NCBI RefSeq assembly: GCF_035918095.1
Contig: NZ_CP109137.1
Coordinates: forward strand, 3,598,001-3,662,000
Direction: 5' to 3'
Source of the DNA: Streptomyces sp. NBC_01750
GTDB taxonomy: Bacteria > Actinomycetota > Actinomycetes > Streptomycetales > Streptomycetaceae
Length of the DNA: 64,000 nucleotides
This document shows, piece by piece, positions 1 through 64,000 of the stretch (position 1 is the stretch's first letter; every line of letters begins with the position of its first letter). The position numbers and the translations under genes are program-made. Under the pieces are notes generated by a model. The model ran no database searches, was not told the origin of the DNA, and saw nothing but the letters and a program-made list of their open reading frames with translations.

Positions 1-1131
1 GGCCGCGGTGTCGAGCTCGAGGGAGACGGCCGCCGAGCCCTTGACCGTGCACGGGATGCTGATCTTCTGGCCGCCCAGGGTGACGTCGATCGTGAGGGTG
101 CCCGGGCTGAGCGTGGACTTGCCGCTGGCGCCCGGTTTGTACGTCCCGGTCATATCAGGCAGGTCCACCGGCTTTCCCTGCTCCAGCGGGTCCTTGTTGG
201 CGGGGCCCGTGACGGGGACGGTGCCCTTGTCGACGCCGCCGAGAAGAACCGCCATGGACGGCTTGAGGGCACCCGCGGGGAGCGCCGCCGGACTGTTCAT
301 GACGCCCTTGGCGGTCTTGACGACCAGGTCATAACTGCCGCCGTTCTTCTTGGCGTTGATTGTCACCTTGGAGTTGATGTTCGCCGGTCCCGGCGACTTG
401 CACGCGAAGGTCACCGCGACCTCCTTGCCGGGGAAGTCGCTCCGGCCGCCGTCGCCACCGCCGGAGGTCGTACCGCCGGAGCTCGTACCTCCGGAAGTCG
501 TGCCGCCGGAAGTGGTGGTGCCGCCGGAGGTTGTCGTACCACCCGAGGTGGTTCCGCCGCTCGACGTGCCGCCGGACGTACCACCGCCGTCCGACACCTT
601 GATCGTCGCCCCGGCCTTGACCGTCTCCTTCGGCGTGCACTTGGTGTCGGTGGACATCGGCTTGGAGACGTTGATGTTGTACGCGTCGGGCGTCAGCGTG
701 ACCTCGCCCGCCTTGGTCAGCTTGACCTTGCCCTTCATGTCGGACAGCTTCATCGGGCTGTTCTTGGGGATCGGCGGGTTCGTCCGCGGCCCCTCCATCG
801 CGATGTCCGCGGTCTGCGCGCCGGCCGCCTTGAGCGTGCCGGTGGGCTTCACCGTGTCCTTCTCCAGGTCGAGGATGTCGGGGTTCTTCGAAGCCGCCTC
901 GACGAACCTCCACACCACTTCGACCTCATCGCCCACCTTGGCCTCGGCCGGCGCGGTGATCTCGACCTTGGTGGTGCCCTGCACGGGTGGCAGGCCCGAG
1001 ATGGGCGGCGGGATGCACTCCGTCCTGTACGAGACCTCGGCTGCCTGGGCGGGGCTCGCGGCCAGCACAATCCCCGCGCCGCCGAGCATCAGCGCGACTC
1101 CGGCCGCGCTCATCCTCCGTTGCGTGCTCAC
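1..1131 (-). CDS. secreted surface protein with Thr/Ser-Gly linker (3' end beyond window)
   Basis: The reading frame is open from GTG at 1131 to the left edge, so the C-terminus is missing. About 377 residues are visible. There is a signal peptide (residues about 1-30, ending AQAAE), a first beta-rich domain (30-185), a low-complexity linker of SGGT/TSGG units (about 188-230; DNA repeats near 455-590), and a second domain that resembles the single domain of the LPKTG protein at 3215-3907: both contain GPANK/E..., TGTY.P and a late cysteine. The start overlaps the stop of the upstream gene by 4 nt (GTGA), so it is the last visible gene of a coupled operon. I infer a cell-wall or matrix protein that may also carry a sorting signal outside the window. 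No family name is assigned. The Pro-Val-rich plus-strand frame here is a shadow. Confidence 0.82.
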   Translation of the reverse strand, partial: MSTQRRMSAAGVALMLGGAGIVLAASPAQAAEVSYRTECIPPPISGLPPVQGTTKVEITAPAEAKVGDEVEVVWRFVEAASKNPDILDLEKDTVKPTGTLKAAGAQTADIAMEGPRTNPPIPKNSPMKLSDMKGKVKLTKAGEVTLTPDAYNINVSKPMSTDTKCTPKETVKAGATIKVSDGGGTSGGTSSGGTTSGGTTTSGGTTTSGGTTSGGTSSGGTTSGGGDGGRSDFPGKEVAVTFACKSPGPANINSKVTINAKKNGGSYDLVVKTAKGVMNSPAALPAGALKPSMAVLLGGVDKGTVPVTGPANKDPLEQGKPVDLPDMTGTYKPGASGKSTLSPGTLTIDVTLGGQKISIPCTVKGSAAVSLELDTAA

Positions 1132-2291
1132 GAATGTCCCTTCGTCGTGGACCGGTTCTCTGACGGTGCGGAGTCAGGTGTGAACCACGGCAGAGCCGCC
1201 GTGGTGGTTGTGGTGCTCTTCGGCGCCGCGGGAGGCCGCGTGCGGGACCGGGAGCCGGGGCGGCGGAACGCGGGCAGTCGGACGGTGCGGTGGCGGCCGT
1301 TGCCGCGCGGGCGGAGGCGGTCCACGATCGCCATGCCGATACGGAAGACGGCGGCCGGTACGACGACGGCCAACAGCAGCCAGAAAATCGTGACGCCCCA
1401 CGGCCGGCCGATGCCCCACGGCTGTTCGACGAGCACCTTGGTGCCGTACTTCACGGAGACCTGATAGTCGCCGTGTGCCCCGGCGGACAGCTGGACCGGC
1501 AGCTTGACCTGCACTTTCTGACCCGGCGCGATGGTGCCGCGCCACTGCTGCTCCTCCCACTGCGGGGCGAAGACGCCGTGCGCGGTGCCGACCTGGAACA
1601 CAGGGTCGCGCACGGGTGCTGAGCCGAGGTTGCCGACGGTGAACTCGAGGCGGCGGGACGGCGGGGCGCCGAAGAAGACGAGGACACCGGAGTCGCCCTC
1701 GAGCCGGGCGGCGGCGAGGACGGCCAGCCTGCCCGCGCCGGTCTGCCGCGGCAGCGGCGCGGTGGGATGGCCGGCGACGGTGAACGGGGCATCGACGACA
1801 GTCTGTTCACCGGTCACGGTCGCCACGTGCACCACGCAGGGGCAGGGCTTGGGCGGCTCCGCGACCGGCATCTCCTTGCTGAAGGACCCCTTGGCGTCGG
1901 TGGTGACGGCGCGGCCGTCGGAGTTGGCGCAGGAGTTGGTGCCACCGATCACGCCTCCGGCGGGCAGAGCCTGCCCGCAGATGAGCATCATGAGGAGCGT
2001 GCCCGGCCGCCATCCGGTGCCGCTGATGGTGATGTCGCCGCCCTTGCCGGCCTGCGCCCGGGAGAGCTTGACCTCGGGCTTTGCGTCGGCCGCGGAGGCG
2101 GGGAGTGCGGGCAGGAGCAGCAGAGGGAGCAGGGCGAGGAGCAGGGCGGTGAGGAGGACGGGAGGGAGGACGAGCGTCTTCGGGGCGCCGGCCGTGACGA
2201 CTCCCCCACCCCGCACCTTCCCTGAATCAGGGACAAGCCCCCGGCCCTCCGCCACGTCGGCTCCGGGCACGCCGGCTTCGTACATCGTCAT
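1128..2291 (-). CDS. membrane-anchored exported protein, unknown function
   Basis: 387 aa. A long N-region precedes a hydrophobic segment (residues about 40-68, Leu-rich, then ALPASAADA). An Ig/IPT-like extracytoplasmic part follows: an ISGTGWRPG motif near 93 and four cysteines (ICGQ, NSCAN, PCPC). A second beta-rich region precedes one strong TM helix (about 315-335, TIFWLLLAVVVPAAVF) and a basic cytoplasmic tail rich in Arg and Thr. It overlaps the preceding gene by ATGA and the following gene by GTGA, so the four surface genes are probably made in fixed stoichiometry. An ATG at 2285 has better spacing to GGGAG and could be the true start. The function is unknown; the architecture suggests a surface scaffold or receptor. 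Confidence 0.8.
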   Translation of the reverse strand: MTMYEAGVPGADVAEGRGLVPDSGKVRGGGVVTAGAPKTLVLPPVLLTALLLALLPLLLLPALPASAADAKPEVKLSRAQAGKGGDITISGTGWRPGTLLMMLICGQALPAGGVIGGTNSCANSDGRAVTTDAKGSFSKEMPVAEPPKPCPCVVHVATVTGEQTVVDAPFTVAGHPTAPLPRQTGAGRLAVLAAARLEGDSGVLVFFGAPPSRRLEFTVGNLGSAPVRDPVFQVGTAHGVFAPQWEEQQWRGTIAPGQKVQVKLPVQLSAGAHGDYQVSVKYGTKVLVEQPWGIGRPWGVTIFWLLLAVVVPAAVFRIGMAIVDRLRPRGNGRHRTVRLPAFRRPGSRSRTRPPAAPKSTTTTTAALPWFTPDSAPSENRSTTKGHS

Positions 2292-3211
2292 GCTCCCGAC
2301 CTCGCCAACTCATCCTCGCTGCTGGTCTGTTCAGGCGTCGGGCCGGGATCCGCAGGATGCCGGCGGTACATCAGCCAGGATGTGGTGCCGACCGCTGCCA
2401 CCAGCGCCACTGCCCCCGCCGCCACCCACAGCCACGGAACGAATGTCGCCGATGCCGTCGCCTCGCTCCGCGCGGCGCCCTCTGCCGTGACCTGGACGCG
2501 GACGTCCACGGAGTCCAGCGACGGCGGGTCCGGCCACTTCTCCGCAAGGGATACGCGCCGACCGGGCAGCAGCTCCACCGAGAGCGTGCGGGGCGGCCGG
2601 CGCAGCACCTCGCCGAAGAGGCCGTCCGCCCGGACTGCGAGGCGCGGGGTCAGGGCCGTGTTGCCGCGGTTCACCAGGCTGTAGCGGATCGCGCCACGGG
2701 AGACCGACACGTCCTCGACCGTGAGCGCTGCCAGAGTCGGGCCGCTCACGCGCAGCTGGATCCGTACGCCCGCCTCACGGTCGCCGGACTCCACCACGAC
2801 CGCACCCGGGTGGTCTCCGGGGAGCGCGCCCGCAGGGACCGTGACCGAGAAGGGGACCTCCGCCCTCGTACGTGGCGGGACCGTCAGCCGGTTCGCGGCG
2901 AGCGTGATCCAGGTGCCCGCGGCACTGGAGCGCCGCGCGCCCCGTACCGCGGGCGCACCGCCCGCGGTGTTGATCAGGTCGGCGGACCGGAGCCGCACGG
3001 CGAGCGGTTTCGCGCCCCGGTTCGTCACGGACAGCTTGTCCTCGAGGACGGTGCCGGGCACGCCCTCCATATAGACGTACCGTCTGCCACCGCCCGCCGC
3101 CGGTTCCGCCGTCCACGTCGGTTCGTCGGACGCCCACGCGGCAGGGGCACACAGCACGCAGAGCGCACACAGCAGCGCGGCGACGGCGGCGAGGCATGAG
3201 CGCACGTGCAC
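2288..3211 (-). CDS. DUF916-like extracytoplasmic protein with C-terminal TM helix
   Basis: 307 aa, GTG start 3 nt after the stop of the LPKTG gene. There is a signal peptide (1-28, ...AAWAS), then a beta-sandwich with the pattern YVYMEGVPGTVLEDKLSVTN, followed by paired beta-rich domains and a TM helix near 262-282 with a short cytoplasmic tail. The N-terminal pattern resembles the DUF916 domain of the WxL-interacting surface proteins of Firmicutes, which hold partner proteins at the wall. Similarity to that family is my pattern recognition and untested. It sits between an LPXTG-type protein and two larger exported proteins, which suggests an assembled surface complex. Confidence 0.8.
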   Translation of the reverse strand: MHVRSCLAAVAALLCALCVLCAPAAWASDEPTWTAEPAAGGGRRYVYMEGVPGTVLEDKLSVTNRGAKPLAVRLRSADLINTAGGAPAVRGARRSSAAGTWITLAANRLTVPPRTRAEVPFSVTVPAGALPGDHPGAVVVESGDREAGVRIQLRVSGPTLAALTVEDVSVSRGAIRYSLVNRGNTALTPRLAVRADGLFGEVLRRPPRTLSVELLPGRRVSLAEKWPDPPSLDSVDVRVQVTAEGAARSEATASATFVPWLWVAAGAVALVAAVGTTSWLMYRRHPADPGPTPEQTSSEDELARSGA

Positions 3212-3214
3212 GGG

Positions 3215-3907
3215 TCAGCTCGCGGTGCGCTGTCCGCGCCGGGTCAGCCACAGCACCCCGGCCGCCCCGGCCAGCAGGACCGTCCCGCCGAGCGTGCCGA
3301 GCGCGAGGGCCGAGTCGAGCGGGCCGGTCTTGGGGAGTTCGCCGCCCGACTGGGCGTTCTGCATGCCGCCGTCGGAACTGCCGTCGCCCGAACCGCCGCC
3401 CGCGGCCTTGACGTCGAGTTCCAGCGAGGGCTTGGGGTTGTTCCTGGGCGTGCACGTCGTCGTCGTACCGAGCGCCTTGATCGTAAGCACTCCCGCGGTG
3501 AAGGTGGCCCTGCCGCTCTTCTTCGGGGTGTACGTCCCCGTCAAGTCATTGATCTTGATGGGGGTGTTGGCCGGGATCGCCGCCTCGTTAGCGGGCCCGG
3601 AGACCGCGACCGAACCTTCCTCCGCGCCTCCCAGCCTGATCAGCGCGCTCGGCTTCATCGCGCCCTTGCCGAGCTCCACCGGGCTGGAGGAGACGCCCTT
3701 CTGGAAGGACATCGTCAGCCGGTAGCCGGCACCGCTCCTGACGCTCTTGATGTCGATCGGCGAGACCGCGCCTTTTGGCCCGATCGGGGTCTGACACTGG
3801 TAGTCGACGTCAACGACACTGGCATGGGCGGCAGGGGCGGCCATCAGCACCACCGAGCCCGCCACCGCTGCTGCCAGCGAGAGAGCTGTCCGCTTCTGGT
3901 ACGACAC
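3215..3907 (-). CDS. LPXTG-anchored secreted protein (sortase substrate)
   Basis: 230 aa, GTG start preceded by GGGGAA. The signal peptide (1-30) ends AAHAS. One beta-rich domain with two cysteines (YQCQT, TTCTP) is followed by a Gly/Ser linker. The C-terminus shows a complete sorting signal: LPKTG near residue 193, a hydrophobic segment (about 198-222) and the basic tail RRGQR. Sortases cut between Thr and Gly of such motifs and couple the protein to peptidoglycan. It is the first gene of the surface operon, and its domain is paralogous to the last domain of the partial protein at 1-1131. Confidence 0.88.
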   Translation of the reverse strand: MSYQKRTALSLAAAVAGSVVLMAAPAAHASVVDVDYQCQTPIGPKGAVSPIDIKSVRSGAGYRLTMSFQKGVSSSPVELGKGAMKPSALIRLGGAEEGSVAVSGPANEAAIPANTPIKINDLTGTYTPKKSGRATFTAGVLTIKALGTTTTCTPRNNPKPSLELDVKAAGGGSGDGSSDGGMQNAQSGGELPKTGPLDSALALGTLGGTVLLAGAAGVLWLTRRGQRTAS

Positions 3908-4016
3908 CTCGAGTTCCCCTCATGCCGGAAGTTACTGCCGGATGTCCCCGAAGTTACTGACGACACATCAGATCGGGCGCTCAAGGTACGCCTGGGACCT
4001 TGGGGAGGGAAGACAA

Positions 4017-4041
4017 AGAGCACGCCGTATTGACGTGCTCT
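4017..4041 (-). terminator. hairpin downstream of the ATPase gene
   Basis: An 8-bp perfect inverted repeat (AGAGCACG / CGTGCTCT) with a 9-nt loop lies about 40 nt downstream of the stop at 4083. A run of T follows only weakly. Confidence 0.45.
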
Positions 4042-4082
4042 ACAAGAGATTCAAAACCTGTCGTGGACCGCCGCGCGGCGAG

Positions 4083-4568
4083 CTAGGACGGTGCGGCGAG
4101 CTCCGCCCAGACCGTCTTGCCCGGCGCGCCGGGCACTCGTACAACTCCCCAGTCCAGGCAGAGACGTTGGACGATGAACATCCCGTGTCCGCCGGGCCGT
4201 CCGGCCCGGTGCGGGGTACGCGGGGAGGGCTGGCCCGCGCCGCGGTCGGAGACCTCCAGGCGCAGCACTTTCCCGTCGCAGCGGACTTTCAGCTCTTCCG
4301 GGCCCTCGGCGTGCAGGCAGGCGTTGGTGACCAGTTCGGACACGACCAGCAGCACATCCTCCGCCGCCGCCCGCCGGTCGGCGCTGGCGGCGGGCAGCCA
4401 GCCCCAGTCGCGCAGCGCCTGACGGGTGAAATCGCGGGCCAGCGGAACGATGCCGCTGGCGCTGCCCAGGGCAACACTGCGCACCGCGCCGGGTGCCCGG
4501 GAGGCAGGGCCGGCGCCGTTCGGCTCGGGGCCGGCGTCGCCCGGCGGTTGCTGCCGGGTGGTGCTCAT
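4083..4568 (-). CDS. ATP-binding anti-sigma factor-like protein (HATPase_c, RsbW/SpoIIAB type)
   Basis: 161 aa. The GHKL ATP-binding fold is visible: N-box ELVTNACLHA (about 85-94), G1 box DRGAGQPSP (about 109-117) and G2 box GGHGMFIVQRL (about 126-136). The protein is short and has no sensor or TM domain, as in the stand-alone anti-sigma kinases of partner-switching systems that bind a sigma factor or phosphorylate a STAS antagonist. It lies downstream of a STAS gene in the same orientation and close to a divergent SigB/F-type sigma gene, so these three probably form one regulatory module. In Streptomyces many such ATPases are orphans, so pairing is inferred from position only. Confidence 0.85.
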   Translation of the reverse strand: MSTTRQQPPGDAGPEPNGAGPASRAPGAVRSVALGSASGIVPLARDFTRQALRDWGWLPAASADRRAAAEDVLLVVSELVTNACLHAEGPEELKVRCDGKVLRLEVSDRGAGQPSPRTPHRAGRPGGHGMFIVQRLCLDWGVVRVPGAPGKTVWAELAAPS

Positions 4569-4723
4569 CAGCGCTTCACCTCACCGATTCACCGATTTGC
4601 CATGACATGACTACACAGAGTGCTGAGTTATCAACCTTCCGCGGGGTTCTCCTGCCCTGCCGAATGATGACAACACCTACCACGCCTACGCGGCGCGCGT
4701 GATGCGGACAACAGGGGGGACGA

Positions 4724-5092
4724 TCAGCCGGAGAGGGCCGCTTCGAGGGAATCATGCACCGTGAAGACCGCCTCTGCTCCGGTGATCTCGAAAACCCTGG
4801 CCACCACGGGCAGCATCCCGGCCAGATGGACCCCGCCCCCGGCCGCCTCGGCCTTCAACCGCGCGCCGAGCAGCACATTGAGCCCGGTGGAGTCGCAGAA
4901 CTCGAGCTCCGAACAGTCGATGACCAGTCGTACCCGGCCCTGATCGAGCGCTTCGTCCAGTGGCGTGCGCAACAATTCGGCCGTGTGGTGATCCAACTCA
5001 CCCGCCGGTTTCACCACCTCGCTGTGACCTTCGGTCCGAACCTCGACCTGAAGCCGGCCCAGGTTCGCACTGCCGACCGTCCCGCGGTCCAT
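4724..5092 (-). CDS. STAS-domain anti-sigma factor antagonist
   Basis: 122 aa, ATG with AGGGA five bases upstream. It is a single STAS domain, with the conserved GELD near residue 31 and FCDSTGLNVL around 65-74. Ser68 is the expected phosphorylation site. When unphosphorylated, such proteins bind the cognate anti-sigma ATPase and release the sigma factor. The ATPase gene follows at 4083-4568 and the sigma gene is divergent at 5409. Confidence 0.9.
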   Translation of the reverse strand: MDRGTVGSANLGRLQVEVRTEGHSEVVKPAGELDHHTAELLRTPLDEALDQGRVRLVIDCSELEFCDSTGLNVLLGARLKAEAAGGGVHLAGMLPVVARVFEITGAEAVFTVHDSLEAALSG

Positions 5093-5408
5093 GCCCGTCC
5101 CTCTTCGCCGTGTCGCGCTGCGTCGTACGCCGCGTCGCCGTCATGTCATCGGAGTGCCGTTCCCTGCGTCGAGCACCGTCGGTGGACGGCGCGGACGCCC
5201 GACGAACAGTACGCCTTTAGTACGCCGACGGGTAGCCGAACTCTCTACCAAATCCGACACATAGGACATATGACACTTGCAACTGTCCATGCCGACCGGG
5301 TAGGCCTAGTAAAGACACAACCGACACGGCCGGCTTTGGAGGCGCCGCTCACCGCAGCAGACAGGTATTGGCATCGGCGGCCATATGCCGAGAACGATGG
5401 AGGAGACC
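5093..5408. promoter_or_regulatory. divergent intergenic region between STAS and sigma genes
   Basis: 316 bp between two divergent starts, more AT-rich around 5215-5330 than its surroundings. It must hold promoters for both genes. A GGGTAG sequence at about 5298-5303 on the plus strand recalls the -10 element of SigB-type promoters (GGGTAY), but the -35 half is not clear. I could not place either promoter with confidence, and no gene is visible here. Confidence 0.4.
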
Positions 5409-6317
5409 ATGGCACCCCGGCTCGACGCATCGCGTACCCCCACCGTGCCGTCGGCACTGCCCACCCCCGCAATCGAATCCGAGAACCTGGAGAGCCCGGA
5501 CGGGCTGGACGGGCTGGACGGACTCCCGGTGATCCCCCCTTTCAACGAGGTGGGGCCCCTGGACGCGCGCGCCCTGTCGAAGACGCTGTTCGGGCGCCTC
5601 GAGTCCCTCGAGGAGGGCACGCACGAGTACGCCTACGTGCGTAACACTCTCGTCGAACTCAACCTGGCGCTGGTCAAGTTCGCCGCCTCCCGGTTCCGCT
5701 CCCGCAGTGAACCGATGGAGGACATCATCCAGGTCGGCACGATCGGCCTGATCAAGGCGATCGACCGCTTCGAACTCAGCCGCGGCGTCGAGTTCCCGAC
5801 CTTCGCGATGCCGACCATCGTCGGCGAGATCAAGCGATTCTTCCGCGACACCAGTTGGTCCGTGCGGGTACCGCGCCGCCTCCAGGAGCTGCGGCTCGAC
5901 CTCGCGAAGGCCGGCGACGAACTCGCCCAGCAGCTCGACCGCGCGCCCACCATCGGCGAACTGGCGCAGCAGCTCGGCATCAGCAACGACGAGGTCGTCG
6001 AGGGCATGGCCGCGAGCAACGCGTACACCGCGAGCTCGCTGGACGCCCAGCCCGAAGAGGACGAGACCGAGGGCGCGCTCGCGGACCGCATCGGCTACGA
6101 GGATCACGGACTCGAGGGCATCGAGTACGTCGAGTCGCTGAAGCCGCTGATCGCAAGCCTTCCGCCACGGGACCGTAAAATCCTCTCCCTGCGTTTCGTC
6201 GCCAATATGACGCAGTCGGAGATCGGCGAGGAGCTCGGAATCTCGCAGATGCATGTGTCCCGGCTGCTGTCCCGCACGCTGGTCAGGCTCCGGAAGGGCC
6301 TGACGCTGGAGGAGTGA
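5409..6317 (+). CDS. RNA polymerase sigma factor, SigB/SigF/SigG family
   Basis: 302 aa from ATG 5409, which has GGAGG five bases upstream. Upstream in-frame ATGs at 5385 and 5397 lack this signal. Region 2 (about residues 70-140) contains DIIQVGTIGLIKAIDRFE and FPTFAMPTIVGEIKRFFRD, region 3 spans about 150-215, and region 4 carries the HTH ANMTQSEIGEELGISQMHVSRLLS near 268-290. The layout and motifs match the stress and sporulation sigma factors that Streptomyces controls by partner switching. The adjacent divergent STAS and ATPase genes fit this. A strong terminator follows the stop. Confidence 0.93.
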   Translation: MAPRLDASRTPTVPSALPTPAIESENLESPDGLDGLDGLPVIPPFNEVGPLDARALSKTLFGRLESLEEGTHEYAYVRNTLVELNLALVKFAASRFRSRSEPMEDIIQVGTIGLIKAIDRFELSRGVEFPTFAMPTIVGEIKRFFRDTSWSVRVPRRLQELRLDLAKAGDELAQQLDRAPTIGELAQQLGISNDEVVEGMAASNAYTASSLDAQPEEDETEGALADRIGYEDHGLEGIEYVESLKPLIASLPPRDRKILSLRFVANMTQSEIGEELGISQMHVSRLLSRTLVRLRKGLTLEE

Positions 6318-6342
6318 ACGGGGACGCGCCGCCCAGGCCGTT

Positions 6343-6377
6343 GGAAGGGCCCATTCCGTCAAGGAATGGGCCCTTCC
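6343..6377 (+). terminator. rho-independent-type terminator after sigma gene
   Basis: A perfect 15-bp stem (GGAAGGGCCCATTCC and its complement) with loop GTCAA begins 25 nt after the sigma stop. A smaller CCCCGT/ACGGGG hairpin follows directly. Confidence 0.85.
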
Positions 6378-6440
6378 CCGTTATTGACGGGGCAGTCCCG
6401 ATTGGTCCACATTGAGCCAGGGGTAGGTGGGGGGACGAAC

Positions 6441-7670
6441 ATGGCTCTTGGGGAGGGCTGCCCTACGGCGTACGCACCACTGGAAGCGCTGATGGGCCGC
6501 CGTCTGGGCAGGGAATGTCTGTACGTGCCGTCGTGCCGTACCGGGCTCTATGTGGCACTGCGCCACTGGTGCCCGCCCGGCGGGCGGGTGCTGATGTCGC
6601 CGGTCAACGACGACGTCATCTTCTTCGTGGTGCTCGCCGCCGGACTGCGGCCCGTCCAGGCCCCGCTCAACGCCGGGGACGGGTCCATCGACACGGCCGC
6701 CGTCCCCGACTCCGTATGGCGCGGGCTGTCCGCCGTAATCACCACCAATCTGTACGGAAATCCAGATCCCGTCCCCGAACTCCGCGCCCGCTGCGACCAG
6801 TTGGGGATCCCGCTCATCGAGGACGCCGCGCACGCGATCGGCAGCGAGGTGGCCCGGCGGCCGGTGGGCACCTTCGGTGACGCCTCCGTATTCAGCCTCT
6901 CCAAGCACACCGGGGCCAAGACCGGCGGATTCCTCGCTGTCGCGGATCCGGCGCTGCGGCCGGCACTGGAGCGGGCACGGGACGAACTCCTCGAACCGGC
7001 ACGGCTGTCGGCGGAGATCTCCTACGGCCTGCGACCGTACGCCGAGGCCGGTGTACGCGGACTGCGACTCGTCCGGGCGGCCCGCGCCACCCAACGGCTG
7101 CTCGGTCTCGAGGAGCGCGAGGACATCCGGATGGAACTGCGGCCGGGCGAGCTCAAGCAGGCGATGTCCGCCGCACCCGCGCTCGCGGACTTCCACTCCT
7201 GGATACGCGTGGACATGCACGACTACCGGCTCAGACCCGGCGGGCTGCGGCTGCGGCGTACGCAGCGGCTGCTGACCCGCCTCGACCAGCGGCTGGCCGC
7301 GCACCTCGCCGGCACCCGGCGGCTGTCCGCCACCGAGTGGGCGCTGCCGCGGCCGGGACCGGCGCAGCCGCTGTTCCGGGTGCCGCTGCTGGTCGAAGAC
7401 CGTGACGCGGCCATCGCCGCACTCGCCCGCCGCCGGATCACGGTCGGCTACCTCTACGACCCGCCGCTCGACGCGTACGCCGGCGAGGTCTTCACCGACC
7501 CCTCGCCCGCGCCGGCCCCGGCCGCCTGGTTCGCCCGGCACGCCCTGCCCGTCGATCCGCTCCGCGCGGAACAGGTGATATCCGTCCTCACGGAACTGCG
7601 CGCACGGCCCGCCCGACCGCCCGGAAGAGCCGAAACCGCGCCGCCCACACAGGGCGAGCACGGTGTCTGA
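6441..7670 (+). CDS. DegT/DnrJ/EryC1-type PLP-dependent aminotransferase family protein
   Basis: 409 aa from ATG 6441, preceded by GGGGGGA at five-base spacing. The longer frame would begin inside the upstream terminator. It is a fold-type I PLP enzyme: LIEDAAHAIG carries the PLP-ring Asp, and FSLSKHTGAKTGG carries the likely Schiff-base Lys. The family transaminates nucleotide-linked keto sugars, although some members are redox or dehydration enzymes. Its stop overlaps the flippase start by 8 nt, so I infer that it makes or modifies an amino sugar for the glycan assembled by this cluster. The sequence around the Lys departs from the usual family pattern, so the activity is uncertain. Confidence 0.82.
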   Translation: MALGEGCPTAYAPLEALMGRRLGRECLYVPSCRTGLYVALRHWCPPGGRVLMSPVNDDVIFFVVLAAGLRPVQAPLNAGDGSIDTAAVPDSVWRGLSAVITTNLYGNPDPVPELRARCDQLGIPLIEDAAHAIGSEVARRPVGTFGDASVFSLSKHTGAKTGGFLAVADPALRPALERARDELLEPARLSAEISYGLRPYAEAGVRGLRLVRAARATQRLLGLEEREDIRMELRPGELKQAMSAAPALADFHSWIRVDMHDYRLRPGGLRLRRTQRLLTRLDQRLAAHLAGTRRLSATEWALPRPGPAQPLFRVPLLVEDRDAAIAALARRRITVGYLYDPPLDAYAGEVFTDPSPAPAPAAWFARHALPVDPLRAEQVISVLTELRARPARPPGRAETAPPTQGEHGV

Positions 7671-9891
7671 CACCACCCGGCTGCGCAAGCCGTCGGATGC
7701 CGTGCCGCCGGCCGAGCCCGCCGCCCCGGACCTGTCCGGGGCGGCCGAAGCGCCGGTGAGCGCGGCACCCAGCGGTGACTCCATGTTCCGCAACGCCTAC
7801 GCGCTGATGCTCTCCACCGGCGTCTCCGCCGCGCTCGGCCTCGGCTTCTGGCTGGTCGCCGCCCGGTACTACACCAAGGAGTCGGTCGGCGAGGGCTCCG
7901 CCGCCATCGCCGCGATGCGGCTGCTGGCCTCCATCACCGCGACCACGATGATCGGCGCGGTGGTGCGGTACGTGCCACGGGCCGGACGGGCCACCGGGCC
8001 GCTGGTGTGGCGGGCGTACGCGGCCAGCTCGCTGGTGGTGTGCCTCGCCTCCGTGGCGTTCCTGTTCACGCTGGACCTCTGGGGGCCTTCGTACGCGCCT
8101 CTCGGCGGACTCCCGGCGGGCGCGGTCTTCACCGCGTCCTGCGTCGCCTGGGCGCTGCTGACCCTCCAGGACGGGGTGCTGACCGGGCTGCGCAAGGCCG
8201 TGTGGGTGCCCGTCGGCAACGCCGTCTTCTCCATCGGCAAGCTGCTGCTGCTCGCCCTCTTCGCCACCGCCATGCCCGTCCTCGGCATCTTCGTCTCCTG
8301 GGCCGCGGCCATCGGCCTGTCCGTACTGCCGCTGGGCTGGCTGATCTTCCGCAGGCTCATCCCGCGGCAGGCCGCGGCCGACAGCGACCGCGAACCGCCC
8401 AGCCTCCGCGAAATCAGGCGCTTCCTCGCCGGTGACTCGGTGGGGTCACTGTTCTCGCTGGCGATGATCAATCTGCTGCCGGTGATGGTCGCGATCCACT
8501 TCGACGCCGCGCACAACGCGTACTTCTACATCGCGTACACCGTCGGCGGGACAATGGAGTTCATGGCCATCAACATGGCCTCCTCGCTGACCGCCCACGC
8601 CTCGCACAACCCGGAGACGCTGGCCGCCGGGGTACGCGGCGCACTGCGCCGGATGACCGTGCTGCTGGTGCCGGTCGTGCTGTTCCTCGTCGTTCTCGCC
8701 CCGCAGATCCTCGCCCCGTTCGGCCACACCTACGCCGAGCACGGCACCACGGTGCTGCGGCTGCTGGCCGCGGCCGCGCTGCCGCGGGTGGCCGTCGAGC
8801 TGTACATAGGAGTGCTGCGCGTACAGGGGCGTACGGGCGTGCTCGCGGCGTTGCAGGGCGCGATGTGCGCGCTGGTGCTGGGCAGCGCCGCACTGCTGCT
8901 CGGCACCGTCGGGATCCCCGGAGCGGGCCTGGCGATGCTGCTCTCGATGACGCTGATGGCCGCGGTGTCGGCGCCGGGGCTGCGCGCCGCGCTGGCGGGC
9001 CGCGAGCCGAAGCCCTCGCGGCTGGGCCGGCTGCTGCACCGGGGGCCCGGGAAGGAGATCGAGTACGGCACGAACTGGGCCCGGAAGGCCGCCGAGCGGC
9101 GCGAGCGGGCCGACCGGGACGAACGGGAGTTCGGATCCGACTGGGCGCACCGGACCACGTACCTGCGGGGCGGGCACGACACCGCGACACCCGCACTCGG
9201 CATTCCTGTGTACGTACACGAGCCCGCGAACGAGCGGCCCGCCGCACCCGACGGCGACGAGGTCCGGCTGACCAGCTGGCTGTGGCTGTGGCTCGGGCTG
9301 GCCGCCGCGCTCTTCTGGATTCCGCTCTCCCGCGCCGAGGACCTCGGCCGGCACGGGCTGTCCGGCGGCGAGCTGCTCGACGCGCTGCCGCCGGTCACGC
9401 TCACCGCGGGCATCCTGCTGGTCGTCGTGTACTGCGCGGCCGTCGCGCTCCAGCGGCCGCGGCCCGCCCTGACCGGCGCGGCCCTGCTGGTGACGGTCGC
9501 CGCGCTGCACACCTCGCCGCTGCTGCTCGGCATCCGGCCGGAGCCGGCCGCGGGCTCGTGGGCCGAAGCGTTCGCGGACTTCCTCGCCGATGCGGCGGGC
9601 CTGGACGGCCCGGCCGGCGTCCTGAGCGTGCTGCCCGCCGCGCTCCAGGTGCTCTGCCTCGGGCTCGCGGCGGTGGCGCTGCGCGCGACGGGCGCGGGCG
9701 AGCGGCTCACGGCGGGCGCGGTGTGGGTGCTGGCGGTGGCAGGGTGGGCGGCACAGGACACGGTGGCGGCCGCCGCGCTGCCGGTGTTCGCCGGATTCGC
9801 CGGCCTGTACGCGGCAGCGGCGGCCGGTGCCGCAGTACGGCGCCGCCGCACCGGCCCGCGTGCTGTCAGCGGGTCGGCACCGCCTGCTTGA
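7663..9891 (+). CDS. polysaccharide flippase (Wzx/MVF-like) with extra C-terminal membrane domain
   Basis: 742 aa, GTG start overlapping the previous stop. Residues about 45-440 hold 12 or so hydrophobic segments typical of oligosaccharide-lipid flippases. A charged cytoplasmic stretch follows (about 445-530, rich in Arg, Glu and Asp). A second block of about six TM segments runs from 535 to 735. Ordinary flippases end near 450-500 residues, so the C-terminal half is an addition. The 3' end overlaps the convergent GH26 gene by 26 bp. It probably exports lipid-linked glycan units made by this locus. Confidence 0.8.
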   Translation: MSDTTRLRKPSDAVPPAEPAAPDLSGAAEAPVSAAPSGDSMFRNAYALMLSTGVSAALGLGFWLVAARYYTKESVGEGSAAIAAMRLLASITATTMIGAVVRYVPRAGRATGPLVWRAYAASSLVVCLASVAFLFTLDLWGPSYAPLGGLPAGAVFTASCVAWALLTLQDGVLTGLRKAVWVPVGNAVFSIGKLLLLALFATAMPVLGIFVSWAAAIGLSVLPLGWLIFRRLIPRQAAADSDREPPSLREIRRFLAGDSVGSLFSLAMINLLPVMVAIHFDAAHNAYFYIAYTVGGTMEFMAINMASSLTAHASHNPETLAAGVRGALRRMTVLLVPVVLFLVVLAPQILAPFGHTYAEHGTTVLRLLAAAALPRVAVELYIGVLRVQGRTGVLAALQGAMCALVLGSAALLLGTVGIPGAGLAMLLSMTLMAAVSAPGLRAALAGREPKPSRLGRLLHRGPGKEIEYGTNWARKAAERRERADRDEREFGSDWAHRTTYLRGGHDTATPALGIPVYVHEPANERPAAPDGDEVRLTSWLWLWLGLAAALFWIPLSRAEDLGRHGLSGGELLDALPPVTLTAGILLVVVYCAAVALQRPRPALTGAALLVTVAALHTSPLLLGIRPEPAAGSWAEAFADFLADAAGLDGPAGVLSVLPAALQVLCLGLAAVALRATGAGERLTAGAVWVLAVAGWAAQDTVAAAALPVFAGFAGLYAAAAAGAAVRRRRTGPRAVSGSAPPA

Positions 9892-11005
9892 AGTAGCGGT
9901 CGGCGCCCGCCTTCCGGTAACCCTCCAGCGCCGGGCCCTCGTTGACGGTGAGGTCGCATCTCGCCTCGGCGGAGGTCGCCCGGTTCCAGTGGACCATCGC
10001 CTTCACCTTCGGCATGGTCCCGATGACTTCGGGGATGGCCGAGTACCAGCCGCGCTGCCGGTCCGGGTCCGCCGGGTCGGGCGCGGTGGCGAACTCCGCC
10101 AGCATCAGCGGTTTCTTCGCCGAGATGTTCTCCAGCAGCCAGTCGTAGGTGGGCCGCTGGGTCTCGTCGAAGTCGTTCCAGTCGGTGGTGTCGTGGCAGC
10201 CGAAGTAGTTGTACTGGTCCATGCCGATCCAGTCGACGTAGTCGTCGCCCGGATAGAGCTGTTTCATCACGTCGGCGCTGCCCAGATAGCCGGAGACCGT
10301 CCACACCCAGACGACGTTGCCGGCGCCCAGCTTCCGGAACCGGTCGTGCAGATGCCGGTAGGCGGCGACATACTCGGCCGGGGTACCCGCGCCCTCCTTG
10401 ATACGGGCGTCTACCTCCTGGTCGAAGGAGAAGAAGACCCGCTTGCCGTACGCCTTGAGGCGGCGGATCTGCGGGTCGATGATCTCGGCGTCGTACTTCC
10501 CTGAGGCGATGTTCTTCCAGCCGAGCTGGGTCTCCGTGTAGTTCGCGTGGTGCGGTTCCTTCCACACCGTGGACTCCCAGGCCAGCATCAGCAGGCGGTC
10601 CCTGCCGAGCTCCTGCTCGTCGGCGGTGAGCAGTTCGCCGTCGGCCTTGCCGCCCGACATGTCGTGGTACGTGTAGACGAGATCCAGCTTGCGGCCGATC
10701 TTCTTCTCGAACGCGTGCACCGGTTTCGTGAGGGAGCTGTTCCGGTCGTACGGGATGTAGGCGCCCCACCAGGCCCCGCACCGTGCGACCAGCTTCTCGT
10801 CCGGTGCGCAGGACCCGGCCGGCAGCTCGCCGGACGCCGCGTTCCGGGGCAGATCCCGGCCCGCCGAGCGGGCGTCGTCCCCCTTCCCCGCCGTACCGTC
10901 GAGGTCACCCGCCCAGACACCGAGCCCGGCGACCAGCAGCGCCACGGCGACCAGGACGACGGCGGTGTATGCCCGCTTGCGGGGCCCCGCGTGGCGGGCG
11001 TTCAT
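9866..11005 (-). CDS. secreted/membrane-anchored GH26-like glycoside hydrolase
   Basis: 379 aa from ATG 11005, which overlaps the previous stop by one base (TGATG). A single N-terminal hydrophobic segment (about 10-32) exports or anchors it. The rest has the beta-mannanase (GH26) pattern: GAYIPYDRN, LVYTYHDMSGG, FSFDQEVDARIK with a candidate acid/base Glu near 199, VVWVWTVSG, WIGMDQYNY, and LMLAEFATAP with a candidate nucleophile Glu. GH26 enzymes cut beta-mannans or related glycans. Inside an export cluster it may trim the product chain or release it from the cell. Substrate is unknown. Confidence 0.8.
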   Translation of the reverse strand: MNARHAGPRKRAYTAVVLVAVALLVAGLGVWAGDLDGTAGKGDDARSAGRDLPRNAASGELPAGSCAPDEKLVARCGAWWGAYIPYDRNSSLTKPVHAFEKKIGRKLDLVYTYHDMSGGKADGELLTADEQELGRDRLLMLAWESTVWKEPHHANYTETQLGWKNIASGKYDAEIIDPQIRRLKAYGKRVFFSFDQEVDARIKEGAGTPAEYVAAYRHLHDRFRKLGAGNVVWVWTVSGYLGSADVMKQLYPGDDYVDWIGMDQYNYFGCHDTTDWNDFDETQRPTYDWLLENISAKKPLMLAEFATAPDPADPDRQRGWYSAIPEVIGTMPKVKAMVHWNRATSAEARCDLTVNEGPALEGYRKAGADRYFKQAVPTR

Positions 11006-11403
11006 CAGCCACCGCCCGCGGGCCTGCGTTTGACCCGCTCGGCGGCGCCCTGAGTGGCGGCGGGCAGCGGCAGGCCGGGCAGCGCGGCGACGATGGTCGC
11101 GAAGGCGGCCAGCGACACCAGGAAGGCGGTGGCCGAGAAGGCCCTGACCAGGTAGAGCGAGGTGGCGGTGAGCACACCGAGCGACAGGCTGATCGGCGCG
11201 GCCAGCGCGAACGCCTCCAGACGGGCGCCGGACCGCAGTCCGCTGGGCTGCGGATAGAGCATGGCGAAGCCGGGCCCGAAACAGACGAAGAGCAGCACCG
11301 GTACCCATCGCAGCGGCGAACCGCCGGGCAGCAGGGTCGCGGCGAGGGCCACCCAACCGGAGACCGCCACGGCCGCTCTGAGCTGGTTCTGATGGACCTT
11401 CAT
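11005..11403 (-). CDS. small integral membrane protein of glycan locus
   Basis: 132 aa, ATG overlapping the previous stop (ATGA). About four TM helices are evident (residues 10-26, 32-50, 63-85, 90-110), followed by a short basic tail. No family is recognised. Tight coupling on both sides makes it part of the same complex or pathway as the large membrane protein upstream and the GH26 enzyme downstream. Confidence 0.78.
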   Translation of the reverse strand: MKVHQNQLRAAVAVSGWVALAATLLPGGSPLRWVPVLLFVCFGPGFAMLYPQPSGLRSGARLEAFALAAPISLSLGVLTATSLYLVRAFSATAFLVSLAAFATIVAALPGLPLPAATQGAAERVKRRPAGGG

Positions 11404-13343
11404 CGGGTGATCCCCCCGCTTCGGGAGCCTCGTGGGTCTCCTGGCCGGTATTCGAGTACGACGCCGTACGGCTGCTCCTCGACGACCTTGAACAGCGGTG
11501 ACGCCGACAGGCGCGAGCGCAGTGCGGCGAAGCCGCCGGGCGGCAGCAGGCCTTCGCCCGCGGTGTAGATGTCCTGGGTCCGGGTGAGGATGACGTACGC
11601 CTTGGTGCCGCGCGCGATCCCCTTGGCCAGATATCCGGCCGGGTCCTTCAGCATCTTCTCGTTCTCCGGCAGTTCCTGCTCGGCGAAGAACCAGTGCTCC
11701 AGCCGGTCGTAGCGGTGCAGTGCCTGCGGGAACGAGCCGGTGGTGGCAAGAATCAGCGTGCCCCCCGCGGCCCGGTCGATGGTCCGGGTGACCATCGCCG
11801 TCTCGGCGGGCGGCGTGTAGTACATCTTCTCCTTGCCGTAGTACGACGGCATGAAGCCCGCGACCAGCGCCAACAGCACCAGCGGCAGTGCGACGGCTGC
11901 GATCCGGCGCCGGACGGTACCGGCCCGGGTCAGCGGCCTGCGGGCCCCTACGACAGCGGGAACGAGTGCCGCCGCCGCGAAGAACGCCGCGCCCGGAAGC
12001 CCGAAGAGGTAGACGCGGAACAGCATTTCGCCGCCGTAGTCGTTGACGGCGAACATCGGTACGGGAGCGGCAGACACCAGCAGCAGCGGCAACGCGCTCC
12101 GGGTCAGCCGGCGCCGCGTCACCACCGCGATCCCGGCAAGAGCCGCGACCGCAAGCACCATCACCACATTGGCGCGCCCGGCCAGCTCGGGCCCGGGCCC
12201 GGTGAGCTGTCCGGCGTACCCCGCCCGGGAGTTCTGCATGAGATCGCCGATCGAGTCGCGCAGGGTGCTCAGCGTCTCGACGAACAGCGGCCGCCCCATC
12301 GTCAGGTCCCAGATCAGCATCAGCAGCCCGGCGACGACGAGCAGCCCGTAGTTGCGGTAGCGGCGGGTGAGGGTGAGGCCGAGCAGCGAGACGCACAGCA
12401 TGACCGGCGTGAGCTGGTGAGAGGCGTTGATCGCGGCGATGAGCGGGGCGAGGATGGCGATGCAGACGGCCCGCTGGCGCACCCCGGTGGGCGGCGGCAC
12501 GGGGGCGGCCACCGGATCGAGACAGGTACGGTCGCGCAGTCTGCCCGCGGAGCCCGGCCGTACGAAATGGCGCAGCACCACGGCCAGTACGGTCAGATGC
12601 AGCAGATAGGCGAAGCCCTGCGGGGCCAGATAGTCCTGCCCGACCCAGTTGGCGGCCTGGAAGATCCACAGGGCTGTCCACACCAGCCGCCAGTCCTCGG
12701 TGAAGGTGCGGTAGATCAGGACCAGCACCGGCATGACCAGCAGGCCGAGCACGATCGGCGCCCAGTTGAGGTAGGCGGTCGCGCCCTGGACGCCGAAGGT
12801 GCGCACCAGGGCGGCGTTGAGTGAGAAGAAGCCGGGCCACTGGTCGTACGCCGACATGTTGCCCGACAGGGCGGCGTTCGGCCGCAGTTCGCCGTTGAGC
12901 AGCAGCTGGTTGATGACCGCGTCGTGCTTGGAGGCCCAGGGGTAGCGCACCGAGTCGTACAGCACGGCGGGCGCCGCCTTGAGCGCGAAGAGCAGTCCGA
13001 CGCAGTAGATGGCGGGCCACCAGGGGGCGGTACCGGCGCGGCGCAGACTGAGCAGGAAGCCGCAGGTCAGAACCAGTAGCGAGAGGTAGAAGGCGGCGGG
13101 GAGCCGGTCGAGGAGGCCGTAGTCGCCCATGGAGCGGAATCCGATGCGCGGCAGCGCGTACAGCCAGAGGCCGATGCCGAGGAGCAGCGGCAGCCAGCTG
13201 AGAAGAAGGTCGGGTCGCAGCAGGTCGGGCGGCCTGCGGGTGCGCGGCCGGGCGGTGTCGCCGGGTGATTCCTGGCCGGTGGCGTCCAGGGCGGGCGAGG
13301 GCGAGCTGCGCCCTGTGAGCGGTGCGGGCACGCGTTGACGCAC
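11400..13343 (-). CDS. large polytopic membrane protein, GT-C glycosyltransferase-like
   Basis: 647 aa, GTG start with GGGGGGAG seven bases upstream. After a 50-residue Arg/Pro-rich cytoplasmic tail there are about 11-12 TM helices and a C-terminal extracytoplasmic domain (about 540-640). An early loop contains SKHDAVINQLLLNG and NMSAYDQWPGFF, in the place where GT-C transferases put acidic catalytic residues. GT-C enzymes use polyprenyl-phosphate sugars on the outer face of the membrane. The assignment is by architecture only; an O-antigen-ligase-like role is an alternative. Confidence 0.72.
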   Translation of the reverse strand: MRQRVPAPLTGRSSPSPALDATGQESPGDTARPRTRRPPDLLRPDLLLSWLPLLLGIGLWLYALPRIGFRSMGDYGLLDRLPAAFYLSLLVLTCGFLLSLRRAGTAPWWPAIYCVGLLFALKAAPAVLYDSVRYPWASKHDAVINQLLLNGELRPNAALSGNMSAYDQWPGFFSLNAALVRTFGVQGATAYLNWAPIVLGLLVMPVLVLIYRTFTEDWRLVWTALWIFQAANWVGQDYLAPQGFAYLLHLTVLAVVLRHFVRPGSAGRLRDRTCLDPVAAPVPPPTGVRQRAVCIAILAPLIAAINASHQLTPVMLCVSLLGLTLTRRYRNYGLLVVAGLLMLIWDLTMGRPLFVETLSTLRDSIGDLMQNSRAGYAGQLTGPGPELAGRANVVMVLAVAALAGIAVVTRRRLTRSALPLLLVSAAPVPMFAVNDYGGEMLFRVYLFGLPGAAFFAAAALVPAVVGARRPLTRAGTVRRRIAAVALPLVLLALVAGFMPSYYGKEKMYYTPPAETAMVTRTIDRAAGGTLILATTGSFPQALHRYDRLEHWFFAEQELPENEKMLKDPAGYLAKGIARGTKAYVILTRTQDIYTAGEGLLPPGGFAALRSRLSASPLFKVVEEQPYGVVLEYRPGDPRGSRSGGITR

Positions 13344-13460
13344 AGTGCGACTCCCCCCACGGATGTGGTCGCGGCCGTCACGCCGCTGTCCCTTCAGCGA
13401 AGTATAGGAACTGATTTCGTGTTTGCGTGGCTCTCTGCCCCGGTTGCCCAGCTGCCCCCG

Positions 13461-14273
13461 CTACCCCGCGAAGACCGGGCCCTTCAAGACCGCGCGGGCC
13501 CGCCGGTAGAGCCGCCACCCGACAGTCGGCAGCGAGTCGGGGAACGGCGCGACCGGCGCGCCGCGACCGTCCATCCACGCCTCGACGTCCGCGACGGTGT
13601 GGCTGCGGCGCAGTATGAGGCGGGCGATGCGGTACGTCTCGTCGGTGTCCGAGCTCAGTGCGTGCCGCACCGCGACCGCCGACGCATAGCCCGCGCGGGC
13701 GGCGGCCTCGCGCACCGCGCGGCTGTTGTAGCCGTGCGGATAGGCCAGGTGTGTCACCCGATGGCCGAGGACGTCCTCCAGAACCCCCTTGGGCTCGCGC
13801 AGTTCACGGTGGAGTGCCTGCGGCGGAAGGGTGTCCAGCTGCGGGTGGGTCACGGTGTGCGCGCCCACCTCCATTCCGTGCTGCTCCAGCAGTGGCGCCT
13901 GCGAGAGGGTCATCATCGGCGCGGGCGGCAGCAGACTGCGCCGGCCCGGGGTGATGGCCCCGGTGGTGAGATACGCGGTGGCGGGCAGTGCGCGTGAGGC
14001 GAGCGCCTCGGCGGTGGACCGCGGCAGATCGGCGAAGCCGTCGTCGAAGGTGAGGACGACGGGCCGGGACGGCACCGGGGCACGGCCGGCGAGCTGGTCC
14101 GCGAGCGCGCCGATGGTGACCGGGGTGCGGCCGCTGGCCACGATCGCGTCCAACTGCGCGCCGAACTCCCGTGGCGTGACGGTGAACTCGGCGATCCAGT
14201 CGGGCGGCTCGTCCATCACTGCGTGGTAGAGCAGTACGGGGATCCGGGGCATTGTCGTACCAGCGCCTCTCAC
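13461..14273 (-). CDS. polysaccharide deacetylase (NodB/CE4)
   Basis: About 270 aa from GTG 14273, which overlaps the GT2 stop (GTGA). ATG at 14252, seven codons in, is the alternative. CE4 motifs are present: LTFDDGF with the metal-binding Asp pair, HTVTHPQL with the two metal His, and YPHG further on. These enzymes remove N- or O-acetyl groups from sugar polymers using a divalent metal. There is no signal peptide, so it may act on lipid-linked intermediates in the cytoplasm. It is co-transcribed with the GT2 enzyme. Confidence 0.88.
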   Translation of the reverse strand: MRGAGTTMPRIPVLLYHAVMDEPPDWIAEFTVTPREFGAQLDAIVASGRTPVTIGALADQLAGRAPVPSRPVVLTFDDGFADLPRSTAEALASRALPATAYLTTGAITPGRRSLLPPAPMMTLSQAPLLEQHGMEVGAHTVTHPQLDTLPPQALHRELREPKGVLEDVLGHRVTHLAYPHGYNSRAVREAAARAGYASAVAVRHALSSDTDETYRIARLILRRSHTVADVEAWMDGRGAPVAPFPDSLPTVGWRLYRRARAVLKGPVFAG

Positions 14274-15826
14274 CGTTCGTCCCGTTGCGGCCTGCTGCCC
14301 CACGGGAGCGGAACGCCGCGTACTCGTCGGCGTGCCTTGGCATACCCGATCGGCCCGGCCAGCATGCCGCGCCGCTCGAGCCGGGAGAGATGGCGCGGCC
14401 ACTGATAGTTCTGCACCCCGTGCTCCCCGGGCACCGCTGCGCCGCCCGCGTCGCGGTGTGCGGTGATGGAGCGGGCGTGCGCGAGTCCGCGCGGCAGCTT
14501 TCTGAGCAGCGCGGGCAGCAGCGCGGGCCGGCGGACCAGGACGGCAGTGAGATACGCGGTGAGGCCTGCGCCGTAGCCGTACGCCTGGTTCTTCAGGTCC
14601 TGCCAGCTCTCGCGGTGGTGGTGCCAGACCAGCGCGTCGGGGGTGTAGCGCAGCCGGTGCCCGGCGGCGAGGACGCTGACGAAGGCGTACAGGTCGTCGC
14701 CGCCCCTGGCCGGAGTGCCGGTGCCGGTGGCGGGGTCGAAGCCGCCGATCTCGCGCAGCACCGTGGCGCGGAAGGCCATATTGGCGCCGGAGCCGAAACT
14801 GCCCGCGGTGAACGGGAAGAGCGGTTCGCCGGCGGGCGGGTGTGCCGGGTCGTACTGGCGCGGTGTGAAGCCCTTGGCGAAGCCGCCGTGGCTCTCGAGG
14901 AGGATCTGCGCGGGTGTGCGCAGCCGGGCGGGCAGGATCAGCCCTGTCGCACAGCCCAGGCCCGGATCGCCGGCGAAGGGCGCGGTCAGCGCGGTGAGCC
15001 AGTGCGGATCGGCGACGACGTCGTCGTCGGTGAAGGCGATGACCGCGCCGTCGGCGGCGGCGACCCCGCGGTTGTGGGCGACGGCGAGACCCGGTACGGG
15101 CTCACGGACGTACCGGACGCGCTCCCCGTATTTGTGCTCGACCAGGTCGTGGGTGGCGTTGGTGACGGGCGCGTTGTCGACGACGACGATCTCGAAGTCC
15201 GGGTGGTCCTGGGCGAGCAGCGAATCGAGCGCGCGGGCGAGCTGATCGGCGCGCTCGCGGGTTGCGACGACGATGGTCACCCGGTCCTGTGGCCCAGGTG
15301 GGCCGGGGGCGTGTGCGGGGTCCTGTGGCCCAGGTGGGCCGGGGGCGTGTGCGGGGTCTTGTGGCCCAGGTGGGCCGGGGGCGTGTGCGGGGTCTTGTGG
15401 CCCAGGTGGGCCGGGGGCGTGTGCGGGGTCTTGTGGCCCAGGTGGGCCGGGGGCGTTGGTGGTTGCTGCCCGGTGGGTGGTTTCCTCGTGGGCACCCGGA
15501 GGGGTTGCCGCGCCGTGGGTGGATTCCTCGTGGGCAGCCCAAGAGGCCGGCGGCACATCGTGTGCGAGCTTGGCGCGGGCGGCCGCGGCGACGACATCGG
15601 CCGGGTCCCGCCCGGGCGGGACGGTGCAGACGACGGTGGCGACGGGCCTGCCGCGGAGCCGGACGAGTGCGTAGACATCACCGCCCCGGACGGGCTGACC
15701 CCCGCCCGGCCCGGGTCCGAACCGCAGGACGGCGCCGTCGAGGCCGTCCAGATCCAGCTCGGCCACCTGGATCTCGGCCGGCCACTGTCTCTGCGGTCCC
15801 GGTGGCCTCTGTGGTGTGCTCGGCAT
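14270..15826 (-). CDS. GT2 family glycosyltransferase with internal 12-residue repeat
   Basis: 518 aa, ATG with GGGGGA five bases upstream. Residues 1-110 are a poorly recognised N-domain. Residues about 115-180 are a low-complexity linker with repeated PPGPQDPAHAPG units. From about 181 the GT-A fold starts (RVTIVVATRERADQL), with the DxD-like FTDDDVV near 270, a GGDDLYAF motif, and a His-rich WHHHRES. GT2 enzymes transfer sugars from nucleotide donors in the cytoplasm. The sequence is continuous across the repeat with no frameshift. It heads the part of the operon that includes the deacetylase. Confidence 0.88.
   Translation of the reverse strand: MPSTPQRPPGPQRQWPAEIQVAELDLDGLDGAVLRFGPGPGGGQPVRGGDVYALVRLRGRPVATVVCTVPPGRDPADVVAAAARAKLAHDVPPASWAAHEESTHGAATPPGAHEETTHRAATTNAPGPPGPQDPAHAPGPPGPQDPAHAPGPPGPQDPAHAPGPPGPQDPAHAPGPPGPQDRVTIVVATRERADQLARALDSLLAQDHPDFEIVVVDNAPVTNATHDLVEHKYGERVRYVREPVPGLAVAHNRGVAAADGAVIAFTDDDVVADPHWLTALTAPFAGDPGLGCATGLILPARLRTPAQILLESHGGFAKGFTPRQYDPAHPPAGEPLFPFTAGSFGSGANMAFRATVLREIGGFDPATGTGTPARGGDDLYAFVSVLAAGHRLRYTPDALVWHHHRESWQDLKNQAYGYGAGLTAYLTAVLVRRPALLPALLRKLPRGLAHARSITAHRDAGGAAVPGEHGVQNYQWPRHLSRLERRGMLAGPIGYAKARRRVRGVPLPWGSRPQRDER
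15283..15456. repeat. 36-bp tandem repeat, 4.8 copies, in frame inside the GT2 gene
   Basis: Units begin at 15283, 15319, 15355, 15391 and 15427 (the last partial) and are nearly identical: the first two share TCCTGT and the rest TCTTGT. Because 36 is divisible by 3, changes in copy number lengthen or shorten the Pro-rich linker without breaking the frame. Confidence 0.95.
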
Positions 15827-15860
15827 GCGAATCCCCCGCCTGCTCGGATGTTCCGGCTGT

Positions 15861-16946
15861 TCAGTTGCCCCGCAACTTGCCGACCTGGTTCAGCGCCTTC
15901 TGCGCGTATCCGGCCAGCCGCGGCCTGCTGCGTACGAAACTGTGCGCGCGGCGCGACGGTTCGCGGCTCAGCCAGTACAGGGCCGCCCGCGCCCCCGGCA
16001 GGGCCGAGGAGCCCTCGTGGACCCGTAGCTCACCGGTCTTCAGCGCGTCCTTGTACTCGGCGGCCCCGCGCCCCAGGTCGAGCATTCCGATGCCCTCGGC
16101 GGCGGCGGACTCCGCCATCCGCAGATGCAGGATCAGACCCGGCGAGTACTTGGCGAACTCGACGTCGTACGCCGGGAACCAGCAGGACAGCACGGTGCGC
16201 GAGCGCAGCCCGAAGTGTGCGGCGACGGGCCGGTCGGCGACATACAGCACGGACAGCACTCCGGAGCAGCCGGACGTGCGTGTCGCGTGCAGCAGCCGGA
16301 CCAGGGTGTTGATCCACTCCTGTGCGAAGCGGTCCCGGCGGCCGGTCCTGCGGTACTGCGCGGATTTCCACTCCATGAGCGCACGCAGCGCGGCCGGGTC
16401 GCGCTCGTCGAAGACGAACCGCACCTGGCCCGCCTGCCGCCCCAGCCGGCGTTCCTTGGCCAGGGTGGTCTTGAGGAACTTGGGCGACTGCGCGCGCAGG
16501 ACCTCCTCGTACGCCGGGTATCCCGCGCCGATGTCGATCACGGGAGAGGCGTATTCCTCTGCGGCATCAGGCACGAACATGCCCTGGCTCGCCTCGAGGT
16601 TGTCGAATTCCCACGCCGACAGCCCGCAGGCGCGCAGCAGCTCACGGGGCGCGATGGTGAGGCCGGAGCGGAGCACGGCGCCCTGGCAGTCGGAGACCCC
16701 CAGACCGATCGCGCGTCCGTGGCCCAGTGGCCCTCGTTCGTACGGAAAGAAGCCGACGGGCTCCCTGTCCTCCCACAGCACCGCCACCCTGGCCGCGGGC
16801 CGCACGCGGCCGACGGTGAGGGTGAACTCCGGCTCCATGAACGGATTGGCGGGTGCGCCGGTCTTGGCGCGCAGCTCCCGCCAGGCCTCGATCTCTCTCT
16901 CGCCCAGCTCGTCCGGTTTCACGACACGAATGCGTACACCGCTCAA
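15861..16946 (-). CDS. GNAT/FemAB-like acyltransferase (CelD-type)
   Basis: 361 aa, TTG start with GGGGGG five bases upstream. It shows two tandem GNAT-like halves, as in FemAB and the CelD acetyltransferase family: N-terminal WRELRAKTG...NPFMEPEF, and the second half beginning near LKTTLAKERRLGR and ending HLRMAESAAAEGIGMLDLGRGAAEYK. Such proteins acylate sugars in exopolysaccharide loci or add amino acids to wall precursors. The operon position favours modification of the glycan. It is the promoter-proximal gene of the leftward operon. Confidence 0.82.
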   Translation of the reverse strand: MSGVRIRVVKPDELGEREIEAWRELRAKTGAPANPFMEPEFTLTVGRVRPAARVAVLWEDREPVGFFPYERGPLGHGRAIGLGVSDCQGAVLRSGLTIAPRELLRACGLSAWEFDNLEASQGMFVPDAAEEYASPVIDIGAGYPAYEEVLRAQSPKFLKTTLAKERRLGRQAGQVRFVFDERDPAALRALMEWKSAQYRRTGRRDRFAQEWINTLVRLLHATRTSGCSGVLSVLYVADRPVAAHFGLRSRTVLSCWFPAYDVEFAKYSPGLILHLRMAESAAAEGIGMLDLGRGAAEYKDALKTGELRVHEGSSALPGARAALYWLSREPSRRAHSFVRSRPRLAGYAQKALNQVGKLRGN

Positions 16947-17294
16947 CTCGACCCCCCCGGTCCCTCCCCATGAGCTTTTCCCCAGGACAGGACGCTACCG
17001 GCCCATATCCCGACAGGGTAGGGAGCATCGCACTTCTTGTGACCGTTCCGTGAAGGAGTAAGAAAAGGGGATACGCGAGGTGTTCGAGTGCCGGAATCGA
17101 CTATTCAGCACTCCGGCAGGAGTTGAACGACCCGTATTCGAACAAGGCCGGCAGCTCGTACTATCTGAATGCTCCCGGTCACTCAGGGGCGTTCGACGTG
17201 TACGGATCCGGATCCCGGCCCTGCGTCGCGGTGATCGCGGCCGTCTCAGCCGCACTGGCCGGCTGGATCGCATGCCGCAGTCAGGAGAGCCCAG
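16947..17294. other. divergent intergenic region, no convincing gene
   Basis: 348 bp between the acyltransferase and P450 starts. Two short plus-strand frames exist (17080-17298 and 17123-17311). The first is Arg-rich with poor codon use. The second has a plausible C-terminal hydrophobic segment, but its only start, TTG 17123, touches the AGGAG with no spacing. The region presumably carries promoters in both directions; none is identifiable with confidence. Confidence 0.5.
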
Positions 17295-18530
17295 TTGACC
17301 ACCTCACGTGACACCGCGCACCGGATGGACCCGGCCGGAGGCTGCCCGCACGCGGACAACGCCCGGCTGCTCGCCGGGGGCGCGGTCGCACCGGTCGTGC
17401 TCCCCGGCGAAGTGGCGGGCATGGCGGTGCTCGGCCATGCCGCGCTCAAGGAGTTCCTCGCCCATCCCGACGTAGCGAAGGGAGCGGCGCACTTCACCGC
17501 GCTGCGCGACGGGGAGATACCCGACGGCTGGCCGCTGAAGACCTTCGCGACGGTGCAAGGAATGACCACCGCCGACGACGCGGACCACCGGCGGCTGCGC
17601 TCGCTGGTGAGCAAGGCGTTCACGGCCCGCCGGGTGGGGGAGCTGAGGCCGCGGATCGAGACGGTGACGGCACAGCTCCTCGACGGCCTGGGCGAGGCGG
17701 CCGCCGCGGGCGGGGGCGTCGCCGATCTGCGGACACACTTCGCACTGCCCCTGCCGATGGGGGTGATCTGCGAACTCCTCGGCGTGGACGCCGAGCACCA
17801 GGACCGGCTGCACCATCTGTCGAACCAGGTGGTGAACACGTCCATCGGCCCGGAGGAGGCGATGGACGCGAACCGCGAGCTGGTGGCGGTGCTCGGGACG
17901 GTCGCCGCGACCCGTATGGAGAACCCGGGCGACGATCTGACCAGCGCGCTGATCGCGGCCCGCGAGGAGGACGGCGACAGGCTCAGCCGGCACGAACTGA
18001 TCGGCACCCTGCTGCTGATGATCATCGCCGGGCACGAGACGACGCTGAACCTGATCACCAATGCCGTACGCGCGGTGTGCGCCCACCGGGACCAGCTGGA
18101 ACTGGTGCAGTCCGGCAAGGCGACCTGGTCGGACGTGGTCGAGGAGACGCTGCGCTGGGACAGCCCGGTCAGCTACTTCCCGTTCCGCTATCCGACCCGG
18201 GATCTTACGGTCGGCGGAACGGTGATCCCCAAGGGCACTCCGGTGCTTGCCGGTTACTCGGCAGCCGGTCGTGACAAGTCGGCGCACGGCCCTGACGCGG
18301 ACCGTTTCGACATCACCAGGACCGGCGGCGCCCGGCATCTGTCGCTGGGCCACGGCCCGCACTACTGCCTGGGTTCGCCGCTGGCGCGGATGGAGGCGAC
18401 GATCGCGCTGGAGCGGCTGTTCACGCGCTTCCCGGAGCTGGATCTGGCGGTCCCGGAGGCGGAGTTGCGCAGGCACGCGAGCTTTGTGGGCAACAGCGTG
18501 CGGGAGTTGCCGGTACGGCCCCGGGCCTGA
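17295..18530 (+). CDS. cytochrome P450
   Basis: 411 aa, TTG start with AGGAG seven bases upstream. The class I bacterial P450 landmarks are present: I-helix IAGHETT (about 244-250) with the oxygen-activating acid-alcohol pair, K-helix ETLRW, and the heme loop LGHGPHYCLG with Cys358 as thiolate ligand. The substrate cannot be read from the sequence. No ferredoxin gene is adjacent, so electrons must come from elsewhere. It converges on the racemase gene. Confidence 0.95.
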   Translation: MTTSRDTAHRMDPAGGCPHADNARLLAGGAVAPVVLPGEVAGMAVLGHAALKEFLAHPDVAKGAAHFTALRDGEIPDGWPLKTFATVQGMTTADDADHRRLRSLVSKAFTARRVGELRPRIETVTAQLLDGLGEAAAAGGGVADLRTHFALPLPMGVICELLGVDAEHQDRLHHLSNQVVNTSIGPEEAMDANRELVAVLGTVAATRMENPGDDLTSALIAAREEDGDRLSRHELIGTLLLMIIAGHETTLNLITNAVRAVCAHRDQLELVQSGKATWSDVVEETLRWDSPVSYFPFRYPTRDLTVGGTVIPKGTPVLAGYSAAGRDKSAHGPDADRFDITRTGGARHLSLGHGPHYCLGSPLARMEATIALERLFTRFPELDLAVPEAELRRHASFVGNSVRELPVRPRA

Positions 18531-18542
18531 GGCGCATGCTCC

Positions 18543-18564
18543 GGGCGGGCGTCAGTGCCCGCCC
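18543..18564. terminator. hairpin between P450 and racemase genes
   Basis: An 8-bp GC-only stem (GGGCGGGC / GCCCGCCC) with loop GTCAGT lies 12 nt after the P450 stop and overlaps the racemase stop codon, so it may serve both directions. Confidence 0.6.
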
Positions 18565-19247
18565 AGAGCGGCGGCCACGGCCGCCTCGGCATGCAGCCGG
18601 GTCGTCGGAAACACCGGCACCGGGCTGTCCTTCTCCCCGATGAGCAACTCGATCTCGGTGCACCCCAGTACGACGCCCTCCGCGCCGGCGGCGACGAGTT
18701 GGCCGATGACGTCCCGATAGGCGGCTCGGGACTCGTCCCGTACGACTCCGCGGCACAGCTCCTCGTAGATCACCCGGTGCACCAGGGCACGCCCTTCCGT
18801 GTCGGGCGTGAGCACCTCGAGTCCGTGTCCGGCCAGCCGGTCCCGGTAGAAGTCCTGCTCCATGGTGAACGCGGTTCCGAGCAGCCCGACCCGGCTGAGC
18901 CCCTGCGCGCGTACGGCATCGGCGGTGGCGTCCGCGAGATGCAGCAGCGGGACGGAGACGGCGGCCTCCACCTGTCCCGCGACCTTGTGCATGGTGTTCG
19001 TACAGATCAGCAAGAGGTCCGCGCCCGCGGCCTGGAGCCCCTGTGCGGCCTCGGCGAGGATCTCACCGGCGCGCTCCCACTCCCCCGCGACCTGGAGCTC
19101 CTCGACCTCGGCGAAGTCGACGGAGTGGAGAACGCACTTGGCGGAGTGCAGCCCGCCGAGGCGTTCCCGTACCAGCTCGTTGAGCAGCCGGTAGTACTCG
19201 GCGCTGGATTCCCAGCTCATTCCGCCGATCAGCCCTATGGTCCTCAT
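18552..19247 (-). CDS. aspartate/glutamate racemase family protein
   Basis: 231 aa. The N-terminus GLIGGMSWESSAEYY is typical of aspartate racemases (YgeA/RacX type). Two catalytic cysteines are in place: LICTNTMH (about 83) and VLGCTEIE (about 196). This PLP-independent family interconverts L- and D-Asp/Glu or related acids by a two-base mechanism. It stands alone between unrelated genes; a role in D-amino acid metabolism is likely. Confidence 0.9.
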   Translation of the reverse strand: MRTIGLIGGMSWESSAEYYRLLNELVRERLGGLHSAKCVLHSVDFAEVEELQVAGEWERAGEILAEAAQGLQAAGADLLLICTNTMHKVAGQVEAAVSVPLLHLADATADAVRAQGLSRVGLLGTAFTMEQDFYRDRLAGHGLEVLTPDTEGRALVHRVIYEELCRGVVRDESRAAYRDVIGQLVAAGAEGVVLGCTEIELLIGEKDSPVPVFPTTRLHAEAAVAAALGGH

Positions 19248-19342
19248 CGGCTCACTCTGTCACGCCCCGCCGTGCCGACTCGGCCGTCAGTGAGAAAATG
19301 GGACAAAGACCCTTTCTCGGGGATACCCCGTGGGAGGCAACA

Positions 19343-20146
19343 ATGATGGCGTCGCAAGGAACAGAACCTGCCCTGCCCGCTCAGCACAGGGACCTCTGGT
19401 CCGGGATAGCCGGGCTGGTGGCCGGAGCGCTGCTGATCGCCGGGCAGGCTCTGTGGATGGGCACACCGGACACCAGGGGAAGCGGCGCGCTCAGGCGCGT
19501 CTTCTTCTACTACATCGACGACAGCAATCAGGGCCTGTCGGAGGCCACGGCCCTGGTACTTCTGGTGTCGGGCCTGCTCTTCCTGTTCTTCGTGGTCGCC
19601 CTCGCCCGGCTGGCCGGCAACCGCTCCCACCTGGTGCTGGTGGGCGGCACGGCCTTCACCGCACTGCTCATGGTCGGGGCGGTCGCCGGGAACATCTTCG
19701 GCATCACGGCGAACCACTCCGCGGCGTTCCCAGTGCTCCCGGAGACCGCGCTGCTCGCGTTCCTGCTGCTGAACGTGGCGTACGGAGCGATGATCGCGGC
19801 GATGGCGGGGGCGGCGGTGATGCTGTTCGCGCTCTGGCGCGCGGGCCAGCAGACCCGGACGATCCCGGCGTGGCTCGGCTGGGCGGGCTTCGTGGTGGCG
19901 GTGGTGTCGCTGGCGGGGCCGTTGACCGCGTGGCTGACGCCGCTGCTGCTGGGGGTGTGGTCGCTGGGCGGGGGCGTCGTGCTGATCATGAACGCGCGTC
20001 TCGAACATGCCGCGGAGACGCCGGCCGACGGCCCGCCCCCTGAGGGCACGGGGCCGACGGACGCGGCGGGTGCCGGGCCGGCGGGCGCGGCGGGCACCGG
20101 ACCGGCGGGCACGGCGGACACCGGGCCCTCGGACAAGGGGAGTTAG
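19343..20146 (+). CDS. integral membrane protein, unknown
   Basis: 267 aa from ATG 19343, with GGGAGG five bases upstream; the ATG at 19298 lacks a ribosome site. Six TM helices are predicted by eye (about 15-35, 65-85, 98-118, 135-160, 175-195, 205-220). The C-terminal tail of about 45 residues is Ala/Gly/Thr/Pro-rich with repeated GPAGTA-like units. The family is not recognised with certainty; it resembles DUF4386-type proteins in size. Confidence 0.75.
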   Translation: MMASQGTEPALPAQHRDLWSGIAGLVAGALLIAGQALWMGTPDTRGSGALRRVFFYYIDDSNQGLSEATALVLLVSGLLFLFFVVALARLAGNRSHLVLVGGTAFTALLMVGAVAGNIFGITANHSAAFPVLPETALLAFLLLNVAYGAMIAAMAGAAVMLFALWRAGQQTRTIPAWLGWAGFVVAVVSLAGPLTAWLTPLLLGVWSLGGGVVLIMNARLEHAAETPADGPPPEGTGPTDAAGAGPAGAAGTGPAGTADTGPSDKGS

Positions 20147-20191
20147 CCTTCGGTTCCGCGGCAGGAATCCCAGGCATCGAGGAGCACGCTC

Positions 20192-20626
20192 GTGGTCAGT
20201 GTCAGTGTCGAGACCGCCCAGCAGACCGAAGAACGTCTCCAACGCGTGGTCTCGGAGGCCGACTTCATGGTCCATGAGGGGCTCTGGTCCTTCGAGGAGT
20301 TCCCGGCCGACCGGCCTCCGGCTCTCACGGCCGACACATTGGCGATGGTCCGTGACGCCGACAGCTGGTGCCGCCTGGTTCCCGCCCCGTCGGACGGTGG
20401 TGATGCCGAACGGTTCGGGATCTTCTCCTTCCACTTCCCCGACGCCACGGACAACAGCGGATTCGTCGGCTGGTTGGCCACTCGTCTCAAAGCGCGGCTG
20501 GGCACGGGGGTCTTCGTCGTCTGCGGCAGCAACCGTGGCCGTGGCGGCATCTACGACTACTGGGGGTGCCCGGCCGACCTGACCGCCGAGGCCATCAAGG
20601 TGATCGCCGAACTCCGCGCGGCCTGA
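20192..20626 (+). CDS. conserved hypothetical protein (possibly DUF6196)
   Basis: 144 aa, GTG start with GAGGAG seven bases upstream. It is soluble, with an acidic N-terminal helix (ETAQQTEERLQRVVSEADF) and a compact alpha/beta body ending GIYDYWGCP...IKVIAELRAA. The pattern FGIFSFHFPDATD...GVFVVCGSNRGRGGI recalls DUF6196-type proteins of Streptomyces, but that is from memory and weak. No function is assigned. Confidence 0.72.
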   Translation: MVSVSVETAQQTEERLQRVVSEADFMVHEGLWSFEEFPADRPPALTADTLAMVRDADSWCRLVPAPSDGGDAERFGIFSFHFPDATDNSGFVGWLATRLKARLGTGVFVVCGSNRGRGGIYDYWGCPADLTAEAIKVIAELRAA

Positions 20627-20755
20627 GTGTTCTTGCACCGGGGCCGCAGTTTCCACATCCCGGCGAGCTGTCAACCGGCGCACGCTGATCGTGCGCGCTG
20701 TTGCGGGGCCCCGGCCGTAGTCTCTGAACAAGCAGCACGACGAGAGGACGCGCCC

Positions 20756-21622
20756 ATGCCCCCAGCCATCGCCGTCACCGGAGCAGGCGGACAGATCGGC
20801 GGGCGTCTCGCTCGGCGGCTCTCCGGGCGGGGGGTGGGCGCGCGGCTGCTGGGGCGGGATCCCGGACGGCTTCCGGACCTCGCCAGGTGCGTCAAGGCGC
20901 CGTCGGCGGCATACGGGGACGGGGAGGCCATGCGCCGGGCGATCGAAGGGGCCGACACGCTCTTCCTGGTGTCGGCACACGAGGCGGCCGACCGGGTGCG
21001 GGAGCACATCACCGCCGTGGACGCGGCCGTCGCGGCGGGAGTCGAGCGGATCGTGTACGTGTCGTTCATCGGCGCCGCGCCCAATGCCACCTTCACCTTC
21101 GCGCGCGATCACTGGCACACCGAGGAGTACATCCGGGGCACGGGGCTCGCGTACACCTTCCTCCGCGACAACCTCTATATGGCCGTGCTGCCCACCCTGG
21201 CCGCCGCGGACGGGGTCATCCGCGGGCCCGCCGGGGACGGGCGGGTCGGGGCGGTGGCGCACGAGGACATCGCGGATGTCGCCGCTGCCGTGCTACTCGG
21301 GGAAGGGCACGACGGGGCGACGTACGACGTCACCGGACCCGAGGCGCTCTCCCTCGACGAGGTCGCCGCGGAGCTGACCCGGGTCAGCGGGCGTCCGATC
21401 ACCTACGTGGCCGAGACGCGCGCGGAGGCGTACGCCTCACGGGCCGGGTACGGCGCGGAGGAGTGGGAGGTCGCCGGCTGGGTGTCCTCCTACGAAGCCA
21501 TCGCCAACGGCGAGACGGCCACCGTGTCCGACGTTGTCCCGCGGCTGACGGGCCGTCCGGCGCAGAGCTTCACCGAGTACCTGGCCGAGCATCCGGGCAG
21601 TTACCGGCACCTCTTGCCCTGA
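20756..21622 (+). CDS. NAD(P)-binding NmrA/QOR2-like oxidoreductase
   Basis: 288 aa from ATG 20756, with AGAGGA about eight bases upstream. A Rossmann fold starts [17 protein letters not shown] (GxxGxxG). [29 protein letters not shown] and the LRDNLYM segment match the NmrA/YtfG-type NAD(P)H:quinone oxidoreductases, an atypical SDR group without the catalytic Tyr-x-x-x-Lys. It probably reduces quinones or senses NADPH. The last 22 bp overlap the 3' end of hutI on the other strand. Confidence 0.85.
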
Positions 21623-22773
21623 CGCCAGACCTCCGAGACGAGCGGCACGCCCGGCCGGTAGGCCAGGTGGACATGGCTCGGGGCCTCGAGCAGGGCGAGG
21701 TCGGCGCGGGCGCCGGGGGTGACGCGGCCGATGTCGGTACGGCGCAGGGCCGCCGCGCCGCCGGCCGTCGCGGACCAGATCGCCTCGTCCGGAGTCATGC
21801 CCATGTCCCGTACGGCGAGCGCGATACAGAACGGAACGGAGGACGTGAAGGACGAGCCCGGGTTGCAGTCCGTGGACAGCGCGACGGTCACGCCCGCGTC
21901 CAGCAGGCGGCGGGCGTCGGGCCACTGTGCGCGGGTGGAGAACTCCGCGCCGGGGAGGAGCGTGGCGACGGTCGCGCTGTTGGCGAGCGCGTCGACGTCC
22001 GCGTCGGTGAGGTGCGTGCAGTGGTCGGCGGAAGCGGCGTCGAGCTCGACGGCGAGCTGCACGCCGGGGCCGTAGCTGAGCTGGTTGGCATGGACGCGAG
22101 GGTGCAGGCCCTTCGCCTTGCCGGCGGTGAGGATCGCGCGGGCCTGGTCGCCGTCGAAGGCGCCCTTCTCGCAGAAGACATCGACCCAACGGGCGTACGG
22201 AGCACAGGCGTCGAGCATCTCGCCGGTGACCAGGGCGACGTACGCCGCGGGGTCGTCGGCGTAGTCGGGCGGGACGATGTGCGCGCCGAGGTAGGTGACC
22301 TCGTCGGTGTGGAGCGCGGCGATGCGCAGGGCGCGAGCCTCGTCCTCGACGGTGAGCCCGTAGCCGGACTTGGTCTCGAAGGTTGTGGTGCCCTGGCGGA
22401 GGGCCTCGCGGAGGTAGTGCGTGAGGTTCGCTTCGAGAGCCTCGTCGCCGGCCGCGCGGGTCGCGGCGACGGTGGTGCGGATGCCGCCGGCGGAGTAGGC
22501 ACGGCCGGACATCCGGGCGTTGAACTCCTGAGTGCGGTCGCCGGCGAAGAGGAGGTGGGAGTGGGAGTCGACGAAGCCGGGGATGACGGCGCGCCCGGCG
22601 GCGTCGACGGCGTCATCGGCTGCCGGGGCGTCGGCGGTGGGCCCGACCCAGGCGACGTGGTCGCCGTCGACGACTACTGCGGCGTCCTGGAGGAGGCCGA
22701 TGGGGGTTCCGTCGCCGAGGGCGGGGTCGTTGGTGACGAGGCTGCCGATGTTGGTGATGACGGTGGTGGTCAT
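21601..22773 (-). CDS. hutI: imidazolonepropionase
   Basis: 390 aa from ATG 22773, with GGAGAGG five bases upstream. It catalyses the third step of histidine breakdown, hydrolysing imidazolone-5-propionate to N-formimidoyl-L-glutamate in the cytoplasm. Amidohydrolase landmarks are present: [13 protein letters not shown] with two metal His, [14 protein letters not shown], the [11 protein letters not shown]is, and the [11 protein letters not shown]sp. The length matches the family. It is the last gene of the leftward hut operon and is separated from hutF by a 95-bp gap containing a strong hairpin, which could lower its expression. Confidence 0.94.
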
Positions 22774-22801
22774 GGGTTCCTCTCCGAGGGTCATTGCCCT
22801 T

Positions 22802-22852
22802 CCCCGCCCCTTCCCGTGACTGGGGGCTTCGCCCCCGGACACAGGGGCGGGG
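22802..22852. terminator. GC-rich hairpin between hutF and hutI
   Basis: Outer arms CCCCGCCCCT and AGGGGCGGGG enclose an inner GGGGGC-ttc-GCCCCC stem. It lies between two genes of one operon, so it is either a partial terminator, an mRNA-stability element, or a remnant repeat. Confidence 0.5.
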
Positions 22853-22868
22853 TGGGGGAAGTTCAACG

Positions 22869-24218
22869 TCATGCGCGCAGGGCCGCGATCGCTTCCGACA
22901 AGGCCGACGGGACGTCCGGGACCAGGGTGTGGGAGCCGTCGCGGACCACGTGGCGGCCCGCCACGACCGTGTGCCGCACGTCCGCGGCCGTCGCCGCGAA
23001 CACCGCCGTCTCCGCGGCCAGTCGCGGCAGCGGCCCCGCCGTGCGTACGGTGTCGAGGGCCACCGTCGTGAAGTCGGCGAGCGCGCCGGCCTCCAGGCGC
23101 CCCGCCTCGTCCCAGCCCAGCGCCGCGTGCCCGTCCTCCGTGGCGGCGCGCAGCAGCGACGCGGCCGTCCAGTGGCCGCGCGTACGGGTTCGCAGGCGTT
23201 CGTCCAGCTCCATCGCGCGGGCCTCTTCCAGCAGGTCGATCACCGCGTGGCTGTCGCTGCCGAGCGAGAGCGGGGAGCCCTCGCGCTGGAGGTCGGCCGC
23301 GGGCCCGATGCCGTCCGCCAAGTCCCGCTCGGTCGTCGGGCACATGCAGGTGCCCGTCCCGCTCCCGCCGACCAGCGCGATGTCCTCGTGCGTCAGATGC
23401 GTGTTGTGGACGCCCGTCGTCCGGGGGCCGAGCACACCGTGGTCGGCGAGCAGCCGGGCCGGTGTGCACCCGTGCGCGGCCAGACAGGCGTCGTTCTCCG
23501 CGGTCTGCTCGGAGAGGTGGACATGAAGGGGGGCGTTCCGTGCGGCTGCCCAGGAAGCGACGGTGGACAGCTGCTCCGCCGGAACCGCCCGTACGGAGTG
23601 GATCGCCGCCCCGATCCGTACCGTGTCACCGTCCTTCAGCAGCGAGGCGCGCTGCGCCCACGCCTCCGCCGTGCCGTCGGAGAAGCGAAGCTGATGCGCG
23701 GTCGGCGGCTCCCCGGTGTGCTTGTTCCCGATGGCGGACGACAGATACGCCGTGTCGAGCAGGGTGATCCGGATGCCCGCGTCCGCGGCGGCGGCGATCA
23801 GCGCCTCTCCCATGGCGTTGGGCTCGGCATACGGGGTGCCGCCCGGCGCGTGATGCACATAGTGGAACTCGCCGACCGCCGTGATCCCCGCCAGCGCCAT
23901 CTCCGCGTACACCGCCCGTGCCAGCGCGTGGTACGACTCCGGTGTCAGCCGTGAAGCGACCCCGTACATGAACTCGCGCCAGGTCCAGAAAGTCCCCGAC
24001 CCGACCTGGACGAGGCCGCGCAGGCCCCGGTGGAAAGCATGCGAGTGGGCGTTCGCGAGGCCGGGGATCGTGAAGCCCCGCAGCACGACCGCGCCCGGCG
24101 GCGGGGCGCCGACCTCGGTGCGTACGGCGGTGATCCGGCCGTCCGTCACGTCCAGGGCCACGCCCGGCTCGACATGTGTGCCGAGCCAGGCATGTTCCAG
24201 CCAGTACGTCATCTGCAC
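22869..24218 (-). CDS. hutF: formimidoylglutamate deiminase
   Basis: 449 aa, GTG 24218 with GGAGGG six bases upstream. It overlaps the preceding gene by 10 nt. HutF converts N-formimidoyl-L-glutamate to N-formyl-L-glutamate plus ammonia. Amidohydrolase motifs are visible: [15 protein letters not shown] (metal His pair), [21 protein letters not shown] and SLGSDSHA with the metal Asp. Presence of HutF shows that this organism uses the two-step formyl route, so an N-formylglutamate hydrolase is needed (see the neighbour at 24209). Confidence 0.93.
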
Positions 24219-25459
24219 GCGAGACCCTCCAGTACGTCGGCGAGCGCGATGACCCCGGCGACGCAGTCGTCCTCGGCCGCCGACTCGGCCGGGGAGTGCG
24301 AGACGCCTGTCGGGTTCCGTACGAACAGCATGGCTGTCGGGATGGCGCCGGACAGGATTCCCGCGTCGTGTCCCGCGCCCGTGCCGAGCACGGGGACGGA
24401 GCCGCCGAGGATCTTGTTCATCTCGTCGCGCAGCGCGTGCTCGAACTCGATCACCGGGGTGAAGGACTCGCGCACGACACGCAGGTCGACGCCGTCCCGC
24501 TCGGCCCGCTCCTTCGCCGCCCGCTCGATCGCGGAGACGACCGTGTCGAGCGTGGACTGGTCGGCGGCGCGCGAGTCCAGCCAGCCGCGCACCAGCGACG
24601 GGATCGCGTTGACGGCGTTCGGCTCGACGGAGATCTTGCCGAACGTGGCGACCGCGCCCGCGAGTTCGGCCTCGCGGCGGGCCGCGAGGACCGTCTCGGC
24701 GTATGTCAGCATCGGGTCGCGGCGGTCGACGAGCCGCGTCGTGCCCGCGTGGTTGGCCTCGCCGTGGAAGTCGAACCGCCAGCGGCCGTGCGGCCAGATC
24801 GCGGATGCGATGCCGACGCGGTCACCTGACAGGTCGAGCGCCCGGCCCTGCTCGACATGGAGCTCGACGAACGCGCCGATACGGGCGAGCCGTTCGGGGT
24901 CGGGACCGATGGTGGACGGGTCGTACCCGGCCTCCGCCATGGCCTGCGGGAGCGACACCCCGTCGCCGTCGCGCAGCCCGTACGCCGCTTCGCGCGTCAG
25001 CTGTCCGGAGGCGAGACGCGAGCCCACGCAGGCGAGACCGAAGCGGGCGCCCTCCTCGTCGCCGAAGTTGGTGATGGCGATCGGCTTCGTGAACCGGGCT
25101 CCTCTGGCGCGCAGTTCGTCGAGTGCGGCGAAGGAGGAGACCACGCCGAGCGGGCCGTCGAAGGCACCGCCGTCGGGGACCGAGTCCAGGTGGGAGCCGG
25201 TGACGACGGCACCCTCGGCGAGCGGGTCGCCGAGCCAGGCCCACTGGTTGCCGTTGCGGTCGAGCTCGTAGGTCAGGCCTCGGGAGTCGGCCTGTGCCTT
25301 GAACCAGGCGCGGCAGTCGGCGTCGGCGCCGGTCCAGGCGTAGCGGCGGTAGCCGCGGGTGTCCGCGTCGCGGCCGATGGGTTCGAGGTCCCGCCACATC
25401 TCGTGGAAGGAGGCCCCCGCCGGTCCGGCGGGGGTGTTGCCGGGAGCGTTCACGGTCAC
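24209..25459 (-). CDS. M20-family amidohydrolase (allantoate amidohydrolase/N-carbamoylase type)
   Basis: 416 aa, GTG overlapping the hutU stop (GTGA). The zinc-peptidase M20 hydantoinase/carbamoylase group is clear: [19 protein letters not shown] (metal His and Asp), [11 protein letters not shown] (Glu pair), ELHVEQG (His), [10 protein letters not shown] in the lid domain, and GAGHDAGIL near the end. It would be annotated as allantoate amidohydrolase, but no purine genes are nearby. It sits between hutU and hutF, where an N-formylglutamate amidohydrolase is required and no classical HutG is seen, so I infer it may deformylate N-formylglutamate. Confidence 0.88.
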
Positions 25460-27120
25460 GCCTGGTCGCCCTCGCGCATCGGGACACGCACACCGAGCTC
25501 GTCCGCGACCGACTCCGCGATGTCGTAGCCCGCGTCCACGTGGCGGATGACGCCCATGCCCGGGTCGTTCGTCAGTACGCGGCGGATCTTCTCGCCCGCG
25601 AGCTTCGTGCCGTCCGCCACCGAGACCTGGCCGGCGTGGATGGAGCGGCCCATGCCGACGCCACCGCCGTGGTGGATCGACACCCAGCTCGCGCCCGAGG
25701 CCACGTTGACCATGGCGTTGAGCAGCGGCCAGTCGGCGATGGCGTCCGACCCGTCCAGCATGGCCTCGGTCTCGCGGTAGGGGGATGCGACGGAGCCGCA
25801 GTCCAGGTGGTCGCGGCCGATCACCAGCGGGGCGGCCAGCTCACCGGAGGCCACCATGTCGTTGAAGCGCTCGCCCGCCTTGTCGCGCTCGCCGTAGCCG
25901 AGCCAGCAGATACGCGCCGGCAGACCCTGGAAGTGGACGCGCTCGCCGGCCATCTTGATCCAGCGGTGCAGCGACTCGTTCTCCGGGAAGAGCTCGAGCA
26001 TCGCCTTGTCGGTCTTGTGGATGTCCGAGGCCTCGCCGGACAGGGCCGCCCACCGGAACGGGCCCTTGCCCTCGCAGAACAGCGGCCGGATATACGCGGG
26101 CACAAAGCCGGGGAAGGCGAACGCCCGCTCGTAACCGGCCAGTTGGGCCTCGCCACGGATGGAGTTGCCGTAGTCGAAGACCTCGGCGCCGGCGTCCATG
26201 AAGCCGACCATCGCCTCCACATGGCGGGCCATGGACTCGCGGGCGCGCTGTGTGAAGTCGGCGGGCTTCTCGGCGGCGTACGAAGCCATGTCGTCGAAGT
26301 CGATGCCCAGGGGCAGGTAGGCCAGCGGGTCGTGGGCCGAGGTCTGGTCGGTCACGATGTCGATCGGCGCACCTTCGGCGAGCATGCGCGGCAGCAGTTC
26401 CGCGGCGTTGCCGAGCAGGCCGATGGAGAGCGGCTTGCGGGCGTCGCGGGCCTCGACGGCGAGCTGGAGCGCGTGCTCCAGCGAGTTCGCGCGCACGTCC
26501 AGGTAGCGGTGCTCGATACGGCGCTCGATCGCGCGCGGGTCGACGTCGATGCAGATCGCGACGCCGTCGTTCATCGTCACGGCGAGCGGCTGCGCGCCGC
26601 CCATGCCGCCCAGACCGGCGGTCAGCGTGATCGTCCCGGCGAGCGTGCCGCCGAACTTCTTGGCGGCGACCGCCGCGAACGTCTCGTACGTGCCCTGCAG
26701 GATGCCCTGCGTGCCGATGTAGATCCAGGAGCCGGCCGTCATCTGGCCGTACATGGTCAGACCCAGCTGCTCCAGCCGCCGGAACTCCTCCCAGTTCGCC
26801 CAGTCGCCGACCAGGTTGGAGTTGGCGATGAGCACCCGCGGCGCCCATTCGTGCGTCTGCATCACGCCGACCGGACGCCCGGACTGGACAAGCATCGTCT
26901 CGTCCTGCTTCAGCGTCTGCAGCGTGCGCACCATCGCGTCGAAGGAGCGCCAGTCGCGGGCCGCCTTGCCGGTGCCGCCGTAGACGACGAGCTTGTCGGG
27001 ATGCTCGGCGACCTCGGGGTCGAGGTTGTTCTGGAGCATGCGGAGGGCGGCTTCCTGCTGCCATCCCAGGGCGCTCAGTTCCGTACCGCGCGGTGCCCGT
27101 ACGGGGCGGGGTCCTGACAT
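25456..27120 (-). CDS. hutU: urocanate hydratase
   Basis: 554 aa, full length for the family. HutU adds water to urocanate to give imidazolonepropionate using tightly bound NAD+ as an electrophile. Recognisable blocks: [45 protein letters not shown], the NAD-binding [30 protein letters not shown], and [13 protein letters not shown] with the conserved Cys. It is the promoter-proximal gene of the operon hutU - M20 - hutF - hutI. Confidence 0.97.
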
Positions 27121-27162
27121 GGCAATGCCTCCTCGCGACTGCGACCATGACTGTTGGCTTAT

Positions 27163-27199
27163 CTATTCACATCTTGTCCGTCTGAATAGTCTTAGTCAA
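27163..27199 (-). promoter_or_regulatory. hutU promoter with overlapping inverted-repeat operator
   Basis: On the minus strand TTGACT (27199-27194), a 17-bp spacer and CAAGAT (27176-27171) form a plausible promoter 50 bp before hutU. The inverted repeat CTATTCA (27163-27169) / TGAATAG (27183-27189), centres 20 bp apart, covers the -10 flank and the spacer, as expected of a repressor site. The half-site recurs upstream of the 33419 lyase gene. Confidence 0.6.
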
Positions 27200-27238
27200 C
27201 AGCTGCGATGCGGCTTGCCGGGTGATTGGCTGGCGCAC

Positions 27239-28558
27239 ATGCCTTCAGACCGTCGGGATCAAGCCGTACGAGCGGCAGTGGAGCAGGGACTTCTCAGCGA
27301 GGCACAGCCGGTCGCCGCGCTCCTCGACGTGGCCGGCATCCGCGCCTCGGCCGCCGCGCTGCGGGCCGCCTTCGCCGCCGTCACCGACGCCCCCGTACTG
27401 CACGCCTTCGCCGTGAAGGCCGCGCCGCTGGTCCCCGTGCTCGCACTGCTGCACGCCGAAGGCATCGGCGCGGAGGTCGCGAGCCCGGGCGAGCTGGCGC
27501 TGGCCCGCGCCGCCGGCGTGGGGAGCGACCACACGGTCCTCGACTCTCCCGCCAAGACGCCCGCCGAACTGCGCGAGGCCCTCACACTCGGTATCGCCGT
27601 CAACGCCGACAATTGGCAGGAGCTCGCGCACATCGACGCCCTCGTCCAGGGCACCGCCATCCGGTCCCCGCTCGGCCTGCGCGTCAATCCACAGGTCGGC
27701 GGCGGTGCCATCGGAGCCCTGTCGACGGCCACCGCGACCTCCAAATTCGGTGTCGCGCTGCGTGACGAAGGCGCCCGCGACCGGGTCGTACGCGCGTATC
27801 TCGACCGCCCGTGGCTGACCAGGCTGCATGCTCACTCCGGCTCGCAGGGCATGCCGCTGACCCTGATGGCGCAGGGCATCCTGGCCGTGCACGAGCTGGC
27901 CGAGGAGATCAACGCCGCGGCCGGCCGGCAGCAGATCGACACCGTCGACATCGGCGGCGGCCTCCCGGTCAATTTCGCCTCCGACGAACAGTCGCCCACC
28001 TTCGCCGAGTACGCCCGGCTGCTGAAGGAGCAGGTCCCCGGGCTGCTCGACGGCCGCTACGGCCTCGTCACCGAGTTCGGCCGGTCCCTCCTCGCCAAGC
28101 ACGGCACGGTCCTCGCCCGCGTCGAGTACGCCAAGACCGCCGGGTCGCGCCCCATCGCGGTCACCCACGCAGGCGTCCAGATCGCGACCCGTACCGTGTA
28201 CGACCCCTCCTCGTGGCCACTGCGCATCGTCGCGTACGACGCCGGGGGCCGTCCGAAGGCGGGGGCGGCCGTCGTGCAGGACATCGCGGGACCCGCCTGC
28301 TTCGCCGGCGACCTGCTCGCCGAGGCGCGCCCGCTGCCGCTGCTGGAGCAGGGTGATGTGATCGCGGCGCTGGACACCGGCGCGTACTACTTCTCGAACC
28401 ACTACGGCTACAACAGCCTGCCCCGGCCCGGCGTCCACGGATTTGTCACCGCCGCGGACGGGCCGGTGCGGTTCACCACCGTCCGGGACCCGCAGAGCCT
28501 GGAGGAGATCGTCGCCGAGTCGGGCGGCGCGCACGCGGACGCACTGACCGCCCCCTGA
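27239..28558 (+). CDS. fold-III PLP-dependent decarboxylase-like protein (DAP/Orn/Arg decarboxylase family)
   Basis: 439 aa, ATG 27239, divergent from hutU across 118 bp. It is an alanine-racemase-fold barrel plus a C-terminal domain. HAFAVKAAPLVPVL carries the PLP Lys, then HSGSQG, DIGGGLPVNF (glycine-rich phosphate loop), TEFGRSL, CFAGD in place of the CESGD loop of diaminopimelate decarboxylases, and GAYYFSNHYGYNS with the C-terminal Tyr. The altered CFAGD loop and EFGR for EPGR suggest a substrate other than meso-DAP. It shares its control region with hutU, but any link with histidine catabolism is only inferred. No clear ribosome site precedes the ATG. Confidence 0.85.
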   Translation: MPSDRRDQAVRAAVEQGLLSEAQPVAALLDVAGIRASAAALRAAFAAVTDAPVLHAFAVKAAPLVPVLALLHAEGIGAEVASPGELALARAAGVGSDHTVLDSPAKTPAELREALTLGIAVNADNWQELAHIDALVQGTAIRSPLGLRVNPQVGGGAIGALSTATATSKFGVALRDEGARDRVVRAYLDRPWLTRLHAHSGSQGMPLTLMAQGILAVHELAEEINAAAGRQQIDTVDIGGGLPVNFASDEQSPTFAEYARLLKEQVPGLLDGRYGLVTEFGRSLLAKHGTVLARVEYAKTAGSRPIAVTHAGVQIATRTVYDPSSWPLRIVAYDAGGRPKAGAAVVQDIAGPACFAGDLLAEARPLPLLEQGDVIAALDTGAYYFSNHYGYNSLPRPGVHGFVTAADGPVRFTTVRDPQSLEEIVAESGGAHADALTAP

Positions 28559-28886
28559 ACCTCCCGGGCCCCTGCCGCTCACGCCGCATCCTGCCGCGCG
28601 CCATGGGCACGGTGCTTTCCGGGCGCCGTACGCCCTCGCCGGGATCATCTTCGTCTCGGTCCTGGCGATCGGCCTCGGGAACTGAGCCGACCGCCCGCGT
28701 ACGGGCATGCCTGAGGGCCCGCTCTCGGCACTCAGGAGCAGGCGGTGGCCCGCGGACCTTATCGGGGCAGCGGCATGTTCCGATGGAAAATGCCCCAACT
28801 CCCCCCAGCAGTGGCCACGTTGCGTAACCTCTCCGTCACTGCCGCACATCAGTGCGCGGCGCGCCGTGGCGGAGAGGGGAATCCGC
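28559..28886. other. intergenic region, no gene
   Basis: 328 bp between the decarboxylase-like gene and the Roadblock operon. One plus-strand frame, 28617-28685, reads as a short hydrophobic C-terminus (PYALAGIIFVSVLAIGLGN then stop), reminiscent of the last helix of an ABC permease, but nothing upstream extends it. The operon promoter presumably lies around 28740-28850. Confidence 0.4.
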
Positions 28887-29321
28887 GTGCCCGGAATCGA
28901 CGAGTGCCTGCTCGAAGCCATGCTGGTGCCGGGCGCACGCGGAGCATCCATCGTGGACTGGATCAGCGGGCTCGCTCTCGGCGCGGTCGGCGAGTCGCCG
29001 GGCAGCGACCACGAGGCCACCGCCGCGGAGACGGCCGAACTGGCCCGGATGGCCACCGAGTACACGACGTTCGCGCCGGCGGAGCCCACGGCGTACGGGA
29101 GCGAGGGCGCGGGCCGGGGCAAGGGCGACAGCAAGAACGAGGGGCCGCCCGTCGAGGACCTCATCGTCACCACCCGCACCGGCTATCACGTGATGCGTTT
29201 CGTGGAGACCACCTTCGACAGCAGCGTGTTCCTCCATCTGTGGCTCGACCGGGATCTGGGCAATCTCGCACTGGCCCGGCTGCGCCTGCAGAACCTGGCC
29301 GAGAGGCTGGTGCTCGGATGA
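28887..29321 (+). CDS. Roadblock/LC7-like protein (first of three)
   Basis: 144 aa, GTG 28887 with GGAGAGGGG seven bases upstream. The fold is suggested by similarity to the last gene of the operon: ASIVDWISGLALGAVGES aligns with AALVDYTSGMALGTVGGG, and VEDLIVTTRTGYHVMRFV with IEDILITLSSQYHLIRLL. An insertion of about 25 residues, Gly/Lys/Asp-rich, splits the domain near 62-85. Roadblock proteins dimerise and regulate small GTPases or twitching/gliding switches. It overlaps the next gene by ATGA. Confidence 0.82.
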   Translation: MPGIDECLLEAMLVPGARGASIVDWISGLALGAVGESPGSDHEATAAETAELARMATEYTTFAPAEPTAYGSEGAGRGKGDSKNEGPPVEDLIVTTRTGYHVMRFVETTFDSSVFLHLWLDRDLGNLALARLRLQNLAERLVLG

Positions 29322-30064
29322 GAGCGGCCATATCCCCGATGCTCGTCAGACTCGCGGACGAGCGGGCCACCGGCGTTCTCGTACGCGACCACGGCGCCCT
29401 CTATCTGGCCGACGGCCAGGTCGTGCACGCCGAGAGCCCCGACGCGCCCGGACTCGACGTCCTGCTGACGGCGAGCGGCCGGCTGGAGCCCGGGAGCTGG
29501 GCGGAGGCGGTGGCGCAGGCGGGGTCGCGCCGCGAGGTCGCCCGCTTCCTCGTCGACAGCGGCCAAGTGGCGGGCGGCGAGCTGGAGATCTGCCATCTCG
29601 GCGCGCTGTTCGACGCGGCCTTCTTCGCCCTGGCGCCCGCCAGTGGTCCGAGCCGCTTCCGCTACGGCGTCGCCCACTGGATCGGCCGGGTGCGGCCGGT
29701 GCCCACACAGGTCGTCGAACGCGAGGCCCAGCGGCGCAGCCGGCTGCTGGACTCCGTATGGCCCTACCCCGCGGTCGACACCGCGCCGCTCGAGCGCTCC
29801 CCGCACACCGCGGGACGGGCGGTCGGCCCCCGCCGGCAGTCGTTGCTGGACCTCGCCGACGGCGTACGCACGCCGGCCGCGGTCGCCCGGAAACTGGGAC
29901 GTCCCGCCTTCAACACCCTGCTCGAGGTCCGGAGGCTGGCCGCCGAGGGGCTCATCGCGACGCCCGGCGAGCCCGCTGCCGCCCCCGAGACCGCCGAGCC
30001 CCCGTCCGTCCTGGACTCCGCCCTGCTCCGCCGGCTCCGCGACGCCCTGGAGGCAACCCTGTGA
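29318..30064 (+). CDS. PATAN/DUF4388-like regulator with C-terminal helical/winged segment
   Basis: 248 aa. Residues 1-140 resemble the DUF4388 (PATAN) domain: LADERATGVLVRDHGALYLADGQVVHAES, then a segment about low-scoring and refractory output (EVARFLVDSGQVAGGEL). Residues about 165-225 look like a winged helix (LLDLADGVRTPAAVARKLGRPAFNTLLEVRRLAAEGLI). PATAN domains occur with Roadblock proteins and response regulators in polarity and motility systems. It is coupled by ATGA to the first Roadblock gene and followed by two more, so it probably binds them. Confidence 0.78.
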   Translation: MRAAISPMLVRLADERATGVLVRDHGALYLADGQVVHAESPDAPGLDVLLTASGRLEPGSWAEAVAQAGSRREVARFLVDSGQVAGGELEICHLGALFDAAFFALAPASGPSRFRYGVAHWIGRVRPVPTQVVEREAQRRSRLLDSVWPYPAVDTAPLERSPHTAGRAVGPRRQSLLDLADGVRTPAAVARKLGRPAFNTLLEVRRLAAEGLIATPGEPAAAPETAEPPSVLDSALLRRLRDALEATL

Positions 30065-30143
30065 CGCACCGCTCCGCCCACCAGGTCCCTTGCACACCGT
30101 CATGAGGCGCGCACTGAGGCTGCGCGCCGAGAGGAGACAGCTC

Positions 30144-30530
30144 ATGACGGCCGAGGCCGACGTGCTCGCTGAACTGAAGAAACTGCGCGTGCGCGTGCCG
30201 CAGCTGACCGGCGTACTCGCCGCCAGCACGGACGGACTCGTGCTGGCGGCGGACTCCACGGACGCGGAGAGCGTCGCCGCGCTGACCGCCGCCGCCCTCG
30301 GCGTCGCGCTGCGGCTGACCGAGGCCACCGGGCAGGGGGGCTTCCGCGAGCTACTGGTCCGGGGCGAACGGGGATACGTCGCGACCTACGCGGCAGGCTC
30401 CTCGGCCGTCCTCACCCTCCTGGCCGAGCCACGCATCAACGTGGGACGGCTCCACCTCGAGGCCCGCCGCTCCGGCGCCCGCATCGGCGAGCTGGTCGAC
30501 GGCGCACTCGAACGACCGGAGAACACCTGA
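30144..30530 (+). CDS. Roadblock/LC7 domain protein (second of three)
   Basis: 128 aa from ATG 30144, with GAGGAG seven bases upstream; an ATG at 30102 lacks one. It is a single Roadblock domain: LAELKKLRVRVPQLTGVLAASTDGLVLAADS is the classic first helix and strand, followed by AALTAAALGVALRLTEATG and the ARIGELVDGAL helix at the end. It is close to the Roadblock proteins of Streptomyces conservons, but here no histidine kinase-like or GTPase gene is present. Confidence 0.88.
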   Translation: MTAEADVLAELKKLRVRVPQLTGVLAASTDGLVLAADSTDAESVAALTAAALGVALRLTEATGQGGFRELLVRGERGYVATYAAGSSAVLTLLAEPRINVGRLHLEARRSGARIGELVDGALERPENT

Positions 30531-30587
30531 CCCATGACCGACACACCATCACGAACACCCAGCAGACGGAAAGGAAGTGCGCATCTC

Positions 30588-30962
30588 ATGGCCAACACCG
30601 AACGCGCCCTCAAGGAAGCCACCACTGTCATCGAGGGCGCCATCGGCGCCGCACTCGTCGACTACACCAGCGGAATGGCCCTCGGCACTGTCGGCGGCGG
30701 AAAGGACCTGGACCTGTCGGTCGCCGCGGCGGGCAACACCGATGTGGTGCGCGCCAAGGTACGCACCATGGAGCAGCTCGGGCTCAAGGACGGTATCGAG
30801 GACATCCTGATCACCCTCAGCTCGCAGTACCACCTGATCCGGCTGCTCAAGGGCCGCGGGACCAACGGTCTCTTCCTCTACCTGGCACTCGACAAGGACC
30901 GGGCGAACCTTGCCATGGCCAGGCACCAGCTGAGGAAGATCGAGGCCGAGCTGGAGGTCTGA
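30588..30962 (+). CDS. Roadblock/LC7 domain protein (third of three)
   Basis: 124 aa from ATG 30588, with AAGGAAG ten bases upstream; ATG 30534, three bases after the previous stop, would give 142 aa. It is a single compact domain (TVIEGAIGAALVDYTSGMALGTVG ... GLFLYLALDKDRANLAMARHQLRKIEAELEV). It ends the operon and is followed by two hairpins. Its greater similarity to the first gene than to the second suggests an ancestral duplication. Confidence 0.85.
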   Translation: MANTERALKEATTVIEGAIGAALVDYTSGMALGTVGGGKDLDLSVAAAGNTDVVRAKVRTMEQLGLKDGIEDILITLSSQYHLIRLLKGRGTNGLFLYLALDKDRANLAMARHQLRKIEAELEV

Positions 30963-30982
30963 CCGCCCCTGTGTCATCCACC

Positions 30983-31053
30983 GCCGGGACGGGCTCCTCA
31001 TGAAGCCTGTCCCGGCGTGGAGCAGCGGGGCCACGGGGCGGAGCCCCGCTGCT
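30983..31053. terminator. two consecutive hairpins between convergent operons
   Basis: Hairpin 1: CGCCGGGAC-g-GGCT paired with AGCC-t-GTCCCGGCG (30983-31018). Hairpin 2: AGCAGCGGGGC (31021-31031) paired with GCCCCGCTGCT (31043-31053). They separate the Roadblock operon from the RpiR/lyase operon. Confidence 0.8.
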
Positions 31054-31068
31054 CACCAACAGGCCCGG

Positions 31069-31905
31069 CTACTCCACGAACAGGCCCCGCGCCGCCGCTC
31101 TCGTGTCGAACTCCTCCAGACGCGCCTGCGCGTCCGGCAGGTCGTCGCACATCGCCTCCAGCAGCACCCGGCCCAGCAGCATCGGCGCGCACGCCGTGTC
31201 GAAGGCCAGCCCCGTGCCGACCGCCGCGGGGATCAGCAGGTCGCTGTGGCCCGCCACCGGTGCGAACGCCGAGTCCGCGACCGTCACCACCTTCAGACCC
31301 GCCGAGCGCGCGTACGCCAGCGCCTCCACGACCTCCTTCGGGTGGCGCGGCAGTGCGAAGCAGAGCAGCGCGCTCGCGCCGGCCGTGCGGGCCGCGTCGA
31401 TGCGGTCGGCGAGCAGCGTGCCGCCCTCGTCGAGGAGGCGCACATCCGGATGCACCTTGGCCGCGAAGTACGCGAAGCCGCGGGCCTGCGAGGACGCGGC
31501 GCGCAGGCCGAGCACCGGGAGCGGGCGGGACGCGGCGAGCAGCCGGCCCGCGCGCTCGACCGGGGCCGGGTCGGCGAGCAGTTCGGCCAGATGGGAGAGG
31601 TTCTCGATCTCGGCCTGCACCGCCTGCTGGTACTCGTTGTACCCGTCCTTCCCGCCCTCGCTCTCCGCGGGCGCGACCTCCCGCAGATACTTGCGCAGCG
31701 CCGGATAGCCGTCGAAGCCGAGCGCGACGGCGAATCGGGTGACGGACGGCTGGCTGACCCCCGCCAGTTCGGCGAGCTCCACGCTGGACAGGAACGGCGC
31801 GTCACCGGCCCGGCGCACCATGCTGTGTGCGATACGCCGCTGGGTGGGAGTGAGCCGGTGCCCCTCGAAGAGCTGCTGCAGCCGTGCGGCAGGGCTGTCG
31901 CTCAT
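31069..31905 (-). CDS. MurR/RpiR family transcriptional regulator
   Basis: 278 aa, ATG overlapping the lyase stop (ATGA). The N-terminal RpiR HTH (about 15-80) contains LTPTQRRIAHSMV, ELAGVSQPSVTRFAVALGFDGYPALRKYL. The SIS domain (about 125-260) includes PLPVLGLRAASSQARGFAYFAAKVHPDVRL and a SALLCFALPRHPKEVVEAL segment. SIS domains bind phosphosugars or related ligands. Being co-translated with an ammonia-lyase homologue, it probably controls that operon, and perhaps hutU through the shared TATTCA half-site. Confidence 0.9.
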   Translation of the reverse strand: MSDSPAARLQQLFEGHRLTPTQRRIAHSMVRRAGDAPFLSSVELAELAGVSQPSVTRFAVALGFDGYPALRKYLREVAPAESEGGKDGYNEYQQAVQAEIENLSHLAELLADPAPVERAGRLLAASRPLPVLGLRAASSQARGFAYFAAKVHPDVRLLDEGGTLLADRIDAARTAGASALLCFALPRHPKEVVEALAYARSAGLKVVTVADSAFAPVAGHSDLLIPAAVGTGLAFDTACAPMLLGRVLLEAMCDDLPDAQARLEEFDTRAAARGLFVE

Positions 31906-33419
31906 GCCATCCCCCTCATCAGGTCCGTCATCTCCGTCGCCAGGTCCGTGAACCGGTCGAGCAGCGCGGCCGCCGCCGTCACATCATCGGTCAGCGGCCG
32001 GTCGGCGAGCTCGTCGTCCAGTACGGCCTCGGCCAGCTCGAAGGCCCTGCCCACCGGAAGCTCCGGATCGGGCCGCAGCCCGCGCTGGCGCAACGCCCGT
32101 ACGGCGGCAACGAGTTCGCAGCCGACGACGAGCCGGTACGCGCCGCCCGCCCGCAGAGTCTGGCGCGCCGCCAACGAGGCGAAGCTGGCCTGTTCCTCGA
32201 CGCCCCGGGACAGTACCGCGTGGCCGAGCGAGGCGGGTGCGGAAAAGGCCCGCAGATCGCCGAGGGCCGCGCCGGCGGCGTACTCGAGGATCATCACGCC
32301 GGAGCTCGCAGCCTCCGCGTCCGCGAGGAAGGGCCGCAGCCGGGTGAAGGCGGGCTCGTTCAGGGCGGAGAGCCGGGAGGTGGACAGTCGCGCGGTCTGA
32401 CTGATCGCGAGCCTGAAGTGGTCCAGGTCCAGGGCGAGTTGGGCCATGTAGAAGCCGCCGTGGTGATACGCGGCCATGTCGGCGGCGCGGATCAGCGGGT
32501 TCTCGGCGGCCGCGTTGATCTCGACGGCGAGGGTCCGCTCCAGCGCGTCCGCCGCGTCCTGCGCCGGCCCGTGGATCTGCGGCAGACAGCGGAATCCGTA
32601 CGGATCCTGTATCCGTCCGAGCGGCGGCGTGGGCCGCTCGGGCGCGCCGAGCAGCTGCCGCATCCTGGCGGCGACGGCGTACGTGCCGGGGTGCGGCCGG
32701 GCCGCGTGCACGGGTTCCGCGTACGCCTCGTACGAGCCGTCGACCGCGAGCAGCGAGAGCGCGGCGACCAGCTCGGTGGCCGAGACGAGTGCGCGCAGCT
32801 CGTCCAGGGCGAGCGCGGCCTGCCCGAGGGTGAGGGCGTTGGAGCTGATCAGGGCCAGGGCGTCGTTGTTGTCGAGGGCCTGCGCCTCGGGCGGCGGGCC
32901 GCCCTCCCAGGGATGTTCACCGGCCAGCGCGAGGCCCATCTGGGCCAGGGCCGCGATATCGCCGGTGCCGACCGAGCCGAACTCGTTGACGACGGGGTAC
33001 GCGCCGCTCTCCAGCGCCTCGCAGAGCGCGGTGACGACGCCGGGCCGCAGCCCGGCACCGCCCGCGAGCAACTGGTTGGCCCGTACGGCGAGCATGGCGC
33101 GGACCTGTCGGGCCGGCAGCGGATCGCCGATCGCGCCGGCGTGCGAGCGCAGCAGCCGCAGCCCGTGATCGGCGGCGGCCCCGGTCGGCACGTCCTCGTT
33201 CCGGTTGGCACCGACGCCGGTGGAGCGCCCGTAGACCCGGCCCGAAGCGGCGAGCTCCCGCGCCGCGTCCCAGGAGACCTCGACGCGCTTGATCGCCTCG
33301 GATCCGGGTACGGGACGGGCCGCGCCATCGGCCAGTCGGACGATGTCCGCGACCGGGAGGCTCTGTCCGTCGAGGACCACGATGCCGGTGGGCGAGTCCA
33401 CGATGTGGGACGACATCAC
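31902..33419 (-). CDS. HAL/PAL-family aromatic amino acid ammonia-lyase homologue with atypical MIO loop
   Basis: 505 aa from GTG 33419, with AGGAGGGG seven bases upstream (the ATG at 33449 lies before that site). The family is clear: VYGRSTGVG, SHAGAIGDPLP, QDPYGFRCLPQIHG, EINAAAENPL, SSGVMILEYAAGAAL. In true histidine ammonia-lyases an Ala/Cys-Ser-Gly triad inside GSxGxSGDLAPL cyclises to the MIO electrophile. Here the loop reads GSVGTGDIAAL, one residue shorter, with Gly151-Thr152-Gly153-Asp154 where the triad should be. It may be annotated hutH, but normal MIO formation is doubtful. It is co-transcribed with an RpiR regulator. Confidence 0.88.
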   Translation of the reverse strand: MMSSHIVDSPTGIVVLDGQSLPVADIVRLADGAARPVPGSEAIKRVEVSWDAARELAASGRVYGRSTGVGANRNEDVPTGAAADHGLRLLRSHAGAIGDPLPARQVRAMLAVRANQLLAGGAGLRPGVVTALCEALESGAYPVVNEFGSVGTGDIAALAQMGLALAGEHPWEGGPPPEAQALDNNDALALISSNALTLGQAALALDELRALVSATELVAALSLLAVDGSYEAYAEPVHAARPHPGTYAVAARMRQLLGAPERPTPPLGRIQDPYGFRCLPQIHGPAQDAADALERTLAVEINAAAENPLIRAADMAAYHHGGFYMAQLALDLDHFRLAISQTARLSTSRLSALNEPAFTRLRPFLADAEAASSGVMILEYAAGAALGDLRAFSAPASLGHAVLSRGVEEQASFASLAARQTLRAGGAYRLVVGCELVAAVRALRQRGLRPDPELPVGRAFELAEAVLDDELADRPLTDDVTAAAALLDRFTDLATEMTDLMRGMA

Positions 33420-33492
33420 GCGTAATCCCCTCCTTTTCGGGCGGCTCATCTTGCTTCCCGAGCATCCGTCACCAGTGATTTACCCCGGGGCA

Positions 33493-33538
33493 TTGACAAT
33501 TTATTCAGACACCGAGAACTCTGCATGACCATATGCAG
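33493..33538. promoter_or_regulatory. control region with TATTCAGAC half-site and CTGCAT/ATGCAG palindrome
   Basis: TTGACA (33493-33498) followed by TTATTCAGAC (33501-33510) mirrors the hutU promoter, where TTGACT is followed by CTATTCAGAC. CTGCAT (33521-33526) and ATGCAG (33533-33538) form a palindrome with a 6-bp spacer. The region lies between the divergent lyase gene and the ABC pseudogene and may be an operator for the adjacent RpiR protein. Confidence 0.45.
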
Positions 33539-33557
33539 GCCGGGCAAGGGACGAGTG

Positions 33558-33952
33558 ATGATCAAATTCGAAGCAGTGCTGCGTCTCTCCGGGGGGCACC
33601 CCCGGACCCCCGGAGCGCTTCCCAACGGCACCACGGCAGCCGGTATCACCGTCCTGGCGGTTCCTCCGGGTGCGGTAAGACCACCACGCTCCGCATGATC
33701 AACCGGATGGTCGATCCGACCTCGGGCACGATCCGCGCGGGCGGCAAGGACGTCCTGACGCAGGACGCCGCGGAGCTGCGCCGCTCCATCGGATACGTCA
33801 TCCAGCAGTCCGGCCTCTTCCCGCACCGCACGATCCTCGACAACATCGCGACCGTGCCGCTGCTGCTGGGCTGGGGCCGGCGCAAGGCGCGGGCGCGGGC
33901 GGCGGAGCTGCTCGAGAAGGTCGGCCTGCCGGCCGGCCTCACCGGGAAGTAA
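33558..33952 (+). pseudogene. decayed glycine betaine/proline-type ABC transporter ATPase (OpuCA-like)
   Basis: ATG 33558 begins MIKFEAV, as OpuCA-type ATPases do, but the next stretch is disrupted by a hairpin-like GC insertion (about 33578-33610) and the rest of the N-domain is shortened. A one-base deletion near 33657 shifts the frame just before the Walker A (GSSGCGKTTTLRMINRMVD). The remaining frame continues with IGYVIQQSGLFPHRTILDNI (Q-loop) and stops at 33952, before the LSGGQ signature and Walker B. No permease or binding protein follows. At least three lesions make a functional product impossible. Confidence 0.85.
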
Positions 33953-33972
33953 GGCGCCCGTACCGGCTCCGA

Positions 33973-34009
33973 CCCACCCCGGCGCAGCGGCAGGTCCTGA
34001 CGGGGTGGG
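33973..34009 (+). terminator. hairpin after the ABC pseudogene
   Basis: CCCACCCCG (33973-33981) and CGGGGTGGG (34001-34009) form a 9-bp stem with a 19-nt loop, 20 nt beyond the pseudogene stop. Confidence 0.4.
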
Positions 34010-34189
34010 GCGAGGACGGTCCCGCGTCCCGCCCTGCCGCGACGGGCTCTTCTCCTTGTCCGCGCCGTGGTCCCGCCGCGTGCGCCGTGGACCCAGCGGT
34101 ACCCGCTGTCCATCCACCGGGTACCCCCAGGGAAAAACAGGGGTTAGCCCCACTGACGCGACCGCCCGCCGCACGTAGCGTGAACGGCT

Positions 34190-34609
34190 ATGGAAGCCCG
34201 CGACCCTGAGCTCAAGAAAGAGCTCGACGCCACCCTGCACGCCCGCCGCGAGCTGGGGGAGGAATACGAGTCCGCGCTCGTCGAATCGTTCCTGGAGAAG
34301 GTCGAGCAGCGGCTCGACGGCACGGTGGACCGCCGTGTCCGGCGCCAGCTCGCCGAGCAGCAGATGGTGGTCGCCCGGGGCGCCCGCCCGCCGCACTCCA
34401 CGGAAGCGAATTTCGGGGAGCGCTTCGGCTTCGGCATCATCTCGATGATCCTGGCCATCCCGCTGTCGGCGATCGGCGTGGTGAACGCCGACTTCAAAGG
34501 GCTGGTGGTCACCTGGCTCGGCATCGTCGGCGTGAACGCGGTACACGCGGCCAGGGGCTGGCCGTGGATCCGCCGGCAGCAGCCTCAGAAGTCCGACTGG
34601 GAGGACTAG
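34190..34609 (+). CDS. small conserved membrane protein
   Basis: 139 aa, ATG 34190. An amphipathic charged N-terminal half (EARDPELKKELDATLHARRELGEEYESALVESFLEKVEQRL is helical, possibly coiled) is followed by two TM helices (about 83-100, 105-122) and the tail RRQQPQKSDWED. This is the layout of a common Streptomyces integral membrane protein of unknown function. No partner gene is evident. Confidence 0.8.
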   Translation: MEARDPELKKELDATLHARRELGEEYESALVESFLEKVEQRLDGTVDRRVRRQLAEQQMVVARGARPPHSTEANFGERFGFGIISMILAIPLSAIGVVNADFKGLVVTWLGIVGVNAVHAARGWPWIRRQQPQKSDWED

Positions 34610-35027
34610 CACCCGTACGCCTGCCGGGCAGCACGGGCCGCTGGTGGTCCGCACCCCGGAACCGGGCTCGGCCACGGCGCCCCGGAGGCGACCCGGGCCG
34701 AAAAGTCTTGGCGGGGACCGCCGCACCCCCGGCGAGCCGGAGGGCGGGACGACGGCGGTCCCCGCGTGGGACACGGTCCCGGGTCAGGGCCGGTCGCCGC
34801 GTCCAGGGCGTCTTGGGAGGTCCGGGAGCCGCTCCGGAGGTCCTAGACGCCGCTGTGGTGCCGGCCGGGTTACCTGCCCGGTCCCCCTGCCGACATCCAC
34901 CAATGTGCCTGACTCGTGTTAAGCGGGTGCTGCGCGAACGTGACGCGCTCGTACCTTTTTCGCGACCGGGAGGTCCGGGAGGTTGCCTCCCGGGAAGGCA
35001 CAGCGGAAAACGTGCGCGGTTGCGCCG
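34610..35027. other. intergenic region with a short hairpin
   Basis: 418 bp with no convincing gene; the frames present are Arg/Gly/Pro-rich shadows. CCGGGAGG (34975-34982) and CCTCCCGG (34986-34993) form a tight stem 34 nt after the cbs stop and may terminate cbs transcription. Confidence 0.5.
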
Positions 35028-36416
35028 CTACTTGCCGCCCATCGCCAGGAACGCCAGCAGGTCCTGACGGCTCACCACACCCGTCGGCTTCCCCTCGACC
35101 AGCACGATCGCCGCGTCCGCCTCGCCGAGCACCTTCATCAGGTCGCCGACCGGCTCGCCCGAGCCGACCTGCGGCAGCGGCGAGGACATGTGCTTCTCCA
35201 GCGGGTCGGTCAGCGAGGCGCGCTGCGTGAACAGCGCGTCCAGCAGTTCCCGCTCGACGACCGAGCCGATGACCTCCGCGGCCATCACGTCCGGGTGTCC
35301 CGCCCCCGGCTTGACGATCGGCATCTGCGAGACGCCGTACTCGCGCAGCACCTCGATCGCCTCGCCGACGGTCTCCTCCGGGTGCATGTGCACCAGGCTC
35401 GGGATCTTGCCGCCCTCCTTGTGCCTGAGCACCTCGGTGACGCTCGCGGACGGGCCCTCACCCTCCAGGAATCCGTAGTCCGCCATCCACTCGTCGTTGA
35501 AGATCTTGCTGAGGTAGCCGCGGCCGCTGTCCGGCAGCAGGACGACCACGATGTCGTCGGGGCCGAGCCGCTCGGCCACGCGGAGCGCCGCGACCACCGC
35601 CATGCCGCACGAGCCGCCGACGAGCAGCCCCTCCTCCTTGGCGAGGCGGCGCGTCATCTGGAAGGAGTCCTTGTCGGAGACGGCGACGATCTCGTCGGTC
35701 ACCGTCCGGTCGTACGCACTCGGCCAGAAGTCCTCGCCGACACCCTCGACGAGGTACGGCCGGCCGGAGCCGCCGGAGTACACGGAGCCCTCCGGATCCG
35801 CGCCGATGATCTGGACCGTCCCGTCGCTGACCTCCTTGAGGTAGCGGCCGGTCCCGGAAATCGTGCCGCCCGTGCCGACGCCCGCGACGAAGTGGGTGAT
35901 CCGCCCGTCCGTCTGGTCCCAGAGCTCAGGACCGGTGCTCTCGTAGTGCGAACGGGGGTTGTTCGGGTTGGAGTACTGGTCGGGCTTCCAGGCGCCCGGG
36001 GTCTCCCGCACCAGGCGGTCCGAGACGTTGTAGTAGGAGTCAGGGTGGTCCGGGTCGACGGCCGTGGGGCAGACGACGACCTCGGCACCGTACGCACGGA
36101 GCACATTGATCTTGTCCGTGGACACCTTGTCCGGGCAGACGAAGATGCACTTGTAGCCCTTCTGCTGGGCCACGATCGCAAGCCCGACACCGGTGTTTCC
36201 GCTGGTCGGCTCCACAATCGTGCCGCCGGGCTGCAGCGCGCCGCTCTGCTCGGCCGCCTCGATCATGCGCAGGGCGATCCGGTCCTTCACCGAGCCGCCG
36301 GGGTTGAAGTACTCGACCTTGGCCAGGACGGTCGCCTGGATGCCTGCGGTCACGCTGTTCAGCTTCACCAGCGGGGTATTGCCGACAAGACTGATCATCG
36401 AGTGGTGGATGCGCAC
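35028..36416 (-). CDS. cbs: cystathionine beta-synthase
   Basis: 462 aa, GTG with GGAGAAACATT before it. The first enzyme of transsulfuration condenses serine and homocysteine to cystathionine. The PLP domain (1-325) shows NPGGSVKDRIA with Lys44 as Schiff base, EPTSGNTGVGLA, GVGTGGTISGTGRYLKE and GGSCGMAV. A Bateman module of two CBS domains (about 335-460) follows, usually a binding site for adenosyl ligands that tune activity. The length and domain order match the actinobacterial enzyme. Confidence 0.95.
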   Translation of the reverse strand: MRIHHSMISLVGNTPLVKLNSVTAGIQATVLAKVEYFNPGGSVKDRIALRMIEAAEQSGALQPGGTIVEPTSGNTGVGLAIVAQQKGYKCIFVCPDKVSTDKINVLRAYGAEVVVCPTAVDPDHPDSYYNVSDRLVRETPGAWKPDQYSNPNNPRSHYESTGPELWDQTDGRITHFVAGVGTGGTISGTGRYLKEVSDGTVQIIGADPEGSVYSGGSGRPYLVEGVGEDFWPSAYDRTVTDEIVAVSDKDSFQMTRRLAKEEGLLVGGSCGMAVVAALRVAERLGPDDIVVVLLPDSGRGYLSKIFNDEWMADYGFLEGEGPSASVTEVLRHKEGGKIPSLVHMHPEETVGEAIEVLREYGVSQMPIVKPGAGHPDVMAAEVIGSVVERELLDALFTQRASLTDPLEKHMSSPLPQVGSGEPVGDLMKVLGEADAAIVLVEGKPTGVVSRQDLLAFLAMGGK

Positions 36417-36563
36417 AATGTTTCTCCGGGATCTCCGTAGTGGTGCCGCCAGCGTAAGCGGACGAGCGCGGGATTGGGCGACGGTACCTACGGGGCAGTT
36501 AGCTGATGACCGCCGATGGCTGACGTTCGGCTACGAGGTGGCTACGAGGAGGTGGCTCGGACT

Positions 36564-37571
36564 GTGTCGAGGGCGAGGGTGGCACGACGCATCGCCGCTG
36601 GTGCGGCCTACGGCGGTGGCAGCATCGGGCTGCTCGGGGCGGCGGCCGTGGGGCTGGTGCTGGCCGAGGTACAGCTGGCGAAACGCTCGGTGGGCGGAGG
36701 CAAGGCCCCCGTCCCGCCGCGCGGCGACGGCATGTACGGGCTGGACTTCGGGCGCTCGGATCCGCTGCTCCTGGTAGTACTCGGCGACTCGACGGCGGCC
36801 GGTCAGGGCGTGCGCCGGGCCGGCCAGACGCCGGGGGCGCTGCTCGCGTCGGGCCTGGCGGCGGTGGCGGAGCGGCCGGTGGAGGTACTCAATATCGCGC
36901 TTCCGGGCGCGATGTCGGACGATCTGGACCGCCAGGTCACGCTGCTGCTGGCGGACCGGACCCGTACGCCCGACGTCTGCGTGATCATGATTGGCGCGAA
37001 TGACGTCACGCACCGGATGCCACCCACGCAATCCGTCCGGTATCTGTCCTCCGCGGTGCGCAGGCTGCGTACGGCGGGCGCGGAGGTGGTGGTGGGCACC
37101 TGCCCCGATCTGGGCACGATCGAGCCGGTGTACCAGCCGCTGCGCTGGCTGGCCCGCCGGGTCTCGCGGCAGCTGGCCGCGGCCCAGACGATCGTGGTGG
37201 TGGAGCAGGGCGGCCGCACGGTGTCGCTGGGCGACCTGCTGGGCCCAGAATTCGCGGCGAACCCGCGCGAGATGTTCGGCGCCGACAACTACCACCCCTC
37301 GGCGGAGGGATACGCGACGGCGGCGATGGCGATGCTGCCGACGCTCTGCGCGGTGCTGGGCCTGTGGCCGGAGTCGGACCACCCGGAGGCGGACCGCAAC
37401 GAAGGCATGCTGCCGGTTGCCAGGGCGGCTGCGACAGCGGCGGCGGAGGCGGGCACCGAGGTCACGGCCGCGAGGGCGCCATGGGCACTGCTGAAGCACC
37501 GCAGGCGCAGGCGCCTCCCGGCGCCGTCACCGACGACCGAGCCGGCGGCATCGGAGGCACACCGGGCGTAA
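36564..37571 (+). CDS. SGNH/GDSL-type hydrolase, membrane-anchored
   Basis: 335 aa from GTG 36564, with GAGGAGG eleven bases upstream. ATG 36516 is an alternative that lacks a ribosome site. An N-terminal signal-anchor (about 10-35) precedes the SGNH fold: block I VVLGDSTAAGQG (Ser nucleophile), block II GA in NIALPGAMSDD, block III MIGANDVTH (Gly, Asn), block V DNYHPSAEGY (Asp and His). Such enzymes are esterases or lipases acting outside the membrane. A basic C-terminal tail (KHRRRRRLP) follows. The thiolase gene is next on the same strand. Confidence 0.87.
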   Translation: MSRARVARRIAAGAAYGGGSIGLLGAAAVGLVLAEVQLAKRSVGGGKAPVPPRGDGMYGLDFGRSDPLLLVVLGDSTAAGQGVRRAGQTPGALLASGLAAVAERPVEVLNIALPGAMSDDLDRQVTLLLADRTRTPDVCVIMIGANDVTHRMPPTQSVRYLSSAVRRLRTAGAEVVVGTCPDLGTIEPVYQPLRWLARRVSRQLAAAQTIVVVEQGGRTVSLGDLLGPEFAANPREMFGADNYHPSAEGYATAAMAMLPTLCAVLGLWPESDHPEADRNEGMLPVARAAATAAAEAGTEVTAARAPWALLKHRRRRRLPAPSPTTEPAASEAHRA

Positions 37572-37708
37572 ACGGACACCGGAACGTCCGGACTGAGCGG
37601 ACGCTTAGAAAAGAGGTCCGCATCACACGGTCCGCACGGTGACCCAGGCGATACGTACGGGTAACTTCCCAGACAGTCCTGCGTACCCTCGCCCTCATGG
37701 AGTCCGTG

Positions 37709-38929
37709 ATGCCCGAAGCCGTGATCGTCTCCGCTGCCCGCTCACCCATCGGTCGCGCCTTCAAGGGGTCCTTGAAGGAGGTACGGCCGGACGACCTGAC
37801 CGCCGAGATCATCAAGGCCGCGCTCGCCAAGGTGCCCGAGCTCGACCCGCGCGACATCGACGACCTGATGCTCGGCTGCGGCGGTCCCGGCGGCGAGCAG
37901 GGGCACAACCTGGGTCGCATCGTGGCTGTGCAGATGGGCATGGACCACCTGCCGGGCTGCACCATCACCCGCTACTGTTCCTCGTCCCTGCAGACCTCCC
38001 GCATGGCGCTGCACGCCATCAAGGCCGGCGAGGGCGACGTCTTCATCTCGGCCGGTGTCGAGACGGTGTCCCGCACCGTCAAGGGCTCCTCCGACGGGAT
38101 GCCGGGCACCCAGAACCCCCTCTTCGACGAGGCCCAGGCCCGTACCGCCGCCGTCGCCCAGAGCGAGGGCGCGGGCTGGCACGACCCGCGCGAGGACGGG
38201 CTGATGCCCGACGCGTACATCGCGATGGGCCAGACCGCCGAGAACCTGGCCCGCCTGAAGGGCGTGACCCGCCGGGAGATGGACGAGTTCGGCGTACGGT
38301 CGCAGAACCTCGCCGAGGAAGCCATCAAGAACGGCTTCTGGGAGCGCGAGATCACTCCGGTGACGACCCCGGACGGCACGGTCGTCTCCAAGGACGACGG
38401 CCCGCGCGCCGGAGTCACCCTGGAGGCCGTGGAGGGCCTCAAGCCCGTCTTCCGTCCCGACGGCCTGGTCACGGCCGGCAACTGCTGCCCGCTCAACGAC
38501 GGCGCCGCGGCGCTCGTCATCATGAGCGACACCAAGGCACGGGAGCTCGGCCTTACCCCGCTGGCGCGGATCGTCTCCACCGGTGTCTCCGGCCTCTCCC
38601 CCGAGATCATGGGCTACGGACCCGTCGAGGCCAGCAAGCAGGCCCTGTCCCGCGCCGGACTGTCCGTCGACGACATCGACCTGTTCGAGATCAACGAGGC
38701 CTTCGCCGCCCAGGTGATCCCCTCCTACAAGGACCTCGGCATCCCGCTGGACAAGCTGAACATCAACGGTGGCGCCATCGCCGTAGGCCACCCCTTCGGC
38801 ATGACGGGCGCGCGGATCACCGGCACGCTCATCAACAGCCTGCAGTTCCACGACAAGCAGTTCGCTCTGGAGACCATGTGCGTGGGCGGCGGCCAGGGCA
38901 TGGCGATGGTCATCGAGCGCCTGAGCTGA
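37709..38929 (+). CDS. acetyl-CoA C-acetyltransferase (thiolase)
   Basis: 406 aa from ATG 37709, with TGGAG six bases upstream; ATG 37697 is possible. Thiolase motifs: ITRYCSSSLQTSRMA with the acyl-accepting Cys (about 89), NINGGAIAVGHPFGMTGAR with the general-base His, and CVGGGQGMAMV with the second Cys. It either condenses two acetyl-CoA or cleaves 3-ketoacyl-CoA. It stands alone, so whether it serves beta-oxidation or acetoacetyl-CoA supply is open. Confidence 0.94.
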   Translation: MPEAVIVSAARSPIGRAFKGSLKEVRPDDLTAEIIKAALAKVPELDPRDIDDLMLGCGGPGGEQGHNLGRIVAVQMGMDHLPGCTITRYCSSSLQTSRMALHAIKAGEGDVFISAGVETVSRTVKGSSDGMPGTQNPLFDEAQARTAAVAQSEGAGWHDPREDGLMPDAYIAMGQTAENLARLKGVTRREMDEFGVRSQNLAEEAIKNGFWEREITPVTTPDGTVVSKDDGPRAGVTLEAVEGLKPVFRPDGLVTAGNCCPLNDGAAALVIMSDTKARELGLTPLARIVSTGVSGLSPEIMGYGPVEASKQALSRAGLSVDDIDLFEINEAFAAQVIPSYKDLGIPLDKLNINGGAIAVGHPFGMTGARITGTLINSLQFHDKQFALETMCVGGGQGMAMVIERLS

Positions 38930-38966
38930 GGCACTTCTCGGGCCCTTCGGAGCTCAAGTCGTGACT

Positions 38967-39007
38967 GAATCTCCCCCAGGATGTGACCTATCCCCTGGGG
39001 GAGATTC
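38967..39007 (+). terminator. strong terminator after thiolase gene
   Basis: A perfect 14-bp stem (GAATCTCCCCCAGG / CCTGGGGGAGATTC) with a 13-nt loop begins 37 nt after the stop and is followed by GTTTCC. Confidence 0.85.
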
Positions 39008-39154
39008 GTTTCCCCAGGTCAGAGTGGTTTTCCCGCTAAACACGGGGGCAAAAGTCCTGTCCAATTCGTGACGTAATGCACTGACAGGACGAGCGGGTTC
39101 ACCGCAAGCTGATGTAGGAAGTCGGGGGGGATCGATGAAACCGGGAGTAAGTCA

Positions 39155-39979
39155 GTGAGCGCCATGCCTCTTGTCCTGCTGCTTACCACGGCCACCGCCA
39201 CGGCCGTGGGGGCCGCCGCCCTGCACGCCGCACACCGTCTGCGCGGGCAGGTAACCGCTCTGCGCGCGGAGCTGGCCGCGACGCACGGCAGCAGCCGCCT
39301 CGCGGTCGTACCGCAGGCTCGCTCCGCCCCCGCCGCCGAGATACGCGCCGCCGTCGCGGAGGCACTCGCCGAGGAGCGGGAGCGGGAGCTGGCCGAGGCC
39401 CGTGCCTTCTGGGCGGCGCAGGAGACCCGCGACGCGGCGGACGCCCCCTCGCTGCTCGGCGGCCTGTCCTCGCCCGGCGAGGAGCTCCCGTTCTACGTAC
39501 CACGCCAGGCGGACTTCGTCGGCCTGGAGGCGATGGACTTCGAGGCGGCCGAGGCGTTCGACGACCTGGCGGACCTGCCCGAGGTGACGGAGTTCGCCGA
39601 GGACTCCCCGGAGCTGGCCGCCGCCCGCCGCCGCCACCCCTCGCACCCCGACTTCGTGCCGGTCCAGACACCGGTGGTCACCGACCACGAGCGCACCGTG
39701 GCGCGCCTCGAGGAGCTCGCGGAGACGGGTACCGAGCTCACGGACGTACGTCCCGGCCCGCTCGGCACGCTCGACGTCTACGCCTTCGCCGACGGCACGA
39801 CGCTCTGTCTGACCCCCGGCCACCGGGAGACGGCGGAGAGGCTCGCCGAGGCGGTGCGCGTGGGCGACGGCCCGGTGCTGCTGGGCGGCTCCGGTGTCTC
39901 CGGCGCTTACGCCCTGACCTTCGCGTGCGGCGAGGAGAGCGTGTACATCCTCGCGGACCGCGTGATCGCGTCCCTCTAG
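39155..39979 (+). CDS. conserved Streptomyces protein with N-terminal anchor and coiled segment
   Basis: 274 aa, GTG with GGGAG eight bases upstream. A hydrophobic N-terminus (about 3-23) is followed by a long Ala/Glu/Arg helix (about 25-95) that is probably coiled coil. An acidic middle (about 110-155) and a compact C-terminal domain (DVYAFADGTTLCLTPG ... VYILADRVIASL) follow. No family is recognised. It may be membrane-tethered with a cytoplasmic sensing domain. Confidence 0.75.
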   Translation: MSAMPLVLLLTTATATAVGAAALHAAHRLRGQVTALRAELAATHGSSRLAVVPQARSAPAAEIRAAVAEALAEERERELAEARAFWAAQETRDAADAPSLLGGLSSPGEELPFYVPRQADFVGLEAMDFEAAEAFDDLADLPEVTEFAEDSPELAAARRRHPSHPDFVPVQTPVVTDHERTVARLEELAETGTELTDVRPGPLGTLDVYAFADGTTLCLTPGHRETAERLAEAVRVGDGPVLLGGSGVSGAYALTFACGEESVYILADRVIASL

Positions 39980-39997
39980 CCCGGTCCCCCGGCCGGG

Positions 39998-40324
39998 CTA
40001 CAGCCCCGCCCGGGCCGCTGCCGCCCGCACCAGACTCACGGCCTCGTCCACCTGCGCCAGGGAACCGGACGGGGCCGCTCGCAATGCCTCGGCCAAATCA
40101 TGCCCGGCCACAATCAGTTGATCCGCAACCGCGAACAGACCCACGTCGGGCATGATCCGCGGCGCCCTGTCCGGGGTTTCGATCCGCTGGGCCCGCAGCG
40201 CCAATTCCCTGGCCAGTGCCAGCCCTTCGGCGGCCGCACCACGCCGCAGACGGCTCTGCGGGGCCGCCCGCAACCGGTCGGCGAAGCGGTCCACGGCGGC
40301 CGTCAGCTCAGTCGTATCAAACAC
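39998..40324 (-). CDS. small alpha-helical hypothetical protein
   Basis: 108 aa, ATG at 40324. Almost entirely helical, Ala/Arg/Leu-rich (TAAVDRFADRLRAAP, LARELALRAQRIE, VDEAVSLVRAAAARAGL). Convergent with the gene at 39155, whose stop is 19 bp away. Function is unknown. Confidence 0.72.
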   Translation of the reverse strand: MFDTTELTAAVDRFADRLRAAPQSRLRRGAAAEGLALARELALRAQRIETPDRAPRIMPDVGLFAVADQLIVAGHDLAEALRAAPSGSLAQVDEAVSLVRAAAARAGL

Positions 40325-40423
40325 GCCGCGACCCTACGCGCCGCCCCCGGACTGTTGCCAATACGCGAACGCTCAGGCACGGTGGCGGGAAGGAGCACAC
40401 GCGCAACGCGTCCGGAGGCGCCG

Positions 40424-40654
40424 ATGTCCCAAGTCTTCTCCGATGAGACCCATCGAAATCTGCTCTCCCGAATCCCCCACTGCACCGGTCGTGAAATCTC
40501 CGACTGGCTTCGCACCGTCGATGAAGGGCCATCGCTCTTCCGCTTCGAGGAGAAGGTCAGCTGGCTCCGGAGCGAGCACAACCTCGCCTACGGACATGCC
40601 AAAGCGATCATCCATGAGTACGACCTGAGGCGGGCAGCCCGCAAACTGCTCTAG
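40424..40654 (+). CDS. DUF4287 domain-containing small protein
   Basis: 76 aa from ATG 40424, with GGAGG six bases upstream. The core TGREISDWLRTVDEG...LRSEHNLAYGHAKAIIHEYDLRRAARKLL is the DUF4287 pattern, a small helical domain that often occurs with DUF5655 in DNA-associated proteins. Here it is stand-alone. Function is unknown. Confidence 0.85.
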   Translation: MSQVFSDETHRNLLSRIPHCTGREISDWLRTVDEGPSLFRFEEKVSWLRSEHNLAYGHAKAIIHEYDLRRAARKLL

Positions 40655-40680
40655 CCCGCTCCAGGAGTGCCGAAACCGCC

Positions 40681-40714
40681 GAAGGGCCCACAGGCGGTTG
40701 CCTGCGGGCCCTTC
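40681..40714. terminator. bidirectional terminator
   Basis: A 15-bp stem with one mismatch (GAAGGGCCCACAGGC / GCCTGCGGGCCCTTC) and loop GGTT lies between the converging DUF4287 and BI-1 genes. Confidence 0.8.
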
Positions 40715-40735
40715 GCACAAGTACAGCCGGCTGCG

Positions 40736-41626
40736 TCAGTCGTCGCCGTTGAGGATCGACAGCAGTCGCAGCATCTCCAGGTAGATCCACACCAGGGTCA
40801 TGGTGAGGCCGAAGGCCGCCAGCCAGGACTCCTCGCGCGGAGCGCCGTACGTGACCCCGTCCTCGACCTGCTTGAAGTCGAGGGCCAGGAAGCACGCGCC
40901 GAGGAGGATGCCGATGACACCGAAGAGGATGCCGAGGCCCCCGCTGCGGAAGCCGAGGCCGTCACCGCCGCCGAACACGGCGAACAGCAGGTTCACGGCC
41001 ATGAGCAGCAGGAAGCCGATGGCTGCTGCCATCACGAAGCCGTAGAAGCGGCGGTTGACCCGGATGAGCCGGGTCTTGTACGCGATGAGCACACCGACGA
41101 AGACACACATGGTGCCCATGACGGCCTGCACCACCGTGCCCGGGCCGATGTAGGTGCTGACGGCGCTGGAGATCACTCCGAGGAAGACACCCTCGAAGGC
41201 CGCGTAGGCCAGGATGAGCGCCGGCACCGGCTTGCGCTTGAACGCCTGGATGAGCGAAAGGACCATGGCGACCAGGGCCGCGCCGATCGCGATGCCGTAC
41301 GACTTGCCGATATTGGCCGCGTCGACGGGCAGCAGGACCCAGGCGAGCACCGCGGTGAGGACGACCGTACCGAGCGTCATGGCGGTACGCGCCACGACAT
41401 CGTCGATGGTCATCGCATTGGGGCGGGCGGGAGCCTGCGGACCGGCGCCGTACTGCGTGTCCGCCGGTGCGTAAGGGTTGGTCGCGTACGGGTAGCCCGT
41501 GCCCTGGGCGTAGGGGTTGCTTCCTACGGCGGGGCCCCCGGCCTGCGGCTGCTGCGCGTTGAACCCCGCGTAGCCGTTGTCGCGGCTGAACCCCCGTCGC
41601 GAGAAGACCGGGTTACTGCTCCTCAT
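40736..41626 (-). CDS. Bax inhibitor-1/YccA family membrane protein
   Basis: 296 aa from ATG 41626, with GGAGGAG five bases upstream. The N-terminal 70 residues are Gly/Pro/Gln/Tyr/Asn-rich (NPYAQGTGYPYATNPYAP) and cytoplasmic. Seven TM helices follow (about 90 to 290), with the family feature of acidic residues near the last loop (DFKQVEDGV). BI-1 proteins are proton/calcium-leak-type membrane proteins with unclear bacterial roles. The gene lies immediately downstream of bldA on the same strand, but is probably transcribed separately. Confidence 0.9.
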   Translation of the reverse strand: MRSSNPVFSRRGFSRDNGYAGFNAQQPQAGGPAVGSNPYAQGTGYPYATNPYAPADTQYGAGPQAPARPNAMTIDDVVARTAMTLGTVVLTAVLAWVLLPVDAANIGKSYGIAIGAALVAMVLSLIQAFKRKPVPALILAYAAFEGVFLGVISSAVSTYIGPGTVVQAVMGTMCVFVGVLIAYKTRLIRVNRRFYGFVMAAAIGFLLLMAVNLLFAVFGGGDGLGFRSGGLGILFGVIGILLGACFLALDFKQVEDGVTYGAPREESWLAAFGLTMTLVWIYLEMLRLLSILNGDD

Positions 41627-41792
41627 TTCACTCCTCCATGGCCACCCTGCGCGGCCTTGACGATAAGAGTAATGCGAAGGCAAAAGGAACACTCTAGTGC
41701 TCGGGGAGGATCTTTCCAGGATCGTGACCGGGACCGCATCCAGGACGGCGCCCCGCCGGGGCGGTCAGCGGCAGGTGGAACGGGCGATGAAG

Positions 41793-41875
41793 TGCCCGGA
41801 GCCGGACTTGAACCGGCACGCCCCCGAGGGGCAGCGAGGTTTAAGCTCGCCGTGTCTGCATTCCACCATCCGGGC
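41793..41875 (-). tRNA. bldA: tRNA-Leu, anticodon UAA
   Basis: An 83-nt class II tRNA on the minus strand. The acceptor stem GCCCGGA pairs with TCCGGGC with discriminator A; CCA is not encoded. The anticodon stem GCGAG/CTCGC encloses loop CTTAAAC, giving anticodon TAA, which reads the UUA codon. A long variable arm (GCCCCTCGGGGGC) and TPsiC loop GTTCAAGTC are present. In Streptomyces this is bldA, the only tRNA for the rare UUA codon, which controls morphological development and antibiotic production by limiting translation of TTA-containing genes. Confidence 0.97.
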
Positions 41876-41956
41876 ATGGCGTGCGGTCCGCTTCAGCCCC
41901 TGAGCCTATCCGGGTTGATCTACCTCCCTGCGGGCCCTGTGGCCCGATGTTGTCTT

Positions 41957-41984
41957 ATTTTATTGGCTTCTGAGGGTGCGTCAG
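41957..41984 (-). promoter_or_regulatory. candidate bldA promoter
   Basis: Reading leftward: CTGACG (41984-41979), a 16-bp spacer and TAAAAT (41962-41957), about 80 bp upstream of the tRNA 5' end, in the most AT-rich patch of the area. This would give a short leader that is processed away. TAGGCT closer to the tRNA is an alternative -10. Confidence 0.4.
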
Positions 41985-42227
41985 TGCAGGTAGGAGGGCA
42001 TTCCTACCCGCCCCGCACGGCCGCCGGCCGCCCCCGCACCCACCAGGGAATGACGGAAACTCGCCTCCCCGCGTCTCAGGGACGCCGTCATACCAAAGGA
42101 GGAGGGACGGGCCGCGCGGTCCGACCCAAGTGGGCCCCGGGAACGGGCACCGGGACTGACGATCCGCGGCGGGGCGCCGGACAGGATGGGGTGGTCCCCT
42201 CAGCACACCTCGACAGGAGCTCACCTC

Positions 42228-42998
42228 GTGACCACCACCCCCCTCGCTCACCGCGCCACCGCAGTGGCCGCCCGCGCCACGGATCTGTCCAAGGTGTACG
42301 GACAGGGCGAGACCCAGGTGGTCGCGCTGGACCGGGTCACCGTGGACTTCCGGCAGGCGGAGTTCACCGCGATCATGGGCCCGTCGGGCTCCGGCAAGTC
42401 CACGCTGATGCACTGCGTGGCCGGACTGGACAGCTTCAGCTCCGGGTCCGTACGGATCGGTGAGACCGAGCTCGGGTCGCTCAAGGACAAGCAGCTGACC
42501 CAGCTGCGCCGGGACAAGATCGGCTTCATCTTCCAGGCGTTCAACCTGCTGCCGACGCTGACCGGTCTGGAGAACATCACCCTCCCGATGGACATAGCGG
42601 GCCGCAAGCCCGACAAGCAGTGGCTGCAGCAGGTCATCGAGATGGTGGGCCTGCAGGACCGCCTCAGCCACCGCCCCACCGAGCTCTCCGGCGGCCAGCA
42701 GCAGCGCGTCGCCGTCGCCCGCGCCCTGGCCTCGCAGCCGGAGATCATCTTCGGTGACGAGCCGACCGGAAACCTGGACTCGCGCTCCGGCGCGGAGGTA
42801 CTGGGCTTCCTGCGCAACTCCGTACGGGAGCTGGGGCAGACCGTCGTCATGGTCACGCACGACCCGGTGGCCGCCTCCTACGCCGACCGGGTGATCTTCC
42901 TGGCCGACGGCCGGATCGTCGACGAGATGCTGCACCCCACCGCGGACGGCGTCCTCGACCGGATGAAGGAGTTCGACGCCAAGGGCCGGACCAGCTGA
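42228..42998 (+). CDS. ABC transporter ATP-binding protein (MacB/LolD family)
   Basis: 256 aa from GTG 42228, with AGGAG eight bases upstream. Walker A GPSGSGKST (about 48-56), Q-loop FQAFNLLPTLTGLENI, signature LSGGQQQRVAVARAL, Walker B IIFGDEPTGNLD, H-loop VMVTHD. It belongs to the group that powers FtsX-like permeases, and the next gene encodes such a permease. The pair would act as a mechanotransmission exporter or regulator rather than a classical channel. The 350-bp upstream region also separates it from the divergent bldA. Confidence 0.95.
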   Translation: MTTTPLAHRATAVAARATDLSKVYGQGETQVVALDRVTVDFRQAEFTAIMGPSGSGKSTLMHCVAGLDSFSSGSVRIGETELGSLKDKQLTQLRRDKIGFIFQAFNLLPTLTGLENITLPMDIAGRKPDKQWLQQVIEMVGLQDRLSHRPTELSGGQQQRVAVARALASQPEIIFGDEPTGNLDSRSGAEVLGFLRNSVRELGQTVVMVTHDPVAASYADRVIFLADGRIVDEMLHPTADGVLDRMKEFDAKGRTS

Positions 42999-43047
42999 AC
43001 GACCGCTGACACGCAGACTCCGGCTCTCACACAGGACTGACACAGAC

Positions 43048-45594
43048 ATGTTCCGTACCGCCCTGCGCAATGTGCTCGCGCACAAGGCCAGACTGCTGAT
43101 GACCGTACTCGCCGTGATGCTCGGCGTGGCCTTCGTTTCCGGCACCCTGGTATTCACCGACACCCTCGGCAACGCCTACCGCAAGCAGTCGGCCAAGAGC
43201 TACGACAACGTCGCGGTCGCCGTCACCACGTACACCGGCCAGAGCGACGGCAAGAAGAAGGCCGGGATCGACACCAGGACCCTGGAGAAGATCCGGAGTC
43301 TGGACGGGGTCGCCGACGCCACCGGGCGGGTCTCCGGCTTCGCCGGCGTCGCCGACCAGGACGGCAAGCTGATCGGCAACGGCTGGTCCAACACCGGTGC
43401 GAACTTCGCCCCCGGCAAGGACGGCAAGGACGCCCAGTACACCTTCACCGACGGCTCCGGCCCGGTGAAGGACGGTCAGATCGCCCTCGACCAGGACTCC
43501 GCGGCCAAGGGCGAGTACCGGGTCGGGGACACCGTGCGGGTCGCGACCAACGGCCCGGTGAAGGAGTACACCCTCTCCGGTGTCTTCACCACCGAGGACG
43601 GCGGGGTCAACGCCGGCGGCAGCCTCGTCCTCTTCGACACTCCGGTCGCGCAGAAGCTGTACCTGCAGCCCGGCTACTTCAAGGACGTCACCGTCGCCGC
43701 CACGGCCGGAGCCTCCGACCAGAAGATCCTGGACGAGGTCGCGCCGCTGCTGCCCAAGGACGCCGAGGCACAGACCGGCAAGCAGCTCGCCGACGACCAG
43801 GCCAGGATGATCGAGGAAGGACTGTCCAACCTCAACACGATGCTGCTCGCCTTCGCCGCCATCGCACTCTTCGTCGGCGTCTTCCTCATCGCCAACACCT
43901 TCACCATGCTGGTCGCCCAGCGCACCAGGGAGCTGGCGCTGATGCGCGCCGTCGGTGCGTCGCGCCGCCAGGTCAAGCGCTCGGTGATGCTCGAGGCGCT
44001 GGTCGTCGGCGCGCTCGCCTCCGTGATCGGTTTCGTTCTCGGCATCGGGCTGGCGACCGGGCTGCGTTCCGCGATGAGCACCTTCGGTGCGAAGGTGCCC
44101 GCGGGTCCGCTGATCATCTCGCCGACCGCGATCGCCTCCGCCCTCGCGGTCGGTGTGCTGGTCACCGTGCTCGCCGCGTGGCTGCCCGCCCGCCGGGCCG
44201 CGAAGATCCCGCCGGTGGCGGCGATGAGCAGCGTGCACGCGGTGGCGACCACCAAGTCGCTGGTCGTACGGAACTCCATCGGTGGCGCGATCACGCTGCT
44301 CGGCGCGGCCGGCATCCTCGGCGGCGCGGCGGCCGGCAAGGACGGCCGGATGCTCATCGGGGCCGGCGCGTTCCTGGCGATGATCGGCATCATCGTGCTG
44401 ATTCCGCTGCTGTCCCGTCCCGTGATCGCGCTGGCGCGTCCGCTGCTGCACCGTGTGTTCGGGGTGTCCGGCAAGCTGGCCGGCCAGAACGCGGTCCGTA
44501 ATCCGCGCCGTACCGGAGCCACCGCCTCGGCGCTGGCCATCGGCCTGACCCTGGTCACCGGCCTCTCGGTGCTCGGCGTCACGATGGGCCGTGCCGTGGA
44601 CAAGATGACCACGGACAACATCAAGGCCGACTACATGGTGACGATGGCCGGCGGCGGTGCGCTGGACAAGTCGGCGCTGACCGCGCTGGAGAAGGCGAAG
44701 GGCGTCAGCGCGGTCTCCCCGCAGCAGGCCACCTCACTGGAGATCAAGGGCGAATGGCACTCCGCCTCCGCCGTCACTCCGGGCGACGTGGAGAAGGTCT
44801 TCGACCTCAAGACGGTCTCCGGCTCCATGGCCACCCTCGGCAAGGGCCGGATCGCGGTCGCCGAGAAGACCGCGAAGTCCAACGGCTGGAAGACCGGTGA
44901 CTCGCTGGCGGTGAAGTTCGGGAACGACAGTGACGGCGGCAAGGCCGAGACGAAGAACCTGACGGTCGGCGCGGTCTACACCGACAACGAGTTCCTCTCG
45001 CCGGTGCTGCTGTCCACGGACGTCGTCGCTCCGTACGAGGCGAAGCCGTACATCCCCGAGGTCTGGGTGAAGATGGACGGCGGACCGACCGAGGCGAACG
45101 AGCAGGCGCTGGTGAACGCGCTGGGTGACAGCCCGGCGATGAGCATCAAGGACCAGCAGGACATCCGGAACACGTTCGGCGGCTTCATCAACACCGCGCT
45201 GAACATCATGTACGGACTGCTGGCGATGGCCCTGATCATCGCGGTGCTCGGCGTCATCAACACCCTCGCGATGTCCGTCTTCGAGCGTCAGCAGGAGATC
45301 GGCATGCTGCGCGCGATCGGCCTGGACCGCGGCAAGGTCAAGCGGATGATCCGCCTGGAAGCGGTGGTGATCTCGGTCTTCGGCGCGGTGATCGGTGTCG
45401 GGCTCGGGTCCTTCCTGGCCTGGGCGATCGGCGAGACGATCAGGAAGGAGATCCCCGGGTACGCGCTGGTCGTGCCGTGGGACCGGATCGGGATCTTCCT
45501 GCTGCTCGCCGGTGTGGTCGGGGTGCTGGCCGCGCTGTGGCCGGCGCGCAGTGCCGCCAGGCTGAACATGCTCACGGCGATCAAGACCGAGTAA
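43048..45594 (+). CDS. FtsX-like ABC transporter permease (two FtsX units)
   Basis: 848 aa. TM1 (about 20-40) is followed by a large extracytoplasmic MacB-PCD-like domain (about 45-255), then three TM helices with the FtsX signature ELALMRAVGASRRQVKRSVMLEALVVG near 295-320. The pattern then repeats: TM about 480, a second periplasmic domain (about 515-715) and a second FtsX block ending EIGMLRAIGLDRGKVKRMIRLEAVV. Total about ten TM. This duplicated form is common in Actinobacteria. It works with the ATPase just upstream. Substrate is unknown; lipids, peptides or drugs are possible. Confidence 0.93.
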   Translation: MFRTALRNVLAHKARLLMTVLAVMLGVAFVSGTLVFTDTLGNAYRKQSAKSYDNVAVAVTTYTGQSDGKKKAGIDTRTLEKIRSLDGVADATGRVSGFAGVADQDGKLIGNGWSNTGANFAPGKDGKDAQYTFTDGSGPVKDGQIALDQDSAAKGEYRVGDTVRVATNGPVKEYTLSGVFTTEDGGVNAGGSLVLFDTPVAQKLYLQPGYFKDVTVAATAGASDQKILDEVAPLLPKDAEAQTGKQLADDQARMIEEGLSNLNTMLLAFAAIALFVGVFLIANTFTMLVAQRTRELALMRAVGASRRQVKRSVMLEALVVGALASVIGFVLGIGLATGLRSAMSTFGAKVPAGPLIISPTAIASALAVGVLVTVLAAWLPARRAAKIPPVAAMSSVHAVATTKSLVVRNSIGGAITLLGAAGILGGAAAGKDGRMLIGAGAFLAMIGIIVLIPLLSRPVIALARPLLHRVFGVSGKLAGQNAVRNPRRTGATASALAIGLTLVTGLSVLGVTMGRAVDKMTTDNIKADYMVTMAGGGALDKSALTALEKAKGVSAVSPQQATSLEIKGEWHSASAVTPGDVEKVFDLKTVSGSMATLGKGRIAVAEKTAKSNGWKTGDSLAVKFGNDSDGGKAETKNLTVGAVYTDNEFLSPVLLSTDVVAPYEAKPYIPEVWVKMDGGPTEANEQALVNALGDSPAMSIKDQQDIRNTFGGFINTALNIMYGLLAMALIIAVLGVINTLAMSVFERQQEIGMLRAIGLDRGKVKRMIRLEAVVISVFGAVIGVGLGSFLAWAIGETIRKEIPGYALVVPWDRIGIFLLLAGVVGVLAALWPARSAARLNMLTAIKTE

Positions 45595-45607
45595 GTCCGG
45601 TACGCCA

Positions 45608-45647
45608 CAAGGGGCCCCGCGACCTGGGCAGGTCGCGGGGCCCCTTG
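45608..45647. terminator. strong terminator between permease and phospholipase D-like gene
   Basis: A perfect 18-bp stem (CAAGGGGCCCCGCGACCT and its complement) with loop GGGC begins 13 nt after the permease stop. Confidence 0.9.
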
Positions 45648-45670
45648 TGCTCCCGTCCGGATCCCTCGCG

Positions 45671-45730
45671 CCCGGAACACGTGTGTCCTGATCGCGGGCG
45701 CCCGGATCAGGTGTGTCCTGATCGCGGGCG
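45671..45730. repeat. two-copy 30-bp direct repeat
   Basis: Units 45671-45700 and 45701-45730 share all but a few bases at positions 7-10; a partial third copy begins at 45731. The second contains a perfect GATCAGG-tgtgt-CCTGATC hairpin. It lies just downstream of the phospholipase D-like gene and may aid termination. Confidence 0.75.
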
Positions 45731-45752
45731 CCCGGATCGCCGCCCGACGCCG

Positions 45753-46973
45753 TCAGGTGCCGGCGCAGTAGCTCATCAGCTGGTCGTGGTTGGTCTTGAA
45801 CTGGTTGTAGAGCGCCACGTTGTCGATCTTGAGCAGTGTCTCGTCGTTGGAGCGGAGCGCCTGATACGAGTAGTTGTGACTGCCCGTCCAGACCAGCTTC
45901 TTGCCGGCCACCCCGTCGTATGTGCCGCTGACCATCAGGTACTTGGAGTGCAGACCGATCTTGGCGCCCGACGGCGAGTTCTCCCAGCACTCCACGCGCT
46001 TGGTGAGCTTGCCGGAGATGATGCCCTCCACGGTCTTGCCCAGCGAGCCCGGCGTATCCGCCGTTCCCGGGTTCCCGTCGTGTGCAAGGCTCACGGAGCA
46101 GCCGGCGCCCACGAGAGAGACGAGCTTGGTGGCGACCTCCTTGCGGTAGAAGAGGTTGGCCGCCATCCGTACTTCGGTGCCGCCGGCGCAGCCGACCTTG
46201 TCGAGGATCAGCTTGACGGTGTCGGTGGCGGCGTCGCCGTCGAACTGGGTGCCCGCGGTTTCCTTGCGCGGGAAGAAGTACGCCTTGTACGGGCCGCTCG
46301 ACGGGGTCTGGTAGTAGTCGCTCAGACCGCTCGATGTGCCGTACTTGAGCAGGTCGGCGAAGTAGGCCTGATAGATGCCGTAGAGCCCGGAGTCGACGAT
46401 CGTCACCGCGTTGTTGAAGAGCTCGGTGCGCTGGAGGCCGGTCATATTGGCCGAGGCCTGTACGACCACATTGTCCGCGCCTCCCACCCGGGAGAACAGG
46501 AAGATCTTGTTGTGGTTGATCGCGCCGTCGTCGCCGGGCAGCTTCCGGCTGCCGATGCAGCCGCGTCCGGCGGGACAGGCGTAGACCCACGAGGTCTTGG
46601 TGCGGTCGGTGCCCAGTCCGCCGGTGAGCGTGGCGTACTCGTTCCCGTCCGTTGTCAGGGTGGTGTGGTCGAGGATCACCCGGACCGAGACGCCGCGCTG
46701 CTTGGCGGCGACCAGCGCGTCACTGACGACATCGTCGGTGAAGTTGTACATCGACACCGTGATCGAGGTGCCCGACTGGGCGTCATTGATCAGGTTCACG
46801 ATGTGGTCGCGGACCTTGTCCTGTTCGGCGGTGGTACCTGCCGGGTTGTTGAAGGTGGCGGTCGTGGTGACGGCGAGCGCGTCGGTTCCCGCGGAGGCGG
46901 TGGCCGTGGAGAGCGTGGCGGCGGACAGGAGCGCGGCGGTGAGGCCCAGAAGCCATCTCGTGTGGCGGCGCAA
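45753..46973 (-). CDS. secreted phospholipase D-like protein
   Basis: 406 aa from TTG 46973, with AAAGGAAG six bases upstream; ATG 47000 would add nine residues but lacks a ribosome site. The signal peptide ends ATASA. Two HKD-like motifs characterise the PLD superfamily: INHNKIFLFS...NMTG in the first half and GLHSKYLMVS...GSHNYS in the second, together forming one active site with a phosphohistidine intermediate. It probably hydrolyses phospholipids or other phosphodiesters outside the cell. Several Cys suggest disulfides. Confidence 0.88.
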   Translation of the reverse strand: MRRHTRWLLGLTAALLSAATLSTATASAGTDALAVTTTATFNNPAGTTAEQDKVRDHIVNLINDAQSGTSITVSMYNFTDDVVSDALVAAKQRGVSVRVILDHTTLTTDGNEYATLTGGLGTDRTKTSWVYACPAGRGCIGSRKLPGDDGAINHNKIFLFSRVGGADNVVVQASANMTGLQRTELFNNAVTIVDSGLYGIYQAYFADLLKYGTSSGLSDYYQTPSSGPYKAYFFPRKETAGTQFDGDAATDTVKLILDKVGCAGGTEVRMAANLFYRKEVATKLVSLVGAGCSVSLAHDGNPGTADTPGSLGKTVEGIISGKLTKRVECWENSPSGAKIGLHSKYLMVSGTYDGVAGKKLVWTGSHNYSYQALRSNDETLLKIDNVALYNQFKTNHDQLMSYCAGT

Positions 46974-47157
46974 GTGGCTCTTCCTTTCATTATTACGCAT
47001 ACATGACAAATCAGACAGCGGGGTGCGCCCGTGCGCACACAAAAGAAGGCGGGGGCGCGGGGCCTTTCGGCCTCAGCGCCCCCGCCCCGATCTCCGAGCC
47101 TGAAGGGTCGAACGTATCAACCTCGCCCTGGTGAAGGGCAGTTGACCCCCGGTCGGC

Positions 47158-48459
47158 TCACCCGGTCCCGTTCCATTCGCGCGTACGCAGCGGCAGCCGG
47201 GAGTTGCCGCTCTCCGGCGTCCTCACGGCCAGGATCTGGTTGACCCCGATCCTGTTGCGCTCGAAGGAGATCGCGCAGGCGGCCATATAGAGCCGCCAGA
47301 CACGGGCGCGGCCAGGAGTGCTCAGCCGCACCGCCTTGCGCCAGTTGGCCTCCAGGCCGGCAACCCAGTGGCGCAGCGTGAGCGCGTAGTGCTCGCGGAT
47401 CGACTCGACGTCGCGGACCTCGAAGCCGGCTTCCTCGAGCGTGCCCACGGTACGGCCGAGCGGGGCCAGCTCGCCGTCCGGGAAAACGTACCGGTCGATG
47501 AACTCGTCCACCTGGTAGGTGGATTCGTCCCTCTCGGGACGGCGGGCGATCTGATGGTTGAGCAGTCGGCCGCCGGGCTTGAGGAGCGAGAAGAGCTGCT
47601 CGGCGTACTCGTGGTAGCGGACCTCACCGACGTGTTCGGCCATACCGATGGAGGAAATGGCGTCGTACGGACCGTCCCTGACGTCCCGGTAGTCCTGAAC
47701 CCGGATCTCGATCCGGTCGGTGAGGCCCTCTTCGGCGATGCGCTTGCGGGCGAAGGCGGCCTGCTCATGGGAGAGGGTGACGCCGATTGCCTGGACGCCG
47801 TACTCGCGGGCGGCATGGATCGCCATGGCACCCCAGCCGCAGCCGACGTCGAGGAGCCGGTCCCCCTCCTTCAGGGCGAGCTTGCGGCAGATGAGGTCGA
47901 GCTTGTCGCGCTGAGCGTCTTCGAGACGGCTGTCCTCGTGCTCCCAGTACGCACACGAGTAGACCATCGACGGCCCGAGCATCAGCGCGTAGAAGTCGTT
48001 GCCGACGTCGTAGTGGTGGCTGATGGCCTGCTTGTCACGGCGCTTGGTGTGCAGCGGCCCCACGCGCCGCCGGACTTCCTCGGCGGGCGGGGGCGGCGGC
48101 GGCAGCGTCCCGCCGATCTTCAGCAGCCCGCGGGCGGCGGCGCGCAGCCGCGGGTCGCGGAGGGCGTGGACCCGGTCCTTGGTCTCGCCGCCGCGCTCCC
48201 ACAGGACCCCTGCGAGCAGGTCGAGCGCGGTGTACAGATCGCCGTCCACATCAATCTCCCCGGCCACCCAGGCCCGGGCCAGCCCCAGCTCTCCCGGCCG
48301 CCACAACAGCCGGCGCAGCGCACGCCGGTGCCGGATGACGAGAACGGGAGTGCCTGGCGGCCCGGACTCGCTGCCGTCCCAGGCCCGGATGCGGACCGGT
48401 AGCGGGTCGCCGAGCAACTCCTCGGCAAGAGTGGTCAGCCGCAGCGCGGCGTCGGCCAT
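47158..48459 (-). CDS. cyclopropane-fatty-acyl-phospholipid synthase family methyltransferase
   Basis: 433 aa from ATG 48459, with GGAGGTG seven bases upstream. An N-terminal lipid-binding region (1-125, with a Pro-rich PPPPPPAEEV hinge) precedes the SAM domain: HYDVGNDFYALMLGPSMVYSCAYW, LLDVGCGWGAMAIHAA (motif I), GVTLSHEQAAFA, SSIGMAEHVG, and late YMAACAISFERNRIGVNQ. CFA synthases add a methylene bridge to unsaturated acyl chains of membrane lipids. A relative that methylates fatty acids cannot be excluded. Confidence 0.92.
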   Translation of the reverse strand: MADAALRLTTLAEELLGDPLPVRIRAWDGSESGPPGTPVLVIRHRRALRRLLWRPGELGLARAWVAGEIDVDGDLYTALDLLAGVLWERGGETKDRVHALRDPRLRAAARGLLKIGGTLPPPPPPAEEVRRRVGPLHTKRRDKQAISHHYDVGNDFYALMLGPSMVYSCAYWEHEDSRLEDAQRDKLDLICRKLALKEGDRLLDVGCGWGAMAIHAAREYGVQAIGVTLSHEQAAFARKRIAEEGLTDRIEIRVQDYRDVRDGPYDAISSIGMAEHVGEVRYHEYAEQLFSLLKPGGRLLNHQIARRPERDESTYQVDEFIDRYVFPDGELAPLGRTVGTLEEAGFEVRDVESIREHYALTLRHWVAGLEANWRKAVRLSTPGRARVWRLYMAACAISFERNRIGVNQILAVRTPESGNSRLPLRTREWNGTG

Positions 48460-48668
48460 GGCGCACACCTCCGTGACGGTGGATCCCAGAAATGCTGCGC
48501 ACCACGCCCCGAAGCTGCGCGGTGCACTCCAGAGAACAATCCGACCACCCTGCGCGCTTCCCGACATCACGCAATGCCCGAGCAAATCACCTGCATGCCA
48601 CACATACCCGTCCGGACGACGGGCCGGCTGCCTGAGGCCCTCCGCAACGGAGAGGTGTACCGCGCACG

Positions 48669-48712
48669 CCGAAGGGGCCGCCCGCACCACGGATGGCGGG
48701 CGACCCCTTCGG
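48669..48712 (-). terminator. terminator after ndh
   Basis: CCGAAGGGG-cc-GCCCGC paired with GCGGGC-ga-CCCCTTCGG, 21 nt after the ndh stop; loop ACCACGGATG. Confidence 0.8.
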
Positions 48713-48732
48713 GGCAGGACGTGTTGCTGCGG

Positions 48733-50130
48733 CTAGGAGGCCTTGGCCTTCTCGGCTTCCGCCTTCTGCACTTCCGGCTTCGGTACGGCCGCCGGTGCCG
48801 GCTTCGCAGCCTCGTAGAACTCCTCGCGCGGCGTCTCCATCGCGCCGAGGGAGACGACCTCACGCTTGAGGAACATCGCAAGCGTCCAGTCGGCGAAGAC
48901 GCGGATCTTGCGGTTCCAGGTCGGCATCGCCATGCCGTGGTAGCCACGGTGCATGTACCAGGCGAGCCGGCCCTTGAGCTTGATCTTCACCTTGCCCATG
49001 ACGATCATCGCGACGCCCTTGTGCAGGCCGAGACCGGCCACCGCACCCTTGTTGGCGTGGCTGTACTCCTTCTGCGGGAAGCCCCGCATACCGGAGATGA
49101 CGTTGTCGCCGAGGAGCCGCGCCTGACGCAGCGCGTGCTGCGCGTTCGGCGGGCACCAGGCGTTCTCCACGCCGGCCTTGCGGGCCGCGAGGTCCGGGAC
49201 CTGGGCGTTGTCGCCGGCGGCCCAGACGTAGTCGGTGCCCTGGACCTGCAGCGTCGTCGTGGTGTCGACGTGGCCGCGGGGTCCCAGCGGCAGGCCGTAG
49301 CGGACCAGCGCCGGGTTCGGCTTCACACCGGCGGTCCACACGATGGTGCTGGAGTCGACCTCGAGGCCGTTCTTCAGCACCACGTGGCCGTCCACGCAGG
49401 AGTCCATCGACGTCGACAGGTAGATCTCGATGCCGCGGCCCTCGAGGTGCTCCTTGCCGTACTTGCCCAGCTTCGGGCCCACCTCGGGAAGGATCTTGTC
49501 GGCCGCGTCGACCAGGATGAAGCGCATGTCCTCGCGCTTGACGTTCGTGTAGTACTTGGCCGCGTCGCGCGCCAGGTCCTCCACCTCGCCGATGGTCTCG
49601 GCGCCGGCGAAGCCACCGCCCACGAAGACGAAGGTGAGCGCCTTGCGGCGAACGTCCTCATCGGTCGTCGAGTCGGCCTTGTCGAGCTGCTCGAGAACGT
49701 GGTTGCGCAGGCCGATGGCCTCCTCGATGCCCTTCATACCGATGCCCTGCTCGGCGAGGCCGGGGATCGGGAAGGTGCGGGAGACCGCGCCGAGCGCGAC
49801 GATCAGGTAGTCGAAGGGCAGCTCGTACGCCTCGCCGACGAGCGGCGAGATCGTGGCGACCTTGCGGTCCTGATCGATGGTGGTAACCCGACCGGTGAGC
49901 ACCTCGGCCTTGGGCAGGACGCGTCGCAGCGGTACGACGACGTGCCTCGGCGAGATGCTGCCGGCGGCGGCTTCGGGGAGGAAGGGCTGGTACGTCATGT
50001 ACGAGCGCGGATCCACGACCGTGACGGTCGCTTCCGCGTAACGCATCTTCTTCAGAATGCGTCGAGCTGCGTACAGGCCTACGTACCCACCGCCTACAAC
50101 GAGGATCCTGGGACGCTCCGTGGTGCTCAT
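48733..50130 (-). CDS. ndh: type II NADH dehydrogenase
   Basis: 465 aa from ATG 50130. It is a non-proton-pumping NADH:quinone oxidoreductase on the inner membrane face. FAD-binding ILVVGGGYVGLYAARRI at the N-terminus, SYMTYQPFLPEAAAG, NAD-binding FVFVGGGFAGAETIGEVEDL near 175, the DYVWAAGDNAQVPD FAD motif near 300, and a C-terminal amphipathic membrane-docking region (about 375-430). An acidic/Lys/Ala-rich tail ends the protein. It is transcribed alone, with a terminator following. Confidence 0.94.
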   Translation of the reverse strand: MSTTERPRILVVGGGYVGLYAARRILKKMRYAEATVTVVDPRSYMTYQPFLPEAAAGSISPRHVVVPLRRVLPKAEVLTGRVTTIDQDRKVATISPLVGEAYELPFDYLIVALGAVSRTFPIPGLAEQGIGMKGIEEAIGLRNHVLEQLDKADSTTDEDVRRKALTFVFVGGGFAGAETIGEVEDLARDAAKYYTNVKREDMRFILVDAADKILPEVGPKLGKYGKEHLEGRGIEIYLSTSMDSCVDGHVVLKNGLEVDSSTIVWTAGVKPNPALVRYGLPLGPRGHVDTTTTLQVQGTDYVWAAGDNAQVPDLAARKAGVENAWCPPNAQHALRQARLLGDNVISGMRGFPQKEYSHANKGAVAGLGLHKGVAMIVMGKVKIKLKGRLAWYMHRGYHGMAMPTWNRKIRVFADWTLAMFLKREVVSLGAMETPREEFYEAAKPAPAAVPKPEVQKAEAEKAKAS

Positions 50131-50488
50131 GCCATCGAGTATCCACCCCCCTTGGAGGGGGTGCTCGTGAGCCCCTTCACAAGGTCTCGGCATACCTCTG
50201 CTACACTGCCCCGCCCACGTGACCGAGGTCATGGCGCCGGAGGGGGACCACGGTGTAAAGGCAAACATTGTTCGCCCCTCGTGAGCTGGCCCCTAAGGGG
50301 CCTTCCGGGGGTGGACCACTGCCCTGGTTCACTCCCCCGCGACACTCCTGGTTCTGTCCGGAATGCGCGTGCTCGGGGCCGCCGGGCGAGCCGCGGAGGG
50401 CTTTCGACCCCCCACGGCCCCCAACATGGCCCAATTCCTTGTGAAGAACTTCACGAAGTTCGTCGCGCCGCAGTCGAAAGACCGGTCT
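50131..50488. other. intergenic region with a hairpin
   Basis: 358 bp between ppx and ndh, with no gene. GGCCCC-TAA-GGGGCC (50288-50302) is a perfect short hairpin that may end ppx transcription. The ndh promoter should lie between it and 50131; an AT-richer patch is at 50180-50275. Confidence 0.5.
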
Positions 50489-51403
50489 CTAGGCGACGGA
50501 CCAGGCGATCCCGTCGAGGATGTCGTGCTCGCTGACGACCACTTCGCGCGCGCCGATCCGCTCCATGATCTCCCTCAGTACCAGCGCTCCGGCGCCGATG
50601 ACATCCACCCGGCCCGGGTGCATGACCCGGTACGCGGCGCGCTGTTCATGAGTGGACTCCAGCAGCGTGTCGCTGATCCTGACCACCTGCTCGTACGGGA
50701 TCCGGGCGTGGTGGATCTTCGCCGAGTCGTACGAGTCGAGGCCGAGCGCGATCCCCGCGACCGTCGTCACCGATCCGGCGAGACCGACCAGGGTGCGCGC
50801 CTCGCGGAGCGGGACGGTCTCCTCCGCCACGTCGAGCGCGGCCCGGATGTCCGAGCGGATCGCGGCGATCTCGCCGGCCGTCGGCGGATCGTTGTGGATG
50901 TGCCGCTCCGTCAGCCGTACGCAGCCGATGTCGACCGACCGCGCGGCCAGCACGCGCTCCTCGCCGACGACGAACTCGGTCGAGCCGCCCCCGATGTCCA
51001 CGACCAGACGCTCCTCGTGGCCGGGCAGGCCCCCGGTGGCACCGGTGAAGGAGAACTCCGCCTCCTGATCGCCGGTGATCACCTCGGGCTCGACGCCGAG
51101 GATGTCGAGGACGCCGCGGACGAACTCGTCACGGTTCTCGGCATCACGCGAGGCGGAGGTGGCCACGAAGCGGAGCTTCTCGGCACCGTGCTCCTTGATG
51201 ACGGCGGCGTACTCGCGGCAGGCGGCGAAGGTCCGCTCCAGCGCCTCGGGCGCGAGCCGTCCGGTGCGGTCCACGCCCTGGCCCAGCCGGACAATGATCA
51301 TCCGCCGGTCCAGGTCGACCAGCTCGCCCGTCTCCCGGTCCGCGTCGGCGACGAGGAGGCGGATGGAGTTCGTACCGCAGTCGATGGCGGCGACCCGGGT
51401 CAC
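50489..51403 (-). CDS. ppx: Ppx/GppA phosphatase family protein (exopolyphosphatase)
   Basis: 304 aa, GTG overlapping the DUF501 stop (GTGA). The actin-like ATPase fold is seen in AAIDCGTNSIRLLVAD (phosphate 1), VDIGGGSTEFVVG (phosphate 2) and GLAGSVTTVAGIALGL. This short two-domain form without HD domain is the usual actinobacterial Ppx. It removes terminal phosphates from polyphosphate or hydrolyses pppGpp. It is third in the operon divIC - DUF501 - ppx. Confidence 0.93.
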   Translation of the reverse strand: MTRVAAIDCGTNSIRLLVADADRETGELVDLDRRMIIVRLGQGVDRTGRLAPEALERTFAACREYAAVIKEHGAEKLRFVATSASRDAENRDEFVRGVLDILGVEPEVITGDQEAEFSFTGATGGLPGHEERLVVDIGGGSTEFVVGEERVLAARSVDIGCVRLTERHIHNDPPTAGEIAAIRSDIRAALDVAEETVPLREARTLVGLAGSVTTVAGIALGLDSYDSAKIHHARIPYEQVVRISDTLLESTHEQRAAYRVMHPGRVDVIGAGALVLREIMERIGAREVVVSEHDILDGIAWSVA

Positions 51404-51993
51404 TCCTTGTCCCCTTCTTCACCGGACGCGACGTCCCCGTCTTCACCGGACGCGACCTCTTCCCCGGGCGCGACCTCTCCGCAAGGCGCGACACAGGGGC
51501 CCTTGCGCCACCACTCGGGGAGCAGGGCGATCGCCTCGTCGCCCAGCGGGTTGACCCCGGGGCCGGCCGCGAGCGAGTGGGCGACCAGCACGTGCAGGCA
51601 CTTCACCCGGTCGGGCATGCCGCCCGCGCTGGGGAAGCCCTGCAGCACGTCGATGGCGTCGCGGCGCGCGATGTAGTCCTCGTGGGCGGCGCGGTATGCG
51701 GCAGCCAGCTCCGGGTCGGTCGCGAGACGGTCGGTCATCTCCTTCATGACGCCGTTCGCCTCGAGCGTGCCGATCGCCGACGCGGCCCGCGGGCAGGTCA
51801 GGTAGTACAGCGTCGGGAACGGTGTGCCGTCCGGGAGCCGCGGAGCGGTCTCGACGACATCCGGCTGTCCGCACGGGCAGCGGTGCGCGATCGTGCGCAG
51901 ACCGCGCGGCGGACGGCCGAGCTGCTCCTTGAACGCGGCGATGTCCGCGTCGGTCGGCGGAGTGGGGTCGGTGGTGGGAGGGGGCGTTTCCAT
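51400..51993 (-). CDS. DUF501 domain-containing protein
   Basis: 197 aa. The conserved DUF501 core (about 15-160) includes LGRPPRGLRTIAHRCPCGQPDVVET, FPTLYYLTCPRA, EANGVMKEM and FPSAGGMPDRVKCLHVLVAHSLA. The C-terminal 30 residues are acidic and repeated (VASGEDGD, VASGEEGD) and come from a 24-bp imperfect tandem repeat at about 51416-51480. The domain always travels with divIC and ppx in Actinobacteria. Function is unknown; the conserved Cys residues suggest metal binding. Confidence 0.93.
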   Translation of the reverse strand: METPPPTTDPTPPTDADIAAFKEQLGRPPRGLRTIAHRCPCGQPDVVETAPRLPDGTPFPTLYYLTCPRAASAIGTLEANGVMKEMTDRLATDPELAAAYRAAHEDYIARRDAIDVLQGFPSAGGMPDRVKCLHVLVAHSLAAGPGVNPLGDEAIALLPEWWRKGPCVAPCGEVAPGEEVASGEDGDVASGEEGDKE

Positions 51994-52018
51994 GCCTGCC
52001 TTGGTTCTACTTGACTGC

Positions 52019-52492
52019 TTACTTGCGGTCGGCGTTGTCGACGCCGTCCCAGACGTTCGAGTACCAGGGGCGGTCCGCCGCCCCTTCGTCGGTACGGCGG
52101 CGCTCGGCGGCCTCCGGGTCGACCACCGTGTACCCAGTCTCTCCCGGAAGCACGAAGTGCAGGTGCTCGCGGGCCAGCCGCTCGACGTACCTGTCGTCCT
52201 GGAGGCGCGCCTTCTCGTCCCTGAGCCGCTCGACCTGCTGCTTGGCGTCGCCCATCCGGCGCTTCTGGTCGGCGATGTCGGCGCGCTGGGAGACGTACTG
52301 ACGCATCGGGTACGCGAGCGCTACGACCAGCGAGCAGATCACCAGGGTCAGAAACGCCGCCCGGCCGGTGAGCCGGGAGCGGCGGTCCTGCCGGCGGTTC
52401 TGGGAACGGTAGACGCGAGCCGCGGTCTGCTCGCCGAGCACCCGCAGCCTGGTCGCGGTGGAGAACCGGTCCTGGTCCCCTTTGCGTGCCAT
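52019..52492 (-). CDS. divIC: septum formation initiator, DivIC/FtsB family
   Basis: 157 aa. A basic cytoplasmic N-terminus (1-45), one TM helix (about 46-66, AFLTLVICSLVVALAYP) and a leucine-zipper-like coiled coil outside (about 68-105, ADIADQKRRMGDAKQQVERLRDEKARLQDDRYVERLAREHL) match this family. It links FtsL and FtsQ in the division complex. It lies between eno and DUF501, the conserved order of the genus. Confidence 0.92.
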   Translation of the reverse strand: MARKGDQDRFSTATRLRVLGEQTAARVYRSQNRRQDRRSRLTGRAAFLTLVICSLVVALAYPMRQYVSQRADIADQKRRMGDAKQQVERLRDEKARLQDDRYVERLAREHLHFVLPGETGYTVVDPEAAERRRTDEGAADRPWYSNVWDGVDNADRK

Positions 52493-52631
52493 GGTCTCGC
52501 CTCCCCTTTACGCGCATACGTCCCCGGACACGGTACGGGACCGCGACCGGGGACGCTTGGCTTCACTACGCCTTTGCGACCCATTCACTTCTCTGGATGC
52601 ACAGGGCGAACGGCAGGGCCTCAGCCGGTGA

Positions 52632-54185
<1,554 letters not shown>

Positions 54186-54199
54186 TCAGGACCCGGGGG

Positions 54200-55112
<913 letters not shown>

Positions 55113-55157
55113 TCAGTGGTGCCCGCGGTGGCGAGCGGTTCCGACCGTAGACACAGC

Positions 55158-55191
55158 TCTCCCCGATGTTCAAAGACGAACATCGGGGAGA
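55158..55191. terminator. perfect 14-bp inverted repeat upstream of the riboswitch
   Basis: TCTCCCCGATGTTC (55158-55171), AAAGAC loop, GAACATCGGGGAGA (55178-55191). It lies 146 nt downstream of the second Rpf gene and about 50 nt before the riboswitch. It could terminate the former, or act as an operator or an early leader hairpin of the latter. Confidence 0.6.
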
Positions 55192-55336
55192 AATCGCCCA
55201 TTCCGCCACTCAGGGAACTCTCGTTTCCGCAGGTGAGAAGCGGAACGACCCAATCAGGGGGGCGAGATATACCAGTTGGGACAAAGAGACCCATGTCTCA
55301 CTTGGTCAAACTCGGACATATATCCGCGAACTGCCG

Positions 55337-56227
55337 CTACCTCAGATCCAGATCGAGGCTCTGGCCGGGGTGGATGAGGTCCGGATCGATACCGACGGTC
55401 TTCCGGTTCGCCTCATAGATCGCGGACCAGCCACCGGCCAGCTTCTGCTCGTCGGCGATGGCCCACAGGCTGTCGCCGGGGCGGACGGTGTACTCGCCGG
55501 GCACGGCGTCCGCCTTGCCGGTCTTGTCGGCCTCGTCACGTGCCGCACTGTCACCTCGCGAGGCATGGCGGCCGTCTTCGCGCTGATTGTCCGTATTGCC
55601 CGGCTCTGTCTCCTCCGGAGTGCCACGGTGCTTTCCGGTGCCGCTGTCGGCGCCGGCGTCCTGCCCCGCGCCCGGGTCCGCCGACCCGGACGGCTGGGTC
55701 GACGCCTTGGGGGTCGCCGGCGCGGAGGGGTCCGCGGACGGCTCGGCGGACTCGGCGGCCCCGGCGGAGGGCTTCGCGGTCGTGGCCGACTGCGAGGGAG
55801 CGCTCTGCCCCGGCGACGGCAGGGCGCCGGGGTCGACGCCGGTCGCGGCGCCGTCGTTGGTCAGCCCCGCGATCAGCGAACAGGTGGCCCACGCCTGGGG
55901 ACCCTGCGCGTCGAGGACCTTCTCCGCGACCGCGATCTGCTGGGAGCGGCTCGCGAGGTCGGCGGTGGGCGCGTAGGCCGTCCCGCCGAAGTCCTGCCAG
56001 GTCTCCTGGGTGAACTGCAGACCGCCGTAGAACCCGTTACCGAGGTCGGCACTCCACATGCCGCCGCTCTCGCACTCCGCGACGCGGTCCCACGTGGCGG
56101 CATCGGCGGCGGAGGCCGATCCGGCGCCGAGCAGCGGGATGGCGATGGCCGATCCCGTCACTCCCGCCGCGACGACGATGGCCGGAGCCTGGCGGGGTCG
56201 GCGGTGCCGTCCGTTCCCGGAGCGCAT
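55337..56227 (-). CDS. second resuscitation-promoting factor-like protein with LysM
   Basis: 296 aa from ATG 56227, with GAAAGG seven bases upstream. The signal peptide ends GSASAAD. The Rpf domain (about 35-105) reads [29 protein letters not shown], with catalytic Glu in ECESGG. A long disordered linker (about 120-245) rich in Ala, Ser, Pro, Glu and Asp follows, then a C-terminal LysM (YTVRPGDSLWAIADEQ...IHPGQSLDLDLR). No riboswitch is seen upstream; instead CAGACGTGAC occurs twice, at 56250 and 56285, as a possible regulatory direct repeat. Confidence 0.92.
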   Translation of the reverse strand: MRSGNGRHRRPRQAPAIVVAAGVTGSAIAIPLLGAGSASAADAATWDRVAECESGGMWSADLGNGFYGGLQFTQETWQDFGGTAYAPTADLASRSQQIAVAEKVLDAQGPQAWATCSLIAGLTNDGAATGVDPGALPSPGQSAPSQSATTAKPSAGAAESAEPSADPSAPATPKASTQPSGSADPGAGQDAGADSGTGKHRGTPEETEPGNTDNQREDGRHASRGDSAARDEADKTGKADAVPGEYTVRPGDSLWAIADEQKLAGGWSAIYEANRKTVGIDPDLIHPGQSLDLDLR

Positions 56228-56386
56228 GCGGTTGCCTTTCGCGTGACTACAGACGTGACAACAGCCATGTCTGCGGACCCTCTGCAGACGTGACTGGTGG
56301 GACGACGGTGAACGTAGCCGCATTCGAACGTGAGTCACAAGTCGATGCAGCGGAGATCACGTGAAAGTCACAGTCTTGACGCACCG

Positions 56387-57661
56387 TCAGATTCGTCGAG
56401 GTGTGAACTCAACGGGCAGAGTGCGCAATCCGCGCATAATGAGCCCCCCACGCCACCGCAAATCATCCGGATCACCCGCAAGCCGCAAGTCGGGCATCCT
56501 GCGGAGCAGCGTCGCCAGTGCCGTCTGCCCCTCCAGCCTGGCGAGCGGCGCACCGAGGCAGTAGTGGATGCCGTGCCCGTACCCGAGATGCTGGTTGTCG
56601 CGCCGGGAGAGGTCGAGAGTGTCCGGGTCCGCGAACCGCTCCGGGTCCCGGTCGGCCGCGGCGAGCACGACGAGTACGGGGTCACCGGCGGCGATGTCCT
56701 GTCCGCCGATGCTGAGCGGCTGCGTGGCGAACCGCCAGGTCGCGAGCTCCACCGGCCCGTCGTACCGCAGCAGTTCCTCGACACCCGTCTCGAGCAGCTC
56801 ACTCTCCCCCGCCGCGAGCGAGACCTGGAGCCGCTCCCGCTGCCCCGGATTGCGCAGCAGCGCGTACACGCCGTTGCCGATGAGATTGACCGTCGTCTCG
56901 AAGCCCGCGAAGAGAAGAATGAAGGCCATGGCCGCGGCCTCGTTCTCGGTGAGGTGCTCACCGTGGTCGCCGGCGCGGATCAGACCCGAGATGAGGTCGT
57001 CGTCCCCGCCTTGCCCCAGGTCTTCCCTTTTGCGGTGGATGAGTTCCGCGAGATAGCCACGCATCTTCTTCACAGAACGAGCGACACCGCCGCGCGGCCC
57101 GCCGCCGTGCCGGATCATCATCCCCGCCCAGTCACGGAAGTCGTCCTGGTCCTCGCGGGGGACGCCGAGCATGTCGCAGATGGCATAGATGGGGAGCGGG
57201 AACGCGAACTCATGAATGAGGTCCGCCTCCCCCTTCTCCGCGCTGTGCTGATTTTCGAAGATTGTGTCAATGAGCCGGTCCGTCAACTCCTGCACCCGCG
57301 GCGCGAACTCGGCGACCCGGCGCGGGGTGAACGCCTTCGACACCAGCCGCCTCAGCCGGGTGTGGTCCGGCGGATCGATGTTCAGCAGATGCGTCATCAG
57401 CTCTGCCTTGCGCTCGCCCGGGATGCCCGTCTTCCCCTTGGCGTGCGCGGGCTCGGCATGGTGCACCGGGTTCTTGGACAGCCGCTGGTCGGCAAGCGCC
57501 TGCTTGGCGTCGGCGTACCGGGTCACCAGCCATGCCTCGACCCCGCTGGGGAGCCGGGTGCGGTGTACGGGAGCGTGCTCACGCAGCCAGGCATAGGCGG
57601 GGTAGGGGTCGGTGGCGAACTCCCAGGTGAAGAGTTCGGGGGCGGGTGCGGCGTCATTCAC
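56387..57661 (-). CDS. cytochrome P450 (second)
   Basis: 424 aa, GTG start. I-helix LLFAGFETTVNL (about 243-254), K-helix EELLRYDGP, and the heme loop LGYGHGIHYCLGAPLARLE with Cys368. It resembles the CYP107/CYP105 type in length and motifs, but the subfamily cannot be fixed by eye. No ferredoxin or biosynthetic genes adjoin it. It differs clearly from the P450 at 17295, so these are not recent duplicates. Confidence 0.95.
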   Translation of the reverse strand: MNDAAPAPELFTWEFATDPYPAYAWLREHAPVHRTRLPSGVEAWLVTRYADAKQALADQRLSKNPVHHAEPAHAKGKTGIPGERKAELMTHLLNIDPPDHTRLRRLVSKAFTPRRVAEFAPRVQELTDRLIDTIFENQHSAEKGEADLIHEFAFPLPIYAICDMLGVPREDQDDFRDWAGMMIRHGGGPRGGVARSVKKMRGYLAELIHRKREDLGQGGDDDLISGLIRAGDHGEHLTENEAAAMAFILLFAGFETTVNLIGNGVYALLRNPGQRERLQVSLAAGESELLETGVEELLRYDGPVELATWRFATQPLSIGGQDIAAGDPVLVVLAAADRDPERFADPDTLDLSRRDNQHLGYGHGIHYCLGAPLARLEGQTALATLLRRMPDLRLAGDPDDLRWRGGLIMRGLRTLPVEFTPRRI

Positions 57662-57742
57662 GCCCCGACGTTATCCGGCTTCGCGACGTTGTCCGGCTTC
57701 GCGTCCAGTGCCTGCGGTGCGCCGGAATGCTGGGGGTCACGC

Positions 57743-59581
57743 CTACCGCTTGACCCGTCCACGGACGGCGAGAACGGCAAGTCCGAGCAGTACGGGCTCG
57801 GCCAGCCGCGATGCCATCTCGGTGTAAGTGCCGACGGTGGTCAGGTCCCGGCCCGAGGAGCGAAAGACTACTGAGTTCACCACGATACGCAGGGACTTCT
57901 CCCACCGATCGGAGGTGAGCCGGGAGGAGAGCGAGCCGGTGGGGTTGAGCGGGTCGGGCCTGTCGGTGGTCAGTGAAATGTCCTGCCCGGTCACCCGTCC
58001 GGTGGTGGCGGGCTTCGGGTCGTCCGCCGGAAGCCCCCACAGCATCATGACCAGCACGGTGGCAGCCATGGAACCGAGCAGCCAGCCCAGCGCGCGCGAC
58101 GCCCGCAGACCGTACCCGGACATCGCCCAGTACAAAGCCAGCAGCGCGCGCTCGGCACCGGGCCGTTGGTGGTCGTGGCGTCGCATCTCCATCTCGCCGT
58201 AATAGAAATCGGCGGCATCCGGCTCGTTCTTGCTGTCCTCAAAGGACTTCCGCAGCTGCCGGTACACCGGCGCCAGTCCCGCCGGACCCACCACCTCCAG
58301 CCCGGCCGGCGCCGCCGTCCACCCCGACCGTCTCCGTGCGGCACGCCAGTGCTGCTCCTCGGCCAGCGTCTGCCGTGCGGTCCACCGTGCAAGAAGCACA
58401 CCATGCCTTCGCAGACCGGACGGGGCGGGCGCAAGACGGCATTCCCCTTCCAGCCGCAGCTGGTCGAGGTGCACTGTGCCGGACAGCAGGCAGGCGCTGA
58501 GGTCCACGTCGTGGAGCACCAGGTGCGCCGCGTCCGCTCCCCGCAGGGACGCCATACGTACCCTTGGATCACTGCTGACCAGATCCTCCTCTGCCAAGGC
58601 TGTTCCGGCCGTATCGGTGAAGGGGGCGGTCCGAGCGGTGACACTCAGCGGATACTCGAATACCGCGTCGCTGAGGTCGACAGTGGCGTATCTCAGCCGA
58701 AGGGCTGCGGTGGAGTCCCATCGCGTTCGCCGGCACTCGAGGCGGGTTGCTGCTGCCTCGACGGTTACGGGGCTGCCGAACCGTGCTCCGGACAGGCCGA
58801 GGGCTCCCTTGCAGACGAGGGGGCCCAGCTGCGAAGCCGTCTCGAACGTCGCCCCGTCGAAGCCGGCGCGGGCGGAGAACATCGCCCGATCGAAGCCGGC
58901 GCGGGCGCAGAACGTCGCCCCGCCGAATCGGGCGCGGGCGGAGAACGTCGCCTCATCAAAACCGGCGACGCCGGAGAACGTTGCCCTGTTGAACCTGGCG
59001 TCGGCGGAGAACGTCACCTCGTCGAACCCGGCGTAGCCGGAGAACGTCACCTCGTCGAACCCGGCGCCGTCGGAGAACGTCGCCCCACTGAACACGGTGT
59101 CACCGGCGAACGTTGCCCTGTCGAACCTGGCGTCGGCGGAGAACGTCGCCCCACTGAACGCGGCGTAGCCGGAGAACATCGACTCGTCGAACCTGGCATC
59201 GGCGGAGAACGTCGCCCCACTGAACACGGTGTCACCGGAGAACGTCACCTCGTCGAACCCGGCGCCGTCGGAGAACGTCGCCCCGCTGAACCTGACGTTG
59301 CCGAGGCGGGGTTGTCCGGTGGTGGGGTCCCGAAGCGCGTCCAGGAGTTGCTGCAGCAGGCTCTGTGAGATGGAGGTGCTGCGGTGATCAAGGTCGCTGC
59401 CGGGCGCCAGGGCGCTGAGGTAGGTGGCCCGATCGGCGTTCGTGAGGTGAGCGAGACATGCGTCGTACGGCTCTGCCTGACGGCCGCGGCAGCCGACCGG
59501 GTCGCTGGTCGGGTCCGCACCGCGTGCGCAGTACGGCCAGGTCGGCGCAGACAAGGAGGGCGGTGTGCCGGTGGTCGTCAT
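57743..59581 (-). CDS. pentapeptide-repeat protein with C-terminal membrane domain
   Basis: 612 aa from ATG 59581. After about 90 residues, a run of about 35 pentapeptides follows (about 95-255), many reading FSGAT FSADA RFDRA TFAGD, an unusually Phe-rich and regular array that would form a right-handed quadrilateral beta-helix. A second, diverged repeat part extends to about 420. The C-terminal third holds a helical cytoplasmic segment and two TM helices (about 480-500 and 590-605) with an extracytoplasmic loop between. Such repeat-plus-TM proteins occur widely in Streptomyces with no assigned role; a channel-like or sensor function is speculative. Confidence 0.85.
   Translation of the reverse strand: MTTTGTPPSLSAPTWPYCARGADPTSDPVGCRGRQAEPYDACLAHLTNADRATYLSALAPGSDLDHRSTSISQSLLQQLLDALRDPTTGQPRLGNVRFSGATFSDGAGFDEVTFSGDTVFSGATFSADARFDESMFSGYAAFSGATFSADARFDRATFAGDTVFSGATFSDGAGFDEVTFSGYAGFDEVTFSADARFNRATFSGVAGFDEATFSARARFGGATFCARAGFDRAMFSARAGFDGATFETASQLGPLVCKGALGLSGARFGSPVTVEAAATRLECRRTRWDSTAALRLRYATVDLSDAVFEYPLSVTARTAPFTDTAGTALAEEDLVSSDPRVRMASLRGADAAHLVLHDVDLSACLLSGTVHLDQLRLEGECRLAPAPSGLRRHGVLLARWTARQTLAEEQHWRAARRRSGWTAAPAGLEVVGPAGLAPVYRQLRKSFEDSKNEPDAADFYYGEMEMRRHDHQRPGAERALLALYWAMSGYGLRASRALGWLLGSMAATVLVMMLWGLPADDPKPATTGRVTGQDISLTTDRPDPLNPTGSLSSRLTSDRWEKSLRIVVNSVVFRSSGRDLTTVGTYTEMASRLAEPVLLGLAVLAVRGRVKR
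58830..59290. repeat. 15-bp-periodic repeat array encoding pentapeptides
   Basis: GCGGAGAACGTCGCC-type blocks recur with 15, 30, 45 and 60-bp offsets; long stretches such as 59052-59110 and 59232-59290 are near-identical, showing recent internal duplication. Confidence 0.85.
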
Positions 59582-59782
59582 GTCCGCTGGGACGTTCCGG
59601 GCCGATGCCCGGTTGCCGCAGGCGGTCGACCGTTCCCGGCTGGTCGGCACCGGTCCCTGGCCGGCACTCCAGGGAACCCGGCGGCATCAACACGGGTCCG
59701 CCAGGGCCTGAGTCCCTGGAACCGCAGGCAGATGAATCCGTCGGTGGCCCCATGTCGGCACCCCCGCGGCACCACTGCCCGG

Positions 59783-59817
59783 CAACGGGACTACAACGGG
59801 ACTACAACGGGACTAAC
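59783..59817. repeat. 12-bp tandem repeat, three copies
   Basis: CAACGGGACTAC repeated from 59783, 59795 and 59807 (last copy ends CTAA). The last unit contains the mazG stop codon (59813-59815). Confidence 0.9.
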
Positions 59818-60817
59818 CGACATGCCCCTCCGCCGCGCGGATCGCATCCCGGTAAGCCCGGGCGGCGGCGCGCAGCGCGGCTTCCGGATCGGTGCCGACC
59901 GCCTCCGCCTGGATGGCGAGGGCCAGCAGCTCGTACCCGATGCCCTCTCCGACGGGCCGCGCCACGCTCAGGCCGGCGGTACGGACCCGGCCCGCGAGCT
60001 TCGCGGCGAGCGCGAGGCCTGGCTGGCTCAGCGGCACGCCGTCCGTGACCGAGTCACGCTGCTTCTCCACCGCCTTTGTGCGGAGCCAGTGCTCCTTCAC
60101 GTCCTGTGGCGTCTCGGCGCTCTCGTCACCGAACACATGCGGATGGCGGTGGATCAGCTTCTCCACGATCGTCCCGGCGACGTCGTCGACGGAGAACGGC
60201 TCGTCCTGATCCTCCTCCGCGATGCGCGCGTGGAAGACGACCTGGAGAAGTACGTCCCCGAGCTCCTCCCGCAGCTCGTCCCGGTCGCCGTCCTCGATCG
60301 CCTCGACGAGTTCGTACGCCTCCTCGATGCCGTACTTGGCGAGGCCCTTGTGGGTCTGCTGCGAGGACCACGGGCACTCGAGCCTGATCCGGTCCATGAC
60401 CTGGACGAGGTCGATGAGGCGGGCGCCGGGCAGGTCGTACGAACCGGGGAGCAGCTCCAGATCCGGCATCTGCACCCGCCCGGACCCGGCAAGCCGGGCG
60501 AGCCCGTCGGTCAGGGTCCGGTCGCCCTCGCCGGACTGGACGACCACGACGGTACGGCCTCCCCCAGAGCCTTCGGCCCGGGAGGTACCCCCGGCGCAGA
60601 AGTCGACGAGCTCCTGTGCGGTGGGCGCGGCGATCTCGACCTCAACGCCCGCGTCGCGCAGATACGGCAGCTGCGGATGCCCCTCATCTGCGCACAGCAC
60701 CCGGTCCGCGGCGTGCAGCGTCTGCCACGCGGGCCAGGACAGCAGCCCGGGCGCGACGCGGTGGCTGGCGGTCAGCAGGACGATACGGCCGGAGGCAACG
60801 GGCGCTTCTGTGGTCAC
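59813..60817 (-). CDS. mazG: nucleoside triphosphate pyrophosphohydrolase MazG
   Basis: 334 aa, GTG start. The N-terminal 115 residues are an extra domain resembling the tetrapyrrole-methylase-like part found in some MazG proteins, shortened (RIVLLTASHRVAPGLLSWPAW...). The MazG core (about 135-240) shows CPWSSQQTHKGLAKYGIEEAYELVEAI and DELREELGDVLLQVVFHARIAEE, the EExxE/ExxD magnesium ligands. MazG converts NTPs to NMPs and diphosphate, cleaning pools of aberrant nucleotides. The lipoprotein gene is just upstream. Confidence 0.94.
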   Translation of the reverse strand: MTTEAPVASGRIVLLTASHRVAPGLLSWPAWQTLHAADRVLCADEGHPQLPYLRDAGVEVEIAAPTAQELVDFCAGGTSRAEGSGGGRTVVVVQSGEGDRTLTDGLARLAGSGRVQMPDLELLPGSYDLPGARLIDLVQVMDRIRLECPWSSQQTHKGLAKYGIEEAYELVEAIEDGDRDELREELGDVLLQVVFHARIAEEDQDEPFSVDDVAGTIVEKLIHRHPHVFGDESAETPQDVKEHWLRTKAVEKQRDSVTDGVPLSQPGLALAAKLAGRVRTAGLSVARPVGEGIGYELLALAIQAEAVGTDPEAALRAAARAYRDAIRAAEGHVG

Positions 60818-60839
60818 CCGTCGAACCTACCTCGCACCG

Positions 60840-61490
60840 TTACGCGCCCGCCTCGACGGGCTCCGGCTCCTTGGTTACCTGGGTGATCCAGGGGGCCTTG
60901 TAGCTGCCGAGCTCGAGCTTCTGATTGTCCCAGGCGCCGTAGCGCGGGTTGACGTCGATGTGCAGCGCCTTGGCCGCGGCGGTGAAGGCCTGGTTGAGCT
61001 TCTGCTGACCTTCGGGGGTGTTCGTCGCGCCGAGGGAGACGGCGAGCTTGTTCACCAGGATGTCGCGGCGTACGACGCCATCGAGCTGGGCCGGAGCGAC
61101 ACCGCGCTGCTGCAGATACATGGCGGAGAGCTGCTCCTCGCCACCGGACTGCTTGGCCAGGGTGGCCCGGCCGTCCTGGACTTCCTTGCGGCTGACCTTG
61201 ACGTCGGCATCGTCGGCGGCGCGCTGGACGACCTGGTCGACGATGAGGTCATAGAGCTTGGCGCGGCTGAGCTGCCCGCTGTCCTTGATGAGCTGGGCGG
61301 ACTGCGGGGAGCGCTGCTGGGCGGCGCGTACGTCCTTCACCTTCGCCTGGACGGTGGCCACCTCGATCCGCTCGCCCCCGACGACGGCGGCGGCCCCTGG
61401 GTGCGCGTCACCGGCGCAGGCGGACAGGAGGGGCGCGGCGACGAGAAGCGCGGCGGAGACGGCGAGCGCGGTGCGACGGCGGCGGTGCAA
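60840..61490 (-). CDS. SurA_N-type lipoprotein (chaperone-like)
   Basis: 216 aa from TTG 61490, with GGGAGG five bases upstream. The signal peptide ends in a lipobox LLSAC (Cys about 25), so it is a lipoprotein. The rest looks like a SurA N-terminal domain (AAVVGGERIEVATVQAKVKDVRAAQ, LYDLIVDQVVQRAADDADVKVSRKEV) and lacks a parvulin domain. It likely assists folding of exported proteins. It is followed by mazG in the usual Streptomyces order. Confidence 0.9.
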   Translation of the reverse strand: MHRRRRTALAVSAALLVAAPLLSACAGDAHPGAAAVVGGERIEVATVQAKVKDVRAAQQRSPQSAQLIKDSGQLSRAKLYDLIVDQVVQRAADDADVKVSRKEVQDGRATLAKQSGGEEQLSAMYLQQRGVAPAQLDGVVRRDILVNKLAVSLGATNTPEGQQKLNQAFTAAAKALHIDVNPRYGAWDNQKLELGSYKAPWITQVTKEPEPVEAGA

Positions 61491-61727
61491 AGGAGCCTCC
61501 CGGCGTGATTGTGCTTCGGTGCACAAGACCCTGCGGTGATCGATGGTAGGCAGTCTCAGGGGTCTGGGCCACTGATTCGCCAAACGATTCGCCTACGGTT
61601 GCGGATGCGCCCGGCCCTGCCCGGCGCGGCATGATGCCGCTTCAGCCGGCCCTCGATGGCGCACCCGAAGACATCCGTCGCTCTCCGCCTGCCCGGCGGC
61701 CGCCGCCGGTCGGGGACTGATCGCCGG

Positions 61728-62489
61728 TCAAGGCTGACTCGGCGGCAGCTGCCCTTCGACCGCAGGTCCGATGTCATGGGGCAGATGGGCCACAACCAGT
61801 GCGGCTGCCTCGGCCGCGGTGGCCACATCACCAATCGTCCCGGCATCCGCACCGTACACACGCCACCCTCCGTCCACCGGACCCACCATGGGCAGATCAT
61901 TGGAGAACGGATCTCGCGTGCAACGGCTGAAATGGAACCAACCGTGGCTCGCGATCGGGAACAACTGCCGAAGACGCGGCTGGGCGTGAGCTGCTGCAGT
62001 CAATTCCGCGTCCGCCAGCTGCACCCTGGGGTGCTTCTCGAGCATCAAGCGCCATGCGGTCGCGACCGCATGGCCACTCAGGTGGGCCTCGGCCAGCGGC
62101 TCAAACTCAATGAAGGGCCACGTTTCGACCATCTCCTGCACTGGCTTTCCTGAACTCCAGCCGTGCACCGCGGCTGCCACGTCATTCAGATTCCCGCAGG
62201 CCCCGCTTCCAAGTTCAACGCCAGGAGCCCAGATGGAGATACGAAATACACGCTTGGTCGTTGAGTCGGCAGAAACGAGGAAGGTGCCCCGATTCGTGAC
62301 CGCCCATGCGCGGATCAACTCATCAAGGTGCCCCGGCGGGGCAATCGGACCGATGGCGAAGCCTTGCTCATCAGCCGCCTTCCCCAGTGCGGCGACGAGG
62401 CCACCCGCGGCGGCGACGTCCTGATAGTGGGTCGCGTCAACAGGAACGGGAGTCTGCCCACCGCTGCCTGCACCAGCTCTGTCCGCCAT
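61728..62489 (-). CDS. hypothetical protein, probable immunity partner of the Hint toxin (DUF6193-like)
   Basis: 253 aa, ATG 62489, 86 bp downstream of the toxin cassette on the same strand. It is soluble, with no signal peptide: ARG-type N-terminal GGLVAALGKAADEQGF, a middle VNRISIWAPGVE-like strand region, EMVETWPFIEFEPLAEAH, and FPIASHGWFHFSRCTRDPFSNDLPMVGP near the end. The pattern recalls DUF6193 proteins and SUKH-like immunity folds, from memory only. Position directly after a toxin module is the main evidence for an immunity role. Confidence 0.72.
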   Translation of the reverse strand: MADRAGAGSGGQTPVPVDATHYQDVAAAGGLVAALGKAADEQGFAIGPIAPPGHLDELIRAWAVTNRGTFLVSADSTTKRVFRISIWAPGVELGSGACGNLNDVAAAVHGWSSGKPVQEMVETWPFIEFEPLAEAHLSGHAVATAWRLMLEKHPRVQLADAELTAAAHAQPRLRQLFPIASHGWFHFSRCTRDPFSNDLPMVGPVDGGWRVYGADAGTIGDVATAAEAAALVVAHLPHDIGPAVEGQLPPSQP

Positions 62490-62575
62490 CGTACCTTCCC
62501 GTCAGCTTTCGTCGCCTGGGCCGGCTTCGGGCAGCAACCCGTTTCAGCTGCCCGAAGCCAAAGGATCATTCTGTA

Positions 62576-63877
62576 TCAGTCGGCCCAGTCAGGTCGGGTC
62601 GGCCTAAACGATTCCCCGCCGTAGTGCCAGTCCACCGAGTCGTACTTACGCTGACCTGTAATGACGGCCATTCTGAGGTTACCCATTTCCCAGGCCGTCT
62701 GGTTTCCGTGCTTCACGCCTTCTTCCCAGCCCTTCCTGAACACCGGGACCCCCCGCTCCATCAGCATGGACAACGCATGGTCACCGCTCGTGGCACCGGT
62801 GATGCCGTCCAGTGAGACCGACAGGCGTGTCTCGGGCTTCCTGATGGCGTTGCTCACCTCGACCATCCACTCAGGGCGACCGTCGCCGTCCGGGTGCGGC
62901 CGGTTGTATTCCCGTCCGGGCGTGAAGCCCTTGTTGAAGGTTCTGCCCCCGAGCTTCCTGGCGAGCGCGTCGGAGTGCTTGCCCACGCCCAGGACGACAT
63001 GGTCGCAGTTGTGGACGAGGACTGGCGTGGCCCCTGCCGCCACGTAGTACGTGTGGGCGGTGTCGATGGTGAGGTTGTAGACGGCGGCCTGCTGGGTCCA
63101 TGCCTGGACCGCGTCGACCTGGACCCAGGTGCCGTTGCCGGTCTGGAGCCATTGGCCGGGCTTGAGTTCGCCGGCCTTCTGCCACTTCTTCAGGGACGGC
63201 ACCCAGAAGGGGTGGCCGGCTGTGGCTGTGATGGTGTCTGTGGCGCTGCCCTTGTCGCCGTCGGTGTCGACCGTGAGTCGGACCAGCTTCTTCAGGCCGC
63301 GACCCTTGATCGTGTCGGTGACTTCCTGCTTGGAGGTCTTGCCGGTCGTCGGATCGGTCGCAAGGACCTGGTCGCCGGCCTCGACCTTCTCGATCGGTTT
63401 ACGGGTGCCGTCGGCCATCAAGACTCTGGTACCGGGCACAAAACTGTTGCCCGTGGCCAGCGACGCCACATCCATGGCTGTGCTCGCGCACTCCACCGCA
63501 GACTCGATCTTGTCGACCTTTTCCTCGACCTTTTCGAGCTTGTTCGCGGCCTTCGCGATCTCGTCCGCGTACTTCGCCGCCTTCGACGCCATCCGCCCGG
63601 CCTTCGCCGCCCGGACCAGCCCCGCCCCCGCGCCGCCCAGTGCCATACCGGCAACCGTCGCGACCGCCCAGGCACACGCCTCCATGTCGCCCTTGGTGAC
63701 GCAGTTCTTGATGTCGTTGAAGCCCGTGACCTCGCCGATCACATTGCCGACGGTCTTCACGCCGTCCCAGACCGCGCCCCAGTCCACCGCCTCACGGACG
63801 GTCTCCACGACATTGCCGACCTGCTCGACCACCGCGTCGCGGATCGCGTCCGTCGCCTTGGCGACGTCCGCGACCAC
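62576..63877 (-). CDS. Hint-domain polymorphic toxin cassette, N-terminal delivery part missing
   Basis: 433 aa from GTG 63877; the frame is closed by TAG at 63938-63940 after 20 more codons. Residues 1-145 form a helical, partly hydrophobic pretoxin region. A Hint domain (about 146-290) begins NSFVPGTRVLMADGTRKPIEKV and ends YYVAAGATPVLVHNC. The toxin tip (about 290-433, DHVVLGVGKHSDALARKLGG...RPTRPDWAD) may belong to the Ntox27-type, but this is uncertain. The usual catalytic Cys just before NSFVPGT is Gly here. Full-length polymorphic toxins carry secretion domains before this point; none is present. Confidence 0.8.
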   Translation of the reverse strand: MVADVAKATDAIRDAVVEQVGNVVETVREAVDWGAVWDGVKTVGNVIGEVTGFNDIKNCVTKGDMEACAWAVATVAGMALGGAGAGLVRAAKAGRMASKAAKYADEIAKAANKLEKVEEKVDKIESAVECASTAMDVASLATGNSFVPGTRVLMADGTRKPIEKVEAGDQVLATDPTTGKTSKQEVTDTIKGRGLKKLVRLTVDTDGDKGSATDTITATAGHPFWVPSLKKWQKAGELKPGQWLQTGNGTWVQVDAVQAWTQQAAVYNLTIDTAHTYYVAAGATPVLVHNCDHVVLGVGKHSDALARKLGGRTFNKGFTPGREYNRPHPDGDGRPEWMVEVSNAIRKPETRLSVSLDGITGATSGDHALSMLMERGVPVFRKGWEEGVKHGNQTAWEMGNLRMAVITGQRKYDSVDWHYGGESFRPTRPDWAD

Positions 63878-64000
63878 GTCGCGCGCCGCGCCGTCATCGG
63901 CCCGAACTGCCTTGGAGCAGAAGCAAGCCCAACGAACCTAGTCTCCAGGAGAGTTGAGGGGCCAGACTCGGCTTAGCCATCGAAGTCGGGACGATCTACG
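63878..64000. other. region upstream of the toxin cassette, no complete gene
   Basis: In the toxin frame, plausible coding sequence (RADDGAARDVVADV) continues from GTG 63877 back to about 63910, then changes character and meets TAG at 63938. This supports a recombination joint or early stop separating the cassette from a former N-terminal part. Nothing else is identifiable before the window edge. Confidence 0.45.

What the first reader, a model, noticed from the sequence alone, without database searches (positions are those of the whole stretch)
31902..33419. Ammonia-lyase-family protein without the canonical MIO triad
The protein keeps most of the HAL/PAL fold signatures (VYGRSTGVG, QDPYGFRCLPQIHG, EINAAAENPL), but the loop that should read GSxG-A/C-S-G-DLAPL is GSVGTGDIAAL, one residue short. 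The MIO electrophile forms from Ala/Cys-Ser-Gly (known for this family). Here Gly151-Thr152-Gly153 would have to cyclise, or the protein works without MIO. It is translationally coupled to an RpiR regulator. It may be a new enzyme class, a binding protein, or a decoy, and is likely mislabelled hutH in databases.
Basis: partly seen in the sequence, partly recalled or inferred. Interest (0 to 1): 0.8.

Follow-up and report, generated by a model that had tools for sequence, protein, structure and literature searches.

The report
Cofactor-less lyase probably degrading histidine betaine
A Streptomyces gene that databases call a histidine or aromatic amino-acid ammonia-lyase belongs to a family that has lost the enzyme's built-in cofactor, and its gene neighbours suggest that it splits trimethylamine off a histidine-derived betaine, opening a second entrance to the histidine breakdown pathway.

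Summary
The window protein is a full HAL/PAL-fold protein (PF00221, 366 bits) whose MIO loop reads GSVGTGD, one residue short. The gap is family-wide: in a joint alignment the MIO Ala/Cys column is empty in 116 of 116 members, while six canonical HutH read GCSGD. It is not unprecedented: ergothionase (PDB 6S7J), which eliminates trimethylamine without MIO, has the same gap (120 of 120 family members). But this family lacks ergothionase's signature residues and forms its own clade. Neighbours point to the substrate: genes of a betaine-type (OpuC/EgtU-like) ABC importer lie within 8 kb in 30 of 38 surveyed loci, against 0 of 20 canonical hutH loci. In two distant actinobacteria importer, lyase and urocanate hydratase lie in one co-directional run; seven scanned hydratases are true HutU, not thiourocanate hydratases. 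Best explanation: a MIO-independent trimethylamine-lyase acting on histidine betaine (hercynine), giving urocanate for the Hut pathway. In the window the importer is reduced to an ATPase remnant, but the lyase is under purifying selection. No activity was measured; reaction and substrate are inferred.

The parts
31902..33416 (-). MIO-less lyase, the finding itself (504 aa)
   Evidence: PF00221 366 bits; ORF; dN/dS 0.09 to L080 and 0.17-0.22 to three others
32958..32978 (-). loop Gly147-Asp153 (GSVGTGD) in place of the MIO loop
   Evidence: gap at the MIO Ala/Cys column in 116 of 116 family members
31069..31905 (-). RpiR-type regulator, overlaps the lyase stop by ATGA
   Evidence: PF01418 HTH_6, 41 bits; adjacency
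33659..33949 (+). remnant of the ATPase of the divergent OpuC-type ABC importer; no permease or binding-protein match left
   Evidence: 87% identity over 97 residues to the L040 ATPase
25456..27120 (-). hutU, urocanate hydratase, 4.8 kb from the lyase
   Evidence: 908 bits on hutU (cut-off 375); 646 on thiourocanate hydratase (cut-off 930)
24209..25459 (-). M20 amidase of the hut run
   Evidence: NF006770, 658 bits, cut-off 372
22869..24218 (-). hutF, formimidoylglutamate deiminase
   Evidence: TIGR02022 539 bits, cut-off 413
21601..22794 (-). hutI, imidazolonepropionase
   Evidence: TIGR01224 369 bits, cut-off 298

Best explanation
The protein is a MIO-independent lyase of the HAL fold. A quaternary ammonium group can leave unaided, so the electrophilic MIO, which in HAL turns the poor leaving group ammonia into a good one, is not needed. 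Most likely it removes the beta-proton (with Tyr62, HAL Tyr53) and expels trimethylamine from histidine betaine (hercynine), giving urocanate, which HutU, HutI, HutF and the M20 amidase take to glutamate. The betaine enters through the divergently transcribed OpuC/EgtU-type ABC importer where that is intact. In the window only a piece of the importer's ATPase is left, so the enzyme may act on betaine imported otherwise or made by the cell (the genome has EgtD, the hercynine-forming enzyme of ergothioneine synthesis). Shown: loop, kept and lost residues, clade, neighbours, purifying selection. Inferred: absence of MIO in the protein, the reaction, the substrate. My estimates: MIO-free 0.93; elimination of a quaternary amine 0.75; hercynine in particular 0.55. 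The confidence below is for the whole statement.
For: Loop gap 116 of 116, shared with ergothionase 120 of 120; catalytic Tyr, His, Gln, Arg, Glu kept. Nearest MIO-less solved protein is ergothionase, aligned gap-free through the loop. Importer genes within 8 kb in 30 of 38 loci (26 with binding protein, permease and ATPase), 15 of 21 outside Streptomyces, 67 of 80 named Streptomyces, 0 of 20 canonical hutH loci; ATPase adjacent and divergent in 75 of 115. Binding protein is OpuAC, nearest solved chains ProX and EgtUC. Hut genes within 8 kb in 13 of 38, 59 of 80 named Streptomyces, 3 of 20 controls; one co-directional run with importer and HutU in L198 and L212. Both the MIO-less lyase and a canonical HutH lie in one locus in L056, L057, L066, L067 and L212, so it is an addition to HutH, not a substitute. 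Seven scanned HutU are true urocanases. At ergothionase Lys384 the family has Tyr (114 of 116) like the six HutH. Test after the hypothesis was noted: of three loci found later (L211-L213), two have the importer, two Hut genes, three at least one. EgtD in the genome.
Against: No activity measured. Eight of 38 loci have no importer gene within 8 kb, and four of these (L061, L069, L074, L075) carry LacI, amidohydrolase and cysteine dioxygenase genes instead, so substrates may differ between subfamilies. In the window itself the importer is a remnant. Outside Streptomyces only 6 of 21 loci have a Hut gene within 8 kb, and in Streptomyces the linkage may reflect one ancestral insertion site. OpuC-type importers carry many betaines, so the importer alone does not name hercynine. 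Identity to the genome's own HutH (32%) is higher than to ergothionase (25-26%). The shared clade with ergothionase rests on long branches (AU p 0.067 for the alternative with HAL/HutH).
Confidence: 0.55

Rival explanations
1. It is an actinobacterial ergothionase: it eliminates trimethylamine from ergothioneine, giving thiourocanate.
For: Same loop gap and SSN motif; grouped with ergothionase at SH-aLRT 98; importer binding protein close to the ergothioneine-binding EgtUC.
Against: Lys384, Glu143 and Arg58 of T. denticola ergothionase (115, 118, 118 of 120) are Tyr, Thr, Thr here (114, 115, 116 of 116); separate clade; the seven scanned hydratases pass the hutU cut-off and miss the thiourocanate hydratase cut-off.
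Confidence: 0.17
2. It eliminates a quaternary or other good leaving group from another substrate (another aromatic betaine, or an imidazole compound without three methyls).
For: Importers of this type are not specific for one betaine (recalled); the Agrobacterium L200 lyase pairs the same importer type with CoA-transferase, enoyl-CoA hydratase and hydroxyacyl-CoA dehydrogenase genes, that is, another product; four loci have a different neighbourhood.
Against: HutU within the same run; HAL-like His83 and Glu414 kept.
Confidence: 0.18
3. It still forms a MIO-like group from Gly-Thr-Gly, or works as an ordinary histidine ammonia-lyase.
For: HAL catalytic residues kept; Hut genes nearby.
Against: One residue missing in 116 of 116; Ile at the loop position in L211; 278 bits on hutH, cut-off 539; the genome and five of the neighbour loci have a canonical HutH too.
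Confidence: 0.05
4. It is not an enzyme but a ligand sensor or binding protein working with RpiR.
For: Coupled to rpiR; a Streptomyces subfamily has a binding-protein gene directly upstream on the same strand (6 of 115), in L048 beside conservon-type signalling genes.
Against: Catalytic residues kept in 115-116 of 116; an RpiR gene is not the next downstream gene on the same strand in 33 of 115 loci.
Confidence: 0.05

Closest known systems
Ergothionase (ergothioneine trimethylamine-lyase), T. denticola, PDB 6S7J/6S7Q
   Same: HAL fold, no MIO triad, same one-residue gap, Ser-Ser/Cys-Asn in place of HAL Asn195-Gly-Thr, same kept Tyr, His, Gln, Arg, Glu
   Different: Lys384, Glu143, Arg58 replaced; separate clade; neighbours are true hutU genes and an OpuC-type importer; about 25% identity
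Histidine ammonia-lyase HutH (TIGR01225)
   Same: fold, five catalytic residues, link to Hut genes
   Different: no Ala/Cys-Ser-Gly triad, Asn195 lost, 278 bits against a cut-off of 539; HutH present as well
OpuC/EgtU-type betaine importers (importer part)
   Same: OpuAC binding protein, ProV-like ATPase, two permeases; nearest solved binding proteins ProX and EgtUC
   Different: divergent from a lyase gene; ligand untested; only an ATPase remnant in the window
Agrobacterium plasmid lyase L200
   Same: MIO triad lost, in a co-directional run with an OpuC-type importer
   Different: another loop deletion, placed with HutH/HAL, followed by CoA-pathway genes

Membership tests
PF00221 aromatic amino acid lyase fold | profile over its curated cut-off and matching fold | tested here: met
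Histidine ammonia-lyase (HutH) | Ala/Cys-Ser-Gly triad forming MIO | tested here: not met
   gap and Thr-Gly, 116 of 116 without the triad
Histidine ammonia-lyase (HutH) | TIGR01225 hutH cut-off | tested here: not met
   278 bits, cut-off 539
Histidine ammonia-lyase (HutH) | catalytic Tyr53, His83, Gln277, Arg283, Glu414 | tested here: met
   115 or 116 of 116; roles recalled
Ergothionase | MIO-less loop with one-residue gap | tested here: met
   116 of 116 here, 120 of 120 there
Ergothionase | conserved Lys384, Glu143, Arg58 | tested here: not met
   Tyr, Thr, Thr in 114, 115, 116 of 116; that Lys384 is catalytic is recalled
Ergothionase | lies inside the ergothionase clade | tested here: not met
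   two clades, each SH-aLRT 100; that they are sisters is inconclusive
Ergothionase | eliminates trimethylamine from ergothioneine | not testable with these tools
   needs an assay
Hercynine trimethylamine-lyase (proposed) | expels trimethylamine from hercynine, giving urocanate | not testable with these tools
   inferred from loop, residues and neighbours

The most novel reading that the evidence does not exclude
A widespread, undescribed actinobacterial enzyme, hercynine trimethylamine-lyase, with its own betaine importer and regulator, opens a second entrance to the Hut pathway. Loss of MIO in this fold goes with a change of leaving group from ammonia to a quaternary amine and has happened at least twice (this clade with ergothionase, and the Agrobacterium L200 type), so a missing MIO triad plus an OpuC-type importer would predict betaine lyases.
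Probability: 0.5. Interest if true: 0.72.

Novelty: new variant of a known kind. Interest (0 to 1): 0.62.

Why it matters
Hercynine and ergothioneine are made by fungi and actinobacteria (passages of PMC9103826). Five full-text searches naming hercynine, thiourocanate or histidine betaine listed no paper that, by title or start of abstract, describes bacterial breakdown of hercynine; subscription papers are mostly not held. If true, many proteins now named histidine or aromatic amino acid ammonia-lyase get a definite, cheap-to-test activity, and the missing MIO triad becomes a rule for finding lyases of quaternary amines and biological sources of trimethylamine.

Tried and rejected
Gly-Thr-Gly cyclisation, plain HutH, ergothionase and a sensor or decoy role: see the rivals. 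The link with LacI, Amidohydro_2 and cysteine dioxygenase genes (11 of 38): I first thought of a step that desulfurises ergothioneine to hercynine, but the dioxygenase matches solved cysteine dioxygenases at 254 bits and the amidohydrolase has no solved relative by sequence, so I leave it unexplained. A sigma-70-type promoter and terminator scan found nothing. No ergothionase model showed up in NCBIfam: T. denticola ergothionase itself hits eight HAL/PAL-type models, each below its cut-off. Whether MIO was lost once for this clade and ergothionase is open: AU p 0.067 for this clade with HAL/HutH, 0.011 for ergothionase with HAL/HutH, 0.291 for this clade plus ergothionase without L188. The fold comparison does not choose between HAL and ergothionase. 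The second protein search mostly repeated the first.

Limits of the counts: genes in relatives were called by my own codon-usage script, which missed the lyase in L046, L058, L072 and L121; the tblastn counts include these. Six canonical HutH were taken out of the 122-member cluster before counting. L059 (the own HutH) and L076 (loop GCSGD) were left out of the 38. Importer 'within 8 kb' counts any of binding protein, permease, ATPase; 26 of the 30 have all three kinds. Two control loci (L176, L177) are short contigs. The 120 ergothionase-family proteins are the listed 120 of 1137 hits and the 163 homologues are the listed hits of two searches, so both are the nearest ones. The 80 named Streptomyces loci are the best 80 of 583, not a sample.

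Full report
What is there. The minus-strand ORF 31902-33416 encodes a 504-aa PF00221 protein (366 bits) with loop GSVGTGD; rpiR overlaps its stop by ATGA. The host is a Streptomyces, judged by the names of its nearest homologues; its genome has one other PF00221 gene, a canonical HutH. 13 of 24 same-genus relatives have a close member (best E below 1e-80); the other 11 of 24 have only HutH-level matches. In an even draw from the class, 32 of 394 genomes have a match at E 1e-60 or better; one of these (G301, locus L076) proved to be canonical HutH.

The loop. Among listed homologues, 163 of 163 read G[SA]VGTGD[IL]. In an alignment of 116 family members, 120 ergothionase-family proteins, six canonical HutH and P. 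putida HAL, the column of the MIO Ala/Cys is empty in 116 of 116 and 120 of 120. The HAL Ser column is Thr in 115 of 116 and Glu in 118 of 120 ergothionase-family proteins. HAL Asn195-Gly-Thr is Ser (115), Ser (115), Asn (108) of 116 here, and Ser (112), Ser (104), Asn (120) of 120 in the ergothionase set. Tyr53, Gln277, Arg283 and Glu414 of HAL are kept in 116 of 116, His83 and Phe329 in 115 of 116. At ergothionase Lys384 the family has Tyr (114 of 116), as do the six HutH; at Arg58 it has Thr (116 of 116) (numbering). A relative from outside the class, L211, has Ile in the loop (GSIGIGD), so no hydroxyl is needed there.

Neighbours: importer. In 38 loci around family members from surveyed genomes, a gene of an ABC importer lies within 8 kb in 30 (binding protein, permease and ATPase in 26); outside Streptomyces in 15 of 21. 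Among 80 named Streptomyces loci it is 67. Around 20 canonical hutH genes from the same surveyed genomes it is 0. The ATPase gene is the adjacent, divergent gene in 75 of 115 loci. The binding protein is OpuAC (182 bits), nearest in the PDB to ProX and EgtUC. The eight of 38 without an importer gene within 8 kb are L046, L050, L055, L061, L063, L069, L074 and L075. The own genome has six OpuAC genes in 8.98 Mb, so one within 8 kb of a given gene would be expected by chance in about 1% of cases (my arithmetic).

Neighbours: Hut genes. They lie within 8 kb in 13 of 38 loci, 6 of 21 outside Streptomyces, 59 of 80 named Streptomyces and 3 of 20 control loci; in Streptomyces this may be one shared insertion site. 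Clearest are L198 (Arthrobacter plasmid: ATPase, permease, permease, binding protein, HutU, lyase on one strand) and L212 (HutH, ATPase, permease, permease, binding protein, lyase, M20 amidase, HutU, HutF, HutI on one strand). L211, L212 and L213 came from a phylum-level search made after the hypothesis was noted: two of three have the importer, two of three Hut genes, three of three at least one, and three of three a MIO-less loop. HutU of the window, L066, L198, L212, L049, L213 and L056 score 875-933 bits on hutU (cut-off 375), 626-681 on thiourocanate hydratase (cut-off 930) and 669-718 on S-methyl-thiourocanate hydratase (cut-off 880). So the product is more likely urocanate than thiourocanate.

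The window itself. Of the importer, 97 aligned residues of the ATPase remain, at 33659-33949; no permease or binding-protein match is found there. The near relative L080 keeps a piece of the binding protein instead. Still, lyase dN/dS (simple Nei-Gojobori) is 0.09 to L080, which also lacks an intact importer, and 0.17 to 0.22 to three others, so the gene is under purifying selection. The genome has EgtD (376 bits, cut-off 291), so hercynine can probably be made inside the cell.

Mechanism. In HAL the MIO adds to the substrate and turns ammonia into a good leaving group; this and the roles of Tyr53, His83 and Glu414 are recalled knowledge. A trimethylammonium group needs no such help. PMC13405746 (passages seen) states that ergothionase lacks MIO and breaks ergothioneine into trimethylamine and thiourocanic acid; Maurer et al. 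2019 was seen only in its reference list, and that Lys384 is catalytic there is recalled. I infer the same chemistry here with an imidazole betaine as substrate. Hercynine fits the importer, HutU, the HAL-like imidazole site and the missing ergothionase lysine, but other betaines are not excluded.

What is known. Ten full-text searches listed no paper whose title or start of abstract describes this family; I read passages of three papers (PMC13405746, PMC9002059, PMC9103826) and none in full.

Verdict. It is a new variant of a known kind: a MIO-free lyase like ergothionase, with a different active-site signature and pathway context.

Noticed in passing
L200 3539-11466 (Agrobacterium tumefaciens plasmid NZ_CP123840.1): A second, probably independent MIO-less lyase (loop GSVGY...LIATSH) in a run with an OpuC-type importer and with CoA-transferase, hydroxyacyl-CoA dehydrogenase and enoyl-CoA hydratase genes: a candidate aromatic-betaine pathway.
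   Followed up: partly
L188 (unnamed Streptomyces-genus genome G014, contig 297): A lyase with loop GSIG-ASDL, another MIO-less type, joined to the ergothionase side of the tree (support 85) on a long branch.
   Followed up: no
L049, L053, L056, L057, L058, L061, L069, L070, L074, L075, L040: LacI regulator, Amidohydro_2 and cysteine dioxygenase genes lie within 8 kb of the lyase in 11 of 38 loci, 10 of them outside Streptomyces; role unexplained.
   Followed up: partly
L048 3515-10605: In a Streptomyces subfamily the lyase has a binding-protein gene directly upstream on the same strand; in L048 roadblock, DUF742 and ATP-binding genes of conservon type lie beside them.
   Followed up: no
L085 6406-9497 and other named Streptomyces loci: An NCS1-type permease gene lies within 8 kb of the lyase in 20 of 80 named Streptomyces loci and is the adjacent divergent gene in 6 of 115.
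   Followed up: no
L199 8917-10605 (Paracoccus saliphilus plasmid): An ergothionase-like lyase (loop GSVGE-ADI) sits in a full hut gene set that also holds hutH, another case of a second lyase beside the Hut pathway.
   Followed up: no
window 24209-25459: An M20 hydrolase matched by NCBI's 'allantoate amidohydrolase' model lies between hutU and hutF; by position it may do the last Hut step, so the name may be wrong (inference).
   Followed up: no
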